Assembly (NCBI GenBank): GCA_003169975.1
Contig: PNAA01000034.1
Span: forward strand, 124,001 to 188,000
From: Spartobacteria bacterium
GTDB lineage: Bacteria > Verrucomicrobiota > Verrucomicrobiia > Chthoniobacterales > UBA10450
DNA: 64,000 nt
Reading direction: 5' to 3'
Made by a program: the position numbers and the translations under genes. The notes under the pieces are model-generated. The model searched no databases, was not told where the DNA came from, and worked only from the letters and a program-made list of their open reading frames with translations. Of this stretch, positions 1-64,000 are shown piece after piece. Positions within the stretch are counted from its first letter, which is position 1. Each line of letters opens with the position of its first letter.

Positions 1-819
1 GGTGAGACCATCGGAGCCCAGCAACGGAACGAAAACGGAATAGCACAGCCAAAAAATCAAGGTATAGAGCGCGATGAGATAAACTGCCAGGACGCCGTAG
101 GAGATCGCGCGGCGCATGAAAAAACCGACTTCCAGGATTTTTCGCGTCGCGATGCCGTAGGCCATCACGAAACTGAGGCCAATCATGCGAAACGGCGCGA
201 ACCAGAGAGCTCGCGAGGGGCCCAGAAAATAATCCAGAACAAACGAAAGCAGTAATCCGGAAACGACGGCCGCTATTGCTCCGATGAAAATGAAGGAGAG
301 CTCAGCCCGCTCAGCCCCCTTCGAATTTCGAATGTCGTGCCAATAGCTGATGATGAGCGCACTGAAAGCGGCGATGATGTAAATCGAATAAAGCCAAACC
401 GCCGGCCCATACTCAGGGCGCGGCGGAACGTGCACTTCCTGCGACAACACTGCGCCTTTCAGGAAAGCTGCCGTCTGACAAAGGATGACGACCAGGATCG
501 TGAGGAGAAGCCACGCCTTCGAATGCGTCAGGAGTCCTTTCCAAACAAGCTGCCGTTGCCGAATGGAGAGACGCAAAAAATTAAGAATCGCGAGATAGAC
601 GGCCCCGGCGGCCGAAGCCTGCCGAATGGCAAACTCAGCGGCCTGGGGGGTTGTGGCGCCAAAGGCGAGGAGAAGGCTGCCGAGCCAGGCATCAACCGTG
701 AGGGAAAGAAGCAAGAAGCACTGATTCGCGAGACGGCGCCGATTTGCCTGGAAAACGGCCAGCCCGAGCGAAAGCTGGAGCAGCATGGCCGCCGAAGTGG
801 AAACTGAGGCGCCCGTCAT
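1..819 (-). CDS. polytopic membrane protein, N-terminal part (cut by window edge)
   Basis: The frame is open without a stop from an ATG at 819 to base 1 (273 codons). The visible part is almost entirely hydrophobic, with about seven or eight membrane segments separated by short basic loops such as QANRRRLANQ and RRAISYGV. The alternation of short helices and the opening 'LGLAVFQANRRRLANQCF' resemble the 7TM sensor region that precedes histidine kinases in several phyla. That is a resemblance only, because any kinase or cyclase domain would lie outside the window. The gene starts 60 nt after the beta-ketoacyl synthase stop on the same strand, so the two may be co-transcribed. Confidence 0.7.
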   Translation of the reverse strand, partial: MTGASVSTSAAMLLQLSLGLAVFQANRRRLANQCFLLLSLTVDAWLGSLLLAFGATTPQAAEFAIRQASAAGAVYLAILNFLRLSIRQRQLVWKGLLTHSKAWLLLTILVVILCQTAAFLKGAVLSQEVHVPPRPEYGPAVWLYSIYIIAAFSALIISYWHDIRNSKGAERAELSFIFIGAIAAVVSGLLLSFVLDYFLGPSRALWFAPFRMIGLSFVMAYGIATRKILEVGFFMRRAISYGVLAVYLIALYTLIFWLCYSVFVPLLGSDGLT

Positions 820-879
820 CTTGCCTTACTCCCCGGGAATAACATGACACTCGCTGATTGACGTGCCCGAGACGGGCGA

Positions 880-2124
880 TCAAGTCGCACGCACTCTTTC
901 CACCACCATGCTACTATTACCGCCGCCCAAGCCACGCACATTGATTAGAGCGCATTTCAGTAGCGCTTTTCGGGCCTTTCCTGAGACAAAATCCCACTCG
1001 CAGCCCGGCAGGGGGAATTCGTGATTAGCAGTCGGGGGGATCGTGTTGTGCTGAAAGGCGAGGGCACAGGAGATCAACTGCATCGGTCCGGCGGCCGCCA
1101 AGGGGTTACCGGTTACCCCCTTGATGGAACTCACTGGCACCTGATGCCCTTCCGGTAAAAATACGCGGCGGATCACCTTCACCTCAGCCGCATCGAGCAC
1201 CGGGTGCCCGGGCCCATAGGAACAGATGTAATCAATCTCCCGCACGCCGCGGCCAGCGTTCGCCAAGGCCAGGCGCATGGTCGCTTCGAGGCCATCGAAA
1301 GGATCGTCCGGGTCGCTGTCCATCTGCGCCGCGCAACCGGTTATTTCGAGGTACATCCTGGCGCCTCGTGCCACGGCATGATCGAAGTCCTCGAGAATCA
1401 CGACGCCGCAACCTTCCGAGATTACGCCCGAATCGCTGCTCATATCGTAGGGTCGGCTCGCGCGGGTGGGCTCGGCGTTGGCGAACGAGCTCAATCCAGC
1501 CGAGGCGAGACTCGCCATCGCCAGCGGCGTGACCGGCGCATCCGCTCCTCCGGCAATCGCGAGCTCGGCGTCCCCGTTCCTGATCATCGTTGCCGCCGAA
1601 GCGATCGCGTCGATCCCGGAGTTACAGGCGGAGGAAATAGTCGAAGCCTGGGTTTCAACTCCAAGTTGCTGCGCGATCAGCAGCGCGGCGGCCTGCGGCT
1701 GGCAATTGCGCACCATGCCCGCATTGATCCGCTGCGCACCGCGGGCCTGCAGCTCATGAAACCCATTTTCGATCACGTCGAAGGCGCTCGAACTGACCCC
1801 AATGCAGACGGGTAACACCATCGCCAGCTTGCCGACTTTCGGATCGAAATCCGCGTCCTTCAGAGCCATCTGGGTGGCCGCGTAGGCAAACTGCGTGTGC
1901 CGCCCCATGCGTTGCGGTTTCCACTGCGGATTCATCGAGTCGAGGGGATCGAAATCTTTTACCTCGCCCGCAATCTGGCTCTTAAATCCGGTCGCATCGA
2001 AAAGGGTGATCGGGCCGATCCCGCTCTCGCCCGCCACTAACGACCGCCAGAACTCCTTCAGGCCGGTGCCATTGGGGGCGATCACCCCCATCCCTGTTAC
2101 AACTACTCGGTTTCGACTTGCCAT
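880..2124 (-). CDS. FabF-like beta-ketoacyl-ACP synthase lacking both active-site histidines
   Basis: This 414 aa protein has the full KAS II fold signature: the N-terminal 'VVVTGMGVIAPNG', the nucleophile region 'SSACNSG' with Cys167, 'SSIKGVTGN' with Lys335, and a Gly-rich C-terminus (GLGGGNSS). Its numbering coincides with E. coli FabF. The two histidines that drive decarboxylation and condensation there (His303 and His340) read Tyr303 (CSYGPG) and Asn340 (VTGN). The enzyme is therefore probably not an ordinary condensing synthase. It could be a partner subunit (as in chain-length factors, although those usually lose the Cys), an acyltransferase-like enzyme, or one with relocated catalysis. 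No ACP or other fatty-acid gene lies beside it. Confidence 0.9.
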   Translation of the reverse strand: MASRNRVVVTGMGVIAPNGTGLKEFWRSLVAGESGIGPITLFDATGFKSQIAGEVKDFDPLDSMNPQWKPQRMGRHTQFAYAATQMALKDADFDPKVGKLAMVLPVCIGVSSSAFDVIENGFHELQARGAQRINAGMVRNCQPQAAALLIAQQLGVETQASTISSACNSGIDAIASAATMIRNGDAELAIAGGADAPVTPLAMASLASAGLSSFANAEPTRASRPYDMSSDSGVISEGCGVVILEDFDHAVARGARMYLEITGCAAQMDSDPDDPFDGLEATMRLALANAGRGVREIDYICSYGPGHPVLDAAEVKVIRRVFLPEGHQVPVSSIKGVTGNPLAAAGPMQLISCALAFQHNTIPPTANHEFPLPGCEWDFVSGKARKALLKCALINVRGLGGGNSSMVVERVRAT

Positions 2125-2350
2125 CCGTCCCTCAATCGCCTCCCGCCAGCGTTAAGCAATTCGTTTCGCATAGCCATCAGATTCTACGGATTAGCAGCGA
2201 TTTGTCGATAAAGTTCAAGTTATTCACAATTTCGCCCTTGCGTTTCTCCACGAACTACAGAAGCATCGCGCTCGAAGGTGAATCCATTTTGGATCATTTG
2301 CAGATTTTTCCCCCGAAAGGCACGTCCCTAGCTTCTAGCGATGGGGAGCA

Positions 2351-3499
2351 ATGATAGCCAACGCTGATCTTCCGCAAGTCCTCGTCATCGATGACGAGAT
2401 GGGTCCGCGCGAAAGTTTGCGGATGCTGTTGAAGCCCAGTTATCAAGTCCACACCGCCGATTCAGTCGAGCGCGGCCTGCAACTCTTGAGCGAGAAAAAG
2501 CCCGACGCCATCGTGATGGACATCCGGATGCCAGGCGTGACGGGCATCGAGGGACTGCGCCGCATCCGCCAGATCGATCCGCATCTTTCCGTCATCATGC
2601 TGACCGGATTCGGCGCCCTCGAGACGGCCAAGGAAGCGCTCCGCCTCGGCGCGAACGACTATATCAGCAAGCCATTTGACGCGCGCGAAATGCGGGAAGT
2701 GATCAACCGCAACGTCGAGCGCACCCGCCTGCATCGCACGAGCGAAAGTGCCGCCAGCGAAATCAAAGAACTCAACAATCGGCTCCTCCAGGAACTTGCG
2801 CAGAAGGAGCGCCTCGCTTCCCTCGGCCAGGCTTCCGCCGAATTTGTCCACGACATCGGAAATCCCCTAACGATTGTTTGGGGCTACGTGCAGCTTCTCG
2901 CCAAGAAGCTCGAGGAATCCGAAAGCGGAGATAACCCGAATGGCGTCAGCTCCAACAAAGAGCTGGAGATCATCGAACAAAACGTCCGGCTCTGTCGCGA
3001 CCTGCTCACGATGTGGCAGAGCTACGGCAGCGTCGAGGCCGCACCGCACAAGCTCATTTCCATTTCGAATATTGTGCGCGAGGTGGTCGCCGGCTTCGGC
3101 GCCATGGCCAAGGAAACGACGATCGAGCTAAAGTGCGAGGTGACCGAAGACCCTTGCTCCCTAACGGGTGACGCCGTCCAGATCACGCGCGCGATTCAGA
3201 ACGTCATCATTAACGCCATCCAGGCCTCCCCCGAGAGCAAGGGCACTGTCGCGGTGAGCTGCATCCGGAAAGATTTCTACGTCGATGTCTGCATCGCCGA
3301 TAACGGTCACGGCATCAGCCCGGAGCAGATCTCGAAAATTTTCGATCCCTATTTCACGACCAAACAAGGCAAGAGCGGAACGGGCCTCGGGCTTTACATC
3401 ACGAAGAAGGTCATCGAGGACCACAACGGTTCGATCAAGGTTGACAGCACGCCCGCGGTCGGAACGACGATCACGATTCGGTTGCCGTTGGTTGGTTAA
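2351..3499 (+). CDS. receiver domain-histidine kinase hybrid
   Basis: The 382 aa protein is cytosolic and has no membrane segment. An N-terminal receiver domain occupies residues 8-125, with acidic Asp14/Asp15, phospho-acceptor Asp57 (IVMDIRMPG) and Lys106 (YISKPF). A short coiled region leads to a HisKA dimerisation helix with His166 (FVHDIGNPLT) and an HATPase_c domain containing an N box (NVIINAIQAS), a G1 box (DNGHGIS), an F box (FDPYFTTK) and a G2 box (GTGLGLYI). This REC-first layout fits a kinase whose activity is set by phosphorylation of its own receiver, fed by another kinase. It is transcribed divergently from the ketosynthase across a 226 nt gap. No partner response regulator is adjacent. 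Confidence 0.92.
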   Translation: MIANADLPQVLVIDDEMGPRESLRMLLKPSYQVHTADSVERGLQLLSEKKPDAIVMDIRMPGVTGIEGLRRIRQIDPHLSVIMLTGFGALETAKEALRLGANDYISKPFDAREMREVINRNVERTRLHRTSESAASEIKELNNRLLQELAQKERLASLGQASAEFVHDIGNPLTIVWGYVQLLAKKLEESESGDNPNGVSSNKELEIIEQNVRLCRDLLTMWQSYGSVEAAPHKLISISNIVREVVAGFGAMAKETTIELKCEVTEDPCSLTGDAVQITRAIQNVIINAIQASPESKGTVAVSCIRKDFYVDVCIADNGHGISPEQISKIFDPYFTTKQGKSGTGLGLYITKKVIEDHNGSIKVDSTPAVGTTITIRLPLVG

Positions 3500-3598
3500 C
3501 TAGAAGTCCCTCGCGCGCCATTCTCCGGCGCACAAGGCGCCCCGTTTCTTTGGCGGCATTAAACATTGCCACCGGCGTCTCTTCTGTTTTCTTCAGGC

Positions 3599-6019
3599 GT
3601 GCCGGACGCCAGTTATCGCATTACCCCGATTTTTTTGATCCGAATGGCGGGCGTGCCGTTCGAAACCTTGGAGAAACTTGCGACGGTTGAGACCGCGCAA
3701 GCCGCCCGCGAACTGATTGCGCGGCAAGCTGATTTTTCGCAGGCGAAATCAGACGTCGAACGTTTTCTAGCTACCCATCAACGCGATCTTCCCCGGGAAC
3801 AATTTCACCTCTGGCGCAAGGCGATCCATTCCGGTGTCATGCCACCGGCCGCGGATCTGCCTTCGAGGGTCTTTGCGCTCTGCTGGCAAAGCGCGGCGGC
3901 GGTCGCGACGGCGGAAGCAGCCCTCAATGACTCGCTCGCCCGCGAGCTGGCCGGCGCGCGCGCGTCGCTCTTTGCCGCGGCGCGCCGCTACCTGCCCTCC
4001 TACCTCGTCTTCGCGGCCGAGGGGGTGCGCGAACGCGTGGTCAGGCAGCTCGCTTCCGCCGCCGTCGCGCCCCCGCCCCGCAACAAACAAGGCCGGGCCA
4101 ACGAACGTCACCTCGTCCTTTATCTGCAGCGCGTTGCCGGCAAGAACGATTCCTTGAGCGAGTTCGGACCGCAAGGCTGGGGCACAATCAAGCCCGGCAA
4201 GTCACCGTTAGAACTCGACCCCCAGGCCGGCATCGCGCGTCGCGAAACGTTTCTCGAACGCTGGGCCGCGCAGGGCGCCGCAGCCGCGATTAACTCGGAT
4301 CCGGAAGCCGGCGTCGAGCTCGCGCCCCGGCTCCACCCGGCCGGTCGCATCGCGCAAGACCATTTTATCCACACCGCGACCGGCGAAACCGTTCCGCTTG
4401 ATCCCGCGACTCTCGCACTCCTCGCCCGCTGCGATGGGACGACTCCGGCGCACTCGTTAGGCGTGGAAATCGCCACGCTGGAAGAGTTCGCCCGGCAAGG
4501 CCTGATCCGCTGGGAAATGGAAGTTCCCGCGCTCGAACCACACGCCTTCGACATATTGATCGCGGACATCTCCCGCTGGCGCGACGGCCCCGCCCGCACG
4601 CGCTGGCTTGAAGAGCTTCAGCCTCTGGCTGCCTTGTCCGAAAAATTCGCTCGCACGGCCGAGCCGCTCGCCCGCCTGGCGATTATTGGCGAAGCGACCG
4701 AGCGCCTGGCAAGGCTTGGGGCGCACAAAACCGCCACGCGCTTTCTCTATGCCGCGACCAATCCCATCGGCGAAGAATGTTTTCGGGAATGCAATTTTTC
4801 GATCAGCGAGGATCTGATCAATGAAGTCACCATCGAGGCCGCTCCCTGGATCGATCTCTGGCGCGATAATTATGCTTTCGTCGCGAGCCGCGTCGCGGCT
4901 GGGTTGCGCGGCCTGCTCGAAACGGCGGAATTGCAAAATGGCGCGCTCCCGCTCCCGGCCTTCTTGCGCCATTGCGCGACCTTGCGGATGCCTTTGACCG
5001 GCCCGGGGATGATCGCCTTCGCACACAACGCCTTTCAAGAGGTGAAAGCCGCCTTTCGGGAAAAGCTGCGCGGCCATGCCGACCAGCCGGAATACGAGCT
5101 AACCGCCGCCGACTGCCAGTTCGTTAGGCAACAATTCGAATATGAGAGCTTCGATCAGTACACCTATCCCTCGGCCGATCTCCAGCTCATTGCGCCATCG
5201 ATCGCGGCCGTTGCCCGGGACGAGTATCAATGGCTCCTCGCGGAACTGCATCCCTCCGTCGCCTTGTTGCATTACGGCTTTTATTGGTCCTGCCCCGACA
5301 AAGAGGCGCTGACCGCCGCCCTCACGCGCGCGGTTTGCGGACAGCCGAATTTCCATTTCGGCTATTTTGCGGCCGACTTTACCGCCACGACCGCCGTGCG
5401 TTTTTTTGATGGGGTTCCGGATTTTACCTACTTCGTCGCGCCGCAGCGCGGCAACCCCGAGTGGCAGACCGTCCCGCCGGCGGAATGCGAAGTCTTTATC
5501 AACGAGGACAACGGCGATGTCGGCCTGCGCCGACGCGCCTCGCACGAGTATCTCGGTTCCTTTGCGCGCGCCTGGACCATCCCGCTCGGTTTTCATCCCT
5601 TCGTCTTTTCGTTAGGCACAAACACCCCGCGCCTGCGCTGCGGGAAGGTCGTTGTGCAACGTCGCTCCTGGACAATCGCGCTGGAGGAACTCGGCGTGGG
5701 CGATTTCACCGGGATCTCGTGCGATCTCGTCACGGCGAGCGAACGCCTGCGCGCGGCCCGGCAACTGCCGCGCTACGTTTTCATTCGCCCGACCGAGCAA
5801 TCCCTCCGCCGCAGCGGCGCCGAAGGCCGCGACAAGGATACCAAGCCGGTTTTCATTGATTTCGAGAGCTACCTCTTCCTCGAAATTCTCCACCGCTGGC
5901 TGGTCAAAGCCGGCGAGCTCGAAGTCACCGAAATGTTGCCCGCGCCCGATCAACTTCTCTGGCGGGAACCGGACGGGCGGCGCACCTTCGAGCTGCGCAC
6001 GCAGATTATTCCGCGATGA
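3599..6019 (+). CDS. LanB-type lantibiotic dehydratase family protein (N-terminal domain only; PEARL-like)
   Basis: The protein is about 806 aa, starting from GTG at 3599. TTG at 3566 or ATG at 3644 are alternatives, but the ATG would remove the conserved-looking opening 'YRITPIFLIRMAGVPFE'. The family call rests on that opening, on 'SEFGPQGWG' in the first third, and on a C-terminal block 'LPRYVFIRPTEQS' followed by 'KPVFIDFESYLFLEIL', which match the tRNA-dependent glutamylation domain of LanB enzymes from memory. No separate SpaB_C elimination domain follows. Such short LanBs are either split dehydratases or peptide aminoacyl-tRNA ligases (PEARLs). No precursor peptide, cyclase or exporter is adjacent. 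The stop overlaps the start of parA by 4 nt, so the two are translationally coupled. Confidence 0.72.
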   Translation: MPDASYRITPIFLIRMAGVPFETLEKLATVETAQAARELIARQADFSQAKSDVERFLATHQRDLPREQFHLWRKAIHSGVMPPAADLPSRVFALCWQSAAAVATAEAALNDSLARELAGARASLFAAARRYLPSYLVFAAEGVRERVVRQLASAAVAPPPRNKQGRANERHLVLYLQRVAGKNDSLSEFGPQGWGTIKPGKSPLELDPQAGIARRETFLERWAAQGAAAAINSDPEAGVELAPRLHPAGRIAQDHFIHTATGETVPLDPATLALLARCDGTTPAHSLGVEIATLEEFARQGLIRWEMEVPALEPHAFDILIADISRWRDGPARTRWLEELQPLAALSEKFARTAEPLARLAIIGEATERLARLGAHKTATRFLYAATNPIGEECFRECNFSISEDLINEVTIEAAPWIDLWRDNYAFVASRVAAGLRGLLETAELQNGALPLPAFLRHCATLRMPLTGPGMIAFAHNAFQEVKAAFREKLRGHADQPEYELTAADCQFVRQQFEYESFDQYTYPSADLQLIAPSIAAVARDEYQWLLAELHPSVALLHYGFYWSCPDKEALTAALTRAVCGQPNFHFGYFAADFTATTAVRFFDGVPDFTYFVAPQRGNPEWQTVPPAECEVFINEDNGDVGLRRRASHEYLGSFARAWTIPLGFHPFVFSLGTNTPRLRCGKVVVQRRSWTIALEELGVGDFTGISCDLVTASERLRAARQLPRYVFIRPTEQSLRRSGAEGRDKDTKPVFIDFESYLFLEILHRWLVKAGELEVTEMLPAPDQLLWREPDGRRTFELRTQIIPR

Positions 6020-6828
6020 AAGTGGTCGCGATTGCCAATCAAAAAGGCGGCGTCGGCAAGACCACCACGGCGGTCAATCTCTCCGCCGCGCTCGCCGCGC
6101 AGCAGACCCGCGTGCTCTTGATCGACCTCGATCCGCAGGGCAATGCGACCAGTTCCTTCGGGCTGCAGGGACTCGAAGGTCAGAGCCTCTACGGCGCATT
6201 GTTAGGCGACGAGCCGGTGACGGAGAAGGTTCTGCCCACCCGGCTGGAGCACCTCTTCATCATCCCGGCGGATATCGATCTGGCCGGGGCGGAGATCGAG
6301 ATCGCGCGGATGGACGATCACCTCAGCCGGCTCGCCCAGGCGCTCCAGCCGCTGCGCGCGGACCAGACCTTCGATTACGTGCTGCTCGATTGTCCGCCGT
6401 CGTTAGGCATCCTCATGACCAATGCCCTGGCCGCCGCCGACGAGTTGCTCACGCCCATCCAGTGCGAATATTTCGCGCTCGAAGGGCTGGTCAAAATCGT
6501 TCGGCTGATCGAGCAGATTCGCGCTTCCGGCGCGAACCGGGAGCTCGAGCTGGGCGGCATCCTGATGACGATGTTCGACGGTCGCACCAATCTCAGTGCG
6601 CAAGTGGTCGCGGACGTGCGCGCGCACTTTGGCGAGCGGGTTTACGAGACGGTCATCCCGCGGACTGTCCGGTTAAGCGAAGCGCCCAGCTTTGGAAAGT
6701 GCATTCTTGAATACGACGCGCACGGCAGCGGCGCGAAAGCCTATCGCGCGCTGGCCGCAGAATTCCTGCAGCGCCACGCTGGCGCTGTCATCCCGAACAA
6801 AGCCGAGGGATCACGCGGACAAACCTAG
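6016..6828 (+). CDS. parA: ParA/Soj-family P-loop ATPase
   Basis: The 270 aa protein has the deviant Walker A motif KGGVGKTT at residues 10-17, Walker A' (LLIDLDPQGNATS) and Walker B (YVLLDCPPSLG), followed by 'TPIQCEYFALEGL'. This is the classical chromosomal ParA/Soj pattern, which forms ATP-dependent dimers on DNA to position DNA or protein cargo. There is no parB after it and no recognisable parS in the window. The next gene is convergent. Its only partner is the LanB-like gene it overlaps by 4 nt, so it may be an orphan ParA that positions something other than the chromosome. That cargo role is inference. Confidence 0.93.
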   Translation: MKVVAIANQKGGVGKTTTAVNLSAALAAQQTRVLLIDLDPQGNATSSFGLQGLEGQSLYGALLGDEPVTEKVLPTRLEHLFIIPADIDLAGAEIEIARMDDHLSRLAQALQPLRADQTFDYVLLDCPPSLGILMTNALAAADELLTPIQCEYFALEGLVKIVRLIEQIRASGANRELELGGILMTMFDGRTNLSAQVVADVRAHFGERVYETVIPRTVRLSEAPSFGKCILEYDAHGSGAKAYRALAAEFLQRHAGAVIPNKAEGSRGQT

Positions 6829-6854
6829 AAGTCTGCGGGCCGCGGCTCGTGGCG

Positions 6855-6900
6855 CCACGGGATCTTTCGACTCCGCTGCTCTTCGCTCAGGATGACGGGT
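6855..6900. repeat. dispersed intergenic repeat fragment
   Basis: The stretch reads as a fragment of the widely dispersed 'GGATCTTTCGACTCCGCT ... CTCAGGATGAC' type of sequence. A relative lies at 30505-30540 in opposite sense (TGTCATTCTGAGCCGCGCAG followed by AAGCGAAGGACCTC). The last bases supply the stop codon and final residues of the convergent acetyltransferase gene. It sits exactly between two gene 3' ends, the usual niche of such repeats. Confidence 0.5.
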
Positions 6901-7408
6901 TTGTTCGTGCGCAGGAAAAGACCAGCGTGGGGAAGCCGCGAAAAGTCGTCTCCTTTTCGAGCGTCATCCCGTTCTTCTCCGTCACCCGGCGCGAGGCGTG
7001 ATTCGCGGGATGAATGAGCGAGATGACGCGCGCGAGTTGCAAAACTTCGAACGCGTAATCGCGCACCACCCGCGCCGCTTCCGTCGCCAATCCACGGTTC
7101 CAGTAATCGGGATGAAGTCGGTAGCCGATCTCGATCTCCGCCACGTCATCGACGAGCTGGCGAAAAAATCCGCAATAACCAATGAGGCGGTTTTCCTCGC
7201 GCTCGAGTAGCGCGAATTGGCTCGGCAACCCGGCGCGCGCCGGCGCGATCACGCGTTCGAATAAAAAGCTCGTCGTCTGTTCACGAGTAAAAACGCCGCT
7301 CGAAAAACGCATGAAGTCCGGATTCGCCATCGACAGCGCCAGGGCGTCGAGATCCGTTTCGACAAAATGACGCATGATCAGGCGCGGCGTTTCGATCAGG
7401 GCCTCCAT
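6887..7408 (-). CDS. GNAT-family N-acetyltransferase (RimJ/RimL-like)
   Basis: From ATG at 7408 the protein is 173 aa. An upstream ATG at 7459 would add 17 unconserved residues. It opens with 'IETPRLIMRHF', typical of RimJ/RimL-type acetyltransferases, and contains 'EIGYRLHPDYWNRGLATEA', in which the R/G-L-A-T-E-A segment is the acetyl-CoA pyrophosphate loop. Then comes 'HPANHASRRVTEKNGM', the C-terminal half of the fold. The substrate cannot be read from the sequence; family members modify ribosomal protein N-termini, amino acids or drugs. It converges with parA, and the last few codons lie inside a dispersed repeat fragment. Confidence 0.88.
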   Translation of the reverse strand: MEALIETPRLIMRHFVETDLDALALSMANPDFMRFSSGVFTREQTTSFLFERVIAPARAGLPSQFALLEREENRLIGYCGFFRQLVDDVAEIEIGYRLHPDYWNRGLATEAARVVRDYAFEVLQLARVISLIHPANHASRRVTEKNGMTLEKETTFRGFPTLVFSCARTNPSS

Positions 7409-7456
7409 GGATTCCACCGGGAGCGGATCTTTGGGTAGCGGGCTGCTCCTGCAAAG

Positions 7457-7488
7457 CAAAAACCTGCGACCGGTTGGCCGGTCGCAGG
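7457..7488 (-). terminator. rho-independent terminator of the downstream secreted-protein gene
   Basis: A perfect 11-bp stem CCTGCGACCGG / CCGGTCGCAGG with a 4-nt loop lies at 7463-7488. Read on the minus strand it is followed by TTTTTG. It starts 27 nt beyond the stop of the minus-strand secreted protein gene. Confidence 0.75.
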
Positions 7489-7514
7489 CTTCGCTGCGTT
7501 TCGTTAGGGAAAAA

Positions 7515-7988
7515 CTACTTCGCGGGGCTGGGGGACGGTTCCGCGGCGGCGTCGGCTTTCTTCTTCTTGTGCGCGTCGCGCTTGGCCATTTCTTCCGCCG
7601 TCAGAGGACCCAGTTTAACGGTCCGCGCTTCGAGCGAGCCGTCCTCTTTTTTCCAATACGAACCGCGCACCTCTTCGTCGGCCACAATATCCTTCATCGT
7701 CGCAGCGACGCCCTGTTTCGTGATCGTGGATTGATCCGTGATCTTGATCACTCGGGTCGACTCCTTGCCGGCGATCGAGAACGTCTTGGCGCTGGCGTCA
7801 ACCGAGGCCACTTTGCCGTGGTAAGGGTTCGACCGGGCCTTTTTCGCCATCGACGCCGCGCTGGCAGCCGGAGAAGCGGTCGGCGCGGGAGAGGCGGCTG
7901 ATTTGGTTTTGGCCGGGGCGCTGGCCGGTGCACAAAGGGCGAGGGTCGCAATGCAGGCGCCGATAACTAACGAGCTTTTTGTTTTCAT
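7515..7988 (-). CDS. small secreted protein with Ala/Pro linker and beta domain
   Basis: From ATG at 7988 the protein is about 157 aa. An upstream ATG at 8102 would put 38 residues in front of a perfectly good signal peptide (MKTKSSLVIGACIATLALC, cleavage near ASA-PA). An Ala/Ser/Pro-rich linker follows, then a compact domain (HGKVASVDASAKTFSIAG ... ITDQSTITKQG ... EVRGSYWKKEDGSLEARTVKLG). This has the look of the small OB-like beta domains of exported DUF5666-type proteins. The tail is Lys- and Ala-rich. Function unknown. It is transcribed divergently from the DUF2851 gene and ends at a strong terminator. Confidence 0.8.
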   Translation of the reverse strand: MKTKSSLVIGACIATLALCAPASAPAKTKSAASPAPTASPAASAASMAKKARSNPYHGKVASVDASAKTFSIAGKESTRVIKITDQSTITKQGVAATMKDIVADEEVRGSYWKKEDGSLEARTVKLGPLTAEEMAKRDAHKKKKADAAAEPSPSPAK

Positions 7989-8160
7989 GTTTTCTTTTTT
8001 TGTTGGGGTCTGACCAGGCAATATTGCCTGCGCTACGTGGACGGCGTTGCGCCATCCGGTATTCAACCCGTTTATTACCATCCGGTTGTTTAGGCGATGC
8101 AAATCTTCGGTCCGCTTTCCACCTTGCAGCCGAGGCCGGCCGCGCTCTAGCCTCCTCCCA

Positions 8161-9528
8161 ATGTCCGGCGCCGAGCGTTACACGCAGCTTCTCGCCACGG
8201 CGAAAGTTCGCGAGCGCCCGCTCTTTTCTCTCCCGCTCAATTTCACCGAGCTCGAGCTGCAGGCGCGCTGGTTCGCCGGCGATTTCGGGAGATCGTTCAT
8301 CGGCACGGCGGACGAGCAGATCGAGATCGTGCAGTTCGGCACCTGGAACCGCGAAGCCGGACCCGATTTTTCGGACGCGGCCGTCCGGATCGATCGCGGT
8401 GAAACCTTGCGCGGGAGCATCGAGTTCGATCTCGCCGACCGGAATTGGGAAGTGCACGGCCACGCGACCAATCCGGCCTTCGACGAAACTGTGCTGCACG
8501 TCTTTGTGGAGTCGGGCGAGCGCACGTTTTTCAGTCGCACAACAGCGAACCGTAATGTCCCACAGGTGCGGGTCGATCCGACGACGTTGCCGTCGGCGTT
8601 TTCCACCAATCTGCCGCTGGCCCGCCCGGGACGCTGTCACGCGCCGCTCCGCGGTTTGCCGGAGGAAAAAATTTGCAGTATTCTCGACGCCGCGGCGCAG
8701 TTTCGCCTGCAGCGCAAAACGCTTCGCTTGCAACGGCTGAGCGAGCTGCACGGCGACGACGAGGCGCTCTTTCAGGAACTGGCCGGCGCGCTCGGCTACA
8801 AGGAAAACAAACTGCCGTTCACCCTCCTCGCGCAGCGCCTTTCCCGCCAGGCTCTGCGCGCCCAGCCTAACGATATCGAAGCCGCTCTCTTCGGCGTCGC
8901 CGGATTTCTCGCGGCGCCGGACCTGGCGAAATTCGAGTCCGGTACGCGCCAATATCTGCGCGTCCTTTGGGACAAGTGGTGGCCGCGCCGCGCCGCCTTC
9001 GAGCGGCTCATTCTCCCGGCGCGCACCTGGTGCCTGCGCGGGACGCGACCGCTCAATCACCCCCAGCGCCGTCTCGCCGCGCTCGCGGGCATCGTCGCCT
9101 CCTGGCCGCAACTCGTCCGTTCGTTAGGCGAAAACGATCTCGTCCCGACACGAAAATTCTTTCTCGATCTCGCGCACCCTTACTGGAATTTCCATTACAC
9201 GCTCACTTCCGAGCCGGCGCCCGCGGAGATGGCCCTCGTCGGCGAAACGCGCATCACCGAAATTCTGGCGAACGTCGTCTTGCCTTTCCGCCAGCTGCGG
9301 GGCGGCGACGTCTGGCCAGATTACGCCCGGCTGCCCGCGCGCCTGACGAACCGCCGTCTCGAGACCGGCGCCGCGCGGCTTTTCGGCGACGACCCGCGCC
9401 GGCCGCGTTTTTTACGGACGGTGGCGCGGCAACAGGGATTGCTCCAGATCTACGAAGACTTTTGCTTGCAAGACGACTCCGACTGCGCGCAATGTCCCTT
9501 CCCCGAGCAGATGCAAAAATGGACGTGA
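8161..9528 (+). CDS. DUF2851 family protein
   Basis: From ATG at 8161 the protein is 455 aa; the frame stays open upstream to 8047 but overlaps the divergent promoter region. Family recognition rests on 'ELELQARWFAGDF', 'VQFGTWNREAGPDFSDAAV', 'GSIEFDLADRNWEVHGHATNPAFDETVLHV' and a C-terminal Cys cluster (CLQDDSDCAQCPFPEQ) that could bind a metal or Fe-S cluster. DUF2851 proteins occur mainly in Bacteroidota and Verrucomicrobiota and have no established function. The 3' end overlaps the pseudopilin start by 10 nt, so the two are probably co-transcribed. The antisense strand is open for more than 400 codons because of GC-rich codon bias; that is a shadow. Confidence 0.85.
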   Translation: MSGAERYTQLLATAKVRERPLFSLPLNFTELELQARWFAGDFGRSFIGTADEQIEIVQFGTWNREAGPDFSDAAVRIDRGETLRGSIEFDLADRNWEVHGHATNPAFDETVLHVFVESGERTFFSRTTANRNVPQVRVDPTTLPSAFSTNLPLARPGRCHAPLRGLPEEKICSILDAAAQFRLQRKTLRLQRLSELHGDDEALFQELAGALGYKENKLPFTLLAQRLSRQALRAQPNDIEAALFGVAGFLAAPDLAKFESGTRQYLRVLWDKWWPRRAAFERLILPARTWCLRGTRPLNHPQRRLAALAGIVASWPQLVRSLGENDLVPTRKFFLDLAHPYWNFHYTLTSEPAPAEMALVGETRITEILANVVLPFRQLRGGDVWPDYARLPARLTNRRLETGAARLFGDDPRRPRFLRTVARQQGLLQIYEDFCLQDDSDCAQCPFPEQMQKWT

Positions 9529-10232
9529 GGAACGGAAAACCGGGATTCGGGATTCGAGATTCGAGATTCGGCGGCGGCTTCACGTTGATCGAGCTGCTCG
9601 TGGTCATCACGGTCATCGCGATCCTGATGGCGCTGCTTTTCCCCGCCTTTAAAGGTGTGCAGGATCAGGCGAAGCGGACGCAGGCCAAGAACGATCTCAC
9701 GCAAATCGTGACGGCGGTGAATGCCTACTACACCGAATACGGCAAGATGCCGGTCGATGATACAAAGCAAGGAGTTGACACCCTCGTGGGCGACCCAAAC
9801 GGTAGTTATGATAACGCCTTTGTTTTCGACATCCTGCGAGCGATCGACGATTCGAATTGGAATTCGGGCAATAAGTACAACCCAAAGCAGATCACCTTTT
9901 TCAGCGGGGTTGATGCAAAAAGCGCGACGGCCCCTCGATCAGGATTCGCTACCCAGGATGCGACTGTGAATGGCGTTCCAATCAAGAAGGGCGGTTTGGT
10001 GGACCCATGGGGCGGCGAGTATCTGGTGAGCGTGGATAGCGACTACGACAACTGGACTCAGCAATTTTTCTCCTACACCGATCTGACCTATACCACCAAG
10101 ACGGGCGGGGCGGGACCCTGGCCAGCAGTGCAAGCGACAGCCACTGCGTCGAGCTGGGGCAAGGACGGCAAATTTGGTACTAATGGGGACTCAAAATACA
10201 ACGGTTCCGACGACGTTATTTCCTGGCAATGA
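9519..10232 (+). CDS. type II secretion/type IV pilin-like pseudopilin (GspG-like)
   Basis: From ATG at 9519 the protein is 237 aa. A 20-residue leader ends at the prepilin peptidase site GG/GFTLIELLVV, followed by the hydrophobic N-terminal helix (ITVIAILMALLFPAF). The rest is a globular domain with 'LTQIVTAVNAYYTEYGKMP' near the start and 'GLVDPWGGEYLVSVD', the Pro-Trp-Gly signature of GspG-type major pseudopilins. The leader codons contain four tandem copies of a 7-nt unit (9542-9569), which is unusual. It overlaps the DUF2851 gene. No secretion ATPase or secretin is in the window, so this is an orphan pseudopilin or part of a dispersed system. Confidence 0.88.
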   Translation: MDVRNGKPGFGIRDSRFGGGFTLIELLVVITVIAILMALLFPAFKGVQDQAKRTQAKNDLTQIVTAVNAYYTEYGKMPVDDTKQGVDTLVGDPNGSYDNAFVFDILRAIDDSNWNSGNKYNPKQITFFSGVDAKSATAPRSGFATQDATVNGVPIKKGGLVDPWGGEYLVSVDSDYDNWTQQFFSYTDLTYTTKTGGAGPWPAVQATATASSWGKDGKFGTNGDSKYNGSDDVISWQ

Positions 10233-10284
10233 TTTCCGCCGCTTGCCAATCACCGATCGCCGATCGAAATTCGAAAATTCTGCC

Positions 10285-10355
10285 GCGGGTGTAGTTCAAT
10301 GGTAGAACGGCAGCTTCCCAAGCTGCATACGGGGGTTCGATTCCCCTCACCCGCT
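10285..10355 (+). tRNA. tRNA-Gly (anticodon CCC)
   Basis: A complete cloverleaf is readable. The acceptor stem is GCGGGTG/CACCCGC, the D arm GTTC-AATGGTA-GAAC, and the anticodon stem GCAGC/GCTGC with loop TTCCCAA, giving anticodon CCC. The T arm is GGGGG-TTCGATT-CCCCT and the discriminator base is T. The 3' CCA is not encoded. The gene is 71 nt. Confidence 0.97.
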
Positions 10356-10426
10356 CATTTATTCGAAAAGCATTAGCAATCCAGATCCAAGGAACCAGAC
10401 ACGGCCCTCGGTTCGAAGAAAAGACG

Positions 10427-11107
10427 ATGTCCGAAGAACCCGAGTCGTTGCCGCCGCCTCTCCCCAGGGGCGTTCTACTGGATGGGTTGCTCCTCCGCGG
10501 CGACCCGGAAACGCGCCGGCAATTCCTGAAAAAAGTTGCCGGAACCGGCGTCGCAGTGACACTTGGTCCGCACTTGATCGCTCTGGCCTCCACCCCGACC
10601 GCGGACGGAGCGACGCCTCACGGTGCCACGAAGATGGTTGACGTTCAGCTCAAAATAAACGGCCGGGATTACCGCCTGCGGCTCGATCCGCGCACTTCCC
10701 TGCTCGATTTGCTGCGCGAACATTTGCAGCTCACCGGCTCAAAAAAAGGTTGCGACCACGGGCAGTGCGGCGCGTGCACCGTGCTCCTGAACGGCCGGCG
10801 CGTGAATTCCTGCCTCACCCTCGCCGTGATGCACGACGGCGAAGAGATCACCACGATCGAAGGCCTCGCCCAGGGCGACCAATTGCACCCGATGCAAGCA
10901 GCGTTCATCGAGCACGACGGGTTTCAATGCGGCTACTGTACGCCGGGCCAGATTTGTTCCGCCGTCGCCTGCCTGCAGGAAGGCCACGCGAAAGACGACG
11001 CGCAGATCCGCGAATGGATGAGCGGCAATCTCTGCCGCTGCGGCGCCTACCCGAATATCGTCGACGCGATCAAGCAGGCGCGGGACAAAATGGGAGGCAC
11101 CGCGTGA
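10427..11107 (+). CDS. paoA: aldehyde oxidoreductase, [2Fe-2S] subunit with Tat signal (PaoA-like)
   Basis: The 226 aa protein has a twin-arginine signal (RRQFLKKVAGTGVAV) around residues 30-45, which sends the folded complex to the periplasm. A plant-type ferredoxin domain follows (GCDHGQCGACTVLLNG and its downstream Cys), then the second [2Fe-2S] domain of the xanthine oxidase family (GFQCGYCTPGQI ... NLCRCGAYPNI). It is the first gene of a tight operon in the order Fe-S, FAD, molybdenum, XdhC, MocA, matching E. coli paoABCD (yagTSR-QP). The stop overlaps the next GTG start by 4 nt. The role is electron transfer from the molybdenum site to FAD. Confidence 0.93.
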   Translation: MSEEPESLPPPLPRGVLLDGLLLRGDPETRRQFLKKVAGTGVAVTLGPHLIALASTPTADGATPHGATKMVDVQLKINGRDYRLRLDPRTSLLDLLREHLQLTGSKKGCDHGQCGACTVLLNGRRVNSCLTLAVMHDGEEITTIEGLAQGDQLHPMQAAFIEHDGFQCGYCTPGQICSAVACLQEGHAKDDAQIREWMSGNLCRCGAYPNIVDAIKQARDKMGGTA

Positions 11108-12096
11108 ACCCATTCGATTATTCGCGCCCGCCCGACTGGCAAGCCGCGGTCAACAGCGTGGCAACTGATGCGCAGGCAAAGTTTCTCGGCGGCGGCACCA
11201 ACCTGATCGACTTGATGAAGATGGGGGTCGAAACGCCCGACCGCCTCGTCGACATCAATCGGCTGCCGCTCGCGCAAGTGGAGGAATTGCCGGGCAATAC
11301 TGGAATCCGGATCGGCGCGCTGGTGCGCAATTCGGACCTCGCCGAGCACCCGCTCATCACCGCGCGCTACCCGGTCCTGAGCGAGGCGCTGCTTTCCGGC
11401 GCGAGCCCGCAACTGCGCAACCTCGCGACCACCGGCGGCAACCTGCTCCAGCGGACGCGTTGCTATTATTTTTACGACCCGGCCTTCCCGATGTGCAATA
11501 AACGCAATCCCGGGAGCGGCTGCGGCGCGCTCGAGGGCTACAACCGCATCCACGCCATCCTCGGCCAGAGCGAGCAATGCATCGCCACCCATCCGAGCGA
11601 CATGTGCGTCGCGCTCGCCATGCTCGACGCGGTCGTGCGGGTGCAGGGACCGGCCGGCGAGCGCGCCATCCCGATCGCCAATTTTCACCGGCTCCCCGGG
11701 ATTACGCCCAACGTCGACACGAATCTTCAGACTAACGAACTCATCACGGCGGTCGATCTGCCGGCCATCCCGTTCGCAACTCGCTCGCATTATTTGAAAG
11801 TGCGCGACCGGGCGAGCTACGCCTTTGCCCTCGTCAGCGTGGCCGCGGCCTTGGAACTCGAGAATGGGATGATCAAATCGGCGCGGATCGCGCTCGGCGG
11901 CGTCGCCCACAAACCGTGGCGGGCGGCGAAAGCCGAGCAGGCGCTGGCCGGAAAAAAAGTGGAGGCCGCGGCCTTCAGCGCCGCGGCGGACGCCGAACTG
12001 GCCGCCGCGAAGGGCTATCAATACAACTCCTTTAAAATCGAATTGGCGAAACGCGCCATCGTGCAGGCGCTGACGACCGTCGCCGCCTTGCCCTAA
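11104..12096 (+). CDS. paoB: aldehyde oxidoreductase, FAD-binding subunit (PaoB-like)
   Basis: The gene starts at GTG 11104, overlapping the paoA stop as GTGA, and encodes 330 aa. The FAD-binding PCMH fold is marked by 'KFLGGGTNLIDLMKMGVE', 'LRNLATTGGNLLQRTRC' and 'CIATHPSDMCVALAML'. The Cys-rich insertion CYYFYD..FPMCNKRNPGSGC carries the extra [4Fe-4S] cluster typical of PaoB rather than of xanthine dehydrogenase FAD subunits. The C-terminal CO_deh_flav_C domain is present (IALGGVAHKPWRA). It links the small Fe-S subunit to the catalytic subunit 5 nt downstream. Confidence 0.93.
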   Translation: MNPFDYSRPPDWQAAVNSVATDAQAKFLGGGTNLIDLMKMGVETPDRLVDINRLPLAQVEELPGNTGIRIGALVRNSDLAEHPLITARYPVLSEALLSGASPQLRNLATTGGNLLQRTRCYYFYDPAFPMCNKRNPGSGCGALEGYNRIHAILGQSEQCIATHPSDMCVALAMLDAVVRVQGPAGERAIPIANFHRLPGITPNVDTNLQTNELITAVDLPAIPFATRSHYLKVRDRASYAFALVSVAAALELENGMIKSARIALGGVAHKPWRAAKAEQALAGKKVEAAAFSAAADAELAAAKGYQYNSFKIELAKRAIVQALTTVAALP

Positions 12097-12101
12097 CGAT
12101 T

Positions 12102-14360
12102 ATGGCGAATAGCAACATTCTCGGCCCAGCCCGTAGCCGCGTTGATGGGCCCCTCAAAGTGACCGGCTACGCCAAGTATGCCGTGGAATTCGAGATCCCG
12201 AAGTGCGCTTACGCCTGGCCGGTCGAAAGCAACATCGCGAAGGGCAAAATCACGGCGATCGATATCAAAGCCGCGCAGACTTCTCCCGGTGTGCTTGCTG
12301 TTCTGACCCATCAAAACGCGTCGAAAATGGCGGACGCCAAAGGCCTTTTTGAGGAGTTCGCAGAAGCCCATGGGGAAGATATGAGCCAGGGGATTCGCAA
12401 CGAGCAGCGCGCGCCACTGGCGGACGACGAAATCCATTATGCCGGCCAATATGTGGCGCTGGTTGTCGCGCAGACAATCGAGCAGGCGCGCCACGCGGCG
12501 TCGCTAGTCAGGGTTAGCTACGCGCCGGAATTGCCGATCCTCACGATGGAGGATGCCAGCAAGGCGAAAAAACCGAAAAAGAAGCAGGACGAGACCATCC
12601 AGTTGCGCAAGGGCAACGTCGAGCCGGCCCTGGCCAATCAAAACATCATCCGCTTGCACGAGACCTACAGCACGCCGACCGAAACGCACAACCCGATCGA
12701 GACCTCCGGGACGATCGCGGCCTGGGAAGGCGACGACAAGTTGACCGTTTGGGACTCGACCCAGTTCGTCAAAGGCGTGCAGAGCATCCTCGCCCGCAGC
12801 TACGGATTAAAGATCGAAAACGTGCGCGTCATCTGCCCGTTTGTCGGCGGCGCGTTTGGCTGCAAAGGCGCGCTCTGGCCGCACGTCCTGCTCGCCACCA
12901 TGGCGGCGAGGGCGACGCGCGTGCCGGTCAAATTCCACCTCCCGCGCAAGGCCATGTTCACCGGCACCGGTCATCGCACTCCGACCAGCCAAACGATTTC
13001 GCTCGCCGCCACTTCGAACGGCAAATTGCAGGCCATCAAACACGTCACCGGCACGCTCACTTCACCGGTTGGGGAATTCGTCGAAGTCTGCGGCGCGCGC
13101 TCGACCGGCGTGATGTACGCAAGCGAAACGATCCGAGTGGAGGAAACGGTTTATCCGGTCAACGTCGCCACGCCCACTTTCATGCGCGCGCCCGGCGAAT
13201 GCCCGGGGGTCTACGCGCTCGAATGCGCGCTCGATGAGTTGTCCTACCTCCTGCAGATGGACCCGGTGGAGCTTCGCCTAATGAACCACGCCGCCAATCA
13301 TCCGATCAGGGACGTGCCCTTCAGCGCCAAGCATCTGAAGGAAGCCTACCAACTTGGCGCGGAAAAATTCGGCTGGTCGAAACGCAATCCGCAAACCGGG
13401 CAGATGCGCGATGGAAACCTGCTCGTCGGCTGGGGAATGGCGACGGCCACTTATCCGGCGCATAAGATGTCGGCCGCGGCGAAGGCGATCCTGCACGTCG
13501 ACGGGCGCGCGACCGTGCAATGCGCGACCCACGATCTCGGCACCGGCGCCTACACCGCCTTCACCCAGATTTCGTCCGAGCAACTCGGCGTGCCCTTCGA
13601 GCAAGTCACCTTCGAGCTCGGCAAATCGGATTACCCGTTCGGGCCGGTGGCCGGCGGCTCCAACTCCACCGGGACGGTCGGGACCGCGATCCACGAGGTC
13701 GCGCAGTTGCTGCACAGGGCGCTCGCCGAGCTGGCGGTGAAGGATGCCAGGTCGCCGCTCCACGGATCCCGGCCTAACGACATCGCGATGGTCGCGCCGG
13801 GCCGGATCGCCTTGCGGAAAAATCCCGTCACCTCCGACAGCTTCACCGACATCCTGCAGCGCGCGGGCCGGGATTCGATCACGGTCGAGAGCGAGCTGAA
13901 GGATCCGGAGGAAAACGAGAAGCTGGCCTTTCAATCCTGGGGCGCGCATTTCTGCGAAGTGAAAATCGACTCGCTCCTGCCACGCGTGCAGGTGACGCGC
14001 GTCGTCAGCGTGATGAATTGCGGACGCATCGTGAACGCCAAAACGGCCCGCAGCCAGATCATCGGCGGGGTCGTGATGGGCATCGGCATGGCGCTGACCG
14101 AGGAAACCGCCTACGATCCGAAGACGGGATTGCCGGCCATCGCCAACCTGGCGGACTATCACGTGCCGACGAACGCCGATGTTCCGCCGATCGAGGTCTA
14201 TTTCGTGGGCGAGCCGGATTACGCCTTCAATCCCATCGGCGCGCGCGGCATGGGGGAGATTGGGATTACCGGCATCGCGGCGGCGGTGGCGAACGCGGTC
14301 TATCACGCCACCGGGAAACGGGTGCGCGATCTGCCGATCACGCCGGATAAGTTGATCTAG
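12102..14360 (+). CDS. paoC: aldehyde oxidoreductase, molybdopterin-binding catalytic subunit (PaoC-like)
   Basis: The 752 aa protein is close to the length of E. coli PaoC (732). Family signatures run in order: 'SRVDGPLKVTGYAKYAVEF' at the N-terminus, the moco-binding 'FVGGAFGCKGALWPH', 'TPTFMRAPGECPG', 'VAGGSNSTGTVG', and the C-terminal 'NPIGARGMGEIGITGIAAA' with the catalytic glutamate in GMGE. The last residues 'RVRDLPITPDKL' are the usual family ending. It hydroxylates aldehydes or heterocycles at a Mo-cytosine-dinucleotide cofactor, and the adjacent XdhC and MocA genes fit cofactor loading. The true substrate is unknown; aromatic aldehydes are likely by analogy. Confidence 0.94.
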   Translation: MANSNILGPARSRVDGPLKVTGYAKYAVEFEIPKCAYAWPVESNIAKGKITAIDIKAAQTSPGVLAVLTHQNASKMADAKGLFEEFAEAHGEDMSQGIRNEQRAPLADDEIHYAGQYVALVVAQTIEQARHAASLVRVSYAPELPILTMEDASKAKKPKKKQDETIQLRKGNVEPALANQNIIRLHETYSTPTETHNPIETSGTIAAWEGDDKLTVWDSTQFVKGVQSILARSYGLKIENVRVICPFVGGAFGCKGALWPHVLLATMAARATRVPVKFHLPRKAMFTGTGHRTPTSQTISLAATSNGKLQAIKHVTGTLTSPVGEFVEVCGARSTGVMYASETIRVEETVYPVNVATPTFMRAPGECPGVYALECALDELSYLLQMDPVELRLMNHAANHPIRDVPFSAKHLKEAYQLGAEKFGWSKRNPQTGQMRDGNLLVGWGMATATYPAHKMSAAAKAILHVDGRATVQCATHDLGTGAYTAFTQISSEQLGVPFEQVTFELGKSDYPFGPVAGGSNSTGTVGTAIHEVAQLLHRALAELAVKDARSPLHGSRPNDIAMVAPGRIALRKNPVTSDSFTDILQRAGRDSITVESELKDPEENEKLAFQSWGAHFCEVKIDSLLPRVQVTRVVSVMNCGRIVNAKTARSQIIGGVVMGIGMALTEETAYDPKTGLPAIANLADYHVPTNADVPPIEVYFVGEPDYAFNPIGARGMGEIGITGIAAAVANAVYHATGKRVRDLPITPDKLI

Positions 14361-14386
14361 GAATCGTGCACAGCGCCAGCTCTTTC

Positions 14387-14519
14387 CCGGTAGCGCACGC
14401 GTCTCGCGTGCCGGCGATGGCGTCCTCGCCATCGCGGACTTTCTCGCGCGCAACGCTTAAAGAAAAAGCCTGTTTCGGCGAGGACACCGAAACCAGCACG
14501 CGAGACGCGTGCGCTACCC
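14387..14519. repeat. intergenic palindromic element with nested hairpins
   Basis: Perfect 23-bp inverted ends, opening GGTAGCGCACGCG and closing CGCGTGCGCTACC, bracket two inner hairpins (GCGATGG/CCATCGC and TTTCGG/CCGAAA). The right half recurs at 22951-22996 (TTTCGG, CCGAAAC, then CACGCGAGACGCG). This marks a dispersed REP/MITE-like family without a coding sequence. It fills the gap between paoC and the xdhC-like gene inside the operon. Confidence 0.8.
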
Positions 14520-14539
14520 GGAACTGAACGCGCAACAAC

Positions 14540-15445
14540 GTGAAGGAAATCGAGGACATCATCCGTGCCTTTGCACAACAGCGCGATCAGCTTTTTGCCC
14601 TCGCCACACTCGTTAGGGCGCGCGGCTCCAGTTATCGCCGGCCGGGCGCGCGGATGCTAGTCGCCCCGGATGGCCGCATGGTCGGAGCGTTGAGCGGCGG
14701 CTGTCTGGAGGAAGAAGTTGCTTTGCGCGCACGGGAAGTGATCGCCACCGGCGCCCCCGTCCTGCTCCGCTTTGACACGCGGCTCCGCTACGGATGCAAC
14801 GGTACCATCGACATTTTCGTCGAGAAGCTGCGTCCGGAGTTGGTCGCCTTACTGGCCGCCGCGCAGCGCGCTCGGCAGCCCTGTCTGGTCGCGACTGTTT
14901 TTCAGGGCGATACTTCGTTAGGCAGCCGCATTCTGGCCTCTCCGGACGACGCATCGCCTGGCGCGTTTCTGCAGACGATTCGGCCGCCCTGGCAACTGCT
15001 GCTCATCGGGGAAGGACCGGACAGCGCGCCGCTCCGCGCGCTTGCCACCACCCTCGGCTGGAAGGTGATCGAAGCCGAAGACGCGCCCTCTTTGCCTAAC
15101 GAATTCGACAAATGGACGGCGGCGGTCGTGAAGACGCACAACTACGGGCGCGACTACGCCGCGCTCGAGAAGCTGCTTCCGCTCGGCCTGCCATATCTCG
15201 CTCTGCTCGGTCCGCGCCGCCGACGCGATCAACTGCTGTACACCCTGCTCGAGGCCGGCGTCATCGTGCGCTCGGAACTATTTTCTCCCGCCGGACTCGA
15301 CCTCGGCGCGGAATCGCCGGAGGAAATCGCGCTCGCCATCGTGGCGGAGATTCAGGCGACTTTCTCGGCGGCCGCGGGTGAGTCGCTGCGCGACCGAAAG
15401 ATCCCGATTCATTTCGCCTCCGAGTTCGCCGCCGCGCTGACGTGA
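14540..15445 (+). CDS. paoD: XdhC/CoxI-family molybdenum cofactor insertion protein (PaoD-like)
   Basis: The gene starts at GTG 14540 and encodes 301 aa. The N-terminal XdhC_CoxI domain is marked by 'LATLVRARGSSYRRPGARM', 'SGGCLEEEV' and 'RYGCNGTIDIF'. A C-terminal Rossmann XdhC_C domain follows (LLIGEGPDSAPLRALATTLGW ... ALLGPRRRRDQL). The family binds the molybdenum cofactor, protects or sulfurates it, and inserts it into xanthine-oxidase-type enzymes. It lies directly after the catalytic subunit, separated by a palindromic repeat, and overlaps the next gene by 4 nt. Confidence 0.93.
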   Translation: MKEIEDIIRAFAQQRDQLFALATLVRARGSSYRRPGARMLVAPDGRMVGALSGGCLEEEVALRAREVIATGAPVLLRFDTRLRYGCNGTIDIFVEKLRPELVALLAAAQRARQPCLVATVFQGDTSLGSRILASPDDASPGAFLQTIRPPWQLLLIGEGPDSAPLRALATTLGWKVIEAEDAPSLPNEFDKWTAAVVKTHNYGRDYAALEKLLPLGLPYLALLGPRRRRDQLLYTLLEAGVIVRSELFSPAGLDLGAESPEEIALAIVAEIQATFSAAAGESLRDRKIPIHFASEFAAALT

Positions 15446-16020
15446 AGATCGGTGCCGTCGTCCTCGCCGCCGGCGGGTCGGCACGGCTCGGGCAACCGAA
15501 GCAACTGTTGCGCTACCGCGGCGAGACTCTCGTTAGGCGCGCGGCCCGGGCGGCGCTCGACGCGGGCTGTGCGCCGGTCGCAGTCGTTGTGGGACCCGAG
15601 CGCACTAAGACCGCCGCTGTCTTGCGCGACCTGGCGGTCATCATTTTGCCTAACGAATCCTGGCAGCGCGGAATGGGCACATCGATTCGCGCCGGAGTGG
15701 AGGCACTGCAGGACTGCGACGCGCTCACTATCCTGGCCTGCGACCAGCCCCACGTGGATTCAACCCTGATTCGCCGGCTCCTTGCCCAGCATGAGCAGAC
15801 ACAGAAACCGATGGTCGCGTCCGCCTATGCCGGCACGCTCGGCGTGCCGGCGCTTTTCGCGCGGACTTGCTTCGACCAACTGCTTTCGTTAGGCGCGGAA
15901 CAGGGCGCCAAAGCGCTCCTGACCGTCCAGCCTAACGATATCGCGCAGGTCGATTTCCCCGAGGGCGCGGTCGATATCGACACGCCGGCAGATTGGGAAC
16001 GCCTTGCTTTCAAGAACTGA
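15442..16020 (+). CDS. mocA: MocA/MobA-like nucleotidyltransferase (molybdenum cofactor cytidylyltransferase)
   Basis: The gene starts at GTG 15442 (GTGA overlap) and encodes 192 aa. It has the nucleotidyltransferase signature 'VVLAAGGSARLGQPKQLL' with the GGSxRxGxPK NTP loop, then 'LACDQPHVDSTLI', the metal-binding Asp region, and 'YAGTLGVPALFAR'. The ending 'VDIDTPADWERL' matches MocA proteins. It probably converts Mo-molybdopterin to the CMP form needed by PaoC-type enzymes, which is the expected last step of this operon. Four exact copies of the TCGTTAGGC motif lie within its 579 nt, the highest density in the window. Confidence 0.92.
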   Translation: MKIGAVVLAAGGSARLGQPKQLLRYRGETLVRRAARAALDAGCAPVAVVVGPERTKTAAVLRDLAVIILPNESWQRGMGTSIRAGVEALQDCDALTILACDQPHVDSTLIRRLLAQHEQTQKPMVASAYAGTLGVPALFARTCFDQLLSLGAEQGAKALLTVQPNDIAQVDFPEGAVDIDTPADWERLAFKN

Positions 16021-16063
16021 TGAAGATGAGGCCAACGGTTCCGGAAACGAGTTAGCGGATTGA

Positions 16064-16480
16064 TCAAAAGCCTTCGACCTGGAAATTCTCGCTGCGCGCC
16101 CCAACCGCGAGAGCGCTATCGTGCGTGAGAAAGGTCAAATCGATCGCGCCCGCTTCGCCGAGCCAGAGGGCGGTCGCGAGATGGAGCGCATCCAGGGTTC
16201 CCACGGCGGTGCGGAAGGACTGCGCGGCGCGGTTTAGGATGGCGGGATTGAGGGCCACGAATTCCACCACATCGAAGATGGCGTGCGCGTCACGGATCAG
16301 ATCGGCGACGTGCTTGTCTGCCACCACGCCGGTCAGCCGCATCCGATCGATCGTCCGGAGGGTTTCGACCCGGAGCAGAACGCTGGCGTAGGCGTGTTCC
16401 CAAGTCGCCCAGCCGGCGAGTGGCGCCGACTCTCGCCGCAACCGGCGCAAAACGACCGAGGAGTCCAGGTAGACGTTCAT
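16064..16480 (-). CDS. PIN-domain toxin (VapC-like)
   Basis: From ATG at 16480 the protein is 138 aa. The start was chosen because it overlaps the antitoxin stop by 4 nt and begins directly with the PIN core 'MNVYLDSSVVLRRL', where the first acidic residue (Asp) coordinates Mg2+. Further acidic positions are in 'RVETLRTIDRM', 'TLDALHLATALW' and 'FLTHDSALA'. VapC-type toxins are Mg2+-dependent RNases that cleave tRNA or rRNA. The pair sits as a separate minus-strand unit after the plus-strand pao operon. Confidence 0.92.
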   Translation of the reverse strand: MNVYLDSSVVLRRLRRESAPLAGWATWEHAYASVLLRVETLRTIDRMRLTGVVADKHVADLIRDAHAIFDVVEFVALNPAILNRAAQSFRTAVGTLDALHLATALWLGEAGAIDLTFLTHDSALAVGARSENFQVEGF

Positions 16481-16731
16481 CGCCGACGGCGGTCTTCGAG
16501 AAGATATTCCACCGGATCGAACTTTAGCCTGGTGCCTTTTATCTTTCTCAGGGACGAGATTGGGCGGATGGCAGGCGCGGCGATTTCGCGGGCCGCAGGC
16601 GATTTCTCGAGAGGTAGCAGGCGGGCGACTGGATGCTGATGAGAGGTGACGATGATCTCCTGTCCCTTCTGCACCGCTTCCAGATATTGGCTGAGCTTGC
16701 TTTTCAAAGTGGCTACGCTGACCCTTTCCAT
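16477..16731 (-). CDS. Phd/YefM-family antitoxin
   Basis: The 84 aa protein has the Phd/YefM N-terminal fold 'VSVATLKSKLSQYLEAVQKGQEIIVTSHQHPVARLLPL' (beta hairpin plus DNA-binding helices). The Arg-rich flexible C-terminus (LLEDRRRR) would wrap the PIN toxin. It is the first gene of the pair and overlaps the toxin by 4 nt. A palindrome lies over the promoter immediately upstream, consistent with autoregulation by the complex. Confidence 0.9.
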   Translation of the reverse strand: MERVSVATLKSKLSQYLEAVQKGQEIIVTSHQHPVARLLPLEKSPAAREIAAPAIRPISSLRKIKGTRLKFDPVEYLLEDRRRR

Positions 16732-16737
16732 GACTTA

Positions 16738-16767
16738 TATCTAGTCTGCTCGAGACTAGATTGTCAA
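16738..16767 (-). promoter_or_regulatory. toxin-antitoxin promoter with operator palindrome
   Basis: Read on the minus strand there is a perfect -35 (TTGACA, 16762-16767), an 18-nt spacer and a -10-like TAGATA (16738-16743). ATCTAGTCT-GCTCG-AGACTAGAT (16739-16761) is a perfect 9-bp inverted repeat spanning the spacer and -10. The predicted transcription start falls at or next to the antitoxin ATG (16731), so the mRNA is probably leaderless. The palindrome is the likely Phd operator. Confidence 0.7.
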
Positions 16768-16848
16768 GCGCGGCAAGAAGGTGGGCCGCCCTCGCGCCAG
16801 GGCGATGCAATGTGAAAACCTCCCGCCGCCCAGGAAAAAACTCGGCCT

Positions 16849-17751
16849 TCAGCCAAGGCCGTAGATGCGGACGGCTTGTTGTTTGCCCTTCAATTTTCGC
16901 TCGCCCAAATCGAGCAGTTTTTCGCCCGACGGCAGGCGATCGCCGAAATCGGCCGAGAGCAGAACCTGTTGATTAAGCTCCTTCATCACCGATTCGAGAC
17001 GGAAAACGGTGTTCACCACGTCTCCGATGATGGTCGCGTCGCGTTGCGCATCGAGCCCGACGTTGCCGCAGGTGACCGAACCAAAATGGAGCGCGATCCC
17101 GACGTGGAACGGCTCGCCATTGGCCCACTTGATCGTACCCGCGAGCGCCAGGATTTCGCGCGCGATCTTGAGCGTCGCCGTGCAATCGACTCCCTCCTCC
17201 CCGCCGCTCCAGTAAGCGAGCAGCGCGTCGCCGATGAATTTGTCGATCGTTCCCCCACTCTTCGTCACGAGGTTGCCGGCCTCGCGAAACCAGACGCCAA
17301 GCTGCTGCGCGAGATGGGAGCTGGAAATCTTTTCCGCCATGCTGCTGAATCCGCGAATGTCGCAGACTAACAATGCCACCGGCCGGATGGCGGAGGCGAC
17401 GCCGGCCATCGAACCGGCAAGTGTGACCTCGAGATGGGCGTTGGAAAAGTCGTCCTCGATTTGCTCGAAAACGAGTTCGTTTCGCGCGATCGAGATGCGC
17501 GCGCCGGGGGCGAGTGTCATCGGCATCACCACGCGCTGGTCGTTCACCAGCGTGCCGTTGCGGCTGCCGAGATCGATTATTTGATATTGATAACCATCGT
17601 GACAACGGACGAGCGCGTGCTGGCGTGAGACGAGCGGGCTGCCGCTCAGGCAGACCGTGTTGTCGCTCGTCCGCCCGATGGTGGCGGTGTTGCCGATGGT
17701 GAGCTCGAACGGCTCGCCAGCGAGCGGTGTGATCCGAAGTTTGGCGGGCAT
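16849..17751 (-). CDS. FHA domain-class III adenylate/guanylate cyclase
   Basis: From ATG at 17751 the protein is 300 aa; an upstream ATG at 17793 would add 14 residues. The N-terminal FHA domain (residues 1-100) has 'IGRTSDNTVCLSG', 'VSRQHALV' and 'DLGSRNGTLVN', the phosphothreonine-binding loops. The class III cyclase domain starts at 'ALLVCDIRGFSSM' (first metal Asp), then 'GGTIDKFIGDALLAYW' (second metal Asp), and 'IIGDVVNTVFRLESVM' with the Asn/Arg transition-state residues. It should make a cyclic nucleotide under control of a phosphoprotein. The Ser/Thr kinase gene transcribed divergently 101 nt away is an obvious candidate partner. Confidence 0.92.
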   Translation of the reverse strand: MPAKLRITPLAGEPFELTIGNTATIGRTSDNTVCLSGSPLVSRQHALVRCHDGYQYQIIDLGSRNGTLVNDQRVVMPMTLAPGARISIARNELVFEQIEDDFSNAHLEVTLAGSMAGVASAIRPVALLVCDIRGFSSMAEKISSSHLAQQLGVWFREAGNLVTKSGGTIDKFIGDALLAYWSGGEEGVDCTATLKIAREILALAGTIKWANGEPFHVGIALHFGSVTCGNVGLDAQRDATIIGDVVNTVFRLESVMKELNQQVLLSADFGDRLPSGEKLLDLGERKLKGKQQAVRIYGLG

Positions 17752-17852
17752 GGCAGCAGTGGGCAGTATCTGGCAGCAGGTCGCGTGCAACAAGATCGTC
17801 TTTATCCGATAGCGCCCTCGACAAATCGGGCGATATAATCCGGTCTTTCCCG

Positions 17853-19973
17853 ATGGCCGAGAAAATTGCGTTCGATCATTACGAAGTGCTGACCCGCGAC
17901 GACGGCTCGCTCTTCGAGCTTGGCCGCGGCGCGATGGGCATCACCTACAAGGCGTTCGATACCAACCTCCGGGTGAACGTCGCGCTCAAGGTGATCAACG
18001 CGAAATTTCTCGAGAGCGAAATCGCGCAGCAGCGTTTCCTGCGCGAGGCCCGCGCCGCGGCGCAACTGCGTCATCCGAATGTCGCCTCTGTCTTTCATCT
18101 CGGGACGAGCAGCGAAGCGTTCTTTTACGCGATGGAGTTTGTCGATGGCGAGACGGTCGAATCCTTCATCAAGCGCCAGGGACCGATCGATCCCGTGATC
18201 GCGTTGCGCATCACCCTGCAGGTGGCGCGCGCGCTCGCCGCGGCGGAGAAGCATCATCTCGTGCATCGCGACATCAAGCCGGCGAACCTGATGCTCGTTA
18301 GGGAAGACGACGATTTTCTGGTCAAGGTGATCGATTTCGGTCTCGCCAAATCAATCAAGCATGAAGGGAACGACGACCTGGCCACGCTCTCGATGGGCGG
18401 GTTTGTCGGCACCGCGCATTTCGCCAGCCCGGAGCAGCTCGAGGAAAAAGAGATCGATGTTCGGTCGGACATCTATTCGTTAGGCGTGACGCTTTGGTAC
18501 ATGCTCGTCGGAGAGGCGCCGTTCGGCGGTTCGCTCGCGCAGGTCATGAGCCAGCATCTCCACAAACCGCCGCCGCTCGAAAAACTGCAAAATCTCCCGG
18601 CGAGTGTGCGCGCCCTCGTCGGCAATATGATCGAGAAGGACCCAGCCCGGCGGCCGCAAACGCCGGCCACGCTCCGCGTCCTCTTGGAAAAATGTATCGC
18701 GGAAATCCAAGCCGCCCCGAAAAGAGACGAGCAGAATTTTCCGACGGTCGTGGAGGCGACGCCCCCTCCCTTGCCGGTGAAGATGCCGCCCGCCGCCGTC
18801 CACAAAACCTCGCGCGCGATTATTTGGACGCTGGCGGTGGTCGTTCTCGCCGGGGCCGGCCTGTTGATTTTTCTCACGACGCGCAAACCGGAGAAAATTC
18901 TCCCGCCGCCGCAGGCGAGCACTTCGCCCTTGCCATCCCCCGCCGCCAGTACGACGCCCGCGATCAGTCAGGCGAGGGCCACTTCGCCGGTCCCGCCCGG
19001 GTCGCCGGCGGCTTCGTTGAGCGGGCAGGAACTATCGCGGGCCTCGCTCGCCGCAGCCGAGAAATACGAAGCGGCCCAGGATTGGCCCCGATCCATCATG
19101 GCCTACGTGCAATTGCAGAAAGATTTTCCCGAGAGCGAAGTGGGGCGGGTGCGTCTCGAATTGTTGCTCAGCAAATTGCAGTCCGAGAAAGGCGCGCTGC
19201 GCGAAGACAACTTCGAGCAGCTGCGCGCGCCGCTGACCGCCGCGGCGAAGCTCAACGTGGTGAGCGCGATGGAAATTCTGGGCGATTTCCTGCGCAAGCG
19301 CGACCCGAAAGCTTCCTTTGACTGGCTTTGCGCGGCGGCGGCGCGGGGACACGCTCATGCCATGTCGGAAGTGGGTTTGCGTTACTCCAACGGCGCCGGC
19401 GTGGAGCGCGATTTCGTGAAAGCGGCGCAGTGGTTCGCGCAGGCGCGGGAAGCCGGGGAAGGGAGCGCGGGCACGTTGCTCGCCGAATGTTATCTGCTCG
19501 GCAAAGGCGTCACCAAAAACGAAGCAAAAGCGATCGATCTCCTGCAGGATGCGGCCACGGCCAAAGATGCGCGCGCGATGGATCAATTGGGAACTTGCTT
19601 TCACAAGGGGATCGGCGTCGCGCGCGACGATCATCAAGCTTTCCGGCTCTACAGCGCGGCGGCGAAGTTGAACTTTCTCGATTCGGTCGGAAACCTCGGG
19701 GTGCTTTACCTAACGAGCGACCAAACAGATCTCGGCCGGAACGAAGCCCTGCGCACGCAAAAGGCGGTCGACCTCTTTCGCGAGGGCGCGAAACAGAACA
19801 ACGCCTTTTGCATGTTTCTCTATGCGCGCTGTTTCGAAGCGGGCACCGGCGTGGACACAAATCCAACCGAAGCGAGCGATTGGTATCGCCGCGCGGCAGA
19901 GGCGGGCAATCGACCGGCTCTGGATTGGTGCCGCCAGCACAACGTGAATCTGGAAAGCGAGCAGACGCCCTAA
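17853..19973 (+). CDS. Ser/Thr protein kinase with transmembrane helix and Sel1-like repeats
   Basis: The 706 aa protein has a kinase domain over residues 10-285: 'LGRGAMGITYKAF', catalytic Lys in 'VALKVIN', 'LVHRDIKPANLMLV', 'VKVIDFGLAKS' and 'VGTAHFASPEQLEE'. A Pro-rich juxtamembrane region precedes one membrane helix (IIWTLAVVVLAGAGLLIFL, around residue 330). The exported or cytosolic tail carries several Sel1-type repeats (GLRYSNGAGVERDFVKAAQWF; CYLLGKGVTKNEAKAIDLL; CFHKGIGVARDDHQAFRLY). All catalytic motifs are intact. The divergent FHA-cyclase is a plausible substrate or reader. Confidence 0.93.
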   Translation: MAEKIAFDHYEVLTRDDGSLFELGRGAMGITYKAFDTNLRVNVALKVINAKFLESEIAQQRFLREARAAAQLRHPNVASVFHLGTSSEAFFYAMEFVDGETVESFIKRQGPIDPVIALRITLQVARALAAAEKHHLVHRDIKPANLMLVREDDDFLVKVIDFGLAKSIKHEGNDDLATLSMGGFVGTAHFASPEQLEEKEIDVRSDIYSLGVTLWYMLVGEAPFGGSLAQVMSQHLHKPPPLEKLQNLPASVRALVGNMIEKDPARRPQTPATLRVLLEKCIAEIQAAPKRDEQNFPTVVEATPPPLPVKMPPAAVHKTSRAIIWTLAVVVLAGAGLLIFLTTRKPEKILPPPQASTSPLPSPAASTTPAISQARATSPVPPGSPAASLSGQELSRASLAAAEKYEAAQDWPRSIMAYVQLQKDFPESEVGRVRLELLLSKLQSEKGALREDNFEQLRAPLTAAAKLNVVSAMEILGDFLRKRDPKASFDWLCAAAARGHAHAMSEVGLRYSNGAGVERDFVKAAQWFAQAREAGEGSAGTLLAECYLLGKGVTKNEAKAIDLLQDAATAKDARAMDQLGTCFHKGIGVARDDHQAFRLYSAAAKLNFLDSVGNLGVLYLTSDQTDLGRNEALRTQKAVDLFREGAKQNNAFCMFLYARCFEAGTGVDTNPTEASDWYRRAAEAGNRPALDWCRQHNVNLESEQTP

Positions 19974-20044
19974 GATCGGGTTGTAGCCGGGGGCGTTTAT
20001 TATTCTTGTCACACCGGAGCACGCGACCTAAAAATCGTCGCCTT

Positions 20045-20569
20045 ATGAAGACACCGATGCTCAAGACTTCTTCCCTTCTGGCGGCCGCGTCGATTTTCGT
20101 TACGGGCTGCGCAGATCTCACCCCATTGCAGAACGCCGGCGTGTTCGGCGCCGCGGGCGGCGCCGCGGCGGGCGGAATTGCCAGCGCATCCGGTGCGAGT
20201 GCCGGTCAAGCCGTTGCCATCGGGGCGGCGACAGGCGCGGCCATCGCGGTGGTGACCTACATCATCGCGAAACATGAGGCCACCGAGCGCCAACACCGCA
20301 TCGCCGAAGAGCGCGCGCGGCGCGCCTACGCGCGGATGTCGGCGGAACGGAAGAGCAAAATGAAAGCGCGCAAGACCCGCTACATCGCGGTCGACACCGA
20401 GAAAGACCAGCACACCGCCCCGGAAGCGAAGAAGAGCGTGATGATCTGGGACACGCAATCGCAGGAAGTGGTGGGCAACAATGTTTACGACGTCAAGAGC
20501 CCGCCGCCGGTCGGCTCGACCGCGAAGTTCGATACCTACTCGGCGGAATACGTCGGCTCGGGGAGTTAG
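20045..20569 (+). CDS. lipoprotein with glycine zipper
   Basis: From ATG at 20045 the protein is 174 aa. A lipoprotein signal ends in the lipobox FVTG-C near residue 22. A glycine-zipper segment follows (GAAGGAAAGGIASASGASAG...GAATGAAIA) that could insert in or pack against a membrane. The remainder is a charged, probably periplasmic region with 'ERQHRIAEERARRAYARM' (helical) and a short beta-rich end (SVMIWDTQSQEVVGNNVYDV). No named family was recognised beyond this architecture. It ends at a palindromic element shared with the convergent PBP gene. Confidence 0.85.
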   Translation: MKTPMLKTSSLLAAASIFVTGCADLTPLQNAGVFGAAGGAAAGGIASASGASAGQAVAIGAATGAAIAVVTYIIAKHEATERQHRIAEERARRAYARMSAERKSKMKARKTRYIAVDTEKDQHTAPEAKKSVMIWDTQSQEVVGNNVYDVKSPPPVGSTAKFDTYSAEYVGSGS

Positions 20570-20571
20570 TC

Positions 20572-20662
20572 TGTAGACGCTTCGCTCTGCGAAGCGCGAG
20601 AATGACGCGGGATCTAATCAACGCTTGCGCCGCGCCGCGCCTCCCATAGGGAGGCGTCTACA
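20572..20662. repeat. inverted-repeat element between convergent genes (possible bidirectional terminator)
   Basis: Terminal inverted repeats TGTAGACGC (20572-20580) and GCGTCTACA (20654-20662) enclose two further hairpins, CTTCG..CGAAG and GCCTCCC-AT-GGGAGGC. The element exactly fills the gap between the lipoprotein stop and the PBP stop. It is non-coding and REP/MITE-like, and its inner hairpins may terminate transcription from both sides. Confidence 0.65.
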
Positions 20663-22849
20663 TCAGTTTCCGCCGCCGAAGAAGCGCTTGAACGACTGAA
20701 TAATGCTGCGCGGGGCCTCTTTGACCTTCTCTTTGATTTGTTCGACCCGCTGGCCGAGGAGAGTCGGGCTGCCGCCGTGCACCTTGCAGATTCCGCGCGG
20801 GATTCTGTCGACCGGCAGATCAATCGTGTAGGCGGTGCCGGCCGCGACGCAGCCGCTGGTCGCAATCGCGTTGGAAATCGAGCAGACGGTCGCTTCCTGC
20901 ATGGCGACGGGCGCCTTGAATTGCTCCGCCGGATAACGGTCAGCCGCTTTCAGCATTACCTGCGTCCAGACCGGCAACGCCAGAGCCGAACCGTAGCCGT
21001 GCGGAATGATCGTGACCGGTTGATCGAACCCGACCCAGACGCCGCAGGTCATCGAGCTGGTGAAGCCAATAAACCACGCGTCCTTGAAATCGTTCGTCGT
21101 GCCGGTCTTGCCCGCGGCGGGGAGGTTAAAGCCTAACGAGCTCGCGCTCGCCGCCGTGCCGCGGGTCATCACTTCCTCGAGCAGCTCGGTCGTCATCCAG
21201 GTCGCGCCCGGATCGAGCACCGGCAGGGTGACATGGGCGGCGCGATAGATCGGCTTGTGCTCGGGGTCATCGATCCGCTCGGTGATGTAAGCCTGTTTGC
21301 GCACGCCCGTGTTGGGAAAAACGGTGTAGGCCGCGGTCAAATCCTTCAGATCGGTTTCAAAGGAACCGATGTAAATCGCGGCGCCATGCGGAATATTTTC
21401 GCCCAGGCCAAGAGTGGTCGCGACCTTCTGCGTGTCGTCGAGCCCGGCGAATTCGCCGACCCGCACGCTCATCGTGTTGCGCGATTGGATGAGGCCGTAA
21501 GAGGCCGGCTTGATGCCGCCGTAGCGGCCGTCGGAATTTCCCGGCGACCAATTACCCGCGCCCTCGATTTCACCCGGCTGAATCGGCCCGTCGCTAATCG
21601 CCGCGCCCGGCAGGAGCCCGTGGGTGAAGGCGAGCGTGTAAACGAACGGTTTGAAGGAAGAACCGATCTGGCGATTGGCTGGCGCGAGGGCGCGATTGAA
21701 CTTGCTCTGCGCGTAATCGCGCCCGCCGACGAGCGCGCGGATGCCGCCGCTGTTGTTGTCGATCGCGACGAGCGCGCCTTCCAGATAGGGCATCGCGTTG
21801 TCCTCGCCGTTTTCTGGGGCGCGATACTGCGACTTGATGGGATGATTGAAACCAGGCTGACGCTCGATTTTGGCCAGCTGTTTTTCGACCGCGTCGGCCG
21901 CGGACTTTTGCACGATCGGATCGAGCGTCGTGTAAATGAACAAACCGCCGTTGTCGATTTGATCGGGCGTGAGGAGCACGTTGAGATCACGCTGCACCGC
22001 ATCCATCGCGTAGTTTTCCTGGATCAACGTGATGCGCCGCGGATGGGAGACGATTTTTTCGTGTTTCGCCTGCTGCGCCTGGGGCGCGGTAATCTTTTTT
22101 AGTCCCTGCATCCGATCGAGCACGGTGTCGCGCTGGACGGCCGCGCCGTGCGGATTCTTGAGCGGCGAAAAACGATTCGGGCTGCGGATCAAACCGGCGA
22201 GCAAAGCGGACTCCGAGAGATCGAGCTTCGACGCGTTTTTTCCGAAATAGGTCTGCGACGCCGTCTCGACCCCGTAACAACCGGAGCCAAAATAAATCCG
22301 GTTCACATAAAGCTCGAGGATGTGGTCCTTCGTCAGCTCGCGCTCGAGGCGCAACGCGACCATCGCCTCGAGCAACTTCCGGCTGAGGTTGCGGCCGCCT
22401 AACGGGAGGCTGTTGCGCGCCAGTTGCTGGGTGAGGCTGCTCGCGCCTTCCTTCGCCGAGCCGGTGAGGATGTCGCGATAGAGCGCGCGCACCACGCCGC
22501 GCCAGTCGATCCCGCCGTGCTCATAAAAGCGGGTGTCTTCGCGCGCCAGCAGGGCCTGGACGAAAAGCGGCGAGACCTGTTTCAACGAGACCTTGAGACG
22601 GTTGGCCCCGGCGAGCCGGCTGTAGATTTTGCCGTCGACGTCGAAGACGGTGTTGCGCTCCGGCATCGTGCCCACGCGTTTCAGGTCGAACGTTTGCGCC
22701 CAAATGGCGTAGTAGACGAGCACCGCGGTGACCAACGCCGCGGGCAACAGAAGGAAAAGAAAAACGAGGAGCCAGCGCCAGGCCCGGCGGCGCTTCTTCT
22801 TCGGCCGGCCGGCCGATTTCCGGCTCGCGGTGCGCGCGAAAAGTTTCAT
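20663..22849 (-). CDS. class A penicillin-binding protein (PBP1A family)
   Basis: The 728 aa protein has a basic cytoplasmic N-terminus and one membrane helix (WLLVFLFLLLPAALVTAVLVYYAIW). The GT51 glycosyltransferase domain shows 'ALLAREDTRFYEHGGIDW', 'EGASSLTQQLARN', 'KDHILELYVNRIYFG' and 'QTYFGKNASKLDLSESALLAG'. The transpeptidase domain has the SxxK motif in 'QIGSSFKPFVY', SRN in 'IQSRNTMSVR' and KTG in 'AAGKTGTTNDFKDAWF'. It is a complete bifunctional peptidoglycan polymerase and cross-linking enzyme acting in the periplasm. The reading frame is intact. Confidence 0.96.
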   Translation of the reverse strand: MKLFARTASRKSAGRPKKKRRRAWRWLLVFLFLLLPAALVTAVLVYYAIWAQTFDLKRVGTMPERNTVFDVDGKIYSRLAGANRLKVSLKQVSPLFVQALLAREDTRFYEHGGIDWRGVVRALYRDILTGSAKEGASSLTQQLARNSLPLGGRNLSRKLLEAMVALRLERELTKDHILELYVNRIYFGSGCYGVETASQTYFGKNASKLDLSESALLAGLIRSPNRFSPLKNPHGAAVQRDTVLDRMQGLKKITAPQAQQAKHEKIVSHPRRITLIQENYAMDAVQRDLNVLLTPDQIDNGGLFIYTTLDPIVQKSAADAVEKQLAKIERQPGFNHPIKSQYRAPENGEDNAMPYLEGALVAIDNNSGGIRALVGGRDYAQSKFNRALAPANRQIGSSFKPFVYTLAFTHGLLPGAAISDGPIQPGEIEGAGNWSPGNSDGRYGGIKPASYGLIQSRNTMSVRVGEFAGLDDTQKVATTLGLGENIPHGAAIYIGSFETDLKDLTAAYTVFPNTGVRKQAYITERIDDPEHKPIYRAAHVTLPVLDPGATWMTTELLEEVMTRGTAASASSLGFNLPAAGKTGTTNDFKDAWFIGFTSSMTCGVWVGFDQPVTIIPHGYGSALALPVWTQVMLKAADRYPAEQFKAPVAMQEATVCSISNAIATSGCVAAGTAYTIDLPVDRIPRGICKVHGGSPTLLGQRVEQIKEKVKEAPRSIIQSFKRFFGGGN

Positions 22850-22906
22850 CGAAGAGGCATCGGACGAGCGGACAGTTTGACCGTTTGGCGGCAGAACTTA
22901 CTCATG

Positions 22907-23035
22907 AGTTGCCCGGGAAGAAAGCTGCGCTTTCGAAGAGCGCGCAGAAGTTTCGGGGCGACGCCGAAACCGGCACGCGAGACGCGCGCGCTCGCCAGCA
23001 AAAGACATTCTCCGCGAACGGAGAAAGTCTGTGCA
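22907..23035. repeat. palindromic repeat element, relative of the one at 14387-14519
   Basis: This 204-nt intergenic gap holds three hairpins in a row (CTGCGC/GCGCAG, TTTCGG/CCGAAA, TCTCCG/CGGAGA). It includes the segment CCGAAAC then CACGCGAGACGCG that also forms the right half of the element at 14.4 kb. No gene is present. It separates the PBP promoter region from the glutaredoxin 3' end. Confidence 0.65.
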
Positions 23036-23053
23036 GAACCGAAAGAAAAAGGC

Positions 23054-23389
23054 CTAAAGGCGGAGCTTGACCGGCTCGCCATGCTGCTCGTTGGCGCAGG
23101 GCGCATTGATCGGCGCCCCGGCGTCGGCCTCGTCAAGCTGGACGAGTTTTCTCTCGATCAAATAGCGTTCCACATCTTCGCCGCTGACGTCGGGAAGCAT
23201 CTCGCCGTTGATCTCCACGCAGGGCGAGAGCGGCTGGCCGCTTTTGGTTTCCATTTCCCAGCGGAAGGCCGGGTTCTGGATGATGTCTTTTTCGGTATAA
23301 GCGAGATCGTATTTGGCGAGGACGGCGCGCACGCCGCCGCTCCAGCCGCAATGCGTTTTGAGGTAGGCGGTGATTTGTGGCTTTTCCAT
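23054..23389 (-). CDS. glutaredoxin-like protein (monothiol, CGWS)
   Basis: From ATG at 23389 the protein is 111 aa. The thioredoxin-fold start 'PQITAYLKTHCGWSGGVRAV' has a monothiol CGWS active site, close to the CGFS of Fe-S-cluster-handling glutaredoxins. It continues with 'YTEKDIIQNPAFRWEM' and 'PCVEINGEMLPDVSGEDVERYL', the glutathione-binding V-D-V/S-G-E-D region (here LPDVSGED). A 25-residue C-terminal extension containing one Cys (NAPCANEQHGE) is unusual. The frame runs on upstream into the broken TraB/GumN gene, but the internal ATG is the natural start. Confidence 0.88.
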   Translation of the reverse strand: MEKPQITAYLKTHCGWSGGVRAVLAKYDLAYTEKDIIQNPAFRWEMETKSGQPLSPCVEINGEMLPDVSGEDVERYLIERKLVQLDEADAGAPINAPCANEQHGEPVKLRL

Positions 23390-23441
23390 GGGCCTAAGGT
23401 AACACTCGCGCCGACTTCGGCCACCAAATTTACCCGCGAGA

Positions 23442-24277
23442 CTACAATTGCTCGATCCGATAACCACGCGCCCGCAGCAGGGCGAGGACGCCATTCGGCC
23501 CGCCCATGTGCGCCGCCCCCGCGACCACAAAGTAGATATGGCCGCTCCGCAGGTATCCTTCAATCTTTGGGACCCACCTCCGATTGCGTTCATCGAGGAT
23601 TCTTTCGCCGAAGGCTGGGAATTCGGCGTAGTCGCGTTTCGCGGCCGCGGCGAGCGCTTCAGCATCGCCGCGCCGCCAAGCGGCAATGTCCTGCGCGAAA
23701 CGAGAGCCCTGGTGTAATGAATCAAGGTGACGAGGAGCACGGCTTCTCCCTGGCGATCCGTCAGGCCAGAAAAAACGTCGAGGTGTTCCTGGTATGTTTC
23801 CAAACCGGAGAACGGCTTGTGATTCATGGAGGCGCGATGCGACAGATAATCCTCCACCCCGAGGGATTGCAGCAAATTTCCCTGTCCCGGCAGCGATATC
23901 TTTGAAGAGAGATACCAAGGTTTATAATCGGAGTAGGTGGCTTCTGATACACCGAGATGCCCGAAGATCCTTTGCAGGTAGGCGTAGGTGCGCGGGTCGA
24001 CATGATTCCTAAGGCTGTCGCCATGGCCATAGCGTCCGCTTCTCTCAAATCGATTGGCGAAGGAGCCGGGCCCGATTTCAAAAACCAGCCGTTCGGAAGC
24101 TTCGAAAGCCCGATTATAGGCGGATGGCAAGGGATGATCCGAGCTGCGCAACGCGTGGACGGATCCGCCGAGGTAAGCAATACCGCCTCCTGGACCGGTG
24201 ACTTTCCAGACGCACTGAGCCAATGTGCTCGAGGTGACCGCGCACCCGAGACAGGTCAGGGCGGCAACTTTGGCAAT
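23442..24277 (-). pseudogene. TraB/GumN-family protein, frameshifted
   Basis: The N-terminal half reads in one frame (CVWKVTGPGGGIAYLGGSVH..ASERLVFEIG .. VEDYLSHRASMNHKPFSGLE) and the C-terminal half in another (GSRFAQDIAAWRRGDAEAL ... IYFVVAGAAHMGGPNGVLAL). These are the two conserved ends of the TraB/GumN fold. The frames join at about 23709-23716 (CATTACACCAGGG) if one base is added. A signal-peptide-like stretch (AKVAALTCLGCAVTSSTLAQ) precedes the N-terminus but begins at ATT (24277), with TTG at 24223 as the first ordinary start. This is either a decayed gene or a sequencing error plus a weak start. Confidence 0.75.
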
Positions 24278-24386
24278 GTTTCCGGCGGAGTTGATGGCTT
24301 GGGTGTAGCATTAACGCTTGTGTGGCACAACTTCCTTGCAGGCTTCGCCCGATGTATTCTAGGGTAAGAAGGAAGAATTTTTCTCG

Positions 24387-25505
24387 ATGAAACCTTTGTT
24401 CCTCGCCAGCCTCATCCTCGCATTCGTCGCCCGCAGTCTCGCCTCCGCGCCCGCCGTGCAGGAGCCTTCAATCGATAACCTGCTCAAAAAATTGCCGCCG
24501 CCGGAGAAGGTCATGCAGAACCCCGTCGATCAAGCCTTCCAGTTGGAGGATCCGATTCTCCTCGAGCCATTGGCAAGAAAGATTCGGGACGCGCTAAGAC
24601 ATCGAGATCTGTCCAACGCCACCAGAGCAGCGGAAAAGTTAACTCAGCTCCATCCGGGTAACCCTGCAGCGCACTGTCTCCTGGCCATCACTCAATGGCT
24701 GTGGAGCGATTATAAGTTGGCCGAAAAAGAGCTTCAGGAAGCGATCAGATTAGATAATCGTTTTGCCTTCGCCTACGTGCTGCTTAGCTCGGTCCAGGGA
24801 GCGCAGGAACACTGGACCGCTGCGCACGCATCCGCTCAGCGGGCCGCGACTTTACAACCAGGTAATGGGGTAGCCTTTTTTTTGGTCAGCTTTTGCCAGG
24901 AAAAGCTTGGCCATAAAGCCGAAGCGCTCACGGCCGCCAGAAAGGGCGCAGAGCTGGCGCCGGCCTACGACAGCGTCTGGCTACAATTAGCGGTCGCGGA
25001 AAAGGCCGAGGGTCACACCAGCGAGTGTCTCCACGCCCTCAATCGTGCGGTCGAAATTTCGCCCGATAACAACTATCTCTTGGAATTCATCGGCTTCAGC
25101 TACATCAATCTCAACCGGCTCTCGGACGCCATCCCGCCACTGGAGCGCGCCGCCTACTTCTGGTCCCGTGACTATCTTCTCCAGGCTCAGCTCGGTTTTT
25201 GCCTCGAAGAGACAGGCCAGCTTCAGGCCGGGATGGAACATTTGCACAAGGCGATCCTCATCGCGCCGGGCTATGCGCCGGCTTGGGAACACATGGGCCT
25301 TGCCTTCGTCAAACTAGGGCGCCACCGCGATGCGATTGACGCGTTCCAGCGCGTAACCAGGTTGCGCCCGCAATATAAACTCGCCTGGCAGCACCTGGCG
25401 GAAGAATACCGCCGCGAAGGCCGCAACGCCGAGGCACAACAGGCGGATGCGCGGGCGAAAAGCCTGAAGACAACGCAGGTCGCCATTACGGCGAAGAGTA
25501 AGTAG
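24387..25505 (+). CDS. exported tetratricopeptide-repeat protein
   Basis: The 372 aa protein has a Sec signal peptide (MKPLFLASLILAFVARSLAS) and then about seven TPR units from residue 70 to the end. Examples are 'AEKLTQLHPGNPAAHCLLAI', 'YKLAEKELQEAIRLDNRF', 'LHALNRAVEISPDNNYLLE' and 'HRDAIDAFQRVTRLRPQYKL'. It is a scaffold-type periplasmic or outer-membrane-associated protein with no catalytic domain. A GGAAGAA Shine-Dalgarno-like stretch precedes the ATG. It converges with lysS; the stops are 13 nt apart. Confidence 0.9.
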   Translation: MKPLFLASLILAFVARSLASAPAVQEPSIDNLLKKLPPPEKVMQNPVDQAFQLEDPILLEPLARKIRDALRHRDLSNATRAAEKLTQLHPGNPAAHCLLAITQWLWSDYKLAEKELQEAIRLDNRFAFAYVLLSSVQGAQEHWTAAHASAQRAATLQPGNGVAFFLVSFCQEKLGHKAEALTAARKGAELAPAYDSVWLQLAVAEKAEGHTSECLHALNRAVEISPDNNYLLEFIGFSYINLNRLSDAIPPLERAAYFWSRDYLLQAQLGFCLEETGQLQAGMEHLHKAILIAPGYAPAWEHMGLAFVKLGRHRDAIDAFQRVTRLRPQYKLAWQHLAEEYRREGRNAEAQQADARAKSLKTTQVAITAKSK

Positions 25506-25518
25506 CGATTGCAATTCG

Positions 25519-26973
25519 CTACTCCCGCTTCGGCCGGAGGAGGGGGAACAGGATGACGTCGCGGATCGATTCCGCGCCGGTGAGGAGCATCGTGAGGCGA
25601 TCGATCCCGAGGCCGAACCCGCCGGCCGGAGGCATGCCGTGTTCGAGCGCGAGGAGGAAATCCTCGTCGAGCTTCTGCGGTCCCACGCCGGCCTGATGTT
25701 GGAGCCGTTCGCGCTGAATTTGCGGATCATTCAGTTCGGAATAACCGGGAGCAATCTCCTGGCCGTTGATGATCAGTTCGAAAACATCGACGAGCGTGTC
25801 GTCCTCCGCGTTCTGCTTCGCGAGCGGGACCAATTCCTTCGGGCAATGGGTGACGAAGAGAGGGTCGAATGTTTTCTCTTCAACAAGCTTCTCAAATACC
25901 TGCTGTGTGACCTGAAAATCGGCCATTTCTGGCGAAACCTGGACGGCCAGTTCGTGACACTTGAAGCGGCGTACTTCACTCGTGAGGTCGAACCAATCCG
26001 TGCCTGCGACTTCACGCACAAGATCGCGATAACGTGCGCGTCGCCATGGTCTCGTTAGGTCGATCCTCCGTGTCACGCTGCCCTCCGCATCGCGATGCTC
26101 CACCCCTAACGACCCGGCGACCGTCTGCGCCAGGTGGCAGATCAGCTCCTCAACCAGTTCCGCCACTCTCTCGAAATCGGCGTAGGCCCAATAAGCCTCC
26201 AGCATCGTGAACTCCGGATTATGCTTTCGCGAAATTCCTTCGTTGCGAAAATTGCGGTTCACTTCGAAGACCTTGTTGAACCCGCCGACCAGCAGTCGCT
26301 TCAGGTAAAGCTCCGGCGCGATGCGCAGATAAAGATCGAGCCCGAGCGCCTTGTGATGGGTGCGGAACGGCTCCGCCGCCGCGCCACCGGCAACGGTTTG
26401 GAGCATCGGCGTCTCCACTTCCAGGAAGCCGCGCGACTGCATGAACTCCCGTGTCTCGCGCAGGATCGTGATCCGCTTCGCGAACACTTCGCGCGAGCGC
26501 TCGTTCGTCACCAGATCGAGATAGCGCTGCCGGTAACGCGCTTCGACATCGGTCAGCCCGTGCCATTTCTCGGGCAGCGGCCGCAGGGCTTTCGCGAGCA
26601 CTTCGAACTTGTGCACTTTCAACGTCTGCTCGCCGGTTTTGGTGAGGAAACAACTGCCCTCCACCCCGATGAAATCGCCGAGATCGAGCAAGTCGAAGGT
26701 CCCCATCGTCTCCGGCCCGAGTTCCTTTGCCTGCACATAAATCTGGATCCGCCCCGTCGCGTCGTGCAGGTCGAGGAAGTGGCTCTTCCCCATGTTGCGA
26801 TGGGCCGTGATCCGGCCGGCGGTCCGGAGCGGCGCGCCCTCCGCAAACTTTTCTCGCACCTCGGCGATGGAGCCGCTCGTCTGAAAGCTCTGCCCAAACG
26901 GCGCCACCCCACGGGCGCGCAGCATCTCCATCTTCTGGCGCCGCAGCGCGATCAGCTCGTTCTCTTCCTCCAT
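25519..26973 (-). CDS. lysS: lysyl-tRNA synthetase, class II
   Basis: The 484 aa protein has an N-terminal OB-fold anticodon-binding domain ('TAGRITAHRNMGKSHFLDLHD'), motif 1 near 'ILRETREFMQSRGFLEVETPML', motif 2 'NRNFRNEGISRKHNPEFTM' and motif 3 'GGFGLGIDRLTMLL'. These define the bacterial LysS type of class IIb enzymes. Length and all catalytic motifs are normal. It charges tRNA-Lys for translation. An 8-bp inverted repeat begins 3 nt upstream of its ATG. Two CGTTAGG cores about 50 nt apart in opposite orientation lie inside the gene. Confidence 0.97.
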   Translation of the reverse strand: MEEENELIALRRQKMEMLRARGVAPFGQSFQTSGSIAEVREKFAEGAPLRTAGRITAHRNMGKSHFLDLHDATGRIQIYVQAKELGPETMGTFDLLDLGDFIGVEGSCFLTKTGEQTLKVHKFEVLAKALRPLPEKWHGLTDVEARYRQRYLDLVTNERSREVFAKRITILRETREFMQSRGFLEVETPMLQTVAGGAAAEPFRTHHKALGLDLYLRIAPELYLKRLLVGGFNKVFEVNRNFRNEGISRKHNPEFTMLEAYWAYADFERVAELVEELICHLAQTVAGSLGVEHRDAEGSVTRRIDLTRPWRRARYRDLVREVAGTDWFDLTSEVRRFKCHELAVQVSPEMADFQVTQQVFEKLVEEKTFDPLFVTHCPKELVPLAKQNAEDDTLVDVFELIINGQEIAPGYSELNDPQIQRERLQHQAGVGPQKLDEDFLLALEHGMPPAGGFGLGIDRLTMLLTGAESIRDVILFPLLRPKRE

Positions 26974-26976
26974 CAG

Positions 26977-26998
26977 GAATCCGAATGTAATCGGATTC
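26977..26998 (-). promoter_or_regulatory. inverted repeat in the lysS leader
   Basis: GAATCCGA-ATGTAA-TCGGATTC is a perfect 8-bp inverted repeat that starts 3 nt upstream of the lysS start codon. In the mRNA it would occupy the ribosome-binding region. It could act as a translational hairpin or protein operator; nothing further shows which. Confidence 0.4.
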
Positions 26999-27134
26999 TT
27001 CGGTCTGCCCAGATTTTCCCGTGGAGGAGCGACAGCTTTGCGGATTTTTCGACTTTTCGCGAACGAGCCAACCGGCGGCGGCGCGGTCGATTTGGACTTG
27101 AACGGAAAACGCCTACTGTCGTGACCGTTCGATT

Positions 27135-27782
27135 ATGCGACCGACACTCACTTCGAAGATAATCAAGGCCTCAGTTTGCCAGGCACTGATTTTCCTGATC
27201 ATCACTCTTCTCGCTCAGGTCGCGCGCGCGGATGACTCGAAGTCGATCCGGAATTTCACGGACGCCATGGTCCAGCTCGCGCCCGATGTCGACCCGGCCG
27301 AGGCGGAATTGGTCTCCGTCACCGCCCACCAGACGGCGCGTCGGCTGGCGAAGGAATGGCAGGTCGTTCCACCGGCAAACTTCCAAAATTTCCTCATCCA
27401 CATCGGCAAGCGACAGTACGGCTACTGCTTTCATTGGGCGCGCGGCATCGGGGAACAGCTCAAGACACTTCATTTGAAGACGCTGGTTCTCTATTGGGCG
27501 GCCGCCGATCCGGGCACGAACCTGGAGCATAATTGCATCGTGGTCACCGCCCGCGGGCAGCCGATGCACGACGGCTACATCATCGATGGCTGGCGGCAAT
27601 GCGGCCGGCTGACGTGGTTTCGGGTGAAAGAAGACACCTATCCCTGGAAAGAAGACCCAGTAGAAACCGCCTGGGTGCGGGAGACCCGATCTCCGGTCAG
27701 CCAGAAAACGCGCCGCGCCACCGCGCGACCGAAAGCTTCCGCTTCGCTCGATCGCTCGCCGGCGGCATCTAGCGCGAACTAG
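27135..27782 (+). CDS. exported protein with possible Cys-His-Asp catalytic triad
   Basis: The 215 aa protein begins with a signal peptide (ASVCQALIFLIITLLAQVARA). The mature part has 'GKRQYGYCFHWARGIGEQL', 'LEHNCIVVTARG' and 'YIIDGWRQCGRLTWF', a spaced Cys, His, Asp/Trp pattern reminiscent of transglutaminase-like or papain-fold enzymes. I do not recognise a named family, so the enzymatic idea is inference. The last 40 residues are low-complexity (Arg/Ala/Ser). Its 3' end overlaps the convergent mtfA gene by 14 nt. Confidence 0.78.
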   Translation: MRPTLTSKIIKASVCQALIFLIITLLAQVARADDSKSIRNFTDAMVQLAPDVDPAEAELVSVTAHQTARRLAKEWQVVPPANFQNFLIHIGKRQYGYCFHWARGIGEQLKTLHLKTLVLYWAAADPGTNLEHNCIVVTARGQPMHDGYIIDGWRQCGRLTWFRVKEDTYPWKEDPVETAWVRETRSPVSQKTRRATARPKASASLDRSPAASSAN

Positions 27783-28557
27783 GCTCGCTCGAATAGAGCG
27801 CCGGATCCTGCCGGAAAAATCGCTGCAACTCCCCGTACAATCTCGGATGCTGACGTCGCAACGCCCGCGGCCGCTCGAAGAACGCTTCCGTCGCCACGGC
27901 AAAAAACTCCGCCGGATTCGTCGCGCCATAGGTATTCAGCAGGGTCGAAATTCCCGTCTCATCGGCGGCGCGCAGGGCGGCAAACTCCATCTTCATCACC
28001 TCCGCCCAGGACAACTTGTCCTCCCGTGAGCCAAGGGCCGGCACGCCGTCGGCGACGGAATCCTCGAAATCAAGTTGGTGGGCAAACTCGTGCAGGACCA
28101 GATTCTTGCCGTCCGATGGATCGGTCGCGCCCGATTTCGCGGCATCCCAGGCCAGGACCATCGATCCCATCTGGCGTCCGGTCTCGCCGAGCCGGCCCTC
28201 CCGGCCTTCCTGCCAAATGTGGCCCTCGACGGGGCGCACTTCGTTCACCACATAGGCGGATGGATAAACCAGAATCGTCATCAGCCGCGGGTAATAATCC
28301 GTTTTGCGATGCAACAGAAGGAGGCACGCCTGGGTGGCGATCGTCACCCGGATCTCGTCGGTCAATTGCAATCCGGCACAGCCTTCGAAGCGCTTCTCCG
28401 CGAGAAACACCTGCACGTGGCCGAGCAGCTCCCGCTGGTCAGCGTCCGATAGCCGATCAAAAAAAGGAGCGTTCCGCGCGATGATCGACCGCCACTCGTT
28501 AGGCACGGACTGGCTGCGCAATTGCCGCCGCCGTCGTTCCTTGAAGACTCCAAACAT
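27769..28557 (-). CDS. mtfA: MtfA-type zinc metallopeptidase (M90)
   Basis: From ATG at 28557 the protein is 262 aa; an upstream start at 28593 would add 12 residues. Family landmarks are 'PFFDRLSDADQRELLGHVQVFLAEKRFEG', 'IATQACLLLLHR', the zinc site 'LVLHEFAHQLDFEDSVADG' (HExxH) and 'NPAEFFAVATEAFFERP', which supplies the downstream Glu. In E. coli, MtfA binds Mlc and responds to glucose; a similar regulatory or peptidase role is possible here but no Mlc homologue is visible. It is convergent with the exported triad protein. Confidence 0.93.
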   Translation of the reverse strand: MFGVFKERRRRQLRSQSVPNEWRSIIARNAPFFDRLSDADQRELLGHVQVFLAEKRFEGCAGLQLTDEIRVTIATQACLLLLHRKTDYYPRLMTILVYPSAYVVNEVRPVEGHIWQEGREGRLGETGRQMGSMVLAWDAAKSGATDPSDGKNLVLHEFAHQLDFEDSVADGVPALGSREDKLSWAEVMKMEFAALRAADETGISTLLNTYGATNPAEFFAVATEAFFERPRALRRQHPRLYGELQRFFRQDPALYSSEPSSR

Positions 28558-28645
28558 GAACCCGACCCTAGCTGCGAAAGTCCGGGACGTCACCGGGGAT
28601 CAATCTTCGTTCGTTCTCCGTGATCTCTTGTCAGTTTCGGACAGC

Positions 28646-28779
28646 GCGATGTTTTCCAGCGCGTAGATGATTCGATGCGCGGGCGCGCCGGAATTGTGTA
28701 GTGGGTTCTCGGCGTTGACCTGCGCCATGCTTTTCGCCGAACACAGCTATCTCACCACATCTTTGCCGAAGAAATCAGG
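28646..28779 (+). pseudogene. decayed duplicate of the 5' end of the downstream D-amino-acid-oxidase-like gene
   Basis: This stretch aligns almost base for base with 29428-29565, including 18 bases around the start codon (AGATGATTCGATGCG), 'TGACCTGCGC', 'TGCTTTTCGCCGA' and 'ATCTTTGCCGA'. The copy has a stop after about eight codons (GTG TAG), a short deletion and scattered substitutions. It carries no usable protein. It lies 84 nt upstream of a small membrane-protein gene, so the two homologous stretches bracket that gene. The rest of the 28558-28862 gap holds nothing recognisable. Confidence 0.8.
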
Positions 28780-28862
28780 CGGCGCGCCCTTTCTGCCGGC
28801 GGGGCGAATCCAGCGTCCTTCTTCTCGTCGACATGGCAAAAACGCTGCCTTAGGATGCAGCC

Positions 28863-29336
28863 ATGGATACCTTTACGCTCGTGCATGTTGCCTTGAGTCT
28901 GATTGGGATTCTCTCCGGGCTCATCGTCCTCTGCGGCCTGTTCACTTCGAACCGGATGAATGGCTGGACACTGCTCTTTCTCGTCACCACGGTGGCGACC
29001 TCCGCGACGGGGTTCGGTTTTCCCTTCCACGGTTTCACGCCTGCCATCGGCGTGGGCATCCTCTCATTGATTGTCCTGACACTGGCGATCGCGGCGCGCT
29101 ACGTCTTCCAGCTCGCCGGCTCGTGGCGCTGGATCTACGTGATCGGCTCCGTCGTTGCCCTTTACTTCAACGTCTTCGTGCTCGTCGTGCAGGCCTTTTT
29201 GAAAATACCGGCTCTGCACGCCCTGGCGCCCAAAGGCTCCGAGCCGCCCTTCGCCATCGCGCAGGGCATCGTCCTGGTGCTTTTCATCCTGGCGGGAATC
29301 CTGTCCGTGAAACGGTTTCACCCCGTCGCCGTCTGA
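28863..29336 (+). CDS. small four-helix membrane protein
   Basis: The 157 aa protein is almost entirely four hydrophobic segments: 'VHVALSLIGILSGLIVLCGL', 'WTLLFLVTTVATSATGFGF', 'IGVGILSLIVLTLAIAARYVF' with 'WIYVIGSVVALYFNVFVLVV', and 'AIAQGIVLVLFILAGILSV'. An N-terminal 'HVALSLIGI..G' pattern resembles small inner-membrane proteins of unknown function. No catalytic residues stand out. It is located between the decayed and intact copies of the oxidase 5' end, suggesting it arrived with, or survived, a local duplication. Confidence 0.82.
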   Translation: MDTFTLVHVALSLIGILSGLIVLCGLFTSNRMNGWTLLFLVTTVATSATGFGFPFHGFTPAIGVGILSLIVLTLAIAARYVFQLAGSWRWIYVIGSVVALYFNVFVLVVQAFLKIPALHALAPKGSEPPFAIAQGIVLVLFILAGILSVKRFHPVAV

Positions 29337-29456
29337 AGCGCGGCAGCATCGTTTCGTTAGGGGGATATCGGGTGGACGCCCGACCGGATCAAGACACGGC
29401 CATTGATGAAACGGATTTTGAAAGGACGCGATGCCTTTCGGCGCTTAGATGATTCG

Positions 29457-30401
29457 ATGCGGGAACAAGTGGGAATTGTCGGGGCCGGAGTGTCGGGGCT
29501 GACCTGCGCGGTGCTTTTCGCCGAGCGCGGCTATCGCACCAGCATCTTTGCCGAGGAGAGCGGCCCGCGAATTACTTCCGCCGCCGCCGCTGCGATCTGG
29601 TTTCCCTACGACGCCGAACCAGCCGAGGCGGTCATCGCCTGGTCGCTCGAGACCTTCGAGGTCCTGCGGGAATTGAGCGGAACGCCGGGCAGCGGGGTCT
29701 CCATGCTCGAGCTGCGCTCGTTTTCGCGCGCCGGCGAATTGAAAATTCCGGCCTGGGCGATTTCGCTCGGAGCGCGACGTCTCTCTCCTTCACTCACCCC
29801 GAGCTGCTTCACGAGCGGATTCACGCTCGATGTTCCTTTGACTGACACCACGCTTTACCTCGATTACCTCGCCGAGCGCTTCCGCCACGCCCGGGGAGAA
29901 ATCCATGTCGGTGTTCGCCTCGATCAACTCGAGGAGGTAAACCGCGACTATCCCTTGCTTGTCAATTGCACCGGTGTTGGCGCCAGAACACTTCTGCCCG
30001 ATCCGGAAGTCGAACCGCATCGTGGCCAGGTAGTGATCGTTCCGAAAACACCGCAGAGCCATGCGGTGGTTTGCGATGGGCCGCCCCTCATGTACGCGAT
30101 CCCGCGCGCGAACGACTGCGTCTTTGGCGGAACGAACGAGCTGAGCGCGGATCGTAACGCCGATCCCGCCACGACCGCCCGGATCATCGCCGAGTGCAGC
30201 CGCGTCCTGAATATCGAGCCGCCAAAAGTCCTCGGTGAGCGCGTTGGGCTGCGTCCATTCCGGCGCTCAGGGATTTGTCTGCGCGCGGATCAATTGCGCG
30301 ACGGCCGCCCCGTCATTCACAACTACGGCCACGGCGGGTCCGGCTTCACGGTGTCGTGGGGTTGCGCTCATGCCGTCCAGGTCCTTGCAAGAACGACTTG
30401 A
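29457..30401 (+). CDS. D-amino-acid oxidase-like FAD-dependent oxidoreductase
   Basis: From ATG at 29457 the protein is 314 aa. The N-terminal dinucleotide fold is 'VGIVGAGVSGLTCAVLFAERGY'. DAO signatures include 'AAAAIWFPYDAEP', 'CTGVGARTLLPDPEVEPHRGQ', 'YAIPRANDCVFGGT', 'GLRPFRRSGICLRAD' and the C-terminal 'VIHNYGHGGSGFTVSWGCA', which closes the FAD site. It oxidises a D-amino acid or related amine to the imino acid with release of H2O2. The family call is firm; the substrate is not readable. A decayed copy of its 5' end lies 782 nt upstream. Confidence 0.93.
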   Translation: MREQVGIVGAGVSGLTCAVLFAERGYRTSIFAEESGPRITSAAAAAIWFPYDAEPAEAVIAWSLETFEVLRELSGTPGSGVSMLELRSFSRAGELKIPAWAISLGARRLSPSLTPSCFTSGFTLDVPLTDTTLYLDYLAERFRHARGEIHVGVRLDQLEEVNRDYPLLVNCTGVGARTLLPDPEVEPHRGQVVIVPKTPQSHAVVCDGPPLMYAIPRANDCVFGGTNELSADRNADPATTARIIAECSRVLNIEPPKVLGERVGLRPFRRSGICLRADQLRDGRPVIHNYGHGGSGFTVSWGCAHAVQVLARTT

Positions 30402-30917
30402 GAAGTCTCGCGAGTCCGTTGTTAGGGCAAGTGCTCTCGCGTGCCACCGCTTCACCCCCGAGAGGCTGGAGCGCCGGGTTGCCCTTCGCGCTACACTTGT
30501 CATTCTGAGCCGCGCAGAAAGCGAAGGACCTCACAGAAGCGGATTCGACAACAATTCTATTTCGACAACTTCCACATCCAAATACTCAGGAGCGCCGCGA
30601 TCACGCCGAGCGGCGCGCTAATCCAAGTGGAACCGTATGACTGCCGACAATTACCTGGGCATGCTTGAGCAGACGGACAAGATGGCCGAGCGCAACGACC
30701 GCGAAAACCAGCGATGCGACTCGCAAGCCGGTTGTTTGTGAATTCATCGACCTATCTGAACGCGTCCAAGCCGCAAGATCAAGAATCGTTTCTCGGCTAT
30801 CGCGGAGATCGAATACAATTTGTGGAACGGCTAGAGGCGATAGCCTTGATCATAAGGTTCAGCAGGACGAGGAATAAAGGTTCTCTGCGTGCGCCTGAAT
30901 GGACATAGTAAGAATCG
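30402..30917. other. 516-nt gap with repeat debris, no gene
   Basis: No credible coding frame crosses this gap. At 30505-30540 it carries TGTCATTCTGAGCCGCGCAG followed by AAGCGAAGGACCTC, a form of the dispersed repeat seen in opposite sense at 6855-6900. The part from 30690 on is AT-richer than the neighbours and may be gene debris. The EamA transporter promoter should be at its right end. Confidence 0.6.
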
Positions 30918-31772
30918 GTGACACCGACACGAGTCTCCATCTTGACGCTGATTGCCATGAGTGCGTTTGCAGGAAATTCCTTGCTCTGTCGATTGGCGCT
31001 AAGGCAAACCGGCATCGACGCCGCCAGCTTTACTTTCATCCGCCTCATTTCCGGCGCGATTGCGCTCTGGTTGATCGTGAACATACGCAAAGGCACAAGT
31101 CAGAAAGCGGGCAGTTGGCCCTCTGCGCTGGCGCTCTTTGCTTACGCAGCCGCTTTTTCGTTTGCCTACGTCAACCTATCGGCCGGGACAGGGGCGTTGC
31201 TCCTGTTTGGCGCCGTGCAGGCGACGATGATTATTTGGGGGCTGTGGAAAGGGGAACGACTGGGCGGGCGACAGTGGATTGGTCTTACGTTCGCCTTAAG
31301 CGGACTCGTGGCGCTCCTGCTTCCCGGTCTCTCGGCTCCACCGGTCGGCGGTTCGATCTTGATGTTGGGCGCCGGTATAGCATGGGGCGTTTATTCGCTG
31401 CGCGGGAAAGCTGCCGGCGACCCTATCTACGCAACCGCAGGCAATTTCTTGCGCGCTGTGCCATTGGCTGCCGGACTAAGTATCGCCCTCTTGCCATGGG
31501 CCACGCTCGACCGAGCCGGCATCGGATGCGCAATGCTCTCGGGAGCGATCGCTTCTGGAGTCGGTTATGCTATCTGGTACGCGGCCTTGCCGGGCCTAAA
31601 AGCCGCCAGCGCCGCCACCGTTCAACTCAGTGTGCCCGTCTTCGCGGCGGCCGGTGGCATCATATTTCTCGGTGAGTCGATCACGCTGCGTTTTCTTTTC
31701 GCATCGGTCGCTGTTCTCGGCGGGATCGCCCTTGTCGTCATAGAAGAACGCCGCGCGTTAGGGGCCTCCTGA
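30918..31772 (+). CDS. EamA/DMT-superfamily transporter
   Basis: The gene starts at GTG 30918 and encodes 284 aa. Ten hydrophobic segments are arranged as two five-helix EamA repeats. Repeat 1 opens with 'LIAMSAFAGNSLLCRLAL', and repeat 2 has 'LMLGAGIAWGVYSLRGKAA' and 'VPVFAAAGGIIFLGESIT', where the terminal G-E is the usual EamA mark. These are inner-membrane exporters of amino acids or metabolites. Adjacent genes give no hint of the substrate. It is unrelated in detail to the second EamA gene at 61.3 kb. Confidence 0.93.
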   Translation: MTPTRVSILTLIAMSAFAGNSLLCRLALRQTGIDAASFTFIRLISGAIALWLIVNIRKGTSQKAGSWPSALALFAYAAAFSFAYVNLSAGTGALLLFGAVQATMIIWGLWKGERLGGRQWIGLTFALSGLVALLLPGLSAPPVGGSILMLGAGIAWGVYSLRGKAAGDPIYATAGNFLRAVPLAAGLSIALLPWATLDRAGIGCAMLSGAIASGVGYAIWYAALPGLKAASAATVQLSVPVFAAAGGIIFLGESITLRFLFASVAVLGGIALVVIEERRALGAS

Positions 31773-31825
31773 ATAGGGCTGACTCGACTATCGCCTCCAA
31801 CACAAACGAGAGCGCGTGACTGCGA

Positions 31826-32677
31826 TCAACGCGCGATCGCTTCACGCGTCCAATCGACCGCATGAACTCGAATGGGGCGATCGAAACCCTTAAGGGTAAC
31901 TTCGCCGAGTTCTTGAAATGGAATCGGTTTCCCCACACACAATTCGGCGACCACGTTTGAGACAAGGATTTGTTCCGGCTGCGCGTGGGAACAGAGTCGG
32001 GCGGCAAGCTGAACGGTCGACCCGAAAAGATCTTCGTGATGGTCAACAGGTTCGCCGGCTGCGAGCCCGATCCGAACTTTGATCGGGCACGCGCACTGGT
32101 CGCCCTGTCCATGCTTGGTTAAATCGCCCTGAACGCGGCTTGCGCATTTAACCGCTGCCGCTGCCGACACGAAGGACGCCATGATACCGTCCCCCGTATG
32201 CTTGACCTCGCGCCCACCTAAAGCGGCCAAAGCATCCCGAACAATTGTGTCGTGCACGTTCAGGAAAAGCATGGCGGCTTCATCTCCCATCGATTGAGTC
32301 AGGGCGGTCGAGTCCACGATGTCGGTAAACAGGATGGTTCGAATTCCTGGATCTCGCGCGCCTGCCGAGCCGCCGGGAATCAGCACTGCTCCTGCTGCAT
32401 TCACCTCGCCGCCGCCAAGGAATCCCTCTGCAAGCTCGGGTTGCACCTCAATAATCCGCTCGGCAACATGGCCGTGCGCTTCCCGGTGGACCCGGCTAGC
32501 TGCCTCCGGATTCGGGGCCTCGACCAGACAGAAGGTTTTCCCGCAACTCTCGTTGAACCAATATTTGCGGTAATCAACCCCGTATTTCCGCTGCGCTTCA
32601 AGGTCTAGCACGTGAGCTTTTGAAATGTCTTCTGATGTAGACCCGTGAAGGTCGTGGATGTCCATGTACAATGGCAT
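31826..32677 (-). CDS. DUF4242 (nickel-binding-like) domain fused to class III adenylate cyclase
   Basis: The 283 aa protein opens with a DUF4242/SCO4226-like ferredoxin-fold domain: 'MPLYMDIHDLHGSTSEDISK', 'YWFNESCGKTFCLVEAPN' and 'VHREAHGHVAERIIEV', with His and Cys residues that could bind metal. After a short linker comes a class III cyclase: 'RTILFTDIVDSTALTQ' (metal Asp), 'VKHTGDGIMASF' (second Asp) and 'GSTVQLAARLC' (transition-state region). The fusion suggests cyclic nucleotide output controlled by a metal or small ligand. It is followed on the same strand, 39 nt upstream, by an OsmC-type gene. Confidence 0.9.
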   Translation of the reverse strand: MPLYMDIHDLHGSTSEDISKAHVLDLEAQRKYGVDYRKYWFNESCGKTFCLVEAPNPEAASRVHREAHGHVAERIIEVQPELAEGFLGGGEVNAAGAVLIPGGSAGARDPGIRTILFTDIVDSTALTQSMGDEAAMLFLNVHDTIVRDALAALGGREVKHTGDGIMASFVSAAAAVKCASRVQGDLTKHGQGDQCACPIKVRIGLAAGEPVDHHEDLFGSTVQLAARLCSHAQPEQILVSNVVAELCVGKPIPFQELGEVTLKGFDRPIRVHAVDWTREAIAR

Positions 32678-32716
32678 ATCGATTTCTTCTGTAATGCGAC
32701 GCGCGCGACGACAAAT

Positions 32717-33229
32717 TTAGCGCGGCGTAACGCAATGCGCAATCTCGATCTTGGAGGGACGAATAAGTGTCTGATAAACGACACAATACCGTTCTGTTAC
32801 GCGGAGAAGCGTAGTCAGTTGCTCTTCGTTGGCGTCGGTGTCCAGGTCGAAGTGCAAGCGAATTCGCTGGAACCCGACGGCCACATCTTTAGACACTCCC
32901 AAAGTCCCGCGGAAGTCGAGATCGCCTTCGGCACGAACCGTTGCATCCCGCAAGGGGATGTCCAGAGCAGTAGCCACGGCGCGCAGGGTGACACCCGCGC
33001 AGGCCACCAATGCTTCCAACAGCATATCGCCCGAGCACGCGCCAAGTCCATCGCCGCCCGTCGCGGGGTGAAGCCCCGCTTCAACCAGCGCCTTTCCGGT
33101 TTCCAGTTTGCAGGTGACACCTTCACCGATCCGTCCTTCCGCTCGAAGCGTGACCAGCGCGGTACCCGGCCGCGCTCGATAGCGCTCTTTGAGAGGCGCC
33201 TGTAAATATCTTATCTCGTCGGCGTTCAT
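32717..33229 (-). CDS. OsmC-family peroxiredoxin-like protein
   Basis: The 170 aa protein shows 'GGDGLGACSGDMLLEALVACAGVTLRAVA', containing the first OsmC cysteine after 'VA', and 'LLRVTERYCVVYQTL' with the second. The fold opens with 'VTLRAEGRIGEGVTCKLETG'. OsmC/Ohr proteins reduce organic hydroperoxides through the two cysteines. The length matches the YhfA-like subset. The gene is in the same orientation as the cyclase fusion downstream and may share a transcript with it. Confidence 0.9.
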   Translation of the reverse strand: MNADEIRYLQAPLKERYRARPGTALVTLRAEGRIGEGVTCKLETGKALVEAGLHPATGGDGLGACSGDMLLEALVACAGVTLRAVATALDIPLRDATVRAEGDLDFRGTLGVSKDVAVGFQRIRLHFDLDTDANEEQLTTLLRVTERYCVVYQTLIRPSKIEIAHCVTPR

Positions 33230-33341
33230 TGGTTTCTCCTGGGTGATTACATTGCCACCTACGAACGAAAATAGAACAACATCCGGTGTTCCAAAGTTTC
33301 CCCTGCAAGAAAAGAACCCAAGCTCAGGCGACAGTTCCTAC

Positions 33342-34726
33342 CTACTTCGTAGTCGGTTTAATGTTTTGGTTTACGCGAAAAAAATTATCAGGATCGTACT
33401 TACTCTTTATGGCAACCAATCGCTCGTAGTTATCTCCGTAAGTGGCTTTCACACGATCTTCTCCTTCATCATCCATCATGAAGTTTACGTAAGCCCCGCC
33501 GGCCGAGTACGGATGCAGCGCATCGTAATAACTCTTCGCCCACGAAATCGTCTTCGCATTATTGGCTGGATCGGGATCAACTCCGACCATGACCTGTGCC
33601 CACGTGGCATCGCGATAACTCCAAGCAGTTGCATTTTTTGCGATACGCGCGGCCGCACCATTAATCGGGTGAAGGTGCATGGTAGAGTGCATGGATGGCA
33701 GCGCGTTGCCAAAATGAATGTGTTGCGCAATCGCTTCATCGCTTAATTCTTTGACAAAGTCTGCCCGCCAGTACCATTGCAGGCCCGGAGGATAGAGCGC
33801 ATCGAACATGCCTTGCAAGCTGGGCTGAGGTAGCGGCCCAACCAGATCGAGCGCAGCTTTCTTGAAGGCGCGAATGGGCTTGAATGTTTCTTCAGCTTTC
33901 GTTAGCGGCCCGGCATATGCCCAGACGACACCGCACATTTTCTTCAGGTGAAGGTGCTCCGGGAAAGGAGGCGCAGGTGGCACGGTGAGAAAAGCAAAGT
34001 AGCCATTCAAATCATCGTTAGCCACCTTGATCAGGTCGCGATACCACTTCATTACCTCGACTGCATCGCTTAGCTCATACAACATCGGACCGCCATAGAG
34101 GGTGGCAATGTGATGCAGCTTGAACGTAAAAGAAGTTACCACCCCGAAGTTTCCACCTCCGCCACGGATGGCCCAGAACAAATCAGGGTTCTCATCAGCA
34201 TTCGCCTTTACAAATGTCCCATCGGCCAATACGACATCGGCTGAGATGAGATTGTCGATGGTTAGCCCGCACTTTCGGGTGAGGTATCCGATTCCTCCAC
34301 CGAGAGTCAATCCACCGACGCCGGTCGTAGAAAGAATTCCGCTTGGAGTGGCAAGACCGAACAAATGCGTGGCATGATCGACATCCCCCAGGTGCATCCT
34401 CCGCCTGCGGTTACAGTGAGAGCGGTGGGATCAACGCGGGTGTATTTCATCAGCGCGAGGTCAATGACCAACCCGTCATCACAAACTCCCAGGCCTCCCG
34501 CGTTATGTCCCCCACTGCGGACAGCAAGAAGCAAATGATGTTCTCTCGCAAAATTTACGGAGCGGATTACGTCTGCCACATCCGCACAACGGGTAATCAA
34601 ACGCGGCTTTTTGTGGATCATTCCGTTGTACACTTTGCGGGCGTCATCATAACCTGCCTCGTGAGGTTCTATCATTCCGCCTCTGAGACTTGCCTTTAGT
34701 TCTCTGATCGAATTCTCGTTGAGCAT
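33342..34726 (-). pseudogene. FAD-linked oxidase (berberine-bridge/6-HDNO type), frameshifted
   Basis: The N-terminal part (34726 down) has 'KPRLITRCADVADVIRSVNF' and the flavinylation loop 'VRSGGHNAGGLGVCDDG'. The C-terminal part in another frame continues 'GDVDHATHLFGLATPSG', 'GGLTLGGGIGYLTRK' and ends with the BBE domain 'YGDNYERLVAIKSKYDPDNFFR'. The two join at the run of five C at 34385-34389 (plus strand); six would restore one 461-residue frame (TWG-D-VDHATH). The protein would otherwise be complete. A homopolymer sequencing error is as likely as true decay. Confidence 0.85.
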
Positions 34727-34738
34727 ACTATTTCGTGT

Positions 34739-35101
34739 TCACGTCTTCTTATTCACCTGCCCAAACCCATTTACAACCGCAAACGCCTCTTCAAGATCTC
34801 TTCCGAAACTGACCATTCCTCCCTCGTGCCCAGCCATCGCAATCCTTCTTTTTCTCACATCTGTCATCTCAAAAAGGCGCCGCACCTCGGCCGCCATTTC
34901 GGGCGTCCCGTAATCAACCGCCTCCGAGGTCGTCGGAACCTGGCCGAGCAGCGCCGCCCACAATTTGAGACTGTGGCCATGGATAATCGCCCGCACCTCA
35001 GGCGCCGATTCGTAAACAGCGGCGTGGGTTAGCGATTCCGATGAGGCAATGGTTAAACCCTCGCACTGGAGCCAGTTCCCTCCAAGATCGTAGGCTACCA
35101 C
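34739..35101 (-). pseudogene. class II aldolase/adducin-family fragment (5' truncated)
   Basis: The C-terminal 120 residues of a class II aldolase are readable: 'GLTIASSESLTHAAVYES', the zinc-site 'VRAIIHGHSLKLWAALLG', 'VDYGTPEMAAEV' and 'AMAGHEGGMVSFGRDLEEAF'. The expected first 70-80 residues, with the earlier part of the phosphate and zinc site, are missing. In their place lies dispersed-repeat sequence (35102-35250). The fragment is 12 nt from the broken FAD oxidase, so this whole 33.3-35.3 kb stretch looks like decaying accessory DNA. Confidence 0.75.
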
Positions 35102-35260
35102 CCTCGCGGGCCGGCTGCGGCTCGGTGCAGGCTCCAAGTCTTCGCTCGTTCGGCGTGTTTCCGCCGCGGAGGTTTTCGGTCGGATCAACGGGATCCCGCG
35201 ACTGCGCCCGGGATGACCTCGCCGCTTCCTCCTTTGGCCTTCACTATTGATTTGCGTTGC
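35102..35260. repeat. dispersed-repeat sequence replacing the aldolase 5' end
   Basis: Conceptual translation gives low-complexity Arg/Pro/Ser strings. The DNA contains 'GGATCCCGCGACTGCGCCCG' then GGATGACC, the style of dispersed repeat also met at 6855-6900 and 30505-30540. It abuts the truncated aldolase and precedes the ACT-domain gene. No gene of its own is visible. Confidence 0.5.
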
Positions 35261-35308
35261 TCTCGCCCGCGGCGGCATACTGCCGGGCTCGCTTGTTCAC
35301 GTTTTTTT

Positions 35309-35779
35309 ATGGCTCTCGATTTCCCTGAAACCACTTCCAAGATCGACGGTCCGCTGGTCAAGCAATTCTCCGTTTTCCTACCGAACAAGGTGGGAGCGCT
35401 GCTCGACATTGTGAAGCTGCTCAGCGCCCGCAATACCCATTTGGTCGCGCTCAGCATCGCGGAGTCGACCGACTCGGCGATCGCGCGCATCGTGGTGAGC
35501 GATCCGGAGACGGCGGAGAATATTTTTCTCGAGCACGACGTCCCGTTTGGGGTCTGCTCGCTGGTGGTGGTGGAGTTGCGAGAGGTGGCGACCGAGCTGG
35601 CAAAGTTGCTCGCCGCGCTCCTCATGGCGGAGGTGAACATGCATTTCAGCTATCCCCTTCTCACCCGCCCGCACGGGCGCGCCGCACTCGTGCTCCACGT
35701 GGACGACACGGAATGCGCCTGCTCGGTGCTCCAGGGCGAAGGCTTTAAGCTGCTGAGCCAGGCGGATATCTCCCGTTAA
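35309..35779 (+). CDS. tandem ACT-domain protein
   Basis: From ATG at 35309 the protein is 156 aa. The first ACT repeat is 'QFSVFLPNKVGALLDIVKLLSARNTHLVALSIAES..SAIARIVVSD', with the usual beta-alpha-beta-beta-alpha-beta order and the Pro-Gly-like turn 'NKVGALLDI'. A second, weaker repeat starts at 'VVVELREVATELAKLLAALL' and ends 'ALVLHVDDTECACSVLQGEGF'. There is no catalytic domain. Such proteins bind amino acids or act as regulatory subunits. It starts the long plus-strand run that continues to 42.6 kb. Confidence 0.88.
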   Translation: MALDFPETTSKIDGPLVKQFSVFLPNKVGALLDIVKLLSARNTHLVALSIAESTDSAIARIVVSDPETAENIFLEHDVPFGVCSLVVVELREVATELAKLLAALLMAEVNMHFSYPLLTRPHGRAALVLHVDDTECACSVLQGEGFKLLSQADISR

Positions 35780-35783
35780 TTTC

Positions 35784-35829
35784 GCCGCGGCTTTTCGTTT
35801 TCGCTCCCTTCTGCCGGGAGCGCCGCGGC
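35784..35829 (+). terminator. nested hairpin after the ACT gene
   Basis: Two stems nest: GCCGCGGC (35784-35791) with GCCGCGGC (35822-35829), and inside it CGCTCCC/GGGAGCG. It lies 5 nt after the ACT stop. There is no U tract, so termination is a guess from position and stem strength. Confidence 0.4.
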
Positions 35830-35873
35830 TCCGACGTTGACACTCCGGAGTCTCCTCGCTACAAGACGACCCG

Positions 35874-37016
35874 ATGCGCGCGGTCTCTCTTCTCCATGGC
35901 AGTAGATCGCAGCAAACTTTCGTCGCCGCGATGGCGCTTCTGGTTGCGGTCGCCGCGGCGCAAATCCTCAGCGCGCTTTACCTCTCGACCCGGCATCCGG
36001 GCGAGCCACCATCGGATTCGCCGCAAAACGCGGCGGTCGCCCGCCTCTTCAAACAGTCGTTGCCCACGCCCCCGGCCGCGCCCGTGACCGTGCCCGCGGT
36101 CGAGGGCGTGCCGCGGGCGACGGTCCGGCGGGTGCAGGCTCCGCCGGCCTCGGTGGCCGAAACGCTTTTGCGCGTGGCGCGGGGTTTCCGCGACCGCGGC
36201 GATACGACCAACGCGATCGCGAAGTTGCAGCAAGCCACCGCGCTCGACCCTGGGAACCCTGAGATCCTCGCGGAACTGGCGTTGACCTACGAATCGATGC
36301 AGCTCTTCGATCGCTCGAACGAGGCCTGGCGGCGCCTCCAGTCGTTAGGCTCGGCGGTTGGTCCGCTCTATGAACTGGCCGAAGTCAAGCTGCGGGTGGG
36401 CGTGCCCGCGCAGAGCAATGCACTCACGGCCAACGGATCGCCCGCCCCGGCCGGCGCGCCCCCCAGCGACGCCGCAGGGATTCCCGACGGATCGACCTTC
36501 GGCATCTCCGAGGTGACACTGAAAACCGAGCCCGATCCTGATGCCGAGACAAAGCTTTTGTTGCGCGTCGGAGTCAAGGCGCGGCCCGACACGCCAATCG
36601 ATCACACCAAGGTAAAAATCCAGGTTTTCTTCTACGACACGGTGAACAACGATCAGGTCGCCCTGACCAACGCGGACGTCAGCTATGAATGGGTCACGCC
36701 CGGACACGATTGGGCCGACACCGGGACGGAGGTGCTCGATGTCACCTACCTGCGCCCCAAGCGCAACGAGCCGGCGCCGGGCACCGCGCTGGCGAACCAG
36801 CCGGTGGAAGTGCCGGATTCGGTGGAGAAGGCAAAACTGGCCGCGCGCAAATCATCATCCGCCGCCGCGCTCCTGCCGACGAGCGAGAGCGGCCCGCGGG
36901 CCTACCTCGGCTACATCGTGCGGGTTTATTACCAGGACCAATTGCAAGCGGTCCGGGCCGAGCCGACGCGGTTGCTCAATCTTTACCCGCCGCCCTTCAC
37001 CGCCCCGCCGCAGTAA
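35874..37016 (+). CDS. single-pass membrane protein with TPR and beta-rich domain
   Basis: The 380 aa protein has a membrane anchor near residues 15-37 (FVAAMALLVAVAAAQILSALYL). A Pro/Ala/Val-rich linker leads to two TPR units (FRDRGDTTNAIAKLQQATALDPGNPEILAELALTYESM) and a C-terminal beta-rich domain ('FGISEVTLKTEPDPDAETKL', 'IQVFFYDTVNNDQVALTN', 'YLGYIVRVYYQDQLQAV'). No named family is recognised. The periplasmic domain resembles a binding or scaffolding module. Its stop overlaps the start of the next gene (TAATG), so the two proteins are probably made together. Confidence 0.85.
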   Translation: MRAVSLLHGSRSQQTFVAAMALLVAVAAAQILSALYLSTRHPGEPPSDSPQNAAVARLFKQSLPTPPAAPVTVPAVEGVPRATVRRVQAPPASVAETLLRVARGFRDRGDTTNAIAKLQQATALDPGNPEILAELALTYESMQLFDRSNEAWRRLQSLGSAVGPLYELAEVKLRVGVPAQSNALTANGSPAPAGAPPSDAAGIPDGSTFGISEVTLKTEPDPDAETKLLLRVGVKARPDTPIDHTKVKIQVFFYDTVNNDQVALTNADVSYEWVTPGHDWADTGTEVLDVTYLRPKRNEPAPGTALANQPVEVPDSVEKAKLAARKSSSAAALLPTSESGPRAYLGYIVRVYYQDQLQAVRAEPTRLLNLYPPPFTAPPQ

Positions 37017-38479
37017 TGCAGTTGTTGATTGTTCATCACGAGGCGGAGATCGGGCAGGCTCTGCGCGAGATGCTGCGGGAATATACCGCGCACGCGATCG
37101 AATTCGTGGCGACCGAGAGCGCCGCCTTCGAATGGGCCGCGCAAGGCCCGGAATGCCAGCTCCTCGTCACTGAACTGGAGAGCGACGACGTCGACGGCCT
37201 CACCCTTGCCGGTTCGTTAGGCGAAAAGTTTGCGCGGCTCCACACCTTTTTCCTGCCCGCGTATCCGTTGTCCGCGCAGCAGCTCGAGGTCGCGAACACG
37301 AAGATTTTTCCCGAGCCGATCGATGGCGAGCGGCTCCTGCAGGCAGTCGAGCGCGTGGCCGAAACCCCGGGCGCGCCGGATCTTTTTCACATCATCGATC
37401 TTCTCCAGATGTGTTGCCTGAGCGGCAAGAGCGGCGGCGTGCAATTGGTCGCCGGGGCGGAAGCGGGGGTCGTCTACCTGCGCAACGGCGAGCTGCGCCA
37501 CGCGGAGACGGCGCGCTCGCGCGGGTTGGAGGCGATCTACCAAATGCTGCGCTGGGGCCCTTACTCGGAGTTTGCTTACGATGCGAATGCCAGCCCGGCT
37601 GAGCAAACGATCGACATCGGCTGGGACGCCGCCTTGATCGAGGTGGTGATGCGCGAGCGCGAAGAACAGGCGCTCCAACCCGGCCCCGCGGCCGAGCCGG
37701 AAATCTCGACCGCGCTCCTTCCTCCGGAGCCCGATCTGACCGGCCAGCAATTCGGCACTTATCGGGTCGGGCGGAAGTTGACCGAAAGCTTTTGGGACAA
37801 GGTCTACGAGGCGGAACAAACGTCGATCGGGCGCCCGGTCGCGCTCCATGTCTTGCGCAGCAGCCTGCGCGAGAGCCCGGAGCGCGCGCAGGAATTTCTC
37901 GATACCGCGAGCGCGAACGCGAATATCCGGCACCCGGCTATCCTCCCGGTCTACGAAGCGGGCGAGTACGACGGCACTTATTTTTACGCGCGCGAGTTTG
38001 TCATCGGGCGGACCGTTTATGAGATCAAGGCGAGCGGCCTGACGATCACGGAAACGATCGCCCTCCGGATCGTGCGCGCGATCGCGGAAGCGCTGGCCCA
38101 TCTCGACGATCACGGGATCATGCACGCGCCGCTCCGGCTTTCGCGCATCTTCATCACGCCTAACGACGAGGCGAAACTGGCCGACATCGCGGTCGCGAAT
38201 CCGGCCATAGCGCAGCTCGCGCCCGCCCAGAGCGAGATCCAGATGGTCGGCCGCATGCTCATCCCGATGACGAAAGCGACCGCCATCCCGGGGAGTGGCC
38301 GCGTCCTCACCCTCATCCACCAGATGCAAACTTCCGGCGAGGGCGCGATCACCAGTTGGGGCGCGCTGGCGCAGGAAGCGAGGAATCTCGCCACCATCGT
38401 CGGGCCGCCCCCGCCGCTCCTTTCCCCCCGCAAAACCGGCGTCCTCGACAAGGTGAAACTCTGGGGAAAGCGCGGCTGA
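37016..38479 (+). CDS. degenerate receiver-DUF4388-pseudokinase protein
   Basis: From ATG at 37016 the protein is 487 aa. Residues 1-115 resemble a receiver domain ('MQLLIVHHEAEIGQALREML'), but the phospho-acceptor region reads 'LLVTELESDDVDGL' and lacks the usual Asp. Residues 125-225 look like DUF4388/PATAN ('LFHIIDLLQMCCLSGKSGGVQLV ... GVVYLRNGELRHAET'). From residue 240 comes a Ser/Thr-kinase fold without catalytic residues: VAxK reads 'VALHVLR', HRDLKPxN reads 'MHAPLRLSRIFI' and DFG reads 'LADIA'. It is therefore a pseudokinase, most likely a signalling scaffold. It overlaps the TPR gene by 1 nt. Confidence 0.87.
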   Translation: MQLLIVHHEAEIGQALREMLREYTAHAIEFVATESAAFEWAAQGPECQLLVTELESDDVDGLTLAGSLGEKFARLHTFFLPAYPLSAQQLEVANTKIFPEPIDGERLLQAVERVAETPGAPDLFHIIDLLQMCCLSGKSGGVQLVAGAEAGVVYLRNGELRHAETARSRGLEAIYQMLRWGPYSEFAYDANASPAEQTIDIGWDAALIEVVMREREEQALQPGPAAEPEISTALLPPEPDLTGQQFGTYRVGRKLTESFWDKVYEAEQTSIGRPVALHVLRSSLRESPERAQEFLDTASANANIRHPAILPVYEAGEYDGTYFYAREFVIGRTVYEIKASGLTITETIALRIVRAIAEALAHLDDHGIMHAPLRLSRIFITPNDEAKLADIAVANPAIAQLAPAQSEIQMVGRMLIPMTKATAIPGSGRVLTLIHQMQTSGEGAITSWGALAQEARNLATIVGPPPPLLSPRKTGVLDKVKLWGKRG

Positions 38480-38529
38480 TTCGGCCGCCCGCCTTTCATC
38501 TCCCGGGAGTTGCGGTATTTTACGCGTCT

Positions 38530-39393
38530 ATGACCCGGTCTCTGGCACTCGCTGTGCTTTTTTTGGCAACCGTCACGGCGCGGGCCCAGATCGAGGTGGA
38601 TTTGAAATTCAAACGACTCCAATACATCGCCTATGAGCCGGTGATCGCGACCGTCACGATCACGAACCTGGCCGGGCGTGACATCGAGCTACGCGACGAT
38701 AACGACCAGCATTGGCACGGCTTCGAAGTGACCGCCAATGAAGGCCGCACCCTCGCCCCGCTCCACCAGCGCTCGGAGCCGCCCTTGAAAATCGCGGCCG
38801 GCACTTCCGTCACCCGCAAGATCGATCTCACCCCGCTCTTTCCGATCACGGACCTCGGCGTTTATCACGCTCGCGCGAATGTTTTCTTCGCCGATTTGAA
38901 CAAGTTTTTTTACGCGCGCGCCAGGGTTTTCGAGGTGACCAACGCGCGTCCGATCTGGCAGCGGACAGTGGGCGACCCGGGAGCCGACGGGGTGCGCACT
39001 TATTCGCTGATGACGAATCGTTTTCCCGATCACACCTCGCTCTACGTGCGGGTGGAGGACAAGGCGAACAGCCTCGTCTACGCGACCTACTCGTTAGGCC
39101 GGCTCATTTCCTTCGACGAACCGCACGCCGAAGTGGATCGCAACAATCAGCTGCACGTCCTGCAATGTTCCGCGCCCCGGGTCTGGTCCTATTCCGTCAT
39201 CGGCCTCGATGGACGCTTGCTGAAACACACCACCTACGCGCAGACGCGCAGCTCGCCCCATCTCAACCGCGCGGCTGACGGCAAGGTGGCAGTCGCGGGA
39301 GGAATGATCGATCTGCCGGTCGCGCCGGCGACCCCGGGAAAAGCGGCGCCAAAGTTATCCGACCGGCCGGCTGATCTGCCGCCGGAAGACTGA
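38530..39393 (+). CDS. secreted protein of unknown function
   Basis: From ATG at 38530 the protein is 287 aa. The signal peptide is 'MTRSLALAVLFLATVTARAQ'. An Ig-like beta region follows ('EVDLKFKRLQYIAYEPVIATVTITNLAGRDIELRD') of the kind found in alpha-2-macroglobulin-type or DUF-like extracellular proteins. The second half has 'SLYVRVEDKANSLVYATYSLGRLI' and 'VWSYSVIGLDGRLLKHTTYAQ'. The end is Pro/Ala-rich. I do not recognise a named family. It is 50 nt after the pseudokinase gene and 5 nt before the amidase gene, so it is part of that operon. Confidence 0.85.
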   Translation: MTRSLALAVLFLATVTARAQIEVDLKFKRLQYIAYEPVIATVTITNLAGRDIELRDDNDQHWHGFEVTANEGRTLAPLHQRSEPPLKIAAGTSVTRKIDLTPLFPITDLGVYHARANVFFADLNKFFYARARVFEVTNARPIWQRTVGDPGADGVRTYSLMTNRFPDHTSLYVRVEDKANSLVYATYSLGRLISFDEPHAEVDRNNQLHVLQCSAPRVWSYSVIGLDGRLLKHTTYAQTRSSPHLNRAADGKVAVAGGMIDLPVAPATPGKAAPKLSDRPADLPPED

Positions 39394-39398
39394 TTGCG

Positions 39399-40331
39399 AT
39401 GCCGGCGAAACCATTTCGCGCGCCACAGCGCGCCCCGCTCTTCGCTCTGGTGGCGTTCGCTCTCGCGCTCCTTGCTTTCCTGCCTGCACCGGCCTCGTCA
39501 GCGAGCGGAAACTCTACCACCGTGGTGATCGATGCCGGCCATGGCGGGTTCGACCGCGGCGGAATTCCGGGCCAGTCGGTGGCGGAAAAAAGCATGACGC
39601 TCGACGTGGCCCTGCTGTTGCGCAAAATCCTGCGCGACGCCGGTTATCGCGTAGTCATGACGCGCGACAGCGATGTCTTCGTCACGCTCGGCGACCGGGT
39701 GCGCATTGCGAACAGCTACAGCCACGCCATTTTCGTCTGCATCCATTTCAACTCCGCCTCGCGCGCCGGCGCGAATGGGATTGAGACCTATTATTACAGC
39801 AACCAGAGCGCCGCGCTGGCCGCGAGCATTCACCGGCAAGTCGTCGCGGGAACGACTTCGGAAAATCGCGGCATCCGTCGGCGTGGCTACTTCGTTCTGC
39901 GCCGCACCACCGTCCCGGCCGTGCTCGTGGAGTGCGGATTCCTGACCAATCCGACCGAAGCGCGGCTCGCGCTGCAAAGCAGTTATCGCGAGCAGCTGGC
40001 CGAACGGATCGCCAACGGCGTCATGAATAAACCAGCGCCGCGCAATCGACCGGTCGTGGCCGGTCTGATGCACGTCGTCCCACCCGTCGAGCAACCGTTT
40101 AACTCCAACGATTTTGTCCGGGCGGACCCGGAGCGGACGCGGTTATCTCATCATTCCAGCAAATCCTCGAAGAAGAGCAGCAGCCGCAAAAAATCCTCTT
40201 CCGGTTCAAAAAAGAAAAAGTCTTCCACCAGCAGCTCGAAAAAGAAAAGCTCGAGCAGCACGAAGAAGAAGGAGAGTTCCTCCAGCACGACGAAAAAGAA
40301 AAAAAAGAAACCGGCGGAATCCGACGAATAA
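39399..40331 (+). CDS. N-acetylmuramoyl-L-alanine amidase (Amidase_3) with Ser/Lys tail
   Basis: The 310 aa protein has a signal peptide, then an Amidase_3 zinc hydrolase domain: 'VVIDAGHGGFDRGGIPGQSV' (first zinc His), 'EKSMTLDVALLLRKIL' (Glu), 'IFVCIHFNSASRAGANGIE' (second zinc His) and 'PAVLVECGFLTNPTEARLAL' (catalytic Glu). It cleaves the peptide stem from peptidoglycan in the periplasm during cell separation. The last 65 residues are nearly pure Ser and Lys (SSKSSKKSSSRKKSSSGSK and so on), an unusual basic tail that may bind anionic polymers. Confidence 0.94.
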   Translation: MPAKPFRAPQRAPLFALVAFALALLAFLPAPASSASGNSTTVVIDAGHGGFDRGGIPGQSVAEKSMTLDVALLLRKILRDAGYRVVMTRDSDVFVTLGDRVRIANSYSHAIFVCIHFNSASRAGANGIETYYYSNQSAALAASIHRQVVAGTTSENRGIRRRGYFVLRRTTVPAVLVECGFLTNPTEARLALQSSYREQLAERIANGVMNKPAPRNRPVVAGLMHVVPPVEQPFNSNDFVRADPERTRLSHHSSKSSKKSSSRKKSSSGSKKKKSSTSSSKKKSSSSTKKKESSSSTTKKKKKKPAESDE

Positions 40332-40332
40332 A

Positions 40333-41847
40333 TTGCACTCGCCCATCATCACTCCCGCGCAGATGCGCGCGGCCGAGGAAGCGGCCTTGGCCCGCGGAAT
40401 CACGGCGGAGGCGCTGATGGACCAGGCGGGCGAACGGATCGCTCGGGCGCTCACCAGGTTTTTCCCGCGTGCCGGAAAGTGCATTGTCTTCGCGGGCAAG
40501 GGACACAACGCGGGCGATGCCCTGGTCGCCGCGCGCTGGCTGGCCGAAGCGGGTTGGAGGATCGAAACGCGTCTGACCTTTTCGGAGAAGGAACTGAGTG
40601 CCCTAACGAGTGAGAAGTTGCGCGAGCTACGCGATCAGGAATGTGGGAGGGGCCTTAGTGCCCCGATTGACGCGACCCCGGGGATCGGGGCACCAAGGCC
40701 CCTCCCACATTCCCAGACCATTATCCTCGACGGGCTGCTCGGCCTCGGCGCGCACCCGCCGCTCCGCGAGCCGATTCGGAGCGCGTGTCGCGAAATCAAC
40801 TCGTTACGCGCCGAAGCCTATGTCATCGCGATCGACCTGCCGACCGGCCTGGACGGTGACTCGGGCGCGGCGGATCCGGATTGTGTCCGCGCCGATTTCA
40901 CGATCACGGTCGGCGGCGCGAAGCGCGGTTTGGTCGCGGATTCCGCGATTGATTTTGTCGGCCGGCTGGAAGTGGTTCTGCTCGACGAGCTGCGGGCGGG
41001 GGACCCGGGCGGGGGCGAGGTGGCGATCCCCGAATCGCTGCGTTACCTCCTGCCGCGCCGCAAATATTCCGCTTACAAAAATCAGTTCGGCCGCATCGGC
41101 ATCGTCGCCGGCTCGCGTGGCTTCACCGGCGCGGCGGTCATGTGTTCGTTAGGCGCGCTGCGCGCCGGCGCGGGTTTGGTGGAGCTCTTTGTCCCGGAAG
41201 AGATTTACGGAATCGTGGCCACGGCCGCTGCTCCCGAAGTGATGGTCAAGCCGGTCCAATCCTACGATTCACTTCTGGAAGAACCGATCGATGTTTGGGC
41301 GCTCGGCCCGGGTCTGGGCAAAGCCCGCGCTGGGGAGATTCTCGCGCTCATCCGCGACGCGAAACAACCGATGGTGGTCGACGCCGATGGTCTCAACATT
41401 CTGGCGGAGAACAGCGCGACGCTCAACGAGTTGCAGGGCGCGCGCCTGCTCACCCCCCATCCGGGCGAAATGCAGCGGCTCTTTCCGACCGCTAAAATGT
41501 CGCGCGCGGAAATCGCGACGAAGTTTTGCGCGCAGCACACTCTGACCCTGCTCCTGAAAGGCAGCCGCACGATTGTCGCCGAGGCCGGGCGGCCGCTGAG
41601 CTACAACACGACCGGCAATCCCGGGATGGCGACGGGCGGGATGGGCGACGTGCTCACCGGGGTGTGCGCGGCGCTCCTCGGCGCGAAACTGTTGCCTCAC
41701 GACGCCGCCCGGGTCGGCGCCTGGCTCTGCGGGCGCGCGGCGGAGCTCGCTGTCTGCAATGGCCATGCGAGTGAAGAATCGCTCCTGCCCGGCGACGTGC
41801 TCGATCACCTCGGAGCAGCGTTTTCCGACCTTCGCGAGTGTCGTTAG
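40333..41847 (+). CDS. nnr: bifunctional NAD(P)H-hydrate epimerase/dehydratase
   Basis: From TTG at 40333, 1 nt after the amidase stop, the protein is about 504 aa; ATG at 40363 would clip the conserved 'ITPAQMRAAEE'. The N-terminal epimerase domain (YjeF_N) has 'IVFAGKGHNAGDALVAARW' and 'IAIDLPTGLDGDSG'. The C-terminal dehydratase domain (YjeF_C) has 'GIVAGSRGFTGAAVMC', 'VDADGLNIL', 'LLTPHPGEMQRLF' and 'NTTGNPGMATGGMGDVLTG'. Together they repair damaged NAD(P)HX. Residues about 102-127 (ECGRGLSAPIDATPGIGAP) come from a palindromic DNA element inserted in frame. The stop codon TAG lies inside a TCGTTAGGC motif. Confidence 0.95.
   Translation: MHSPIITPAQMRAAEEAALARGITAEALMDQAGERIARALTRFFPRAGKCIVFAGKGHNAGDALVAARWLAEAGWRIETRLTFSEKELSALTSEKLRELRDQECGRGLSAPIDATPGIGAPRPLPHSQTIILDGLLGLGAHPPLREPIRSACREINSLRAEAYVIAIDLPTGLDGDSGAADPDCVRADFTITVGGAKRGLVADSAIDFVGRLEVVLLDELRAGDPGGGEVAIPESLRYLLPRRKYSAYKNQFGRIGIVAGSRGFTGAAVMCSLGALRAGAGLVELFVPEEIYGIVATAAAPEVMVKPVQSYDSLLEEPIDVWALGPGLGKARAGEILALIRDAKQPMVVDADGLNILAENSATLNELQGARLLTPHPGEMQRLFPTAKMSRAEIATKFCAQHTLTLLLKGSRTIVAEAGRPLSYNTTGNPGMATGGMGDVLTGVCAALLGAKLLPHDAARVGAWLCGRAAELAVCNGHASEESLLPGDVLDHLGAAFSDLRECR
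40638..40713. repeat. palindromic element inserted in frame inside nnr
   Basis: Two 30-nt arms (40638-40667 and 40684-40713) are reverse complements with a single mismatch, around a 16-nt loop. The left arm begins GGAATGTGGGAGGGGCCTTA. The element adds about 25 codons between the helix 'EKLRELRDQ' and the core strand 'TIILDGLLGLG' of the epimerase domain without breaking the frame. It has the look of a REP/MITE-type element that landed in a surface loop. Confidence 0.85.
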
Positions 41848-41863
41848 GCTGCTGTCGGGCTGC

Positions 41864-42640
41864 ATGAAAAACATCATCGTGGTCGGCTACCCAAAAAGTG
41901 GATGCACCTGGGCAACACGGTTGGTGGCGGAGCTGGTGGGGTGTCCGGTGGCCGGCTTTTGGCGCCTGGAGAAAAAAGAAATTGCGATCGAGGGCGAAAA
42001 TCGGGTTTCAGATTTTCGTTGCTACAAATCGCATCATCAGCTCGCGGAGTTGCTGCTTCCCGCGGACGAGATCAAAAAGAATGTGATCTATGTCCTGCGG
42101 GATCCGCGCGACATCGCGATCTCCGGAGCGCATCATTTTACCTTCCGTCCTTATCCCAGGCTGGCCCGCCTTTTCCATGGGGCCCGGCGGCTGAAAAAAA
42201 TCTATCAGCGCGCGCTCTACCCGCTGGTGGCCAACCAGGACTATCGGCTGGGAAGAATGACGACCGCATTGCTCGAGGGCTGCGCCGAGGTCCACAACTG
42301 GTGTCGGGTTTCGTGGCAGGAACATTGGCAACCGTATCAGGAAGCAGGTGTCCCGATCGTCCGTTACGAAGACCTGCTCGCGAATCCAAGGGAAGAAGCG
42401 CGCCGTATCCTGCATCACCTCGGAATCGAACGAACGAGAGAAGAAATCGCAACCGCGGTCCACAATCAATCATTCGAGCGCAAGAAAGAAACGCTGCTGC
42501 AAAGCGGCGAAACGGGCCGGGCGAAATTTCTCCGGGTGGGAAAGAGCGGGCAGTGGCGCGAAAAACTTCCGGCCGATTTGCAGCGGCGCTTCAGCGAAGC
42601 ACTTCGCGCTGAGTTGGCCGCGTGGCATTACCCGGCCTAG
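41864..42640 (+). CDS. sulfotransferase-domain protein
   Basis: From ATG at 41864 the protein is 258 aa. The PAPS 5'-phosphosulfate loop is 'IIVVGYPKSGCTWATRLV', the 3'-phosphate region 'VIYVLRDPRDIAISGAHHF', and 'VPIVRYEDLLANPREEARRI' is the third conserved block. 'RVGKSGQWREKLPADLQRRF' matches the usual C-terminal RKGxxGDWK motif. It transfers sulfate from PAPS to an unknown acceptor (glycan or lipid). It begins 16 nt after nnr and ends the plus-strand run. Confidence 0.93.
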   Translation: MKNIIVVGYPKSGCTWATRLVAELVGCPVAGFWRLEKKEIAIEGENRVSDFRCYKSHHQLAELLLPADEIKKNVIYVLRDPRDIAISGAHHFTFRPYPRLARLFHGARRLKKIYQRALYPLVANQDYRLGRMTTALLEGCAEVHNWCRVSWQEHWQPYQEAGVPIVRYEDLLANPREEARRILHHLGIERTREEIATAVHNQSFERKKETLLQSGETGRAKFLRVGKSGQWREKLPADLQRRFSEALRAELAAWHYPA

Positions 42641-42670
42641 CGCCGGCAGGCGGAGCGCCCGCCCTATAAC

Positions 42671-44800
42671 TCATTTCGGAGGCGGCGCGTTTTGTCCGAC
42701 AAGCTTCTGGAAGCGTGGATCTTTGCGCAGCGCATCCCATTCCCAGCGATACTTCAGGTCGTTCAGCGTGATGCTGTAGTCGACGCTGTCGACGGCGCCG
42801 GGCGTTTTCAAGAGGCGCTCGATCAACGGAATCGCCTGATCATTTTCGCCCGCCTGCGCATAGATCAACGCCAGGTAGCAAAGCATGATCGCGCCGTCGA
42901 CCGCGTCTTTCGATTCCGGCTTCAATTCCACCGCGTGGCGGCCCTCGCGAATCGCGTCCTCGCGGCGGCCCATGAAAGCGTTGACCAGCCCCAGATTGGC
43001 GTGACGCTCGGCCACATCGGGCGCTTCGGAAACGGCCGCGGAAAATGCCTGGCGCGCCGGTTCGAGAATCCTCGTCGCGCCCGCCCGGTCGCCCTGGGCC
43101 AGAGCGATGGAACCACGGAGGAAACTGATCGGCGTCGCGCCGCCATTCACGTAGGAGACTTCGGTCAACGGAGTGGCATCGAGGACCTTGCTCGCCTCAT
43201 TGAATTGGCGCGCGAGCATGGCGCCTTCCCAGCGGCAGCAGGTCACGATGCCGTCCGGGTCGACGCCGGCCGGAACGCTCGCGAGGCGTTTGGTGAGCGC
43301 GGTGGTGTCGCCTTTCCACCAGAAATCAATGTAGGCCGCCTGGATGATCGCGACGATGGAATCGGGCGCGATCCGTTGCAGGCGTTCGCCGGCGAGCGCC
43401 GCCGGCGGCCAGCGGCGCAGGGCCGTATTGGTGAAGATAATGTTGCGGACGATGTTGGGATTTTGCGGGTCCAGTTTCCCAGCCCGTTCGTAGAGGGCGA
43501 GGGATTCCTCCCAGCGTCCCTGCCGGCGCCGGATGGCGGCCACGAGGGCGCCGATGTTGCTGTCGTTAGGCGAAAAATTCTGGGCGGTGGCAAATTCGCG
43601 CAAGGCCCGCTCGTAATCGTCGTCGAACCAATAGGCGCACTGGCCGAGGGCGAAATGCGCTTCCCCCAAACCCGGCTGCAAACGCAGCGCGGTCTCCGCT
43701 TCGCTCCGCGCCCTTGTTTTCCAGGAATCGAGCGGTTCGTGGAAATGAAAGATCTCCGCGCAGGTGGAAGCGAGCCGGGCGTGGGCGAGAGCGAAGTTCG
43801 GATCGAGTTCGATCGCCTGCTGGTAGAGTTGTTCGGCCCGGCGATAATCCTGGAGCAGCGTGTCGGGTCCCTGCTCGTAGGGGAGCGCGCGCAGGTAGAG
43901 GTCGTAGGCATCGGCGTTCTGGGTTGGCTTCTTCGCCACCCGCGCTTGCTCGTCCGGGGTCAGCTGCGCGCTCAAGGCGTCCGCGATTTCCTTCGCCAGC
44001 TCGCCTTCCAAGCCTAACGAATCGGCGAGGGTGCGATCGTAGCGCTGCGCCCAAACGTGGCGATCGCTGAAGGCGTCGATCAACTGCACATTGACCGCGA
44101 CCCGATCCTTGGCCCGCCGCACGCTCCCTTCGAGAATGTTCGCCACGCCTAACGACTTGCCAATGTCCTTCACGTCGCGCGTGCCGACGTCGCGATACTT
44201 CATCACGCTGGTCCGGCTGATCACGGTGAGCGCCTTGATTTTCGCCAGGTTGGTCAGCAGATCGTCCTGGATGCCGTCGGCGAAAAACGCGTTCTCCTTC
44301 TCCGCGCTGTAATTTTCGAAGGGCAAAACGGCGATGCTCTTCTCCGGAATGCCGGCGTCGCGCTGCACCCGGTGGGAGGGCGAGAAGCGGAGAAAAAGGA
44401 GAAACGAGATCGCCACCGTGAGGATGCCGATGATGACGAAATCGAGTTTGCGACCGGTCTGCCACCGGATCGATTTTTCCAGGGGGATATCGTCGGTTTT
44501 CACGATCCCTTCCGGCGTCAGCTCGAAAGCCCAGGCGAGCACGAGCGCGACCGGAAAACCGAGCATGAGGACGACAATGATCGAACGAATGACCCAGTTC
44601 GGAATCTCGAAAAAGGGAAAGACCTGGGTCGCGACCTGGATGAGCAGCCAGGACGACATCGTGTAGATGACGCCGGCGCGATAGACATTGCGCCGCTGCA
44701 GCTCGGCAAAGAATTTTTTGGGATCCACGGTTAAGAGGGCGTTCGTTCGCAAAAGAGCGTCATTTGCTTTGGCTGTCGAGGCAATTTCAGGTTTGACCAT
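42671..44800 (-). CDS. membrane protein with TolB-like domain and TPR array
   Basis: The 709 aa protein has two N-terminal membrane helices ('VYRAGVIYTMSSWLLIQVATQV', 'RSIIVVLMLGFPVALVLAWAF') and a third near residue 125. A TolB-like/FlgO-type domain follows ('EKSIAVLPFENYSAEKEN', 'FFADGIQDDLLTNLAKI', 'VNVQLIDAFSDRHVWAQRYDR'), then about ten TPR units. Many relatives start at the equivalent of GTG 44728 (VDPKKFFAELQRRNV), which would leave room for the divergent toxin-antitoxin promoter. The C-terminal ending 'WEWDALRKDPRFQKLVGQ' is shared with the kinase at 48.8 kb and two remnants. Confidence 0.9.
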   Translation of the reverse strand: MVKPEIASTAKANDALLRTNALLTVDPKKFFAELQRRNVYRAGVIYTMSSWLLIQVATQVFPFFEIPNWVIRSIIVVLMLGFPVALVLAWAFELTPEGIVKTDDIPLEKSIRWQTGRKLDFVIIGILTVAISFLLFLRFSPSHRVQRDAGIPEKSIAVLPFENYSAEKENAFFADGIQDDLLTNLAKIKALTVISRTSVMKYRDVGTRDVKDIGKSLGVANILEGSVRRAKDRVAVNVQLIDAFSDRHVWAQRYDRTLADSLGLEGELAKEIADALSAQLTPDEQARVAKKPTQNADAYDLYLRALPYEQGPDTLLQDYRRAEQLYQQAIELDPNFALAHARLASTCAEIFHFHEPLDSWKTRARSEAETALRLQPGLGEAHFALGQCAYWFDDDYERALREFATAQNFSPNDSNIGALVAAIRRRQGRWEESLALYERAGKLDPQNPNIVRNIIFTNTALRRWPPAALAGERLQRIAPDSIVAIIQAAYIDFWWKGDTTALTKRLASVPAGVDPDGIVTCCRWEGAMLARQFNEASKVLDATPLTEVSYVNGGATPISFLRGSIALAQGDRAGATRILEPARQAFSAAVSEAPDVAERHANLGLVNAFMGRREDAIREGRHAVELKPESKDAVDGAIMLCYLALIYAQAGENDQAIPLIERLLKTPGAVDSVDYSITLNDLKYRWEWDALRKDPRFQKLVGQNAPPPK

Positions 44801-44821
44801 ATTGCCATATCAGCGATATGG
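44797..44821. promoter_or_regulatory. operator palindrome over the antitoxin start
   Basis: CCATATC-AGC-GATATGG (44805-44821) is a perfect 7-bp inverted repeat that includes the antitoxin ATG (44818). A further CCATAT at 44797-44802 precedes it by two bases. This is the expected binding site for a ribbon-helix-helix antitoxin. It also covers the first codon of the divergent TPR gene if that gene starts at 44800. Confidence 0.6.
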
Positions 44822-45066
44822 TAAGCCATCTGAAAACCACCCTGAACATTGATGAGACGGTGATGGCCCAGTTGCGCCGGGAAGCGGCGCGGCAAAATCG
44901 GACCATGTCCGAATTGGTGGAGGCGGCGCTGCGGCTCCTCTTCCACCGCGGCAAGCAGCCGCAAAAAAAGAAGCTGGCTCCGTTGCCGCGCTTTCACGGG
45001 GGGAAGCCCCTGGTGGACATCGCCGACCGGAACGCGCTCTACGATGCGATGGAAGGGCTTCGCTGA
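44818..45066 (+). CDS. ribbon-helix-helix antitoxin (VapB-like)
   Basis: The 82 aa protein has an N-terminal ribbon-helix-helix motif 'LKTTLNIDETVMAQLRREAARQNRTMSELVEAALRLLF', a dimeric DNA-binding fold. The basic C-terminal tail (KQPQKKKLAPLPRFHGG...) should neutralise the toxin. The gene is directly abutted by the PIN toxin (TGA/ATG), and a palindrome covers its start codon, consistent with autoregulation. Confidence 0.9.
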   Translation: MVSHLKTTLNIDETVMAQLRREAARQNRTMSELVEAALRLLFHRGKQPQKKKLAPLPRFHGGKPLVDIADRNALYDAMEGLR

Positions 45067-45501
45067 ATGTTCCTGGTCGATACGAACGTGCTTGTTTATG
45101 TCGTCAACCGGGACTCGGAGTTTCACGAACCGTGCCGGCGCACCATCGAGGAGTGTCGCGCGCGCCCCTCGCCGTGGTATCTCTCGTGGCCGATTTGTTA
45201 TGAGTTCCTGCGCGTTTGCACCCACCCCAACATTCTCCCGAATCCGTGGTCGATCGGCGCCGCGTGGCAATTTCTCCAGACGTTGCTCGATTCGCCGAGC
45301 GCCGGGGTGCTTCTGCCCACCGCGCAGCATGCCGCTCTGTTAAGTGAAATCATCGCCGAAGCCCCCCAACTGCGGGGCAACATTTTGCACGATGTCCACA
45401 CCGCCACCCTCATGCGCGAACATGGGATCAAAGAAATCTACACGCGGGACATGGACTTCCACCGCTTCCCCTTTGTCACCGTGCTAGATCCTGCGGCCTG
45501 A
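45067..45501 (+). CDS. PIN-domain toxin (VapC-like)
   Basis: The 144 aa protein begins 'MFLVDTNVLVYVVNRDSEFH' with the first Mg2+-binding Asp. It has 'SWPICYEFLRVCTHP' (conserved Glu), 'RGNILHDVHTATLMREHGI' (Asp) and 'EIYTRDMDFHRFPFVTVLDP' (final Asp). All four acidic PIN residues appear present, so it should be an active RNase. It is immediately downstream of its RHH antitoxin without a gap. Confidence 0.93.
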   Translation: MFLVDTNVLVYVVNRDSEFHEPCRRTIEECRARPSPWYLSWPICYEFLRVCTHPNILPNPWSIGAAWQFLQTLLDSPSAGVLLPTAQHAALLSEIIAEAPQLRGNILHDVHTATLMREHGIKEIYTRDMDFHRFPFVTVLDPAA

Positions 45502-45599
45502 TTCATTGCCCGGCGCGGCAGGTCCCCGGGGCTGCCGTTCTCGTCGTCGTCCTCGTGCGGGCGGAGCGATCTGCTCGGTCGGCATCGCGAGGAGAGCGT

Positions 45600-45745
45600 C
45601 CGCGGACTCGACGACGATAACGGGCGCGCTCAGCGCGCCAGTAGGTCGGTCGTCTATTGCTTCGGTCTGAGATCCGCGACCATTCCCTCGAAGGAAGCGC
45701 CGATCGCCGCGGAGAGAATCCCAGCAGGTGTGGAAAGGCACCGGT
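45600..45745 (-). pseudogene. C-terminal remnant of a TolB-like/TPR protein
   Basis: Between the toxin gene and the TonB receptor the minus strand encodes 'CWDSLRGDRRF' and, one frame away, 'SFEGMVADLRPKQ' followed by a stop. These are the paired halves of the ending 'CWDSLRGDPRFEKMVASLKP' seen at 48.8 kb. About 30-45 residues remain, broken by a frameshift. The rest of 45502-45786 shows no gene. It is debris of a lost paralogue. Confidence 0.6.
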
Positions 45746-45786
45746 GTCGAAGGTCAGGTCACCGGCCTCCATCGCGCCCCAAAAAC

Positions 45787-48752
45787 TCAAAACTTTTTTC
45801 TGACGCTGGCGTAAACAAAGCGGCCCGTGGAATCGTAAAGGTAGCCGGGATAGTTTGCTCCCGAGTTCGCCTCGAAGGCGGGGGCGGATCCTGTCCCAAG
45901 ACGTTGTTGCAGCCTAGCGATACGCTCACGCCGTTTAACGCGCGCTTCCAAATCGACAATGGGCCGCCAGTCGATTGGGCCGAAGCAGCATCGTTAGGGG
46001 AGCCATCTGCGGATCGCCCGAGACTGCCCTCACCTTTCGAGTAACCTGCCACGGGATGAAGTTCGACCGGTGCTGCGAAGGTAAGATCGTACGAAGCGCG
46101 GACATCGAAGATCCAGGTCTGCTTCGCCCAATGCTCCTTCTTGCCGTCGGGAAAAGGGATGCCGGATTGCGCGGTCGTATTGATGACTTCGTGAAAGCCA
46201 GCCAGATAATGAACCGTTGTTCCCAGATCAAAATGATGCCAGATCCAATCAAGACGGGAATTTCCGCGCCATTTTAGATAAGCCTCGTCGGAGCCAAAGG
46301 GAGCTCCGCCTCTGAGTTCCTTCTCAGTCGCGCCGGGAATATCGGCAAATTGAAAGGAGTCCAGGTAGCTCGCTTGCGTCAACGAAGTAAACGTGCCGCC
46401 AGGCGTTTCGATTTGGTATTGCAGAGCAAAGTCGACTCCAACGCGCCTTCTGGGAACCGCCGTTTTCAAAGGTATATTCGACCAGATTGATGTTGCCGCT
46501 GGCATCGCGAATCACTTGTTCGCCTGGGAGCGATCGACCGGCGAAAGCCCGGTTGACGACATCCTGAGTACTGGGCGAGCCATTCACGCGCCCCGTGCTC
46601 TCGATATCGTAAAGGTCAATGGTCATCGTGAGACCGGGCACGAATTTTGGAGTGTAAACAATGCCGCCACTGAAGGAACGGGAATCCTCGGGCTGGAGGG
46701 CGGGATTCCCGCGAAGAACGGTCGGCACGTCGAACACAAACGCTTGCTTTGCCGGATCATACAGCTGTTGCTCCAGCCCTTGAGAAGGACTTTCGAAGAG
46801 CTCGAAAAGAGATGGCTCATGAAATCCTTCCCCCCAGGTTGCGCGCACCGTGAGTGACTCATCGAATGGCTGCCAACGCATCCCGAACTTTGGCACGAGG
46901 ACATTGGTGGCGTTACTCAGGAATTCCTCGAAGCGAACCGCAGCGGTGAATTCCAAAGCGTAAAAGCCGGGCGCGTTAAAGATGGGGCTGAATATCGGCA
47001 GATCGGCTTCGGCATAGCCTGCGTAGGTTTTCCTGCCGGCAGCGGTAAAGAAACCAGTCGAGCTACCGATGATGTCGCCCTGCAGCAATTGATCCGGATC
47101 CTGTTCGATACCTTCGCGGCGGAATTGTCCTCCAAACGCGATGCCAAGACCCCCGGCGGGCAGCTTGAAAAGCTCGGAGGAGTAGATGTTGAGATCCACT
47201 ACGCTGAGTTTTGAGAAATCGGTCTCCTGCGGATGAACAGTGGCGAAGGCCACGGAAAAGGCGTTTGTCGCGATCGGGACACGGAAGTCGCCGAAAGGGT
47301 CGTATGGAACCGTGGTCCCGATATATTGACTCGAAGCGGGATTAAAAATCGGATCCGCGGCATTAAGGACGCGGTCGAAGCGCGAGGCGGAAACGTAAGT
47401 GCCGCTGGAAAGACTTTTGACTTCGCTGTAGCGGAAACTCGCGTCATAACCCCAGTTGCCATCGAAGAGCTTGGATCCCTTGAGGCCGATGGTGGAAAAA
47501 AAAGCGTCGGTCTCATTATCGACCAGGCGATTCCCGAATTCGATCAGACGCGCTCCGGAGTCTCCGGAGATGATTTGCTGAAATGGATTGAACGCTCCCG
47601 GCGGCACGCCAGTGTCCGCATAGGACGGCCCACCCAGCGTCGCGCCCGGCGCGCGCGGTGGAATGGCGAGCGTCATATTGCCCGGCGTCTGGAAGAAACC
47701 CGTGGCCGACGGCGTCAGCTCGTAGTGAGTCTTGACGTTCTGATAAAAGAAGTCGCCCTGGAGGATCATCTGATCGCCAAAAATCTTGTGGTCCGCGGTC
47801 ATAAAACCGCCGTAGCGTTCCGAATCTGGCAGCGAGTCTGAGTAAGCGTTAAAGTTAAAATCCCGGACTCGGACCGGCGAATAAGAGTAGTCTGATGCCG
47901 GAGCGTTGCCTTGGGTAAAAAAAGGGGGCGACCGAAGAAGGTGTCACCGAGATCAGCGGGCGGGTTGCCTCCGGCCGCGACCACTGCGTCCCGCGATAAC
48001 TGGAAGTTGGCGGGGCTGGTATTTCCGCTGGGCTGATTTGTGCTTGCGGAGTAAGCGCGGTCACGATTGTAAATCGAGTTGCGGCGATAATAATTCATTA
48101 CTCCTGTGACTTCGCTGTCGTTGTCCCCAATCCCGAAAAGCACTGAGGAAGAGAATTCACCTGAGTCTTTGTCCAGGGTATTGCCGTATTCGACATTCGC
48201 TTCCGCCCCGCGGTAATTGTGTCGGAGCTTGATGTTGACGACCCCCGCCACGGCATCCGCGCCGTACGTAACCGAAGCGCCGTCTTTGAGAATGTCGATG
48301 CTTGCAACCGCGGCCCGCGGAATGGAGTTGAGGTCGACGAAGCTTGCGGTGCCATTCGCTCCGATGGGATAGTTAGCTACACGTTTGCCATCAATCAGGG
48401 TTAGGGTATCGCTCGGATCGAAACCGCGCAGCGCGATCGACGACCCGCCCGGCGTAACGCCGGCGGAGTTGTTGGAAGTAGGAACTCCGTTCGGCCCGGC
48501 AACATTCAAATCGCGGAGTAACTCCTCAGTGGTTCGTTCGCCGGACTTATCGATTTGGTCGCGACCGACGGTCAGCACGGGGTTGGGCCCTTCTTCCTCT
48601 GCGCTCGGAATGTTCGAGCCGATAATAATGAGGCGCGGCGCTTCCGCGGCGGGCGTAGGAGTAGGTGATGCTTCCTGCGCGAAAGAGATGGCCGGGAACA
48701 GCCACAGCGCACAGCCAAGGGCCCGGGGGATTGGAAGGAACCGATGCTTCAT
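45787..48752 (-). pseudogene. TonB-dependent receptor broken by three frameshifts
   Basis: The coding sequence spans about 988 codons. The N-terminus has a signal peptide and plug domain ('GPNPVLTVGRDQIDKSGERT', 'SSIALRGFDPSDTLTLIDGK', 'IDILKDGASVTYGADAVAGVVNIKL'). Next comes the barrel in a second frame (from about 47925), a third frame from about 46445, and the true C-terminus in a fourth segment ('RFVYASVRKKF', stop at 45787-45789). Each join needs one extra base: near 47917-47928 (A7G5 run), 46441-46452 and 45878-45886 (G run). Restored, it is a full-length outer-membrane receptor of the RagA/oar-like size class. Confidence 0.85.
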
Positions 48753-48765
48753 CGCATTCTCCCGA

Positions 48766-48880
48766 TTATAAGACGCGTTCCGGCAACTTCGGTTTTAACG
48801 ACGCGACCATTTTTTCGAAGCGGGGATCGCCCCGGAGTGAATCCCAGCAGGGATTGAGGAGGAGATCGCCGTAGGTTTGT
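48766..48880 (-). pseudogene. frameshifted tail of a second TPR-protein copy fused to the kinase 3' end
   Basis: After the kinase's own C-terminus comes the opening of a TolB-like domain. Then, one base out of frame, 'YGDLLLNPCWDSLRGDPRFEK' and 'MVASLKPKLPERVL' follow and end at 48766. This joins the beginning and the end of a paralogue with its middle missing. It reads as a deletion scar between tandem copies. The frameshift is at 48872-48876. Confidence 0.65.
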
Positions 48881-51758
48881 CGTCGCTCAAGTTTTCGAAC
48901 GGCAGGACCGCGAGCGATTTTTCCGGCGCTGCCGGTGCTGCCTGCTGGATAGCTATTAGAATCGTCTTCGGCTCCGGCCCGGCGAGGATTTTTTGGAAAC
49001 GCGGATCGCTTCGCAACGGATCCCATTCCCAGCGCAAGCGCAGCTCGGCGAGCGTGATGTCCTCCGGTTGGTCCGGCCAGTCGACCGGACCGGGAGTCGA
49101 AAGGAGTCGCTCGATCAGGCTGATGGCCTGATCCGTCTCGCCGGTGCGGGCATAGATCAGCGCCAGGTTGCCTGCCGCAATCGCTCCATGGAACGCATTT
49201 TGACTTTCCGGCTCGAGCTGGACCGCGCGCCGACCTTCCCGGAGCGCCTCTTCTTTCCGGCCTTGATAGGCGTAAAGCTTTGCCAAACAAGCATGAGAGG
49301 AGGCATTGTTCGGACTCTCCCGAACCCACTCTTCGATTCCCGGGACGGCGGCAACAAAGTAGCGCTGGGCAGATGCGGTGTCGCCACGGGCGAGAGCGAC
49401 GCGGCCGCGGAAGAATGCTTTCGGTTGTTCGCCGGCATGAGGAAATTCTTCGGAGGGAAAATCGGTCAGGAGTTTTTCGGCGGCGGCGTAATCGCGCTCC
49501 AGCATGGCCAGATCCCAGCGTGCCTCAGTCACCTTGCCATCGGGATCGATGCCGGGAGGAATTTCTTGGAGGATCTTTCTGCCGGCCGCGGGATTGCTGT
49601 TGCGAAACACTTCGAGGTAGGCAAGTCCGAGCCGGGCAATCGCCGAATCCGGCGCAATCTCGAGCGCGCGATTGTAACAAGCGGTCGCCGCAGACCAATC
49701 CCGCACCAGGAGATAATCGAGGGCCGCGTAGGAAATTACTTTGCGGTCACGAGGATCGAGATCCTGGGCGTGTTGATAGGCGGCGAGCGATTCGCGCCAC
49801 CGTCCCTGACGGCGGTAAATTCCGGCGATGTAATGGAAAATATCCGGTTCGTTAGGCGCGGTCGCCGCCGCGGTGGAAAATTCCTTGAGCGCAGCGCCAT
49901 AGTTCTTATCCGCCCAATACAAGGAAAGACCGAGTGCCATATGCGCTTCGCCCAGGTGTGGCGCCAGCCGAATCGCCTCTTCCGCTTCGCGGTGCGCTTT
50001 CGCTTTCCGGATTGGATCCCCCTCCATTCCCACGATGGAGCTCTCGACAATCGACAGGCGCGCGTGCGCGAGTGCGAACCTGGGATCCAGATTGATCGCC
50101 TCCTCGTAAAGGTGCTCCGCATCGTCCAAATCCTCGGTCGAGCGATTGGCCGCTCGCTCTCGTCCGAGAGCCCGCAGATAAAGCGTGTACGCCTCGGGAT
50201 GGTCGGTTGGCCTGACCGCCAGGCGCGCCACTTCTTCCGGAGCGAGTTTCGCCTCGAGCGCCGCCGCAATCTGTGTCGCAAGCTCGCCTTGCAGACCAAT
50301 CGAGTCGGCTTCGGTCCGATCATAACGCTCCGCCCAGATGTGGCGGTCCTGGCGGGCATCGATCAATTGGACGTTGAGCAGAACCCGGTTGCCTTCGCGC
50401 CGCACGCTGCCCTCGAGCACATTCTCCACGCCCAACACCCGGCCAATCTCGCGCATCTTGCGCCCGCCGGGTTTTTCATAAGCCATCGCGCTCGTCCGGC
50501 TGATTACTTTGAAGGCATGAATCTTGGCCAGACTGGTCAGGACATCGTCCTGAATCCCGGCCGCGAAATAGGCGTTCGTTTCGTCTTTGCTCAAATTTTC
50601 GAAGGGCAGAACCGCGATCGATTTCTCGCGCGGCGCGGGAACCGAGGGAAGCGGTCGGCGCCACCGGTAGCTCGTTAGGCCAGCCAGGCTAACGACCAAA
50701 AGGCCAATGACAACGGCAGCCGTGCGCCGCCGCCGGCGACGCGGCGTTGTCTGCACGTCCGTCCGGCAGTCTTCCAGTTCGGCTAACAATGCCCGCGCGG
50801 ATTGCGGCCGGGCGGCCGGGTCGGCCGCAAGGATGCGGCGGAGAAGCTTGATCACCGGCGTGGGAATTTTCCGCGCCGCCAATTGTTCGACGGGCAAGGC
50901 CACCTGCGCCCGAGAGACACGAATTTCCTCAATCGTCCTGCCCGGATACGGGACCTCCCCGGTCAGCGCGTACCAGAGCGTCATGCCTAACGAATAAATG
51001 TCCGAGCGCGCGTCAGCCGGCTTGCCCGCAAACTGCTCCGGGCTGGCAAAGGTCGGCGTGCCGACGAATCCCCCGTGGGTCAGATCTGTTTCGTCCGCCG
51101 CCCCGGCGATCGCCTTGGCGAGCCCGAAGTCGATCACTTTGACTTCCGCTTCCGCCGTTTCCGATCCGTCAGGCGAGAGCATAATATTGGCCGGCTTCAG
51201 GTCGCGATGGATCAAGCCGTGCGCCGCCGCCGCAACCAAGGCGCGCGTCACCTGGATGGCGATCGCGAGCGCCGCTCCCGCACGCAACGGGCCTTCGCGC
51301 CTCACCAGCGCCTCGAGCGTTTCACCCTCGACCAGCTCCATCGCATAATAGCAGCGGTCGATCTCGGTCGACGCACCGAATTGGAAAACGCCTGCTACGT
51401 TAGGGTGCCGCAAGGCCGCCGCCGCGCGCGCCTCCCGCAGGAAGCGCTCGCGCGCCGTTGGCGCTCCCCCGGCCCCTCCGGGCACATCGATCACCTTGAG
51501 TGCGACGGCGCGATGCAAGACCTGGTCGCGCGCCCGATAAGTCACGCCCATCGCGCCGTGCCCCAGCTCCCAGAACGTGCCATCCGCGTGCCGCTCAATC
51601 TCGAAATCGCCGAAGACGAACGAGCGCGCAGGCGAAGCCGACTCTTCGTTAGGCTGATCCAATCCGCCGCGCAGCAGGCAAACGAGACAGTCGCTCTTCT
51701 CTTGCAGGGGCTCGCCGCAGATCGTGCAGATAGCGGTGGAAACGGTGGGTGCGGGCAT
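48795..51758 (-). CDS. zinc-ribbon Ser/Thr protein kinase with TolB-like and TPR regions
   Basis: The protein is 987 aa. The N-terminal zinc ribbon is 'ICTICGEPLQEKSDCLVCLL'. The kinase domain has 'LGHGAMGVTYRARD', 'VALKVIDV', 'LIHRDLKPANIML', 'VKVIDFGLAKAI' and 'GGFVGTPTFASPEQFAG'. One membrane helix lies near residue 350 (AAVVIGLLVVSLAGLTSY). Next comes a TolB-like domain ('KSIAVLPFENLSKDETNAYF') and about twelve TPRs ending at 'WDPLRSDPRFQKILAGPEPK'. After that the sequence restarts a TolB-like opening (EKSLAVLPFENLSDDK) and shifts frame at about 48872. The ECF sigma gene is 12 nt upstream, so the two form an operon. Confidence 0.92.
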   Translation of the reverse strand: MPAPTVSTAICTICGEPLQEKSDCLVCLLRGGLDQPNEESASPARSFVFGDFEIERHADGTFWELGHGAMGVTYRARDQVLHRAVALKVIDVPGGAGGAPTARERFLREARAAAALRHPNVAGVFQFGASTEIDRCYYAMELVEGETLEALVRREGPLRAGAALAIAIQVTRALVAAAAHGLIHRDLKPANIMLSPDGSETAEAEVKVIDFGLAKAIAGAADETDLTHGGFVGTPTFASPEQFAGKPADARSDIYSLGMTLWYALTGEVPYPGRTIEEIRVSRAQVALPVEQLAARKIPTPVIKLLRRILAADPAARPQSARALLAELEDCRTDVQTTPRRRRRRTAAVVIGLLVVSLAGLTSYRWRRPLPSVPAPREKSIAVLPFENLSKDETNAYFAAGIQDDVLTSLAKIHAFKVISRTSAMAYEKPGGRKMREIGRVLGVENVLEGSVRREGNRVLLNVQLIDARQDRHIWAERYDRTEADSIGLQGELATQIAAALEAKLAPEEVARLAVRPTDHPEAYTLYLRALGRERAANRSTEDLDDAEHLYEEAINLDPRFALAHARLSIVESSIVGMEGDPIRKAKAHREAEEAIRLAPHLGEAHMALGLSLYWADKNYGAALKEFSTAAATAPNEPDIFHYIAGIYRRQGRWRESLAAYQHAQDLDPRDRKVISYAALDYLLVRDWSAATACYNRALEIAPDSAIARLGLAYLEVFRNSNPAAGRKILQEIPPGIDPDGKVTEARWDLAMLERDYAAAEKLLTDFPSEEFPHAGEQPKAFFRGRVALARGDTASAQRYFVAAVPGIEEWVRESPNNASSHACLAKLYAYQGRKEEALREGRRAVQLEPESQNAFHGAIAAGNLALIYARTGETDQAISLIERLLSTPGPVDWPDQPEDITLAELRLRWEWDPLRSDPRFQKILAGPEPKTILIAIQQAAPAAPEKSLAVLPFENLSDDKPTAISSSIPAGIHSGAIPASKKWSRR

Positions 51759-51770
51759 TCTGATTCCCTC

Positions 51771-52541
51771 TCATCGGTTGGTCAACACCCGCAAGAGCTC
51801 GCGCAATTCGCTCTCCACTTCGCTCTCGCGTTCGACCGTGCGACGCACCTCGGCCCGCAAGGCCTCGCGGTAGCGCGCTCTCAACCGGGTAACATCGCTC
51901 CGCAGGGACGACGCGGGCGCATCCAGTCGGGCGGACAACTGGGCATAAGTCGGCAATGGATCAGCCCCGCCCGTGAGGAAGATTTTCAATTCCTTGAACA
52001 ACTTCTCTTTTCCGTCGGCTTGATATTCAGCCGCCAGTTGCGCCAGCGCGCCGCCCACCAGTGTTTCCGCCCAGCTTCGCTCGTAGACCCGGTCCTCGTT
52101 AGGCGAATCTTCCGCCCCGCTGTGCGTTTGGAAAAGGGACTCCGCCTGCTCGACCTGTTCTTCGTTCAAGGGCAAAAAATCCTGGCCGCCCCCGCGCTTC
52201 AGCGTTTGCGCGCGGTCGTGCGCATCGGCGAGAAGATTCTTCAGCGAGGCGAGGAGGAAGGAGCGGAACTTCCCCTTCTGCCGATCGACCCGCGCGTAGA
52301 GCTTGTGCTCGATCAGATAGACAAAAAAACTCTGGGTCAGGTCCTGCGCATCATGGACCGCGTAGCCCCGGCTGCGCACGAAAGTGTAAAGCGGCGGCCA
52401 ATACGTCTGACAGAGTTGCGCCAGCGCGGTGCGCGCCGCGTCCGGCTCCGACTGACTTTCCCCGGCCGCGAGAATAACGCTCCACTGGGTCGGGGCGAAC
52501 GGTTCGCTCAGACCGCGGATGGTACGCGGCAACGGCTGCAC
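51771..52541 (-). CDS. ECF-type RNA polymerase sigma factor
   Basis: From GTG at 52541 the protein is about 256 aa; the frame is open upstream but overlaps a divergent gene. Region 2 is 'YWPPLYTFVRSRGYAVHDAQDLTQSFFVYLIEH' with the DAxDLxQ core, followed by 'KGKFRSFLLASLKNLLAD'. Region 4 is the more divergent C-terminus ('PTYAQLSARLDAPASSLRSDVTRLRARYREAL'), a helix-turn-helix for the -35. It lies 12 nt upstream of a Ser/Thr kinase, the arrangement known for kinase-linked ECF groups, so its activity is probably set by phosphorylation rather than by an anti-sigma factor. Confidence 0.9.
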   Translation of the reverse strand: MQPLPRTIRGLSEPFAPTQWSVILAAGESQSEPDAARTALAQLCQTYWPPLYTFVRSRGYAVHDAQDLTQSFFVYLIEHKLYARVDRQKGKFRSFLLASLKNLLADAHDRAQTLKRGGGQDFLPLNEEQVEQAESLFQTHSGAEDSPNEDRVYERSWAETLVGGALAQLAAEYQADGKEKLFKELKIFLTGGADPLPTYAQLSARLDAPASSLRSDVTRLRARYREALRAEVRRTVERESEVESELRELLRVLTNR

Positions 52542-52694
52542 GTCGGTGGTGTAACAAAACCGCGAAAAAAAGGCAAGCCCAGAGAAAGTGACGATTTCTT
52601 GCAGCGCTTCGCTCGCAATCCCTTTGGAAAGGGAAAGCGAATCATCGCTTCCAACCAAACGAAACCAAATACAACCCCAACAAGGGAAACAACT

Positions 52695-53180
52695 ATGAAA
52701 ACAATAATTAGAACCACCCTCCCGCTCGCAACCTTCCTGGCGGTTGTCTGCGGACTCGTTTCGCCAGCCATTGCCCAAAAGGCCCCGGTCACCATGGTGA
52801 TTACCGCCGGCTCGACGGGCAAATTCCTGAACACGCCGCATTCCATTAACACGACGGGTTACTCGGACTTCACGGCCAACATCACGGTCCGGGCGGACGG
52901 CACAGCCTCGGGGCAGTTTGCCTGCGCCGTCCCGAACGCCATCGTCATTGCGGGCCAGGCGGCCAACGCGACTGTGAACGTTGACGGAAGTGTCACCATC
53001 ACCGGCATCGGCTACGGGTATTTCGTCGGAGGCGGCGGATTCGACGACGACTCATTCTTCGTCACCTTCCGGGCCGGCGGTCCCAAGGTGGGCGGCTTTG
53101 ATTTCGCCGACGCGAATTTCCCGGTGGGATTTTACGATACCGAGGGAGTCGTCTACGGCGCGGTCAACATTGGTCGCTGA
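52695..53180 (+). CDS. secreted beta-rich protein of unknown function
   Basis: The 161 aa protein follows a good Shine-Dalgarno (AGGGA, 8 nt upstream). The signal peptide is 'LPLATFLAVVCGLVSPAIAQ'. The mature domain is beta-rich with many Gly/Thr/Val ('ANITVRADGTASGQFACAV', 'VNVDGSVTITGIGYGYFVGGGGF', 'VGFYDTEGVVYGAVNIG'). No family was recognised. It is divergent from the sigma-kinase operon, so it is a natural candidate for that sigma factor's target. It ends at a clear terminator. Confidence 0.82.
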   Translation: MKTIIRTTLPLATFLAVVCGLVSPAIAQKAPVTMVITAGSTGKFLNTPHSINTTGYSDFTANITVRADGTASGQFACAVPNAIVIAGQAANATVNVDGSVTITGIGYGYFVGGGGFDDDSFFVTFRAGGPKVGGFDFADANFPVGFYDTEGVVYGAVNIGR

Positions 53181-53240
53181 CCGAGAGCGCGTATCGAAAA
53201 TCGACGTGCGGTAAAGGCGACTTCGAAAGTCTCTGGAAAG

Positions 53241-53280
53241 GACGGCGATCCCGGTGATGGATCGCCGTCGCTTTCTTTCT
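53241..53280 (+). terminator. rho-independent terminator
   Basis: A perfect 11-bp stem GACGGCGATCC / GGATCGCCGTC with a 7-nt loop is followed by GCTTTCTTTCT. It lies 60 nt after the stop of the secreted protein gene. Confidence 0.75.
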
Positions 53281-53333
53281 CAGGAAAACCTGCGGAGCTG
53301 GCCCGAGAACAGCTTCTTTCTTAAGGCGTGCAG

Positions 53334-54242
53334 ATGCCGGGCTGTGGTAAACCCGCTGCGCGACGAGGCGCGGTCTCGTGCGTGGTCGCGGTCTTGCTTC
53401 TCTCCCTGCCGGCGTCTGCCAATGCGCACACGCGGCGTCATCGAAAACCCAGGCCGGTCGCGGTCGCACTGCAACCTTTCCTGGTCGCGCGTTCCGTCGT
53501 TCACACCGTTGCCGACCCGATCGTGCTCAACGCGCCGCGGGCGATTGCCGTTGTGGCCGCGGCGCCGATCCGGATCGCCTATCGCAGCGCGCACATCCGC
53601 GAAGTTTTCCGTGGTGAAATGGTGGAAGACGACGAGCTGAGTGCGCGTCCCGCCATTCCGCTGGCCGAATCGGCCGGCTACGATCAACCCCTCCGCGTCG
53701 CCTACATGGTTCCGCGTCCGCAGAATCCCGGAAACCCCGGCCCGACGGAGGACGATCAGGATTTCGATCAGGAGGAAAGGGCCGACCCCGCTCCGACAAA
53801 ATCCGGCCACGGGCCGACCGTCGCGGGCAGCCGCGCGATTCTCCGCGGCGGGATCGCCTATGCGCCGTCTCGCGCGCCGCAGAGCGTAAAGAACGCAATC
53901 TGGGCCGCGAACACTCTGCGTCGCAAACCCTACATCTGGGGCGGCGGCCATGGCTCGTTTTACGAGCGTGGTTGCGATTGTTCAGGCACCGTTTCCTTTG
54001 CTTTGCACGGCGCGGGTGCGATCGCCGCGCCTCTCCCCTCGAGCGACTTCATGCGCTACGGCGACCGCGGCCGCGGTCGCTGGTTCACGATCTACGCGCG
54101 CCCCGGTCACACCTTCGCGGTCATCGCCGGGTTGCGGCTCGACACCACCGACTTCCAAGACGGCGGCACGACCGGTCCCCGCTGGCACGCTGACGCGCGT
54201 GATACTCGGGGTTACGTCGCGCGGCATCCCGCGGGCATGTAG
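53334..54242 (+). CDS. secreted NlpC/P60-type peptidase
   Basis: From ATG at 53334 (GTG at 53328 is also possible) the protein is about 302 aa. A signal peptide (VSCVVAVLLLSLPASANA) precedes a basic segment and a Pro/Glu/Asp-rich linker (residues 130-165). The catalytic domain begins 'KPYIWGGGHGSFYERGCDCSGTVSFAL', with the nucleophile Cys in DCSG, and continues 'FTIYARPGHTFAVIAGLRLDTT', containing the catalytic His. This is the C40 peptidoglycan endopeptidase signature. It would cut cell-wall stem peptides in the periplasm. The small peptide gene 23 nt downstream may be co-transcribed. Confidence 0.9.
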   Translation: MPGCGKPAARRGAVSCVVAVLLLSLPASANAHTRRHRKPRPVAVALQPFLVARSVVHTVADPIVLNAPRAIAVVAAAPIRIAYRSAHIREVFRGEMVEDDELSARPAIPLAESAGYDQPLRVAYMVPRPQNPGNPGPTEDDQDFDQEERADPAPTKSGHGPTVAGSRAILRGGIAYAPSRAPQSVKNAIWAANTLRRKPYIWGGGHGSFYERGCDCSGTVSFALHGAGAIAAPLPSSDFMRYGDRGRGRWFTIYARPGHTFAVIAGLRLDTTDFQDGGTTGPRWHADARDTRGYVARHPAGM

Positions 54243-54265
54243 GGAGAATTCAAAAAACACTCAAG

Positions 54266-54436
54266 ATGGACACGGAACCAGAGGAAGAGACCAGCGAGAA
54301 TCCCAACGTGAGCGAGTCGGAGCCGAGCAAGGAACCGCCTCTTCTCAAGCTGCGCGATTTGCGCCCCGAGAAAGACCCGATCGGCGCCGGCCGCAATCGC
54401 CGGCCGACAACCGGCGCCGAGGACCGACTAAGGTAA
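54266..54436 (+). CDS. small acidic peptide with KLRDLRPEKDP core (paralogue of 62201-62368)
   Basis: The 56 aa peptide has an acidic leader (DTEPEEETSENPNVSESEPS) and then a conserved core 'KLRDLRPEKDPIGAGRNRRP'. The same core, with Met for Ile, occurs in a second 55 aa gene at 62201, together with a similar 'ATGGAC' start context and an acidic leader. Two independent copies with different flanks but the same core and frame argue for a real gene. The leader/core layout resembles ribosomally made peptide precursors, and the core recalls short bacterial peptides with a DLxPxKDxxGG motif, from memory only. Confidence 0.7.
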   Translation: MDTEPEEETSENPNVSESEPSKEPPLLKLRDLRPEKDPIGAGRNRRPTTGAEDRLR

Positions 54437-54520
54437 ATTATTACCTTGTCGGCTTACGCATTTTCGCTGATTCTTCAATCGAAGCACCGAAAACGCGTAT
54501 GCGTCGTAGGTGCTGATTTT

Positions 54521-55309
54521 TTAACGCGACGGATAAAACTTCACGCCGTACTCGTCGTCGCCGGCTGCTTTTGTGTTCAGAACTGGCAACAACATTTTCA
54601 TCCAGTCAGCAATGGTCTCCGAATTGATTGACGCCGGCAGCCGTCTCGGGAACACGCCGGCACCGTGACGAACGATTGCGTACATGGAAACAATGCACGC
54701 AGCCAGGTCCGCGAACTGGATGAAATAAGACTCGCTTGAATCCTTGGGGAGCGGGTCTTCGATCAATTTTTGGATCTCCTGTCGTCGGGGCCTCGGCCCG
54801 AATTTTGAGGGTATAAAGTTAATCTTTTGCACCCGACGCGTAGTCTTGCGCATCTTGCCGACCCGGCCCCAGTCGGTGATAATCAAGAAGCGATTCTGTG
54901 ACTGCGCGGCGAGGTCGTTCTCAATGCGTTGCACCGAAAACTTCAGGGCGGTGTCCAGCACATCGAATTCGTTGGCCTGGATGCGGGGCTTTACGATGAC
55001 CACGTTGATGATCTTGAGATCGAGTTGCGCGCAGAGCTGGCAATATAACTCGATCACTTTCGCCCGATCGTGTTCGGGAATGCCCCAGTTAAAGTAGGGA
55101 TTCTTGTTCAGCAGAAATTCGCGGGTGTGCAGTTCTTCGTGAAACGGAAAAGGGAAATCTTTCGCCAGTTGACGTTTAAATGTCTTGGCAATCTCGAAGT
55201 TTTGCTTCCACGCCAAATGGTGCTGATAGACGGCGCTCAGCACGAAAAGCGGCGCGGAGGTCGCAGGGAAGCCGTCGTCCCCTGATTCGTCGTAGTATGC
55301 AAGAAACAT
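54521..55309 (-). CDS. DUF3800 family protein (RNase H-like fold)
   Basis: The 262 aa protein begins 'MFLAYYDESGDDG', the DUF3800 signature with metal-binding Asp/Glu. It has 'FPFHEELHTREFLL', a mid-protein 'FLIITDWGRVGKMRKTTRRV' and the C-terminal 'YFIQFADLAACIVSMYAI', in which the QxADxxA motif closes the acidic site. The family has an RNase H-like nuclease fold and is common in defence islands and mobile regions. Codon usage and GC are lower than in the flanking genes. It lies in the same orientation as the DUF4238 gene 116 nt upstream. Confidence 0.9.
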   Translation of the reverse strand: MFLAYYDESGDDGFPATSAPLFVLSAVYQHHLAWKQNFEIAKTFKRQLAKDFPFPFHEELHTREFLLNKNPYFNWGIPEHDRAKVIELYCQLCAQLDLKIINVVIVKPRIQANEFDVLDTALKFSVQRIENDLAAQSQNRFLIITDWGRVGKMRKTTRRVQKINFIPSKFGPRPRRQEIQKLIEDPLPKDSSESYFIQFADLAACIVSMYAIVRHGAGVFPRRLPASINSETIADWMKMLLPVLNTKAAGDDEYGVKFYPSR

Positions 55310-55425
55310 CGCTTAAATTCGCCGAGCGAACAGCATCAACTGCGGAATCGAACCCTAACCGGGCGCGTGTTTGAGGTGTCCAACTGCTCTTCAATCGTAA
55401 TACAGTAAGACCCTGGGTGGCGATT

Positions 55426-56640
55426 TCAATGTCGCTTGCCATAGTTTAGAAAGGATTTGTGTAGGTCATCGGAGTCTTTCTCTTCATCCAACCCGTTAAT
55501 CTGAAACGAGCGGCCGCGCCGGTACGGACCGAATTTTTTCGCAAACTCTTTCCTAAACTTATTAAAGCGGTGCCACTCGTCCGATCCGCCAGGCACGCGA
55601 TAGTCTCGCTCCCACGGGCGACGCCCGTAGGCGTCGAAACCCGTCGAGGTGCCACCTTTAAAGCCGATCAGAACCTCGCTCGTAAAAGAAACGGATCTAG
55701 GATCAGGCATCAACAGGTAACCTTTTCCGTAGTTCGCCCAATCTGCTTTCGAAACATGCTGGTCCGGATATAACCATTCTTCTTTTCCGGCAGCGAGAAA
55801 TCGGAGGGCTCGCGCCTTGATGATAAAGTTGATCTCTCGGACCTCCTGTTCGGTCAAATGGCGTTCGACTTGAATCGCTAGCAGCTGGAACATTGCGTTT
55901 CGCAGCGGGTTTGGATTTGGACGAAGGGCGACAGGATTCTGATAGGGATTTCGCACCCATGAGAGATTTGTAAGAATCAGGATCTTATCGAGGGACAAAG
56001 GAAAAATGGTTTGGGTTGCGTTAAGCCAAATTTCCGGATCCTTAAAGTCTTTGCACCATTGTGAGCGAGGACCACATCGCCGGTTGTATACCGTAACTGG
56101 ATGGTCCGAGATGATGAACTTTGTTGCAGAGCGCGAGGCGTCAGCGATCAACCAAATGCATTCCGTCCATGTGGCGCAAAACAGGTCTCGAAGCGCGATC
56201 ATGCCTCCCAGAATCTCATTGCGTTCGTTGCTTTTGATTGTCTCACGCAGCAATGCAAGGCCCTTTGGCGTTCGAAGTTTTTGCGCGCTCATATACCGGA
56301 CCAAACTGAGAAACGCTTCTGACGCCCCGGCTGCTCCGTGGCGAAAATTGGCAAAGTGACTTACTCCAAATCGACCGCGCCGGTCAATTTCCCCGAAGAA
56401 TAATTGTTCAATCTCCGTCGAGCTCAGAGAACCCAGCTGGACCGTATAAAGGTTGTCTTCACAAAAGCAGCTCCTTGGCCCTCGAAGCTTGACCTCTTTT
56501 GCGAAGTGAACGCCACCCTTAGCATCTCTGAAACTAGGCGGGCTAAAATCCAAATAAAAGAGTTTATGGCTACCCGGTACCAAGAATCGTTTTTGATACC
56601 ACTCTGGAACATAATGGTTGTTCGTATATTCCGACGACAC
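55426..56640 (-). CDS. DUF4238 family protein
   Basis: The 404 aa protein opens with the family signature 'NNHYVPEWYQKRFLVP'. Further blocks are 'CFCEDNLYTVQLG', 'LVRYMSAQKLRTPKGLALL', 'FIISDHPVTVYNRRCG' and 'IFPLSLDKILILTN'. The function of DUF4238 is not established; members are scattered among accessory genes and sometimes next to defence genes. Like its DUF3800 neighbour it is AT-richer than the chromosome and has no copy of the TCGTTAGGC motif, consistent with recent acquisition. Confidence 0.88.
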   Translation of the reverse strand: MSSEYTNNHYVPEWYQKRFLVPGSHKLFYLDFSPPSFRDAKGGVHFAKEVKLRGPRSCFCEDNLYTVQLGSLSSTEIEQLFFGEIDRRGRFGVSHFANFRHGAAGASEAFLSLVRYMSAQKLRTPKGLALLRETIKSNERNEILGGMIALRDLFCATWTECIWLIADASRSATKFIISDHPVTVYNRRCGPRSQWCKDFKDPEIWLNATQTIFPLSLDKILILTNLSWVRNPYQNPVALRPNPNPLRNAMFQLLAIQVERHLTEQEVREINFIIKARALRFLAAGKEEWLYPDQHVSKADWANYGKGYLLMPDPRSVSFTSEVLIGFKGGTSTGFDAYGRRPWERDYRVPGGSDEWHRFNKFRKEFAKKFGPYRRGRSFQINGLDEEKDSDDLHKSFLNYGKRH

Positions 56641-56871
56641 TGTTGATACTACTTCCGAAGAATGAAACCTAGGACGCGGTCGCGCGGTTCGCCGCGGGAG
56701 ATAATTCCGCGAAAAACTTTTGCCATCAAGTTAGCGATGCGGCGGGTGACTTCGACGCAGTTATTTTCAAAGCTCGAGGCCTTCGGCGTGGCCAGGAGGA
56801 GATTGAAAGCGCTGATGCTGGTTGGGAGGGGCACGGCGCATCCTTACAAGAAGATGGGCTGGAAACAAGCC
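56641..56871. other. 231-nt gap at the right edge of the low-GC island
   Basis: A minus-strand frame of 61 codons (ending near 56649) has no recognisable family and no clear ribosome site, and plus-strand frames run into surE antisense. It most likely holds the island junction and gene debris. I see no direct repeat, integrase or tRNA here that would mark an attachment site. Confidence 0.45.
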
Positions 56872-57561
56872 TCAGAGCAGCCTAACCGCGGTCACCGCGA
56901 TGCTCCCGCCGAAGCAGACGTCGACGTCGGCTCCCGGCGTGCGGTGGCGCAGGTTGTAGTCGCCCGCGTAGTAAAGTCCGCTCTCGGCTTCGTGCCGGTA
57001 ATTGAGCGGCAAGGGTTTGGGATCGAGCGGACACCAGACGACTTCCGGATCGGGCGCCTCCGGCGGCAGCAGCGGCAGGTTCACGTTGTAGAAAACACCG
57101 GGCTCGATCGGCTGCGCGAGCAGATCGGCGAGCAGCGGCTTGATCCAGCGCGTGGCGCGGTCCCAATCGTACTCGACTCCTGACTTGCGGTAGTGCGAAA
57201 AGGCGATACCGGGCCAGCCGTGCATGAGCGCTTCGCGGACCGCCGCCACCGTGCCCGAGTAATAGACATCGGCGCCCAGGTTCGCGCCGTGATTGATGCC
57301 GCTCAGGATCCATTTCGCGTCCGGCACAGCGTGGAGCAGGCCGAGTCGGGTGCAGTCGGCCGGAGTGCCGTGGATGGCGAAACGATTCTCGCCGCGGGGC
57401 TCGATCCGGACGCCTTCGCGCCAGGTCACGGCGTGGCTCACGCCGGATTGCGGTCCGGCGGGCGCGACCACTACCGGTTCGCCAAGGCTTTCGGCTGCGC
57501 CGACCAGCGCGGCAAGACCCGGGGCATCGATCCCGTCGTCGTTGGTCACGAGAAATTTCAT
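56872..57561 (-). CDS. surE: 5'/3'-nucleotidase SurE
   Basis: From ATG at 57561 the protein is 229 aa. It begins 'MKFLVTNDDGIDAPGLAAL' with the metal-binding Asp-Asp, then 'VVVAPAGPQSGVSHAVTW' and 'IHGTPADCTRLGLLH'. 'WILSGINHGANLGADVYYSGTVAAVREAL' carries the Asn ligand and the conserved SGT. This is the complete SurE active site. It dephosphorylates nucleoside monophosphates and is linked to stationary-phase survival. An upstream ATG at 57591 would add 10 residues and is less likely. Confidence 0.96.
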   Translation of the reverse strand: MKFLVTNDDGIDAPGLAALVGAAESLGEPVVVAPAGPQSGVSHAVTWREGVRIEPRGENRFAIHGTPADCTRLGLLHAVPDAKWILSGINHGANLGADVYYSGTVAAVREALMHGWPGIAFSHYRKSGVEYDWDRATRWIKPLLADLLAQPIEPGVFYNVNLPLLPPEAPDPEVVWCPLDPKPLPLNYRHEAESGLYYAGDYNLRHRTPGADVDVCFGGSIAVTAVRLL

Positions 57562-57639
57562 CAGGGCGCAGATTAATCCGGTCGGTCGCATCGAGCGAAC
57601 TGTCCTGCCTGAAGGGACTCGCCGCGGCGCGTCCCTCCG

Positions 57640-57996
57640 CTAGCTTTTCTGCTCGACAAACTGCTTCAGCCTAACGAGCGCTTCGTTCCATCGTTGCCTG
57701 ACAAGGTCGAGATAATCCCTGGTTTCTTCCAATGGCTTCGGCTCGATTTTGAAAAGGCATTCGCGGCCGGCCATTTCGCCTCGGACGAGGCCCGCGTTTT
57801 CCAGGACGCGCAAGTGTTTCGTGATCGCCTGCCGGGTGATGGGCGAACCTTCGGCCAGCTGCGAGATCGAGCAGGGAGCTTCCTCGCAAAGCCGAGCGAT
57901 GAGCGAAAGCCGCGTCTCGTCCCCGAGCGCGGCGAAGACCGGCACGTGACGGCGCCGCTGCGACGCGGTGGCAACGCCGCCGCTATTGCCTGACAT
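57640..57996 (-). CDS. ArsR-family transcriptional regulator
   Basis: From ATG at 57996 the protein is 118 aa. The winged helix-turn-helix is clear: 'VFAALGDETRLSLIARLCE', 'CSISQLAEGSPITRQAITKHLRVLENAGLV' and 'GRECLFKIEP'. The C-terminal helix 'YLDLVRQRWNEALVRLKQFVE' is typical of the subfamily paired with AHSA1/SRPBCC genes. There is no metal-binding cysteine motif in the recognition helix. It overlaps the AHSA1 gene by 14 nt, so the pair is one transcription unit and probably autoregulated. Confidence 0.93.
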   Translation of the reverse strand: MSGNSGGVATASQRRRHVPVFAALGDETRLSLIARLCEEAPCSISQLAEGSPITRQAITKHLRVLENAGLVRGEMAGRECLFKIEPKPLEETRDYLDLVRQRWNEALVRLKQFVEQKS

Positions 57997-58444
57997 GGCA
58001 TTCGATGTTCTGCAGCTGCTCCGTCCAGCCGCCGTCATTCATGCGAAACGCCTCCGCGCGACGCTCCGGCGGAAGCTTGGCAAAGCCCGATTCCGTGACG
58101 GTGAGCAAGGTGCCGTCGCCCGTCTCTTCCAGCCGGAACTCGACCAGCGTCGGCGTTTCTCCGGAGTAATCGACGCCGGGTTCGATCGCGTAAGGATGCC
58201 AGGTGTAGGAGAAGAGATGCTCGGGTTCCATCTTTTGCACCACGACTTCCATCCGGACGTGCTCGTAGCCGGGGTCGGTAATCTGGCCACGGGAGGTTTG
58301 CCCGGGGACAAACGGCGTTTCCAGGTTTACCCGGAACCAGGCGGAGAATTCCCGGTAATCGGTGAGGGCGCGCCAGACTCTCGCGCGCGGCGCTTTCAGC
58401 TCGATTTGTCTTTCGATTCGATCTTCGTCAATAGGCAATGTCAT
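57983..58444 (-). CDS. AHSA1/SRPBCC-domain protein
   Basis: The 153 aa protein has the START-like fold: 'ERQIELKAPRARVWRALTD', 'FSAWFRVNLETPFVPGQ', 'HLFSYTWHPYAIEPG', 'LVEFRLEETGDGTLLTVTESGF' and the ending 'GGWTEQLQNIECHV'. Such proteins bind hydrophobic ligands in a central cavity. A 13-bp inverted repeat made of two CGTTAGG motifs sits directly in front of the ATG and covers the region where a ribosome site should be; an AGGAG lies at the loop edge, 20 nt from the ATG. It is paired with the ArsR gene downstream. Confidence 0.92.
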   Translation of the reverse strand: MTLPIDEDRIERQIELKAPRARVWRALTDYREFSAWFRVNLETPFVPGQTSRGQITDPGYEHVRMEVVVQKMEPEHLFSYTWHPYAIEPGVDYSGETPTLVEFRLEETGDGTLLTVTESGFAKLPPERRAEAFRMNDGGWTEQLQNIECHVRQ

Positions 58445-58445
58445 G

Positions 58446-58479
58446 GTTGCACGTTAGGCGAGTTCTCCTAACGTGCAAC
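58446..58479. promoter_or_regulatory. hairpin built from two opposed CGTTAGG motifs
   Basis: GTTGCACGTTAGG (58446-58458) and CCTAACGTGCAAC (58467-58479) are perfect 13-bp arms with an 8-nt loop. It begins 1 nt upstream of the AHSA1 start codon and 65 nt after the aminopeptidase stop on the same strand. It could terminate the upstream transcript or hide the ribosome site of the downstream gene. Confidence 0.7.
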
Positions 58480-58544
58480 TTGTTAGTTGCTCTTTTTTGG
58501 GGGCCCAGCCAACCGCCCGGGGAGGGAGCAGGGGGAGTTTAATT

Positions 58545-61190
<2,646 letters not shown>

Positions 61191-61300
61191 GGGGCAGCCT
61201 GTGGTTCCGCCGCGCAATTGTCCAGCTCATGTAAATCGGCGCGTTTCCAGAGAAGACCTCTTGCGCGGCGACGTTGCGGTTGTAAAAGGCTGGCATTCCG

Positions 61301-62155
61301 ATGCCGCGCCGTTTCCTGCCGCCCGTTCTGCTCCTGCTCGCGGCGCTCTGCTGGAGCCTCGGCGGCGTGCTCATCAAGTCGATCGATTGGCCGCCGATGG
61401 CGGTCGCCGGCGGCCGGAGCGCGATCGCCATTCCGGTGATCCTGCTCTGCATCGGGCGACCCCGCTTCACGTTTTCCCGGGCGCAGATCGGGGGCGCAAT
61501 CGGCTACGCCGGGACGGTCATCCTCTTTGTCTTCGCGACCCGGATGACGACGGCGGCGAACGCCATCTTCCTGCAATACACCGCGCCGATTTACGTCGCG
61601 CTCATCGGGCGCTGGTATCTGGACGAGCGCGCATCGCCGGTGGATTGGCTGGTCATCGCGGTCGCGCTGCTCGGGATTGCGCTTTTCTTCTTCGACCGCC
61701 TAACGACTGCCGGGATGTGGGGAAACATCATCGCGCTGGCGAGCGGACTCGCGTTTGCATCCGTCGCGCTTTTTTTGCGCAAGGAAAAAGCCGGCTCGCC
61801 GGTCGCGAGCATCGTGCTCGGCAACGTGATCGTCGCGCTCGCCGGCGCGCCTTTCATCTTCGAGGCACCTTCGTTAGGCGAAAGCGGCCTCTGGCGGCTG
61901 GCGCTGCTCGGCACCGTGCAACTCGGCCTGCCCTATGTCTTTTATGCCGCGGCGATCAAGCAGGTCACCGCGCTCGAGGCGACGCTGATTCCGCTGCTCG
62001 AGCCGGTGTTGAATCCTCTCTGGGTGATGCTCGCGCTCGGCGAACAACCCGGCCCGTGGGCGATCGTCGGCGGGCTGCTCGTGCTCGGCGCGGTCCTCGG
62101 TCGAGGGGTGATTATGATGCGAACCAGACCACCACTGCTGCCGTCTCCAGATTGA
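61301..62155 (+). CDS. EamA/DMT-superfamily transporter
   Basis: The 284 aa protein has ten hydrophobic segments in two EamA repeats. Repeat 1 is 'LLLLAALCWSLGGVLIKSID' through 'MTTAANAIFLQYTAPIYVAL'. Repeat 2 is 'IIALASGLAFASVALFLRKE' through 'EATLIPLLEPVLNPLWVMLALGE'. Inner-membrane exporter of unknown substrate. It is transcribed divergently from the aminopeptidase across a 110-nt gap, and its stop is 45 nt before the small peptide gene, so the two may be co-transcribed. Confidence 0.94.
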   Translation: MPRRFLPPVLLLLAALCWSLGGVLIKSIDWPPMAVAGGRSAIAIPVILLCIGRPRFTFSRAQIGGAIGYAGTVILFVFATRMTTAANAIFLQYTAPIYVALIGRWYLDERASPVDWLVIAVALLGIALFFFDRLTTAGMWGNIIALASGLAFASVALFLRKEKAGSPVASIVLGNVIVALAGAPFIFEAPSLGESGLWRLALLGTVQLGLPYVFYAAAIKQVTALEATLIPLLEPVLNPLWVMLALGEQPGPWAIVGGLLVLGAVLGRGVIMMRTRPPLLPSPD

Positions 62156-62200
62156 AGCGCGACCTTGACGGCAAAACTCGCGCGAACGAAAATTCCAAAG

Positions 62201-62368
62201 ATGGACGCCGAGCCTAACGAAGAGACGGGCGACAGCGCGGACGAAGGATCGCCGGAGACGACGCCGGAAGGGCCCCAATCCAAACTCCGCGATTTGCGAC
62301 CGGAGAAGGACCCGATGGGCGCCAGCCGCAGTCGTTTGCCGAAGAGCAGCGTGGAAAATCCTTCCTAA
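62201..62368 (+). CDS. small acidic peptide with KLRDLRPEKDP core (paralogue of 54266-54436)
   Basis: The 55 aa peptide has an acidic leader (DAEPNEETGDSADEGSPE), then 'KLRDLRPEKDPMGASRSRLP' and a short polar tail. The core matches the 54.3 kb peptide at 16 of 20 positions and the reading frame and start context (AAGATGGACG) are the same. The start at 62201 was chosen for this shared context; the frame is also open from 62165. One TCGTTAGGC motif (as GCCTAACGA) lies in the leader codons. Function unknown; candidate RiPP precursor or small regulatory protein. Confidence 0.72.
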   Translation: MDAEPNEETGDSADEGSPETTPEGPQSKLRDLRPEKDPMGASRSRLPKSSVENPS

Positions 62369-62455
62369 AGACGGGCACCCTCCCATCGTTAGGCACGATC
62401 CGTTACGACGGCGATCGGAGTCTTGTTTTTCGGAAGAAGAGGCCGATAAAAAAGT

Positions 62456-63478
62456 ATGTCGAAAAAAATGCGTGCGGTGCAGGTGCCCCAGGCGAAGGGG
62501 GCGTTTCAAATTGTGGAAATGGAAATCCCGGAGCCACCAGCGGGCTGGGTGCGGGTGAAGGTGCAGGCTTGCGGGATTTGTCACAGCGATTCGTTAGTCA
62601 AGGACGGGCTCTGGCCGGGGATTCAGTATCCACGCGTGCCCGGGCATGAGGCGATCGGGACGGTCGAGGCCATCGGGTCCGGCGTGGAGGGATGGAAAAC
62701 CGGGCAGCGGGTCGGGGTCGGCTGGCACGGCGGGCATTGCGGCTATTGCGATTCCTGCCGGCGCGGTGATTTCTTTGCCTGTCAGATAGCTCTTTTGACC
62801 ACCGGGATTTCCTTCGATGGCGGGTATGCGGAATACCTGAACGCTCCGGCCAAAGCGCTGGCCTCGATGCCGGACGAGTTGTCGGCGGTGGAGAGCGCGC
62901 CACTGATGTGTGCCGGGGTCACGACCTTCAATGCGTTGCGCAACAGCGCGGCGCGCGCGGGCGACCTGGTCGCGGTGCTCGGGATCGGCGGGCTCGGCCA
63001 CCTCGGCGTGCAATACGCCGCGAAGATGGGCTTCCGGACGGTGGCGATCGCGCGCGGGAAGGACAAGGAACCGCTCGCCCGAGAGCTGGGCGCGGCGCAA
63101 TACATCGACAGCCAGGCACAAAATCCGGCGGCGGAACTCCAGAAATTAGGCGGCGCGAAAGTCGTGATCGCGACCGTCACCAATGCCGACGCGATGGCCG
63201 CAACGATAGGTGGCCTCGCGCCTAACGGCGTCTTCATCGTCATCGGCGCGGCTGGTCCGATCCAGGTCGATCCGCTCCTGCTGATCAGCGGCGCGCGCTC
63301 GGTCAAAGGCTGGTATTCGGGAACGTCGATCGATTCCCAGGACACGCTCCGGTTTAGTGCGCTCGCCGGGGTGAAATCGAGGAACGAGATTTATTCGTTG
63401 TCGCAAGTGAGCGAAGCCTACGACCGAATGATGAGCGGCAAGGCGCGGTTCCGGGTCGTGCTCGACATGGCACGGTAA
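62456..63478 (+). CDS. zinc-dependent alcohol dehydrogenase (MDR family)
   Basis: The 340 aa protein has the catalytic zinc site 'VQACGICHSDSLVKDG' with 'PRVPGHEAIGTVEAIG', and the structural zinc cluster 'HGGHCGYCDSCRRGDFFAC'. The NAD(P) fold is 'VAVLGIGGLGHLGVQYAAKMG', followed by 'TVAIARGKDKEPLARELGA'. It resembles AdhA/AdhP-type alcohol dehydrogenases and oxidises alcohols or reduces aldehydes. It could be functionally related to the aldehyde oxidoreductase at 10-14 kb, but there is no physical link. Confidence 0.95.
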   Translation: MSKKMRAVQVPQAKGAFQIVEMEIPEPPAGWVRVKVQACGICHSDSLVKDGLWPGIQYPRVPGHEAIGTVEAIGSGVEGWKTGQRVGVGWHGGHCGYCDSCRRGDFFACQIALLTTGISFDGGYAEYLNAPAKALASMPDELSAVESAPLMCAGVTTFNALRNSAARAGDLVAVLGIGGLGHLGVQYAAKMGFRTVAIARGKDKEPLARELGAAQYIDSQAQNPAAELQKLGGAKVVIATVTNADAMAATIGGLAPNGVFIVIGAAGPIQVDPLLLISGARSVKGWYSGTSIDSQDTLRFSALAGVKSRNEIYSLSQVSEAYDRMMSGKARFRVVLDMAR

Positions 63479-63618
63479 AGACAAAGGCCGGGCGCTCTGA
63501 TTTCAGCGTTCGGAGTTCAGATGCCAGCTCCGGTGAGGGATCGACGAGCTTGACGCCGCCGTCCCGTTCTGCCCACAGTGCGCCTCATGAATAACCACTC
63601 GTCCGACAGGAAGGAACG

Positions 63619-64000
63619 ATGAGGAGGGCACCGTCGCGAATCCTGGCGCTCGTGGCGATCCTGCTGCTGCTGGCGGCGACGTTCCAGCTGGCCTCGCTGC
63701 TCGGGCCCGCCCGCGCGGAGCGGAAACTGAACGAGATGAACGAGCAGAAGCGCGAGAGCAAAGAGAGCCCGCCGGAAGACTGGTTTGTTACTCAGCGAGT
63801 GACTCATGGCGGAATCCCGCCTGGCGCCCTGGAGAAGGCTGGCGCGCAGGCGGCCGCGCTCGCCATGGCCAGCGAACAGTCAGCTCCGCAGGCCCGGTCG
63901 CGCTGGCAGTTTGTCGGGCCGACCAACATCGGGGGCCGTGTGGTGGACATCGCCGTGGACCCGGTTGCCGCCGACACGATTTACGTGGCCGCAGCCACTG
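63619..64000 (+). CDS. exported BNR/sortilin-type repeat protein, N-terminal part (cut by window edge)
   Basis: The visible 127 codons give a signal anchor (ILALVAILLLLAATFQLASLL) and an Ala/Gln/Lys-rich linker. The first blade of a beta-propeller follows: 'WQFVGPTNIGGRVVDIAVDP' then 'TIYVAAATG'. 'GPxNIGGRV..IAVDP' is the characteristic opening of secreted BNR/sortilin-like propeller proteins. The remainder lies beyond base 64000. An AAGGAA ribosome site precedes the ATG. Confidence 0.8.
   Translation, partial: MRRAPSRILALVAILLLLAATFQLASLLGPARAERKLNEMNEQKRESKESPPEDWFVTQRVTHGGIPPGALEKAGAQAAALAMASEQSAPQARSRWQFVGPTNIGGRVVDIAVDPVAADTIYVAAAT

Follow-up and report, generated by a model that had tools for sequence, protein, structure and literature searches.

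The palindrome at positions 40638 to 40713 of the window (the whole stretch of DNA that was analyzed, 64,000 nucleotides) belongs to a multicopy family of REPINs, designated F1, and lies in frame within nnr, where it encodes residues 100 to 125 of the protein. We consider it very likely that a RAYT copied this REPIN into an epimerase-domain linker that tolerates insertions, that a filter for in-frame insertions kept it there, and that the same linker has been refilled across lineages. A single insertion of this type is a known kind of event, given the intragenic REPs reported in PMC3733652; it is the recurrence at one linker that looks new.

The element is 76 bp long, and its arms, 30 nt each, are 97% complementary. 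The first REP (GGAATGTGGGAGGGGCCTTAGTGCCCCGAT; positions 40638 to 40667, forward strand) consists of a GTGG tag and then a GGGGC...GCCCC hairpin; it is followed by a 16-nt spacer that differs among copies (40668 to 40683) and by a second REP (40684 to 40713, reverse strand), which is the inverted partner of the first with one mismatch. The best hairpin score in the window was 27, compared with 10 to 15 in 20 simulated first-order Markov windows of matched composition, and the RNA fold of positions 40618 to 40733 reached -72.7 kcal/mol (z = -8.6), with none of 200 shuffles equally good. The 30-bp inverted repeat with one mismatch was confirmed as originally described, and the computed fold supports the original prediction of a strong mRNA hairpin within the coding region.

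A search of the source genome (G000, Chthoniobacterales) with the 76-bp sequence returned 82 F1 matches, each palindrome being counted on both strands, at intergenic sites as well as in other genes. Full F1 copies have the form AATGTGGGAGGGGCCTTTGTGCCCCGAT, variable spacer, ATCGGGGCACAAAGGCCCCTCCCACATT, the halves being GTGG-tagged hairpins, and solo F1 REPs are present besides them. These are the features of a REPIN: two inverted REPs around a spacer, a short hairpin in each REP that is tagged with GTAG or a variant, dispersal in many copies together with solo REPs, a mostly extragenic distribution, and a cognate RAYT adjoined by the same REP, which was found in five genomes. Among the retrieved loci, 54 distinct copies of F1 and of a second family, F3, were mapped (34 F1 in the source genome and 20 F3). 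Seven of the 54 are clear cases of in-frame copies in conserved genes, namely, nnr, a metH-like methyltransferase gene (between domains), dxr, glgA, dnaX, uvrB, and dnaE; most of the remaining copies have no Pfam-supported gene around them. Intragenic copies were counted if they were Pfam-backed, and a codon-usage test proved noisy; uncertain cases (PAD, DUF2339, molybdopterin, and a 958-aa open reading frame; L017, L232, L221, and L003, respectively) were excluded.

The source genome also encodes a short Y1/HuH protein (L028) with an F1 REP immediately upstream, and the orthologues of this protein in G002, G010, G018, and G025 (67 to 79% identical) have F1 REPs nearby, so that across these five genomes the RAYTs near F1 REPs are 67 to 100% identical. 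G022 and G024, two incomplete assemblies with many F1 copies, yielded no close F1 RAYT, and no significant F1, F2, or F3 REP was found near the larger Y1_Tnp proteins (L018 to L020 and L022 to L024).

The gene nnr (40333 to 41847, forward strand) encodes a bifunctional NAD(P)H-hydrate epimerase/dehydratase with the Pfam domains YjeF_N (residues 24 to 197) and Carb_kinase (residues 254 to 474), and its start is probably the TTG at 40333. A single open reading frame spans the palindrome, as had been predicted, and the codons derived from the element are 100 to 125 (QECGRGLSAPIDATPGIGAPRPLPHS; 26 residues, numbered from 40339). Nnr is 502 aa long here, compared with 481 to 484 aa in four relatives that have neither the insert nor its residues (G001, G003, G004, and G005). 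The predicted addition of residues therefore stands; however, the figure of about 25 was slightly high, since the net gain is 18 to 21. Because this gain falls short of the 76-nt element, the linker around the REPIN must have changed as well, and neither a target-site duplication nor a clean before-and-after pair was found. The AlphaFold2 model of Nnr has a mean pLDDT of 90.5, and its only stretch below 50 is residues 105 to 123 (40651 to 40707, forward strand); the nearest solved structure is TM0922 (2AX3). In the model, the insert sits between the helix at residues 88 to 103 and the strand at residues 127 to 132 of the epimerase domain, in agreement with the placement originally proposed, and is predicted to be a disordered loop outside the folded core. 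Upstream of nnr, at 39399 to 40331 of the window, lies a gene for an N-acetylmuramoyl-L-alanine amidase that has a long Lys/Ser-rich C-terminal tail.

In other genera, the same nnr linker holds other REP families, F2 and F3, both of which are multicopy in this bacterial family. All F1, F2, and F3 matches in 73 nnr genes (E < 1e-4) fall within this one linker, in 10 genomes, and at that threshold none was found elsewhere in these genes. F1 occupies the linker in G000, G002, G024, and, as a partial copy, G069; F2 in G022, G021, and G009; and F3 in G027, G034, and G067. The site is empty in four of five close relatives (G001, G003, G004, and G005), and the length of the linker varies widely among relatives. 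A REP search was used here because the F2 copies and the decayed copies have broken outer stems; an ungapped hairpin scan detects only F1 and one F3 copy. The named relatives are soil Verrucomicrobia, Chthoniobacterales among them, and nearly all of their genomes are metagenome assembled; repeats may be misassembled, yet these structures recur across many independent assemblies. In most genomes of genus g5 (e.g., L056 and L057), the same nnr linker is occupied by an insert of another kind, about 37 residues long (...VTILELFAYAADSV...); the idea that it is a phage baseplate fragment was discarded, as no PHROGs match had an E value below 0.24.

When the nnr tree is computed with the site left out, parsimony requires at least eight changes of linker state (the tree is a rapid one, and many of its branches are weak), and the minimum number of gains is three if losses cost nothing. 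The F2 copies of G022 and G021 are identical at 48 of 49 positions, compared with 73% identity of the nnr genes that contain them, and the nnr genes of G027 (F3) and G009 (F2) are 89% identical and hold different REP families; both comparisons favor independent gain. The REPINs of G000 and G002 share a spacer start and are therefore, to judge from their sequences, probably the product of one common insertion.

The same pattern was seen in dxr and uvrB, with one loop per gene. The dxr loop contains F1 in G000, G024, and G025 and F2 in G008, and the uvrB loop contains F3 in G000 and G005; further genomes have other repeat-like inserts in these loops, and the rest have short loops. These two genes were picked because they are hit in G000, and they do not measure how frequent the pattern is. 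An insert type, RPTPNAQRPTPN, was noted in both dxr (L278 to L303) and uvrB (L313 to L335) in several genera, and a uvrB insert type, VAAVYDRR..., also recurs in several genera; their sequences suggest that these inserts belong to further repeat families.

Most likely, a RAYT, which is a Y1/HuH single-strand transposase, acted on folded REP hairpins and copied the REPIN into nnr, where the insertion would have landed in a length-variable surface linker of the epimerase domain. No stop codon occurs in any of the six frames of 11 of the 17 full F1 copies, and because F1 REPs are nearly stop-free, in-frame copies could be read through as a disordered loop. Insertions that break the gene would presumably be lost by selection, whereas Nnr with the loop would still be made and active, and the effect of the insertion would be close to neutral. 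The same filter, operating repeatedly in related lineages, could have placed unrelated REP families at one nnr linker and, likewise, within a single dxr loop and a single uvrB loop.

It can also be envisioned that insertions are actively directed to the linker rather than simply tolerated there, either because RAYTs prefer its sequence or because a resident REP attracts further REPs, so that one family replaces another. The presence of three families at one site fits this view, as do the closely related nnr genes of G027 and G009 with their F3 and F2 copies, and Pseudomonas putida has an IS element known to insert into REPs (PMC8450116). However, the empty linkers, compared by eye, have no obvious target word in common, and the dxr and uvrB loops, which differ in sequence, are filled in the same way; we therefore regard a preferred target as rather unlikely. 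We think it still less probable that the hairpin has been kept for a function, such as slowing translation, stabilizing the message, or controlling nnr. Its predicted stability is very high, and a role at the RNA level has been proposed for REPs elsewhere (PMC3733652), but the hairpin is absent from most relatives. Moreover, decay of the palindrome has abolished pairing in G009, G067, and G069, whose linkers are still long; on this evidence the hairpin shows no sign of being maintained.

The element had originally been likened to the Rickettsia palindromic elements. That likeness is sound as far as the outcome is concerned, since those elements, too, are palindromes that lie in frame and lengthen housekeeping proteins (PMC10969869), but it does not extend to the family to which the element belongs. 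The Rickettsia elements are about 150 bp long, a length that the 76-bp nnr element does not reach, and a link to RAYTs is absent from their description in the consulted sections of PMC10969869, whereas the nnr element is RAYT linked. The two-REP anatomy, the GTGG tag, and the RAYT linkage are REPIN features, so it is very improbable that the element belongs to the Rickettsia palindromic elements proper or is an intragenic MITE of another kind, unconnected with REPs and RAYTs; the nnr element works like an intragenic Rickettsia element, but kinship is not supported. Native protein sequence that is palindromic by chance would suit the open frame and the variable linker length, but has virtually no standing, since the same DNA occurs genome-wide in intergenic regions and other genes, simulated hairpins score no more than 15 against 27, and the sequence is missing from four close relatives. 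The refuting observation named at the outset was not made, as no relative was found to have these residues other than by way of a palindrome.

The F1 elements resemble the REPINs of Bertels and Rainey (2011; PMC3116915) in that they consist of two inverted REPs and a spacer, are multicopy, and are linked to RAYTs. Unlike that study, in which extragenic copies were analyzed, the present one concerns in-frame copies in conserved genes and another phylum. REPs within open reading frames have already been reported (PMC3733652): those with a GTAG tag were most numerous in the verrucomicrobium Opitutus terrae, many lay in repair genes, a GTGG tag variant was described for O. terrae GTAG-20, and one same-site case was given, Xanthomonas recB. 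The O. terrae elements and those described here have in common their occurrence in Verrucomicrobia, their location within open reading frames, the 20 to 30 residues involved, and the GTGG variant; they differ in that three REP families here refill one linker across genera and that nnr, dxr, and uvrB behave alike. The gene nnr is absent from those named in the main text of PMC3733652, and we found no description in the consulted literature of the refilling of one linker by several REP families across genera in three enzymes. In-frame REPs had formerly been scattered cases; here, one linker is repeatedly hit by unrelated families, with a similar picture in three enzymes. Selfish DNA can, it appears, settle repeatedly in the same tolerant protein loops; such recurrence provides replicates for the question of whether selfish DNA shapes protein loops, and it marks loops that evolution has shown to tolerate insertions.

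Whole RAYTs also occur in frame within housekeeping genes. In carB, a RAYT insert of about 244 to 288 aa, without stops and always at one position, was found in at least 24 genes in the family; MPNHVH is the HuH motif of these inserts, almost every one of which also has the tyrosine motif. The Y1 domains that Pfam detects inside recG and carB of G000 both score slightly under the Pfam cutoff, whereas other genomes of the order have Y1 domains above the cutoff inside LeuRS, ValRS, and ClpB. We found no description of in-frame RAYTs inside housekeeping enzymes in our literature searches. The TnpA-Y1/RAYT proteins surveyed in PMC6006769 likewise have the HuH motif, the catalytic tyrosine, and REP-flanked genes; however, that survey dropped a few unusually long Y1 members as fusions or annotation errors, whereas many RAYTs lie in frame in host enzymes here. 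As a tentative proposal, which is quite possible but which we do not yet favor, the REP/RAYT system of the Chthoniobacterales may live within coding genes in the manner of inteins, without splicing: REPINs would refill loops, and whole RAYTs would persist in CarB, RecG, LeuRS, ValRS, and ClpB, with the transposase domain being made by the host enzyme. If this were true, any frame-breaking loss of an in-frame RAYT would destroy the host gene, suggesting that transposases may persist by residing in genes whose disruption is not tolerated.

Several related arrangements were noted. On either side of the carB RAYT lie peptides that are encoded by repeats and vary from genome to genome (L027, G000:C23:136039-136635; L337 to L366). 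In recG, a RAYT-like domain lies in frame and splits the DEAD domain (L026, G000:C5:349257-349532; L386, G014:C2), and many open frames of about 830 to 1000 aa resemble this arrangement. Other in-frame RAYT-like loci with a Pfam-confirmed Y1 domain were found in valS (L367 and L375), leuS (L368 and L371), clpB (L372 and L383), and a DNA methylase gene (L380); an HsdR-like gene (L379) contains an in-frame RAYT-like sequence without Pfam confirmation of Y1. Finally, L381 (G141:C330:22143-23582) has two tandem RAYT matches with identical scores and repeated peptides in one 717-aa frame.
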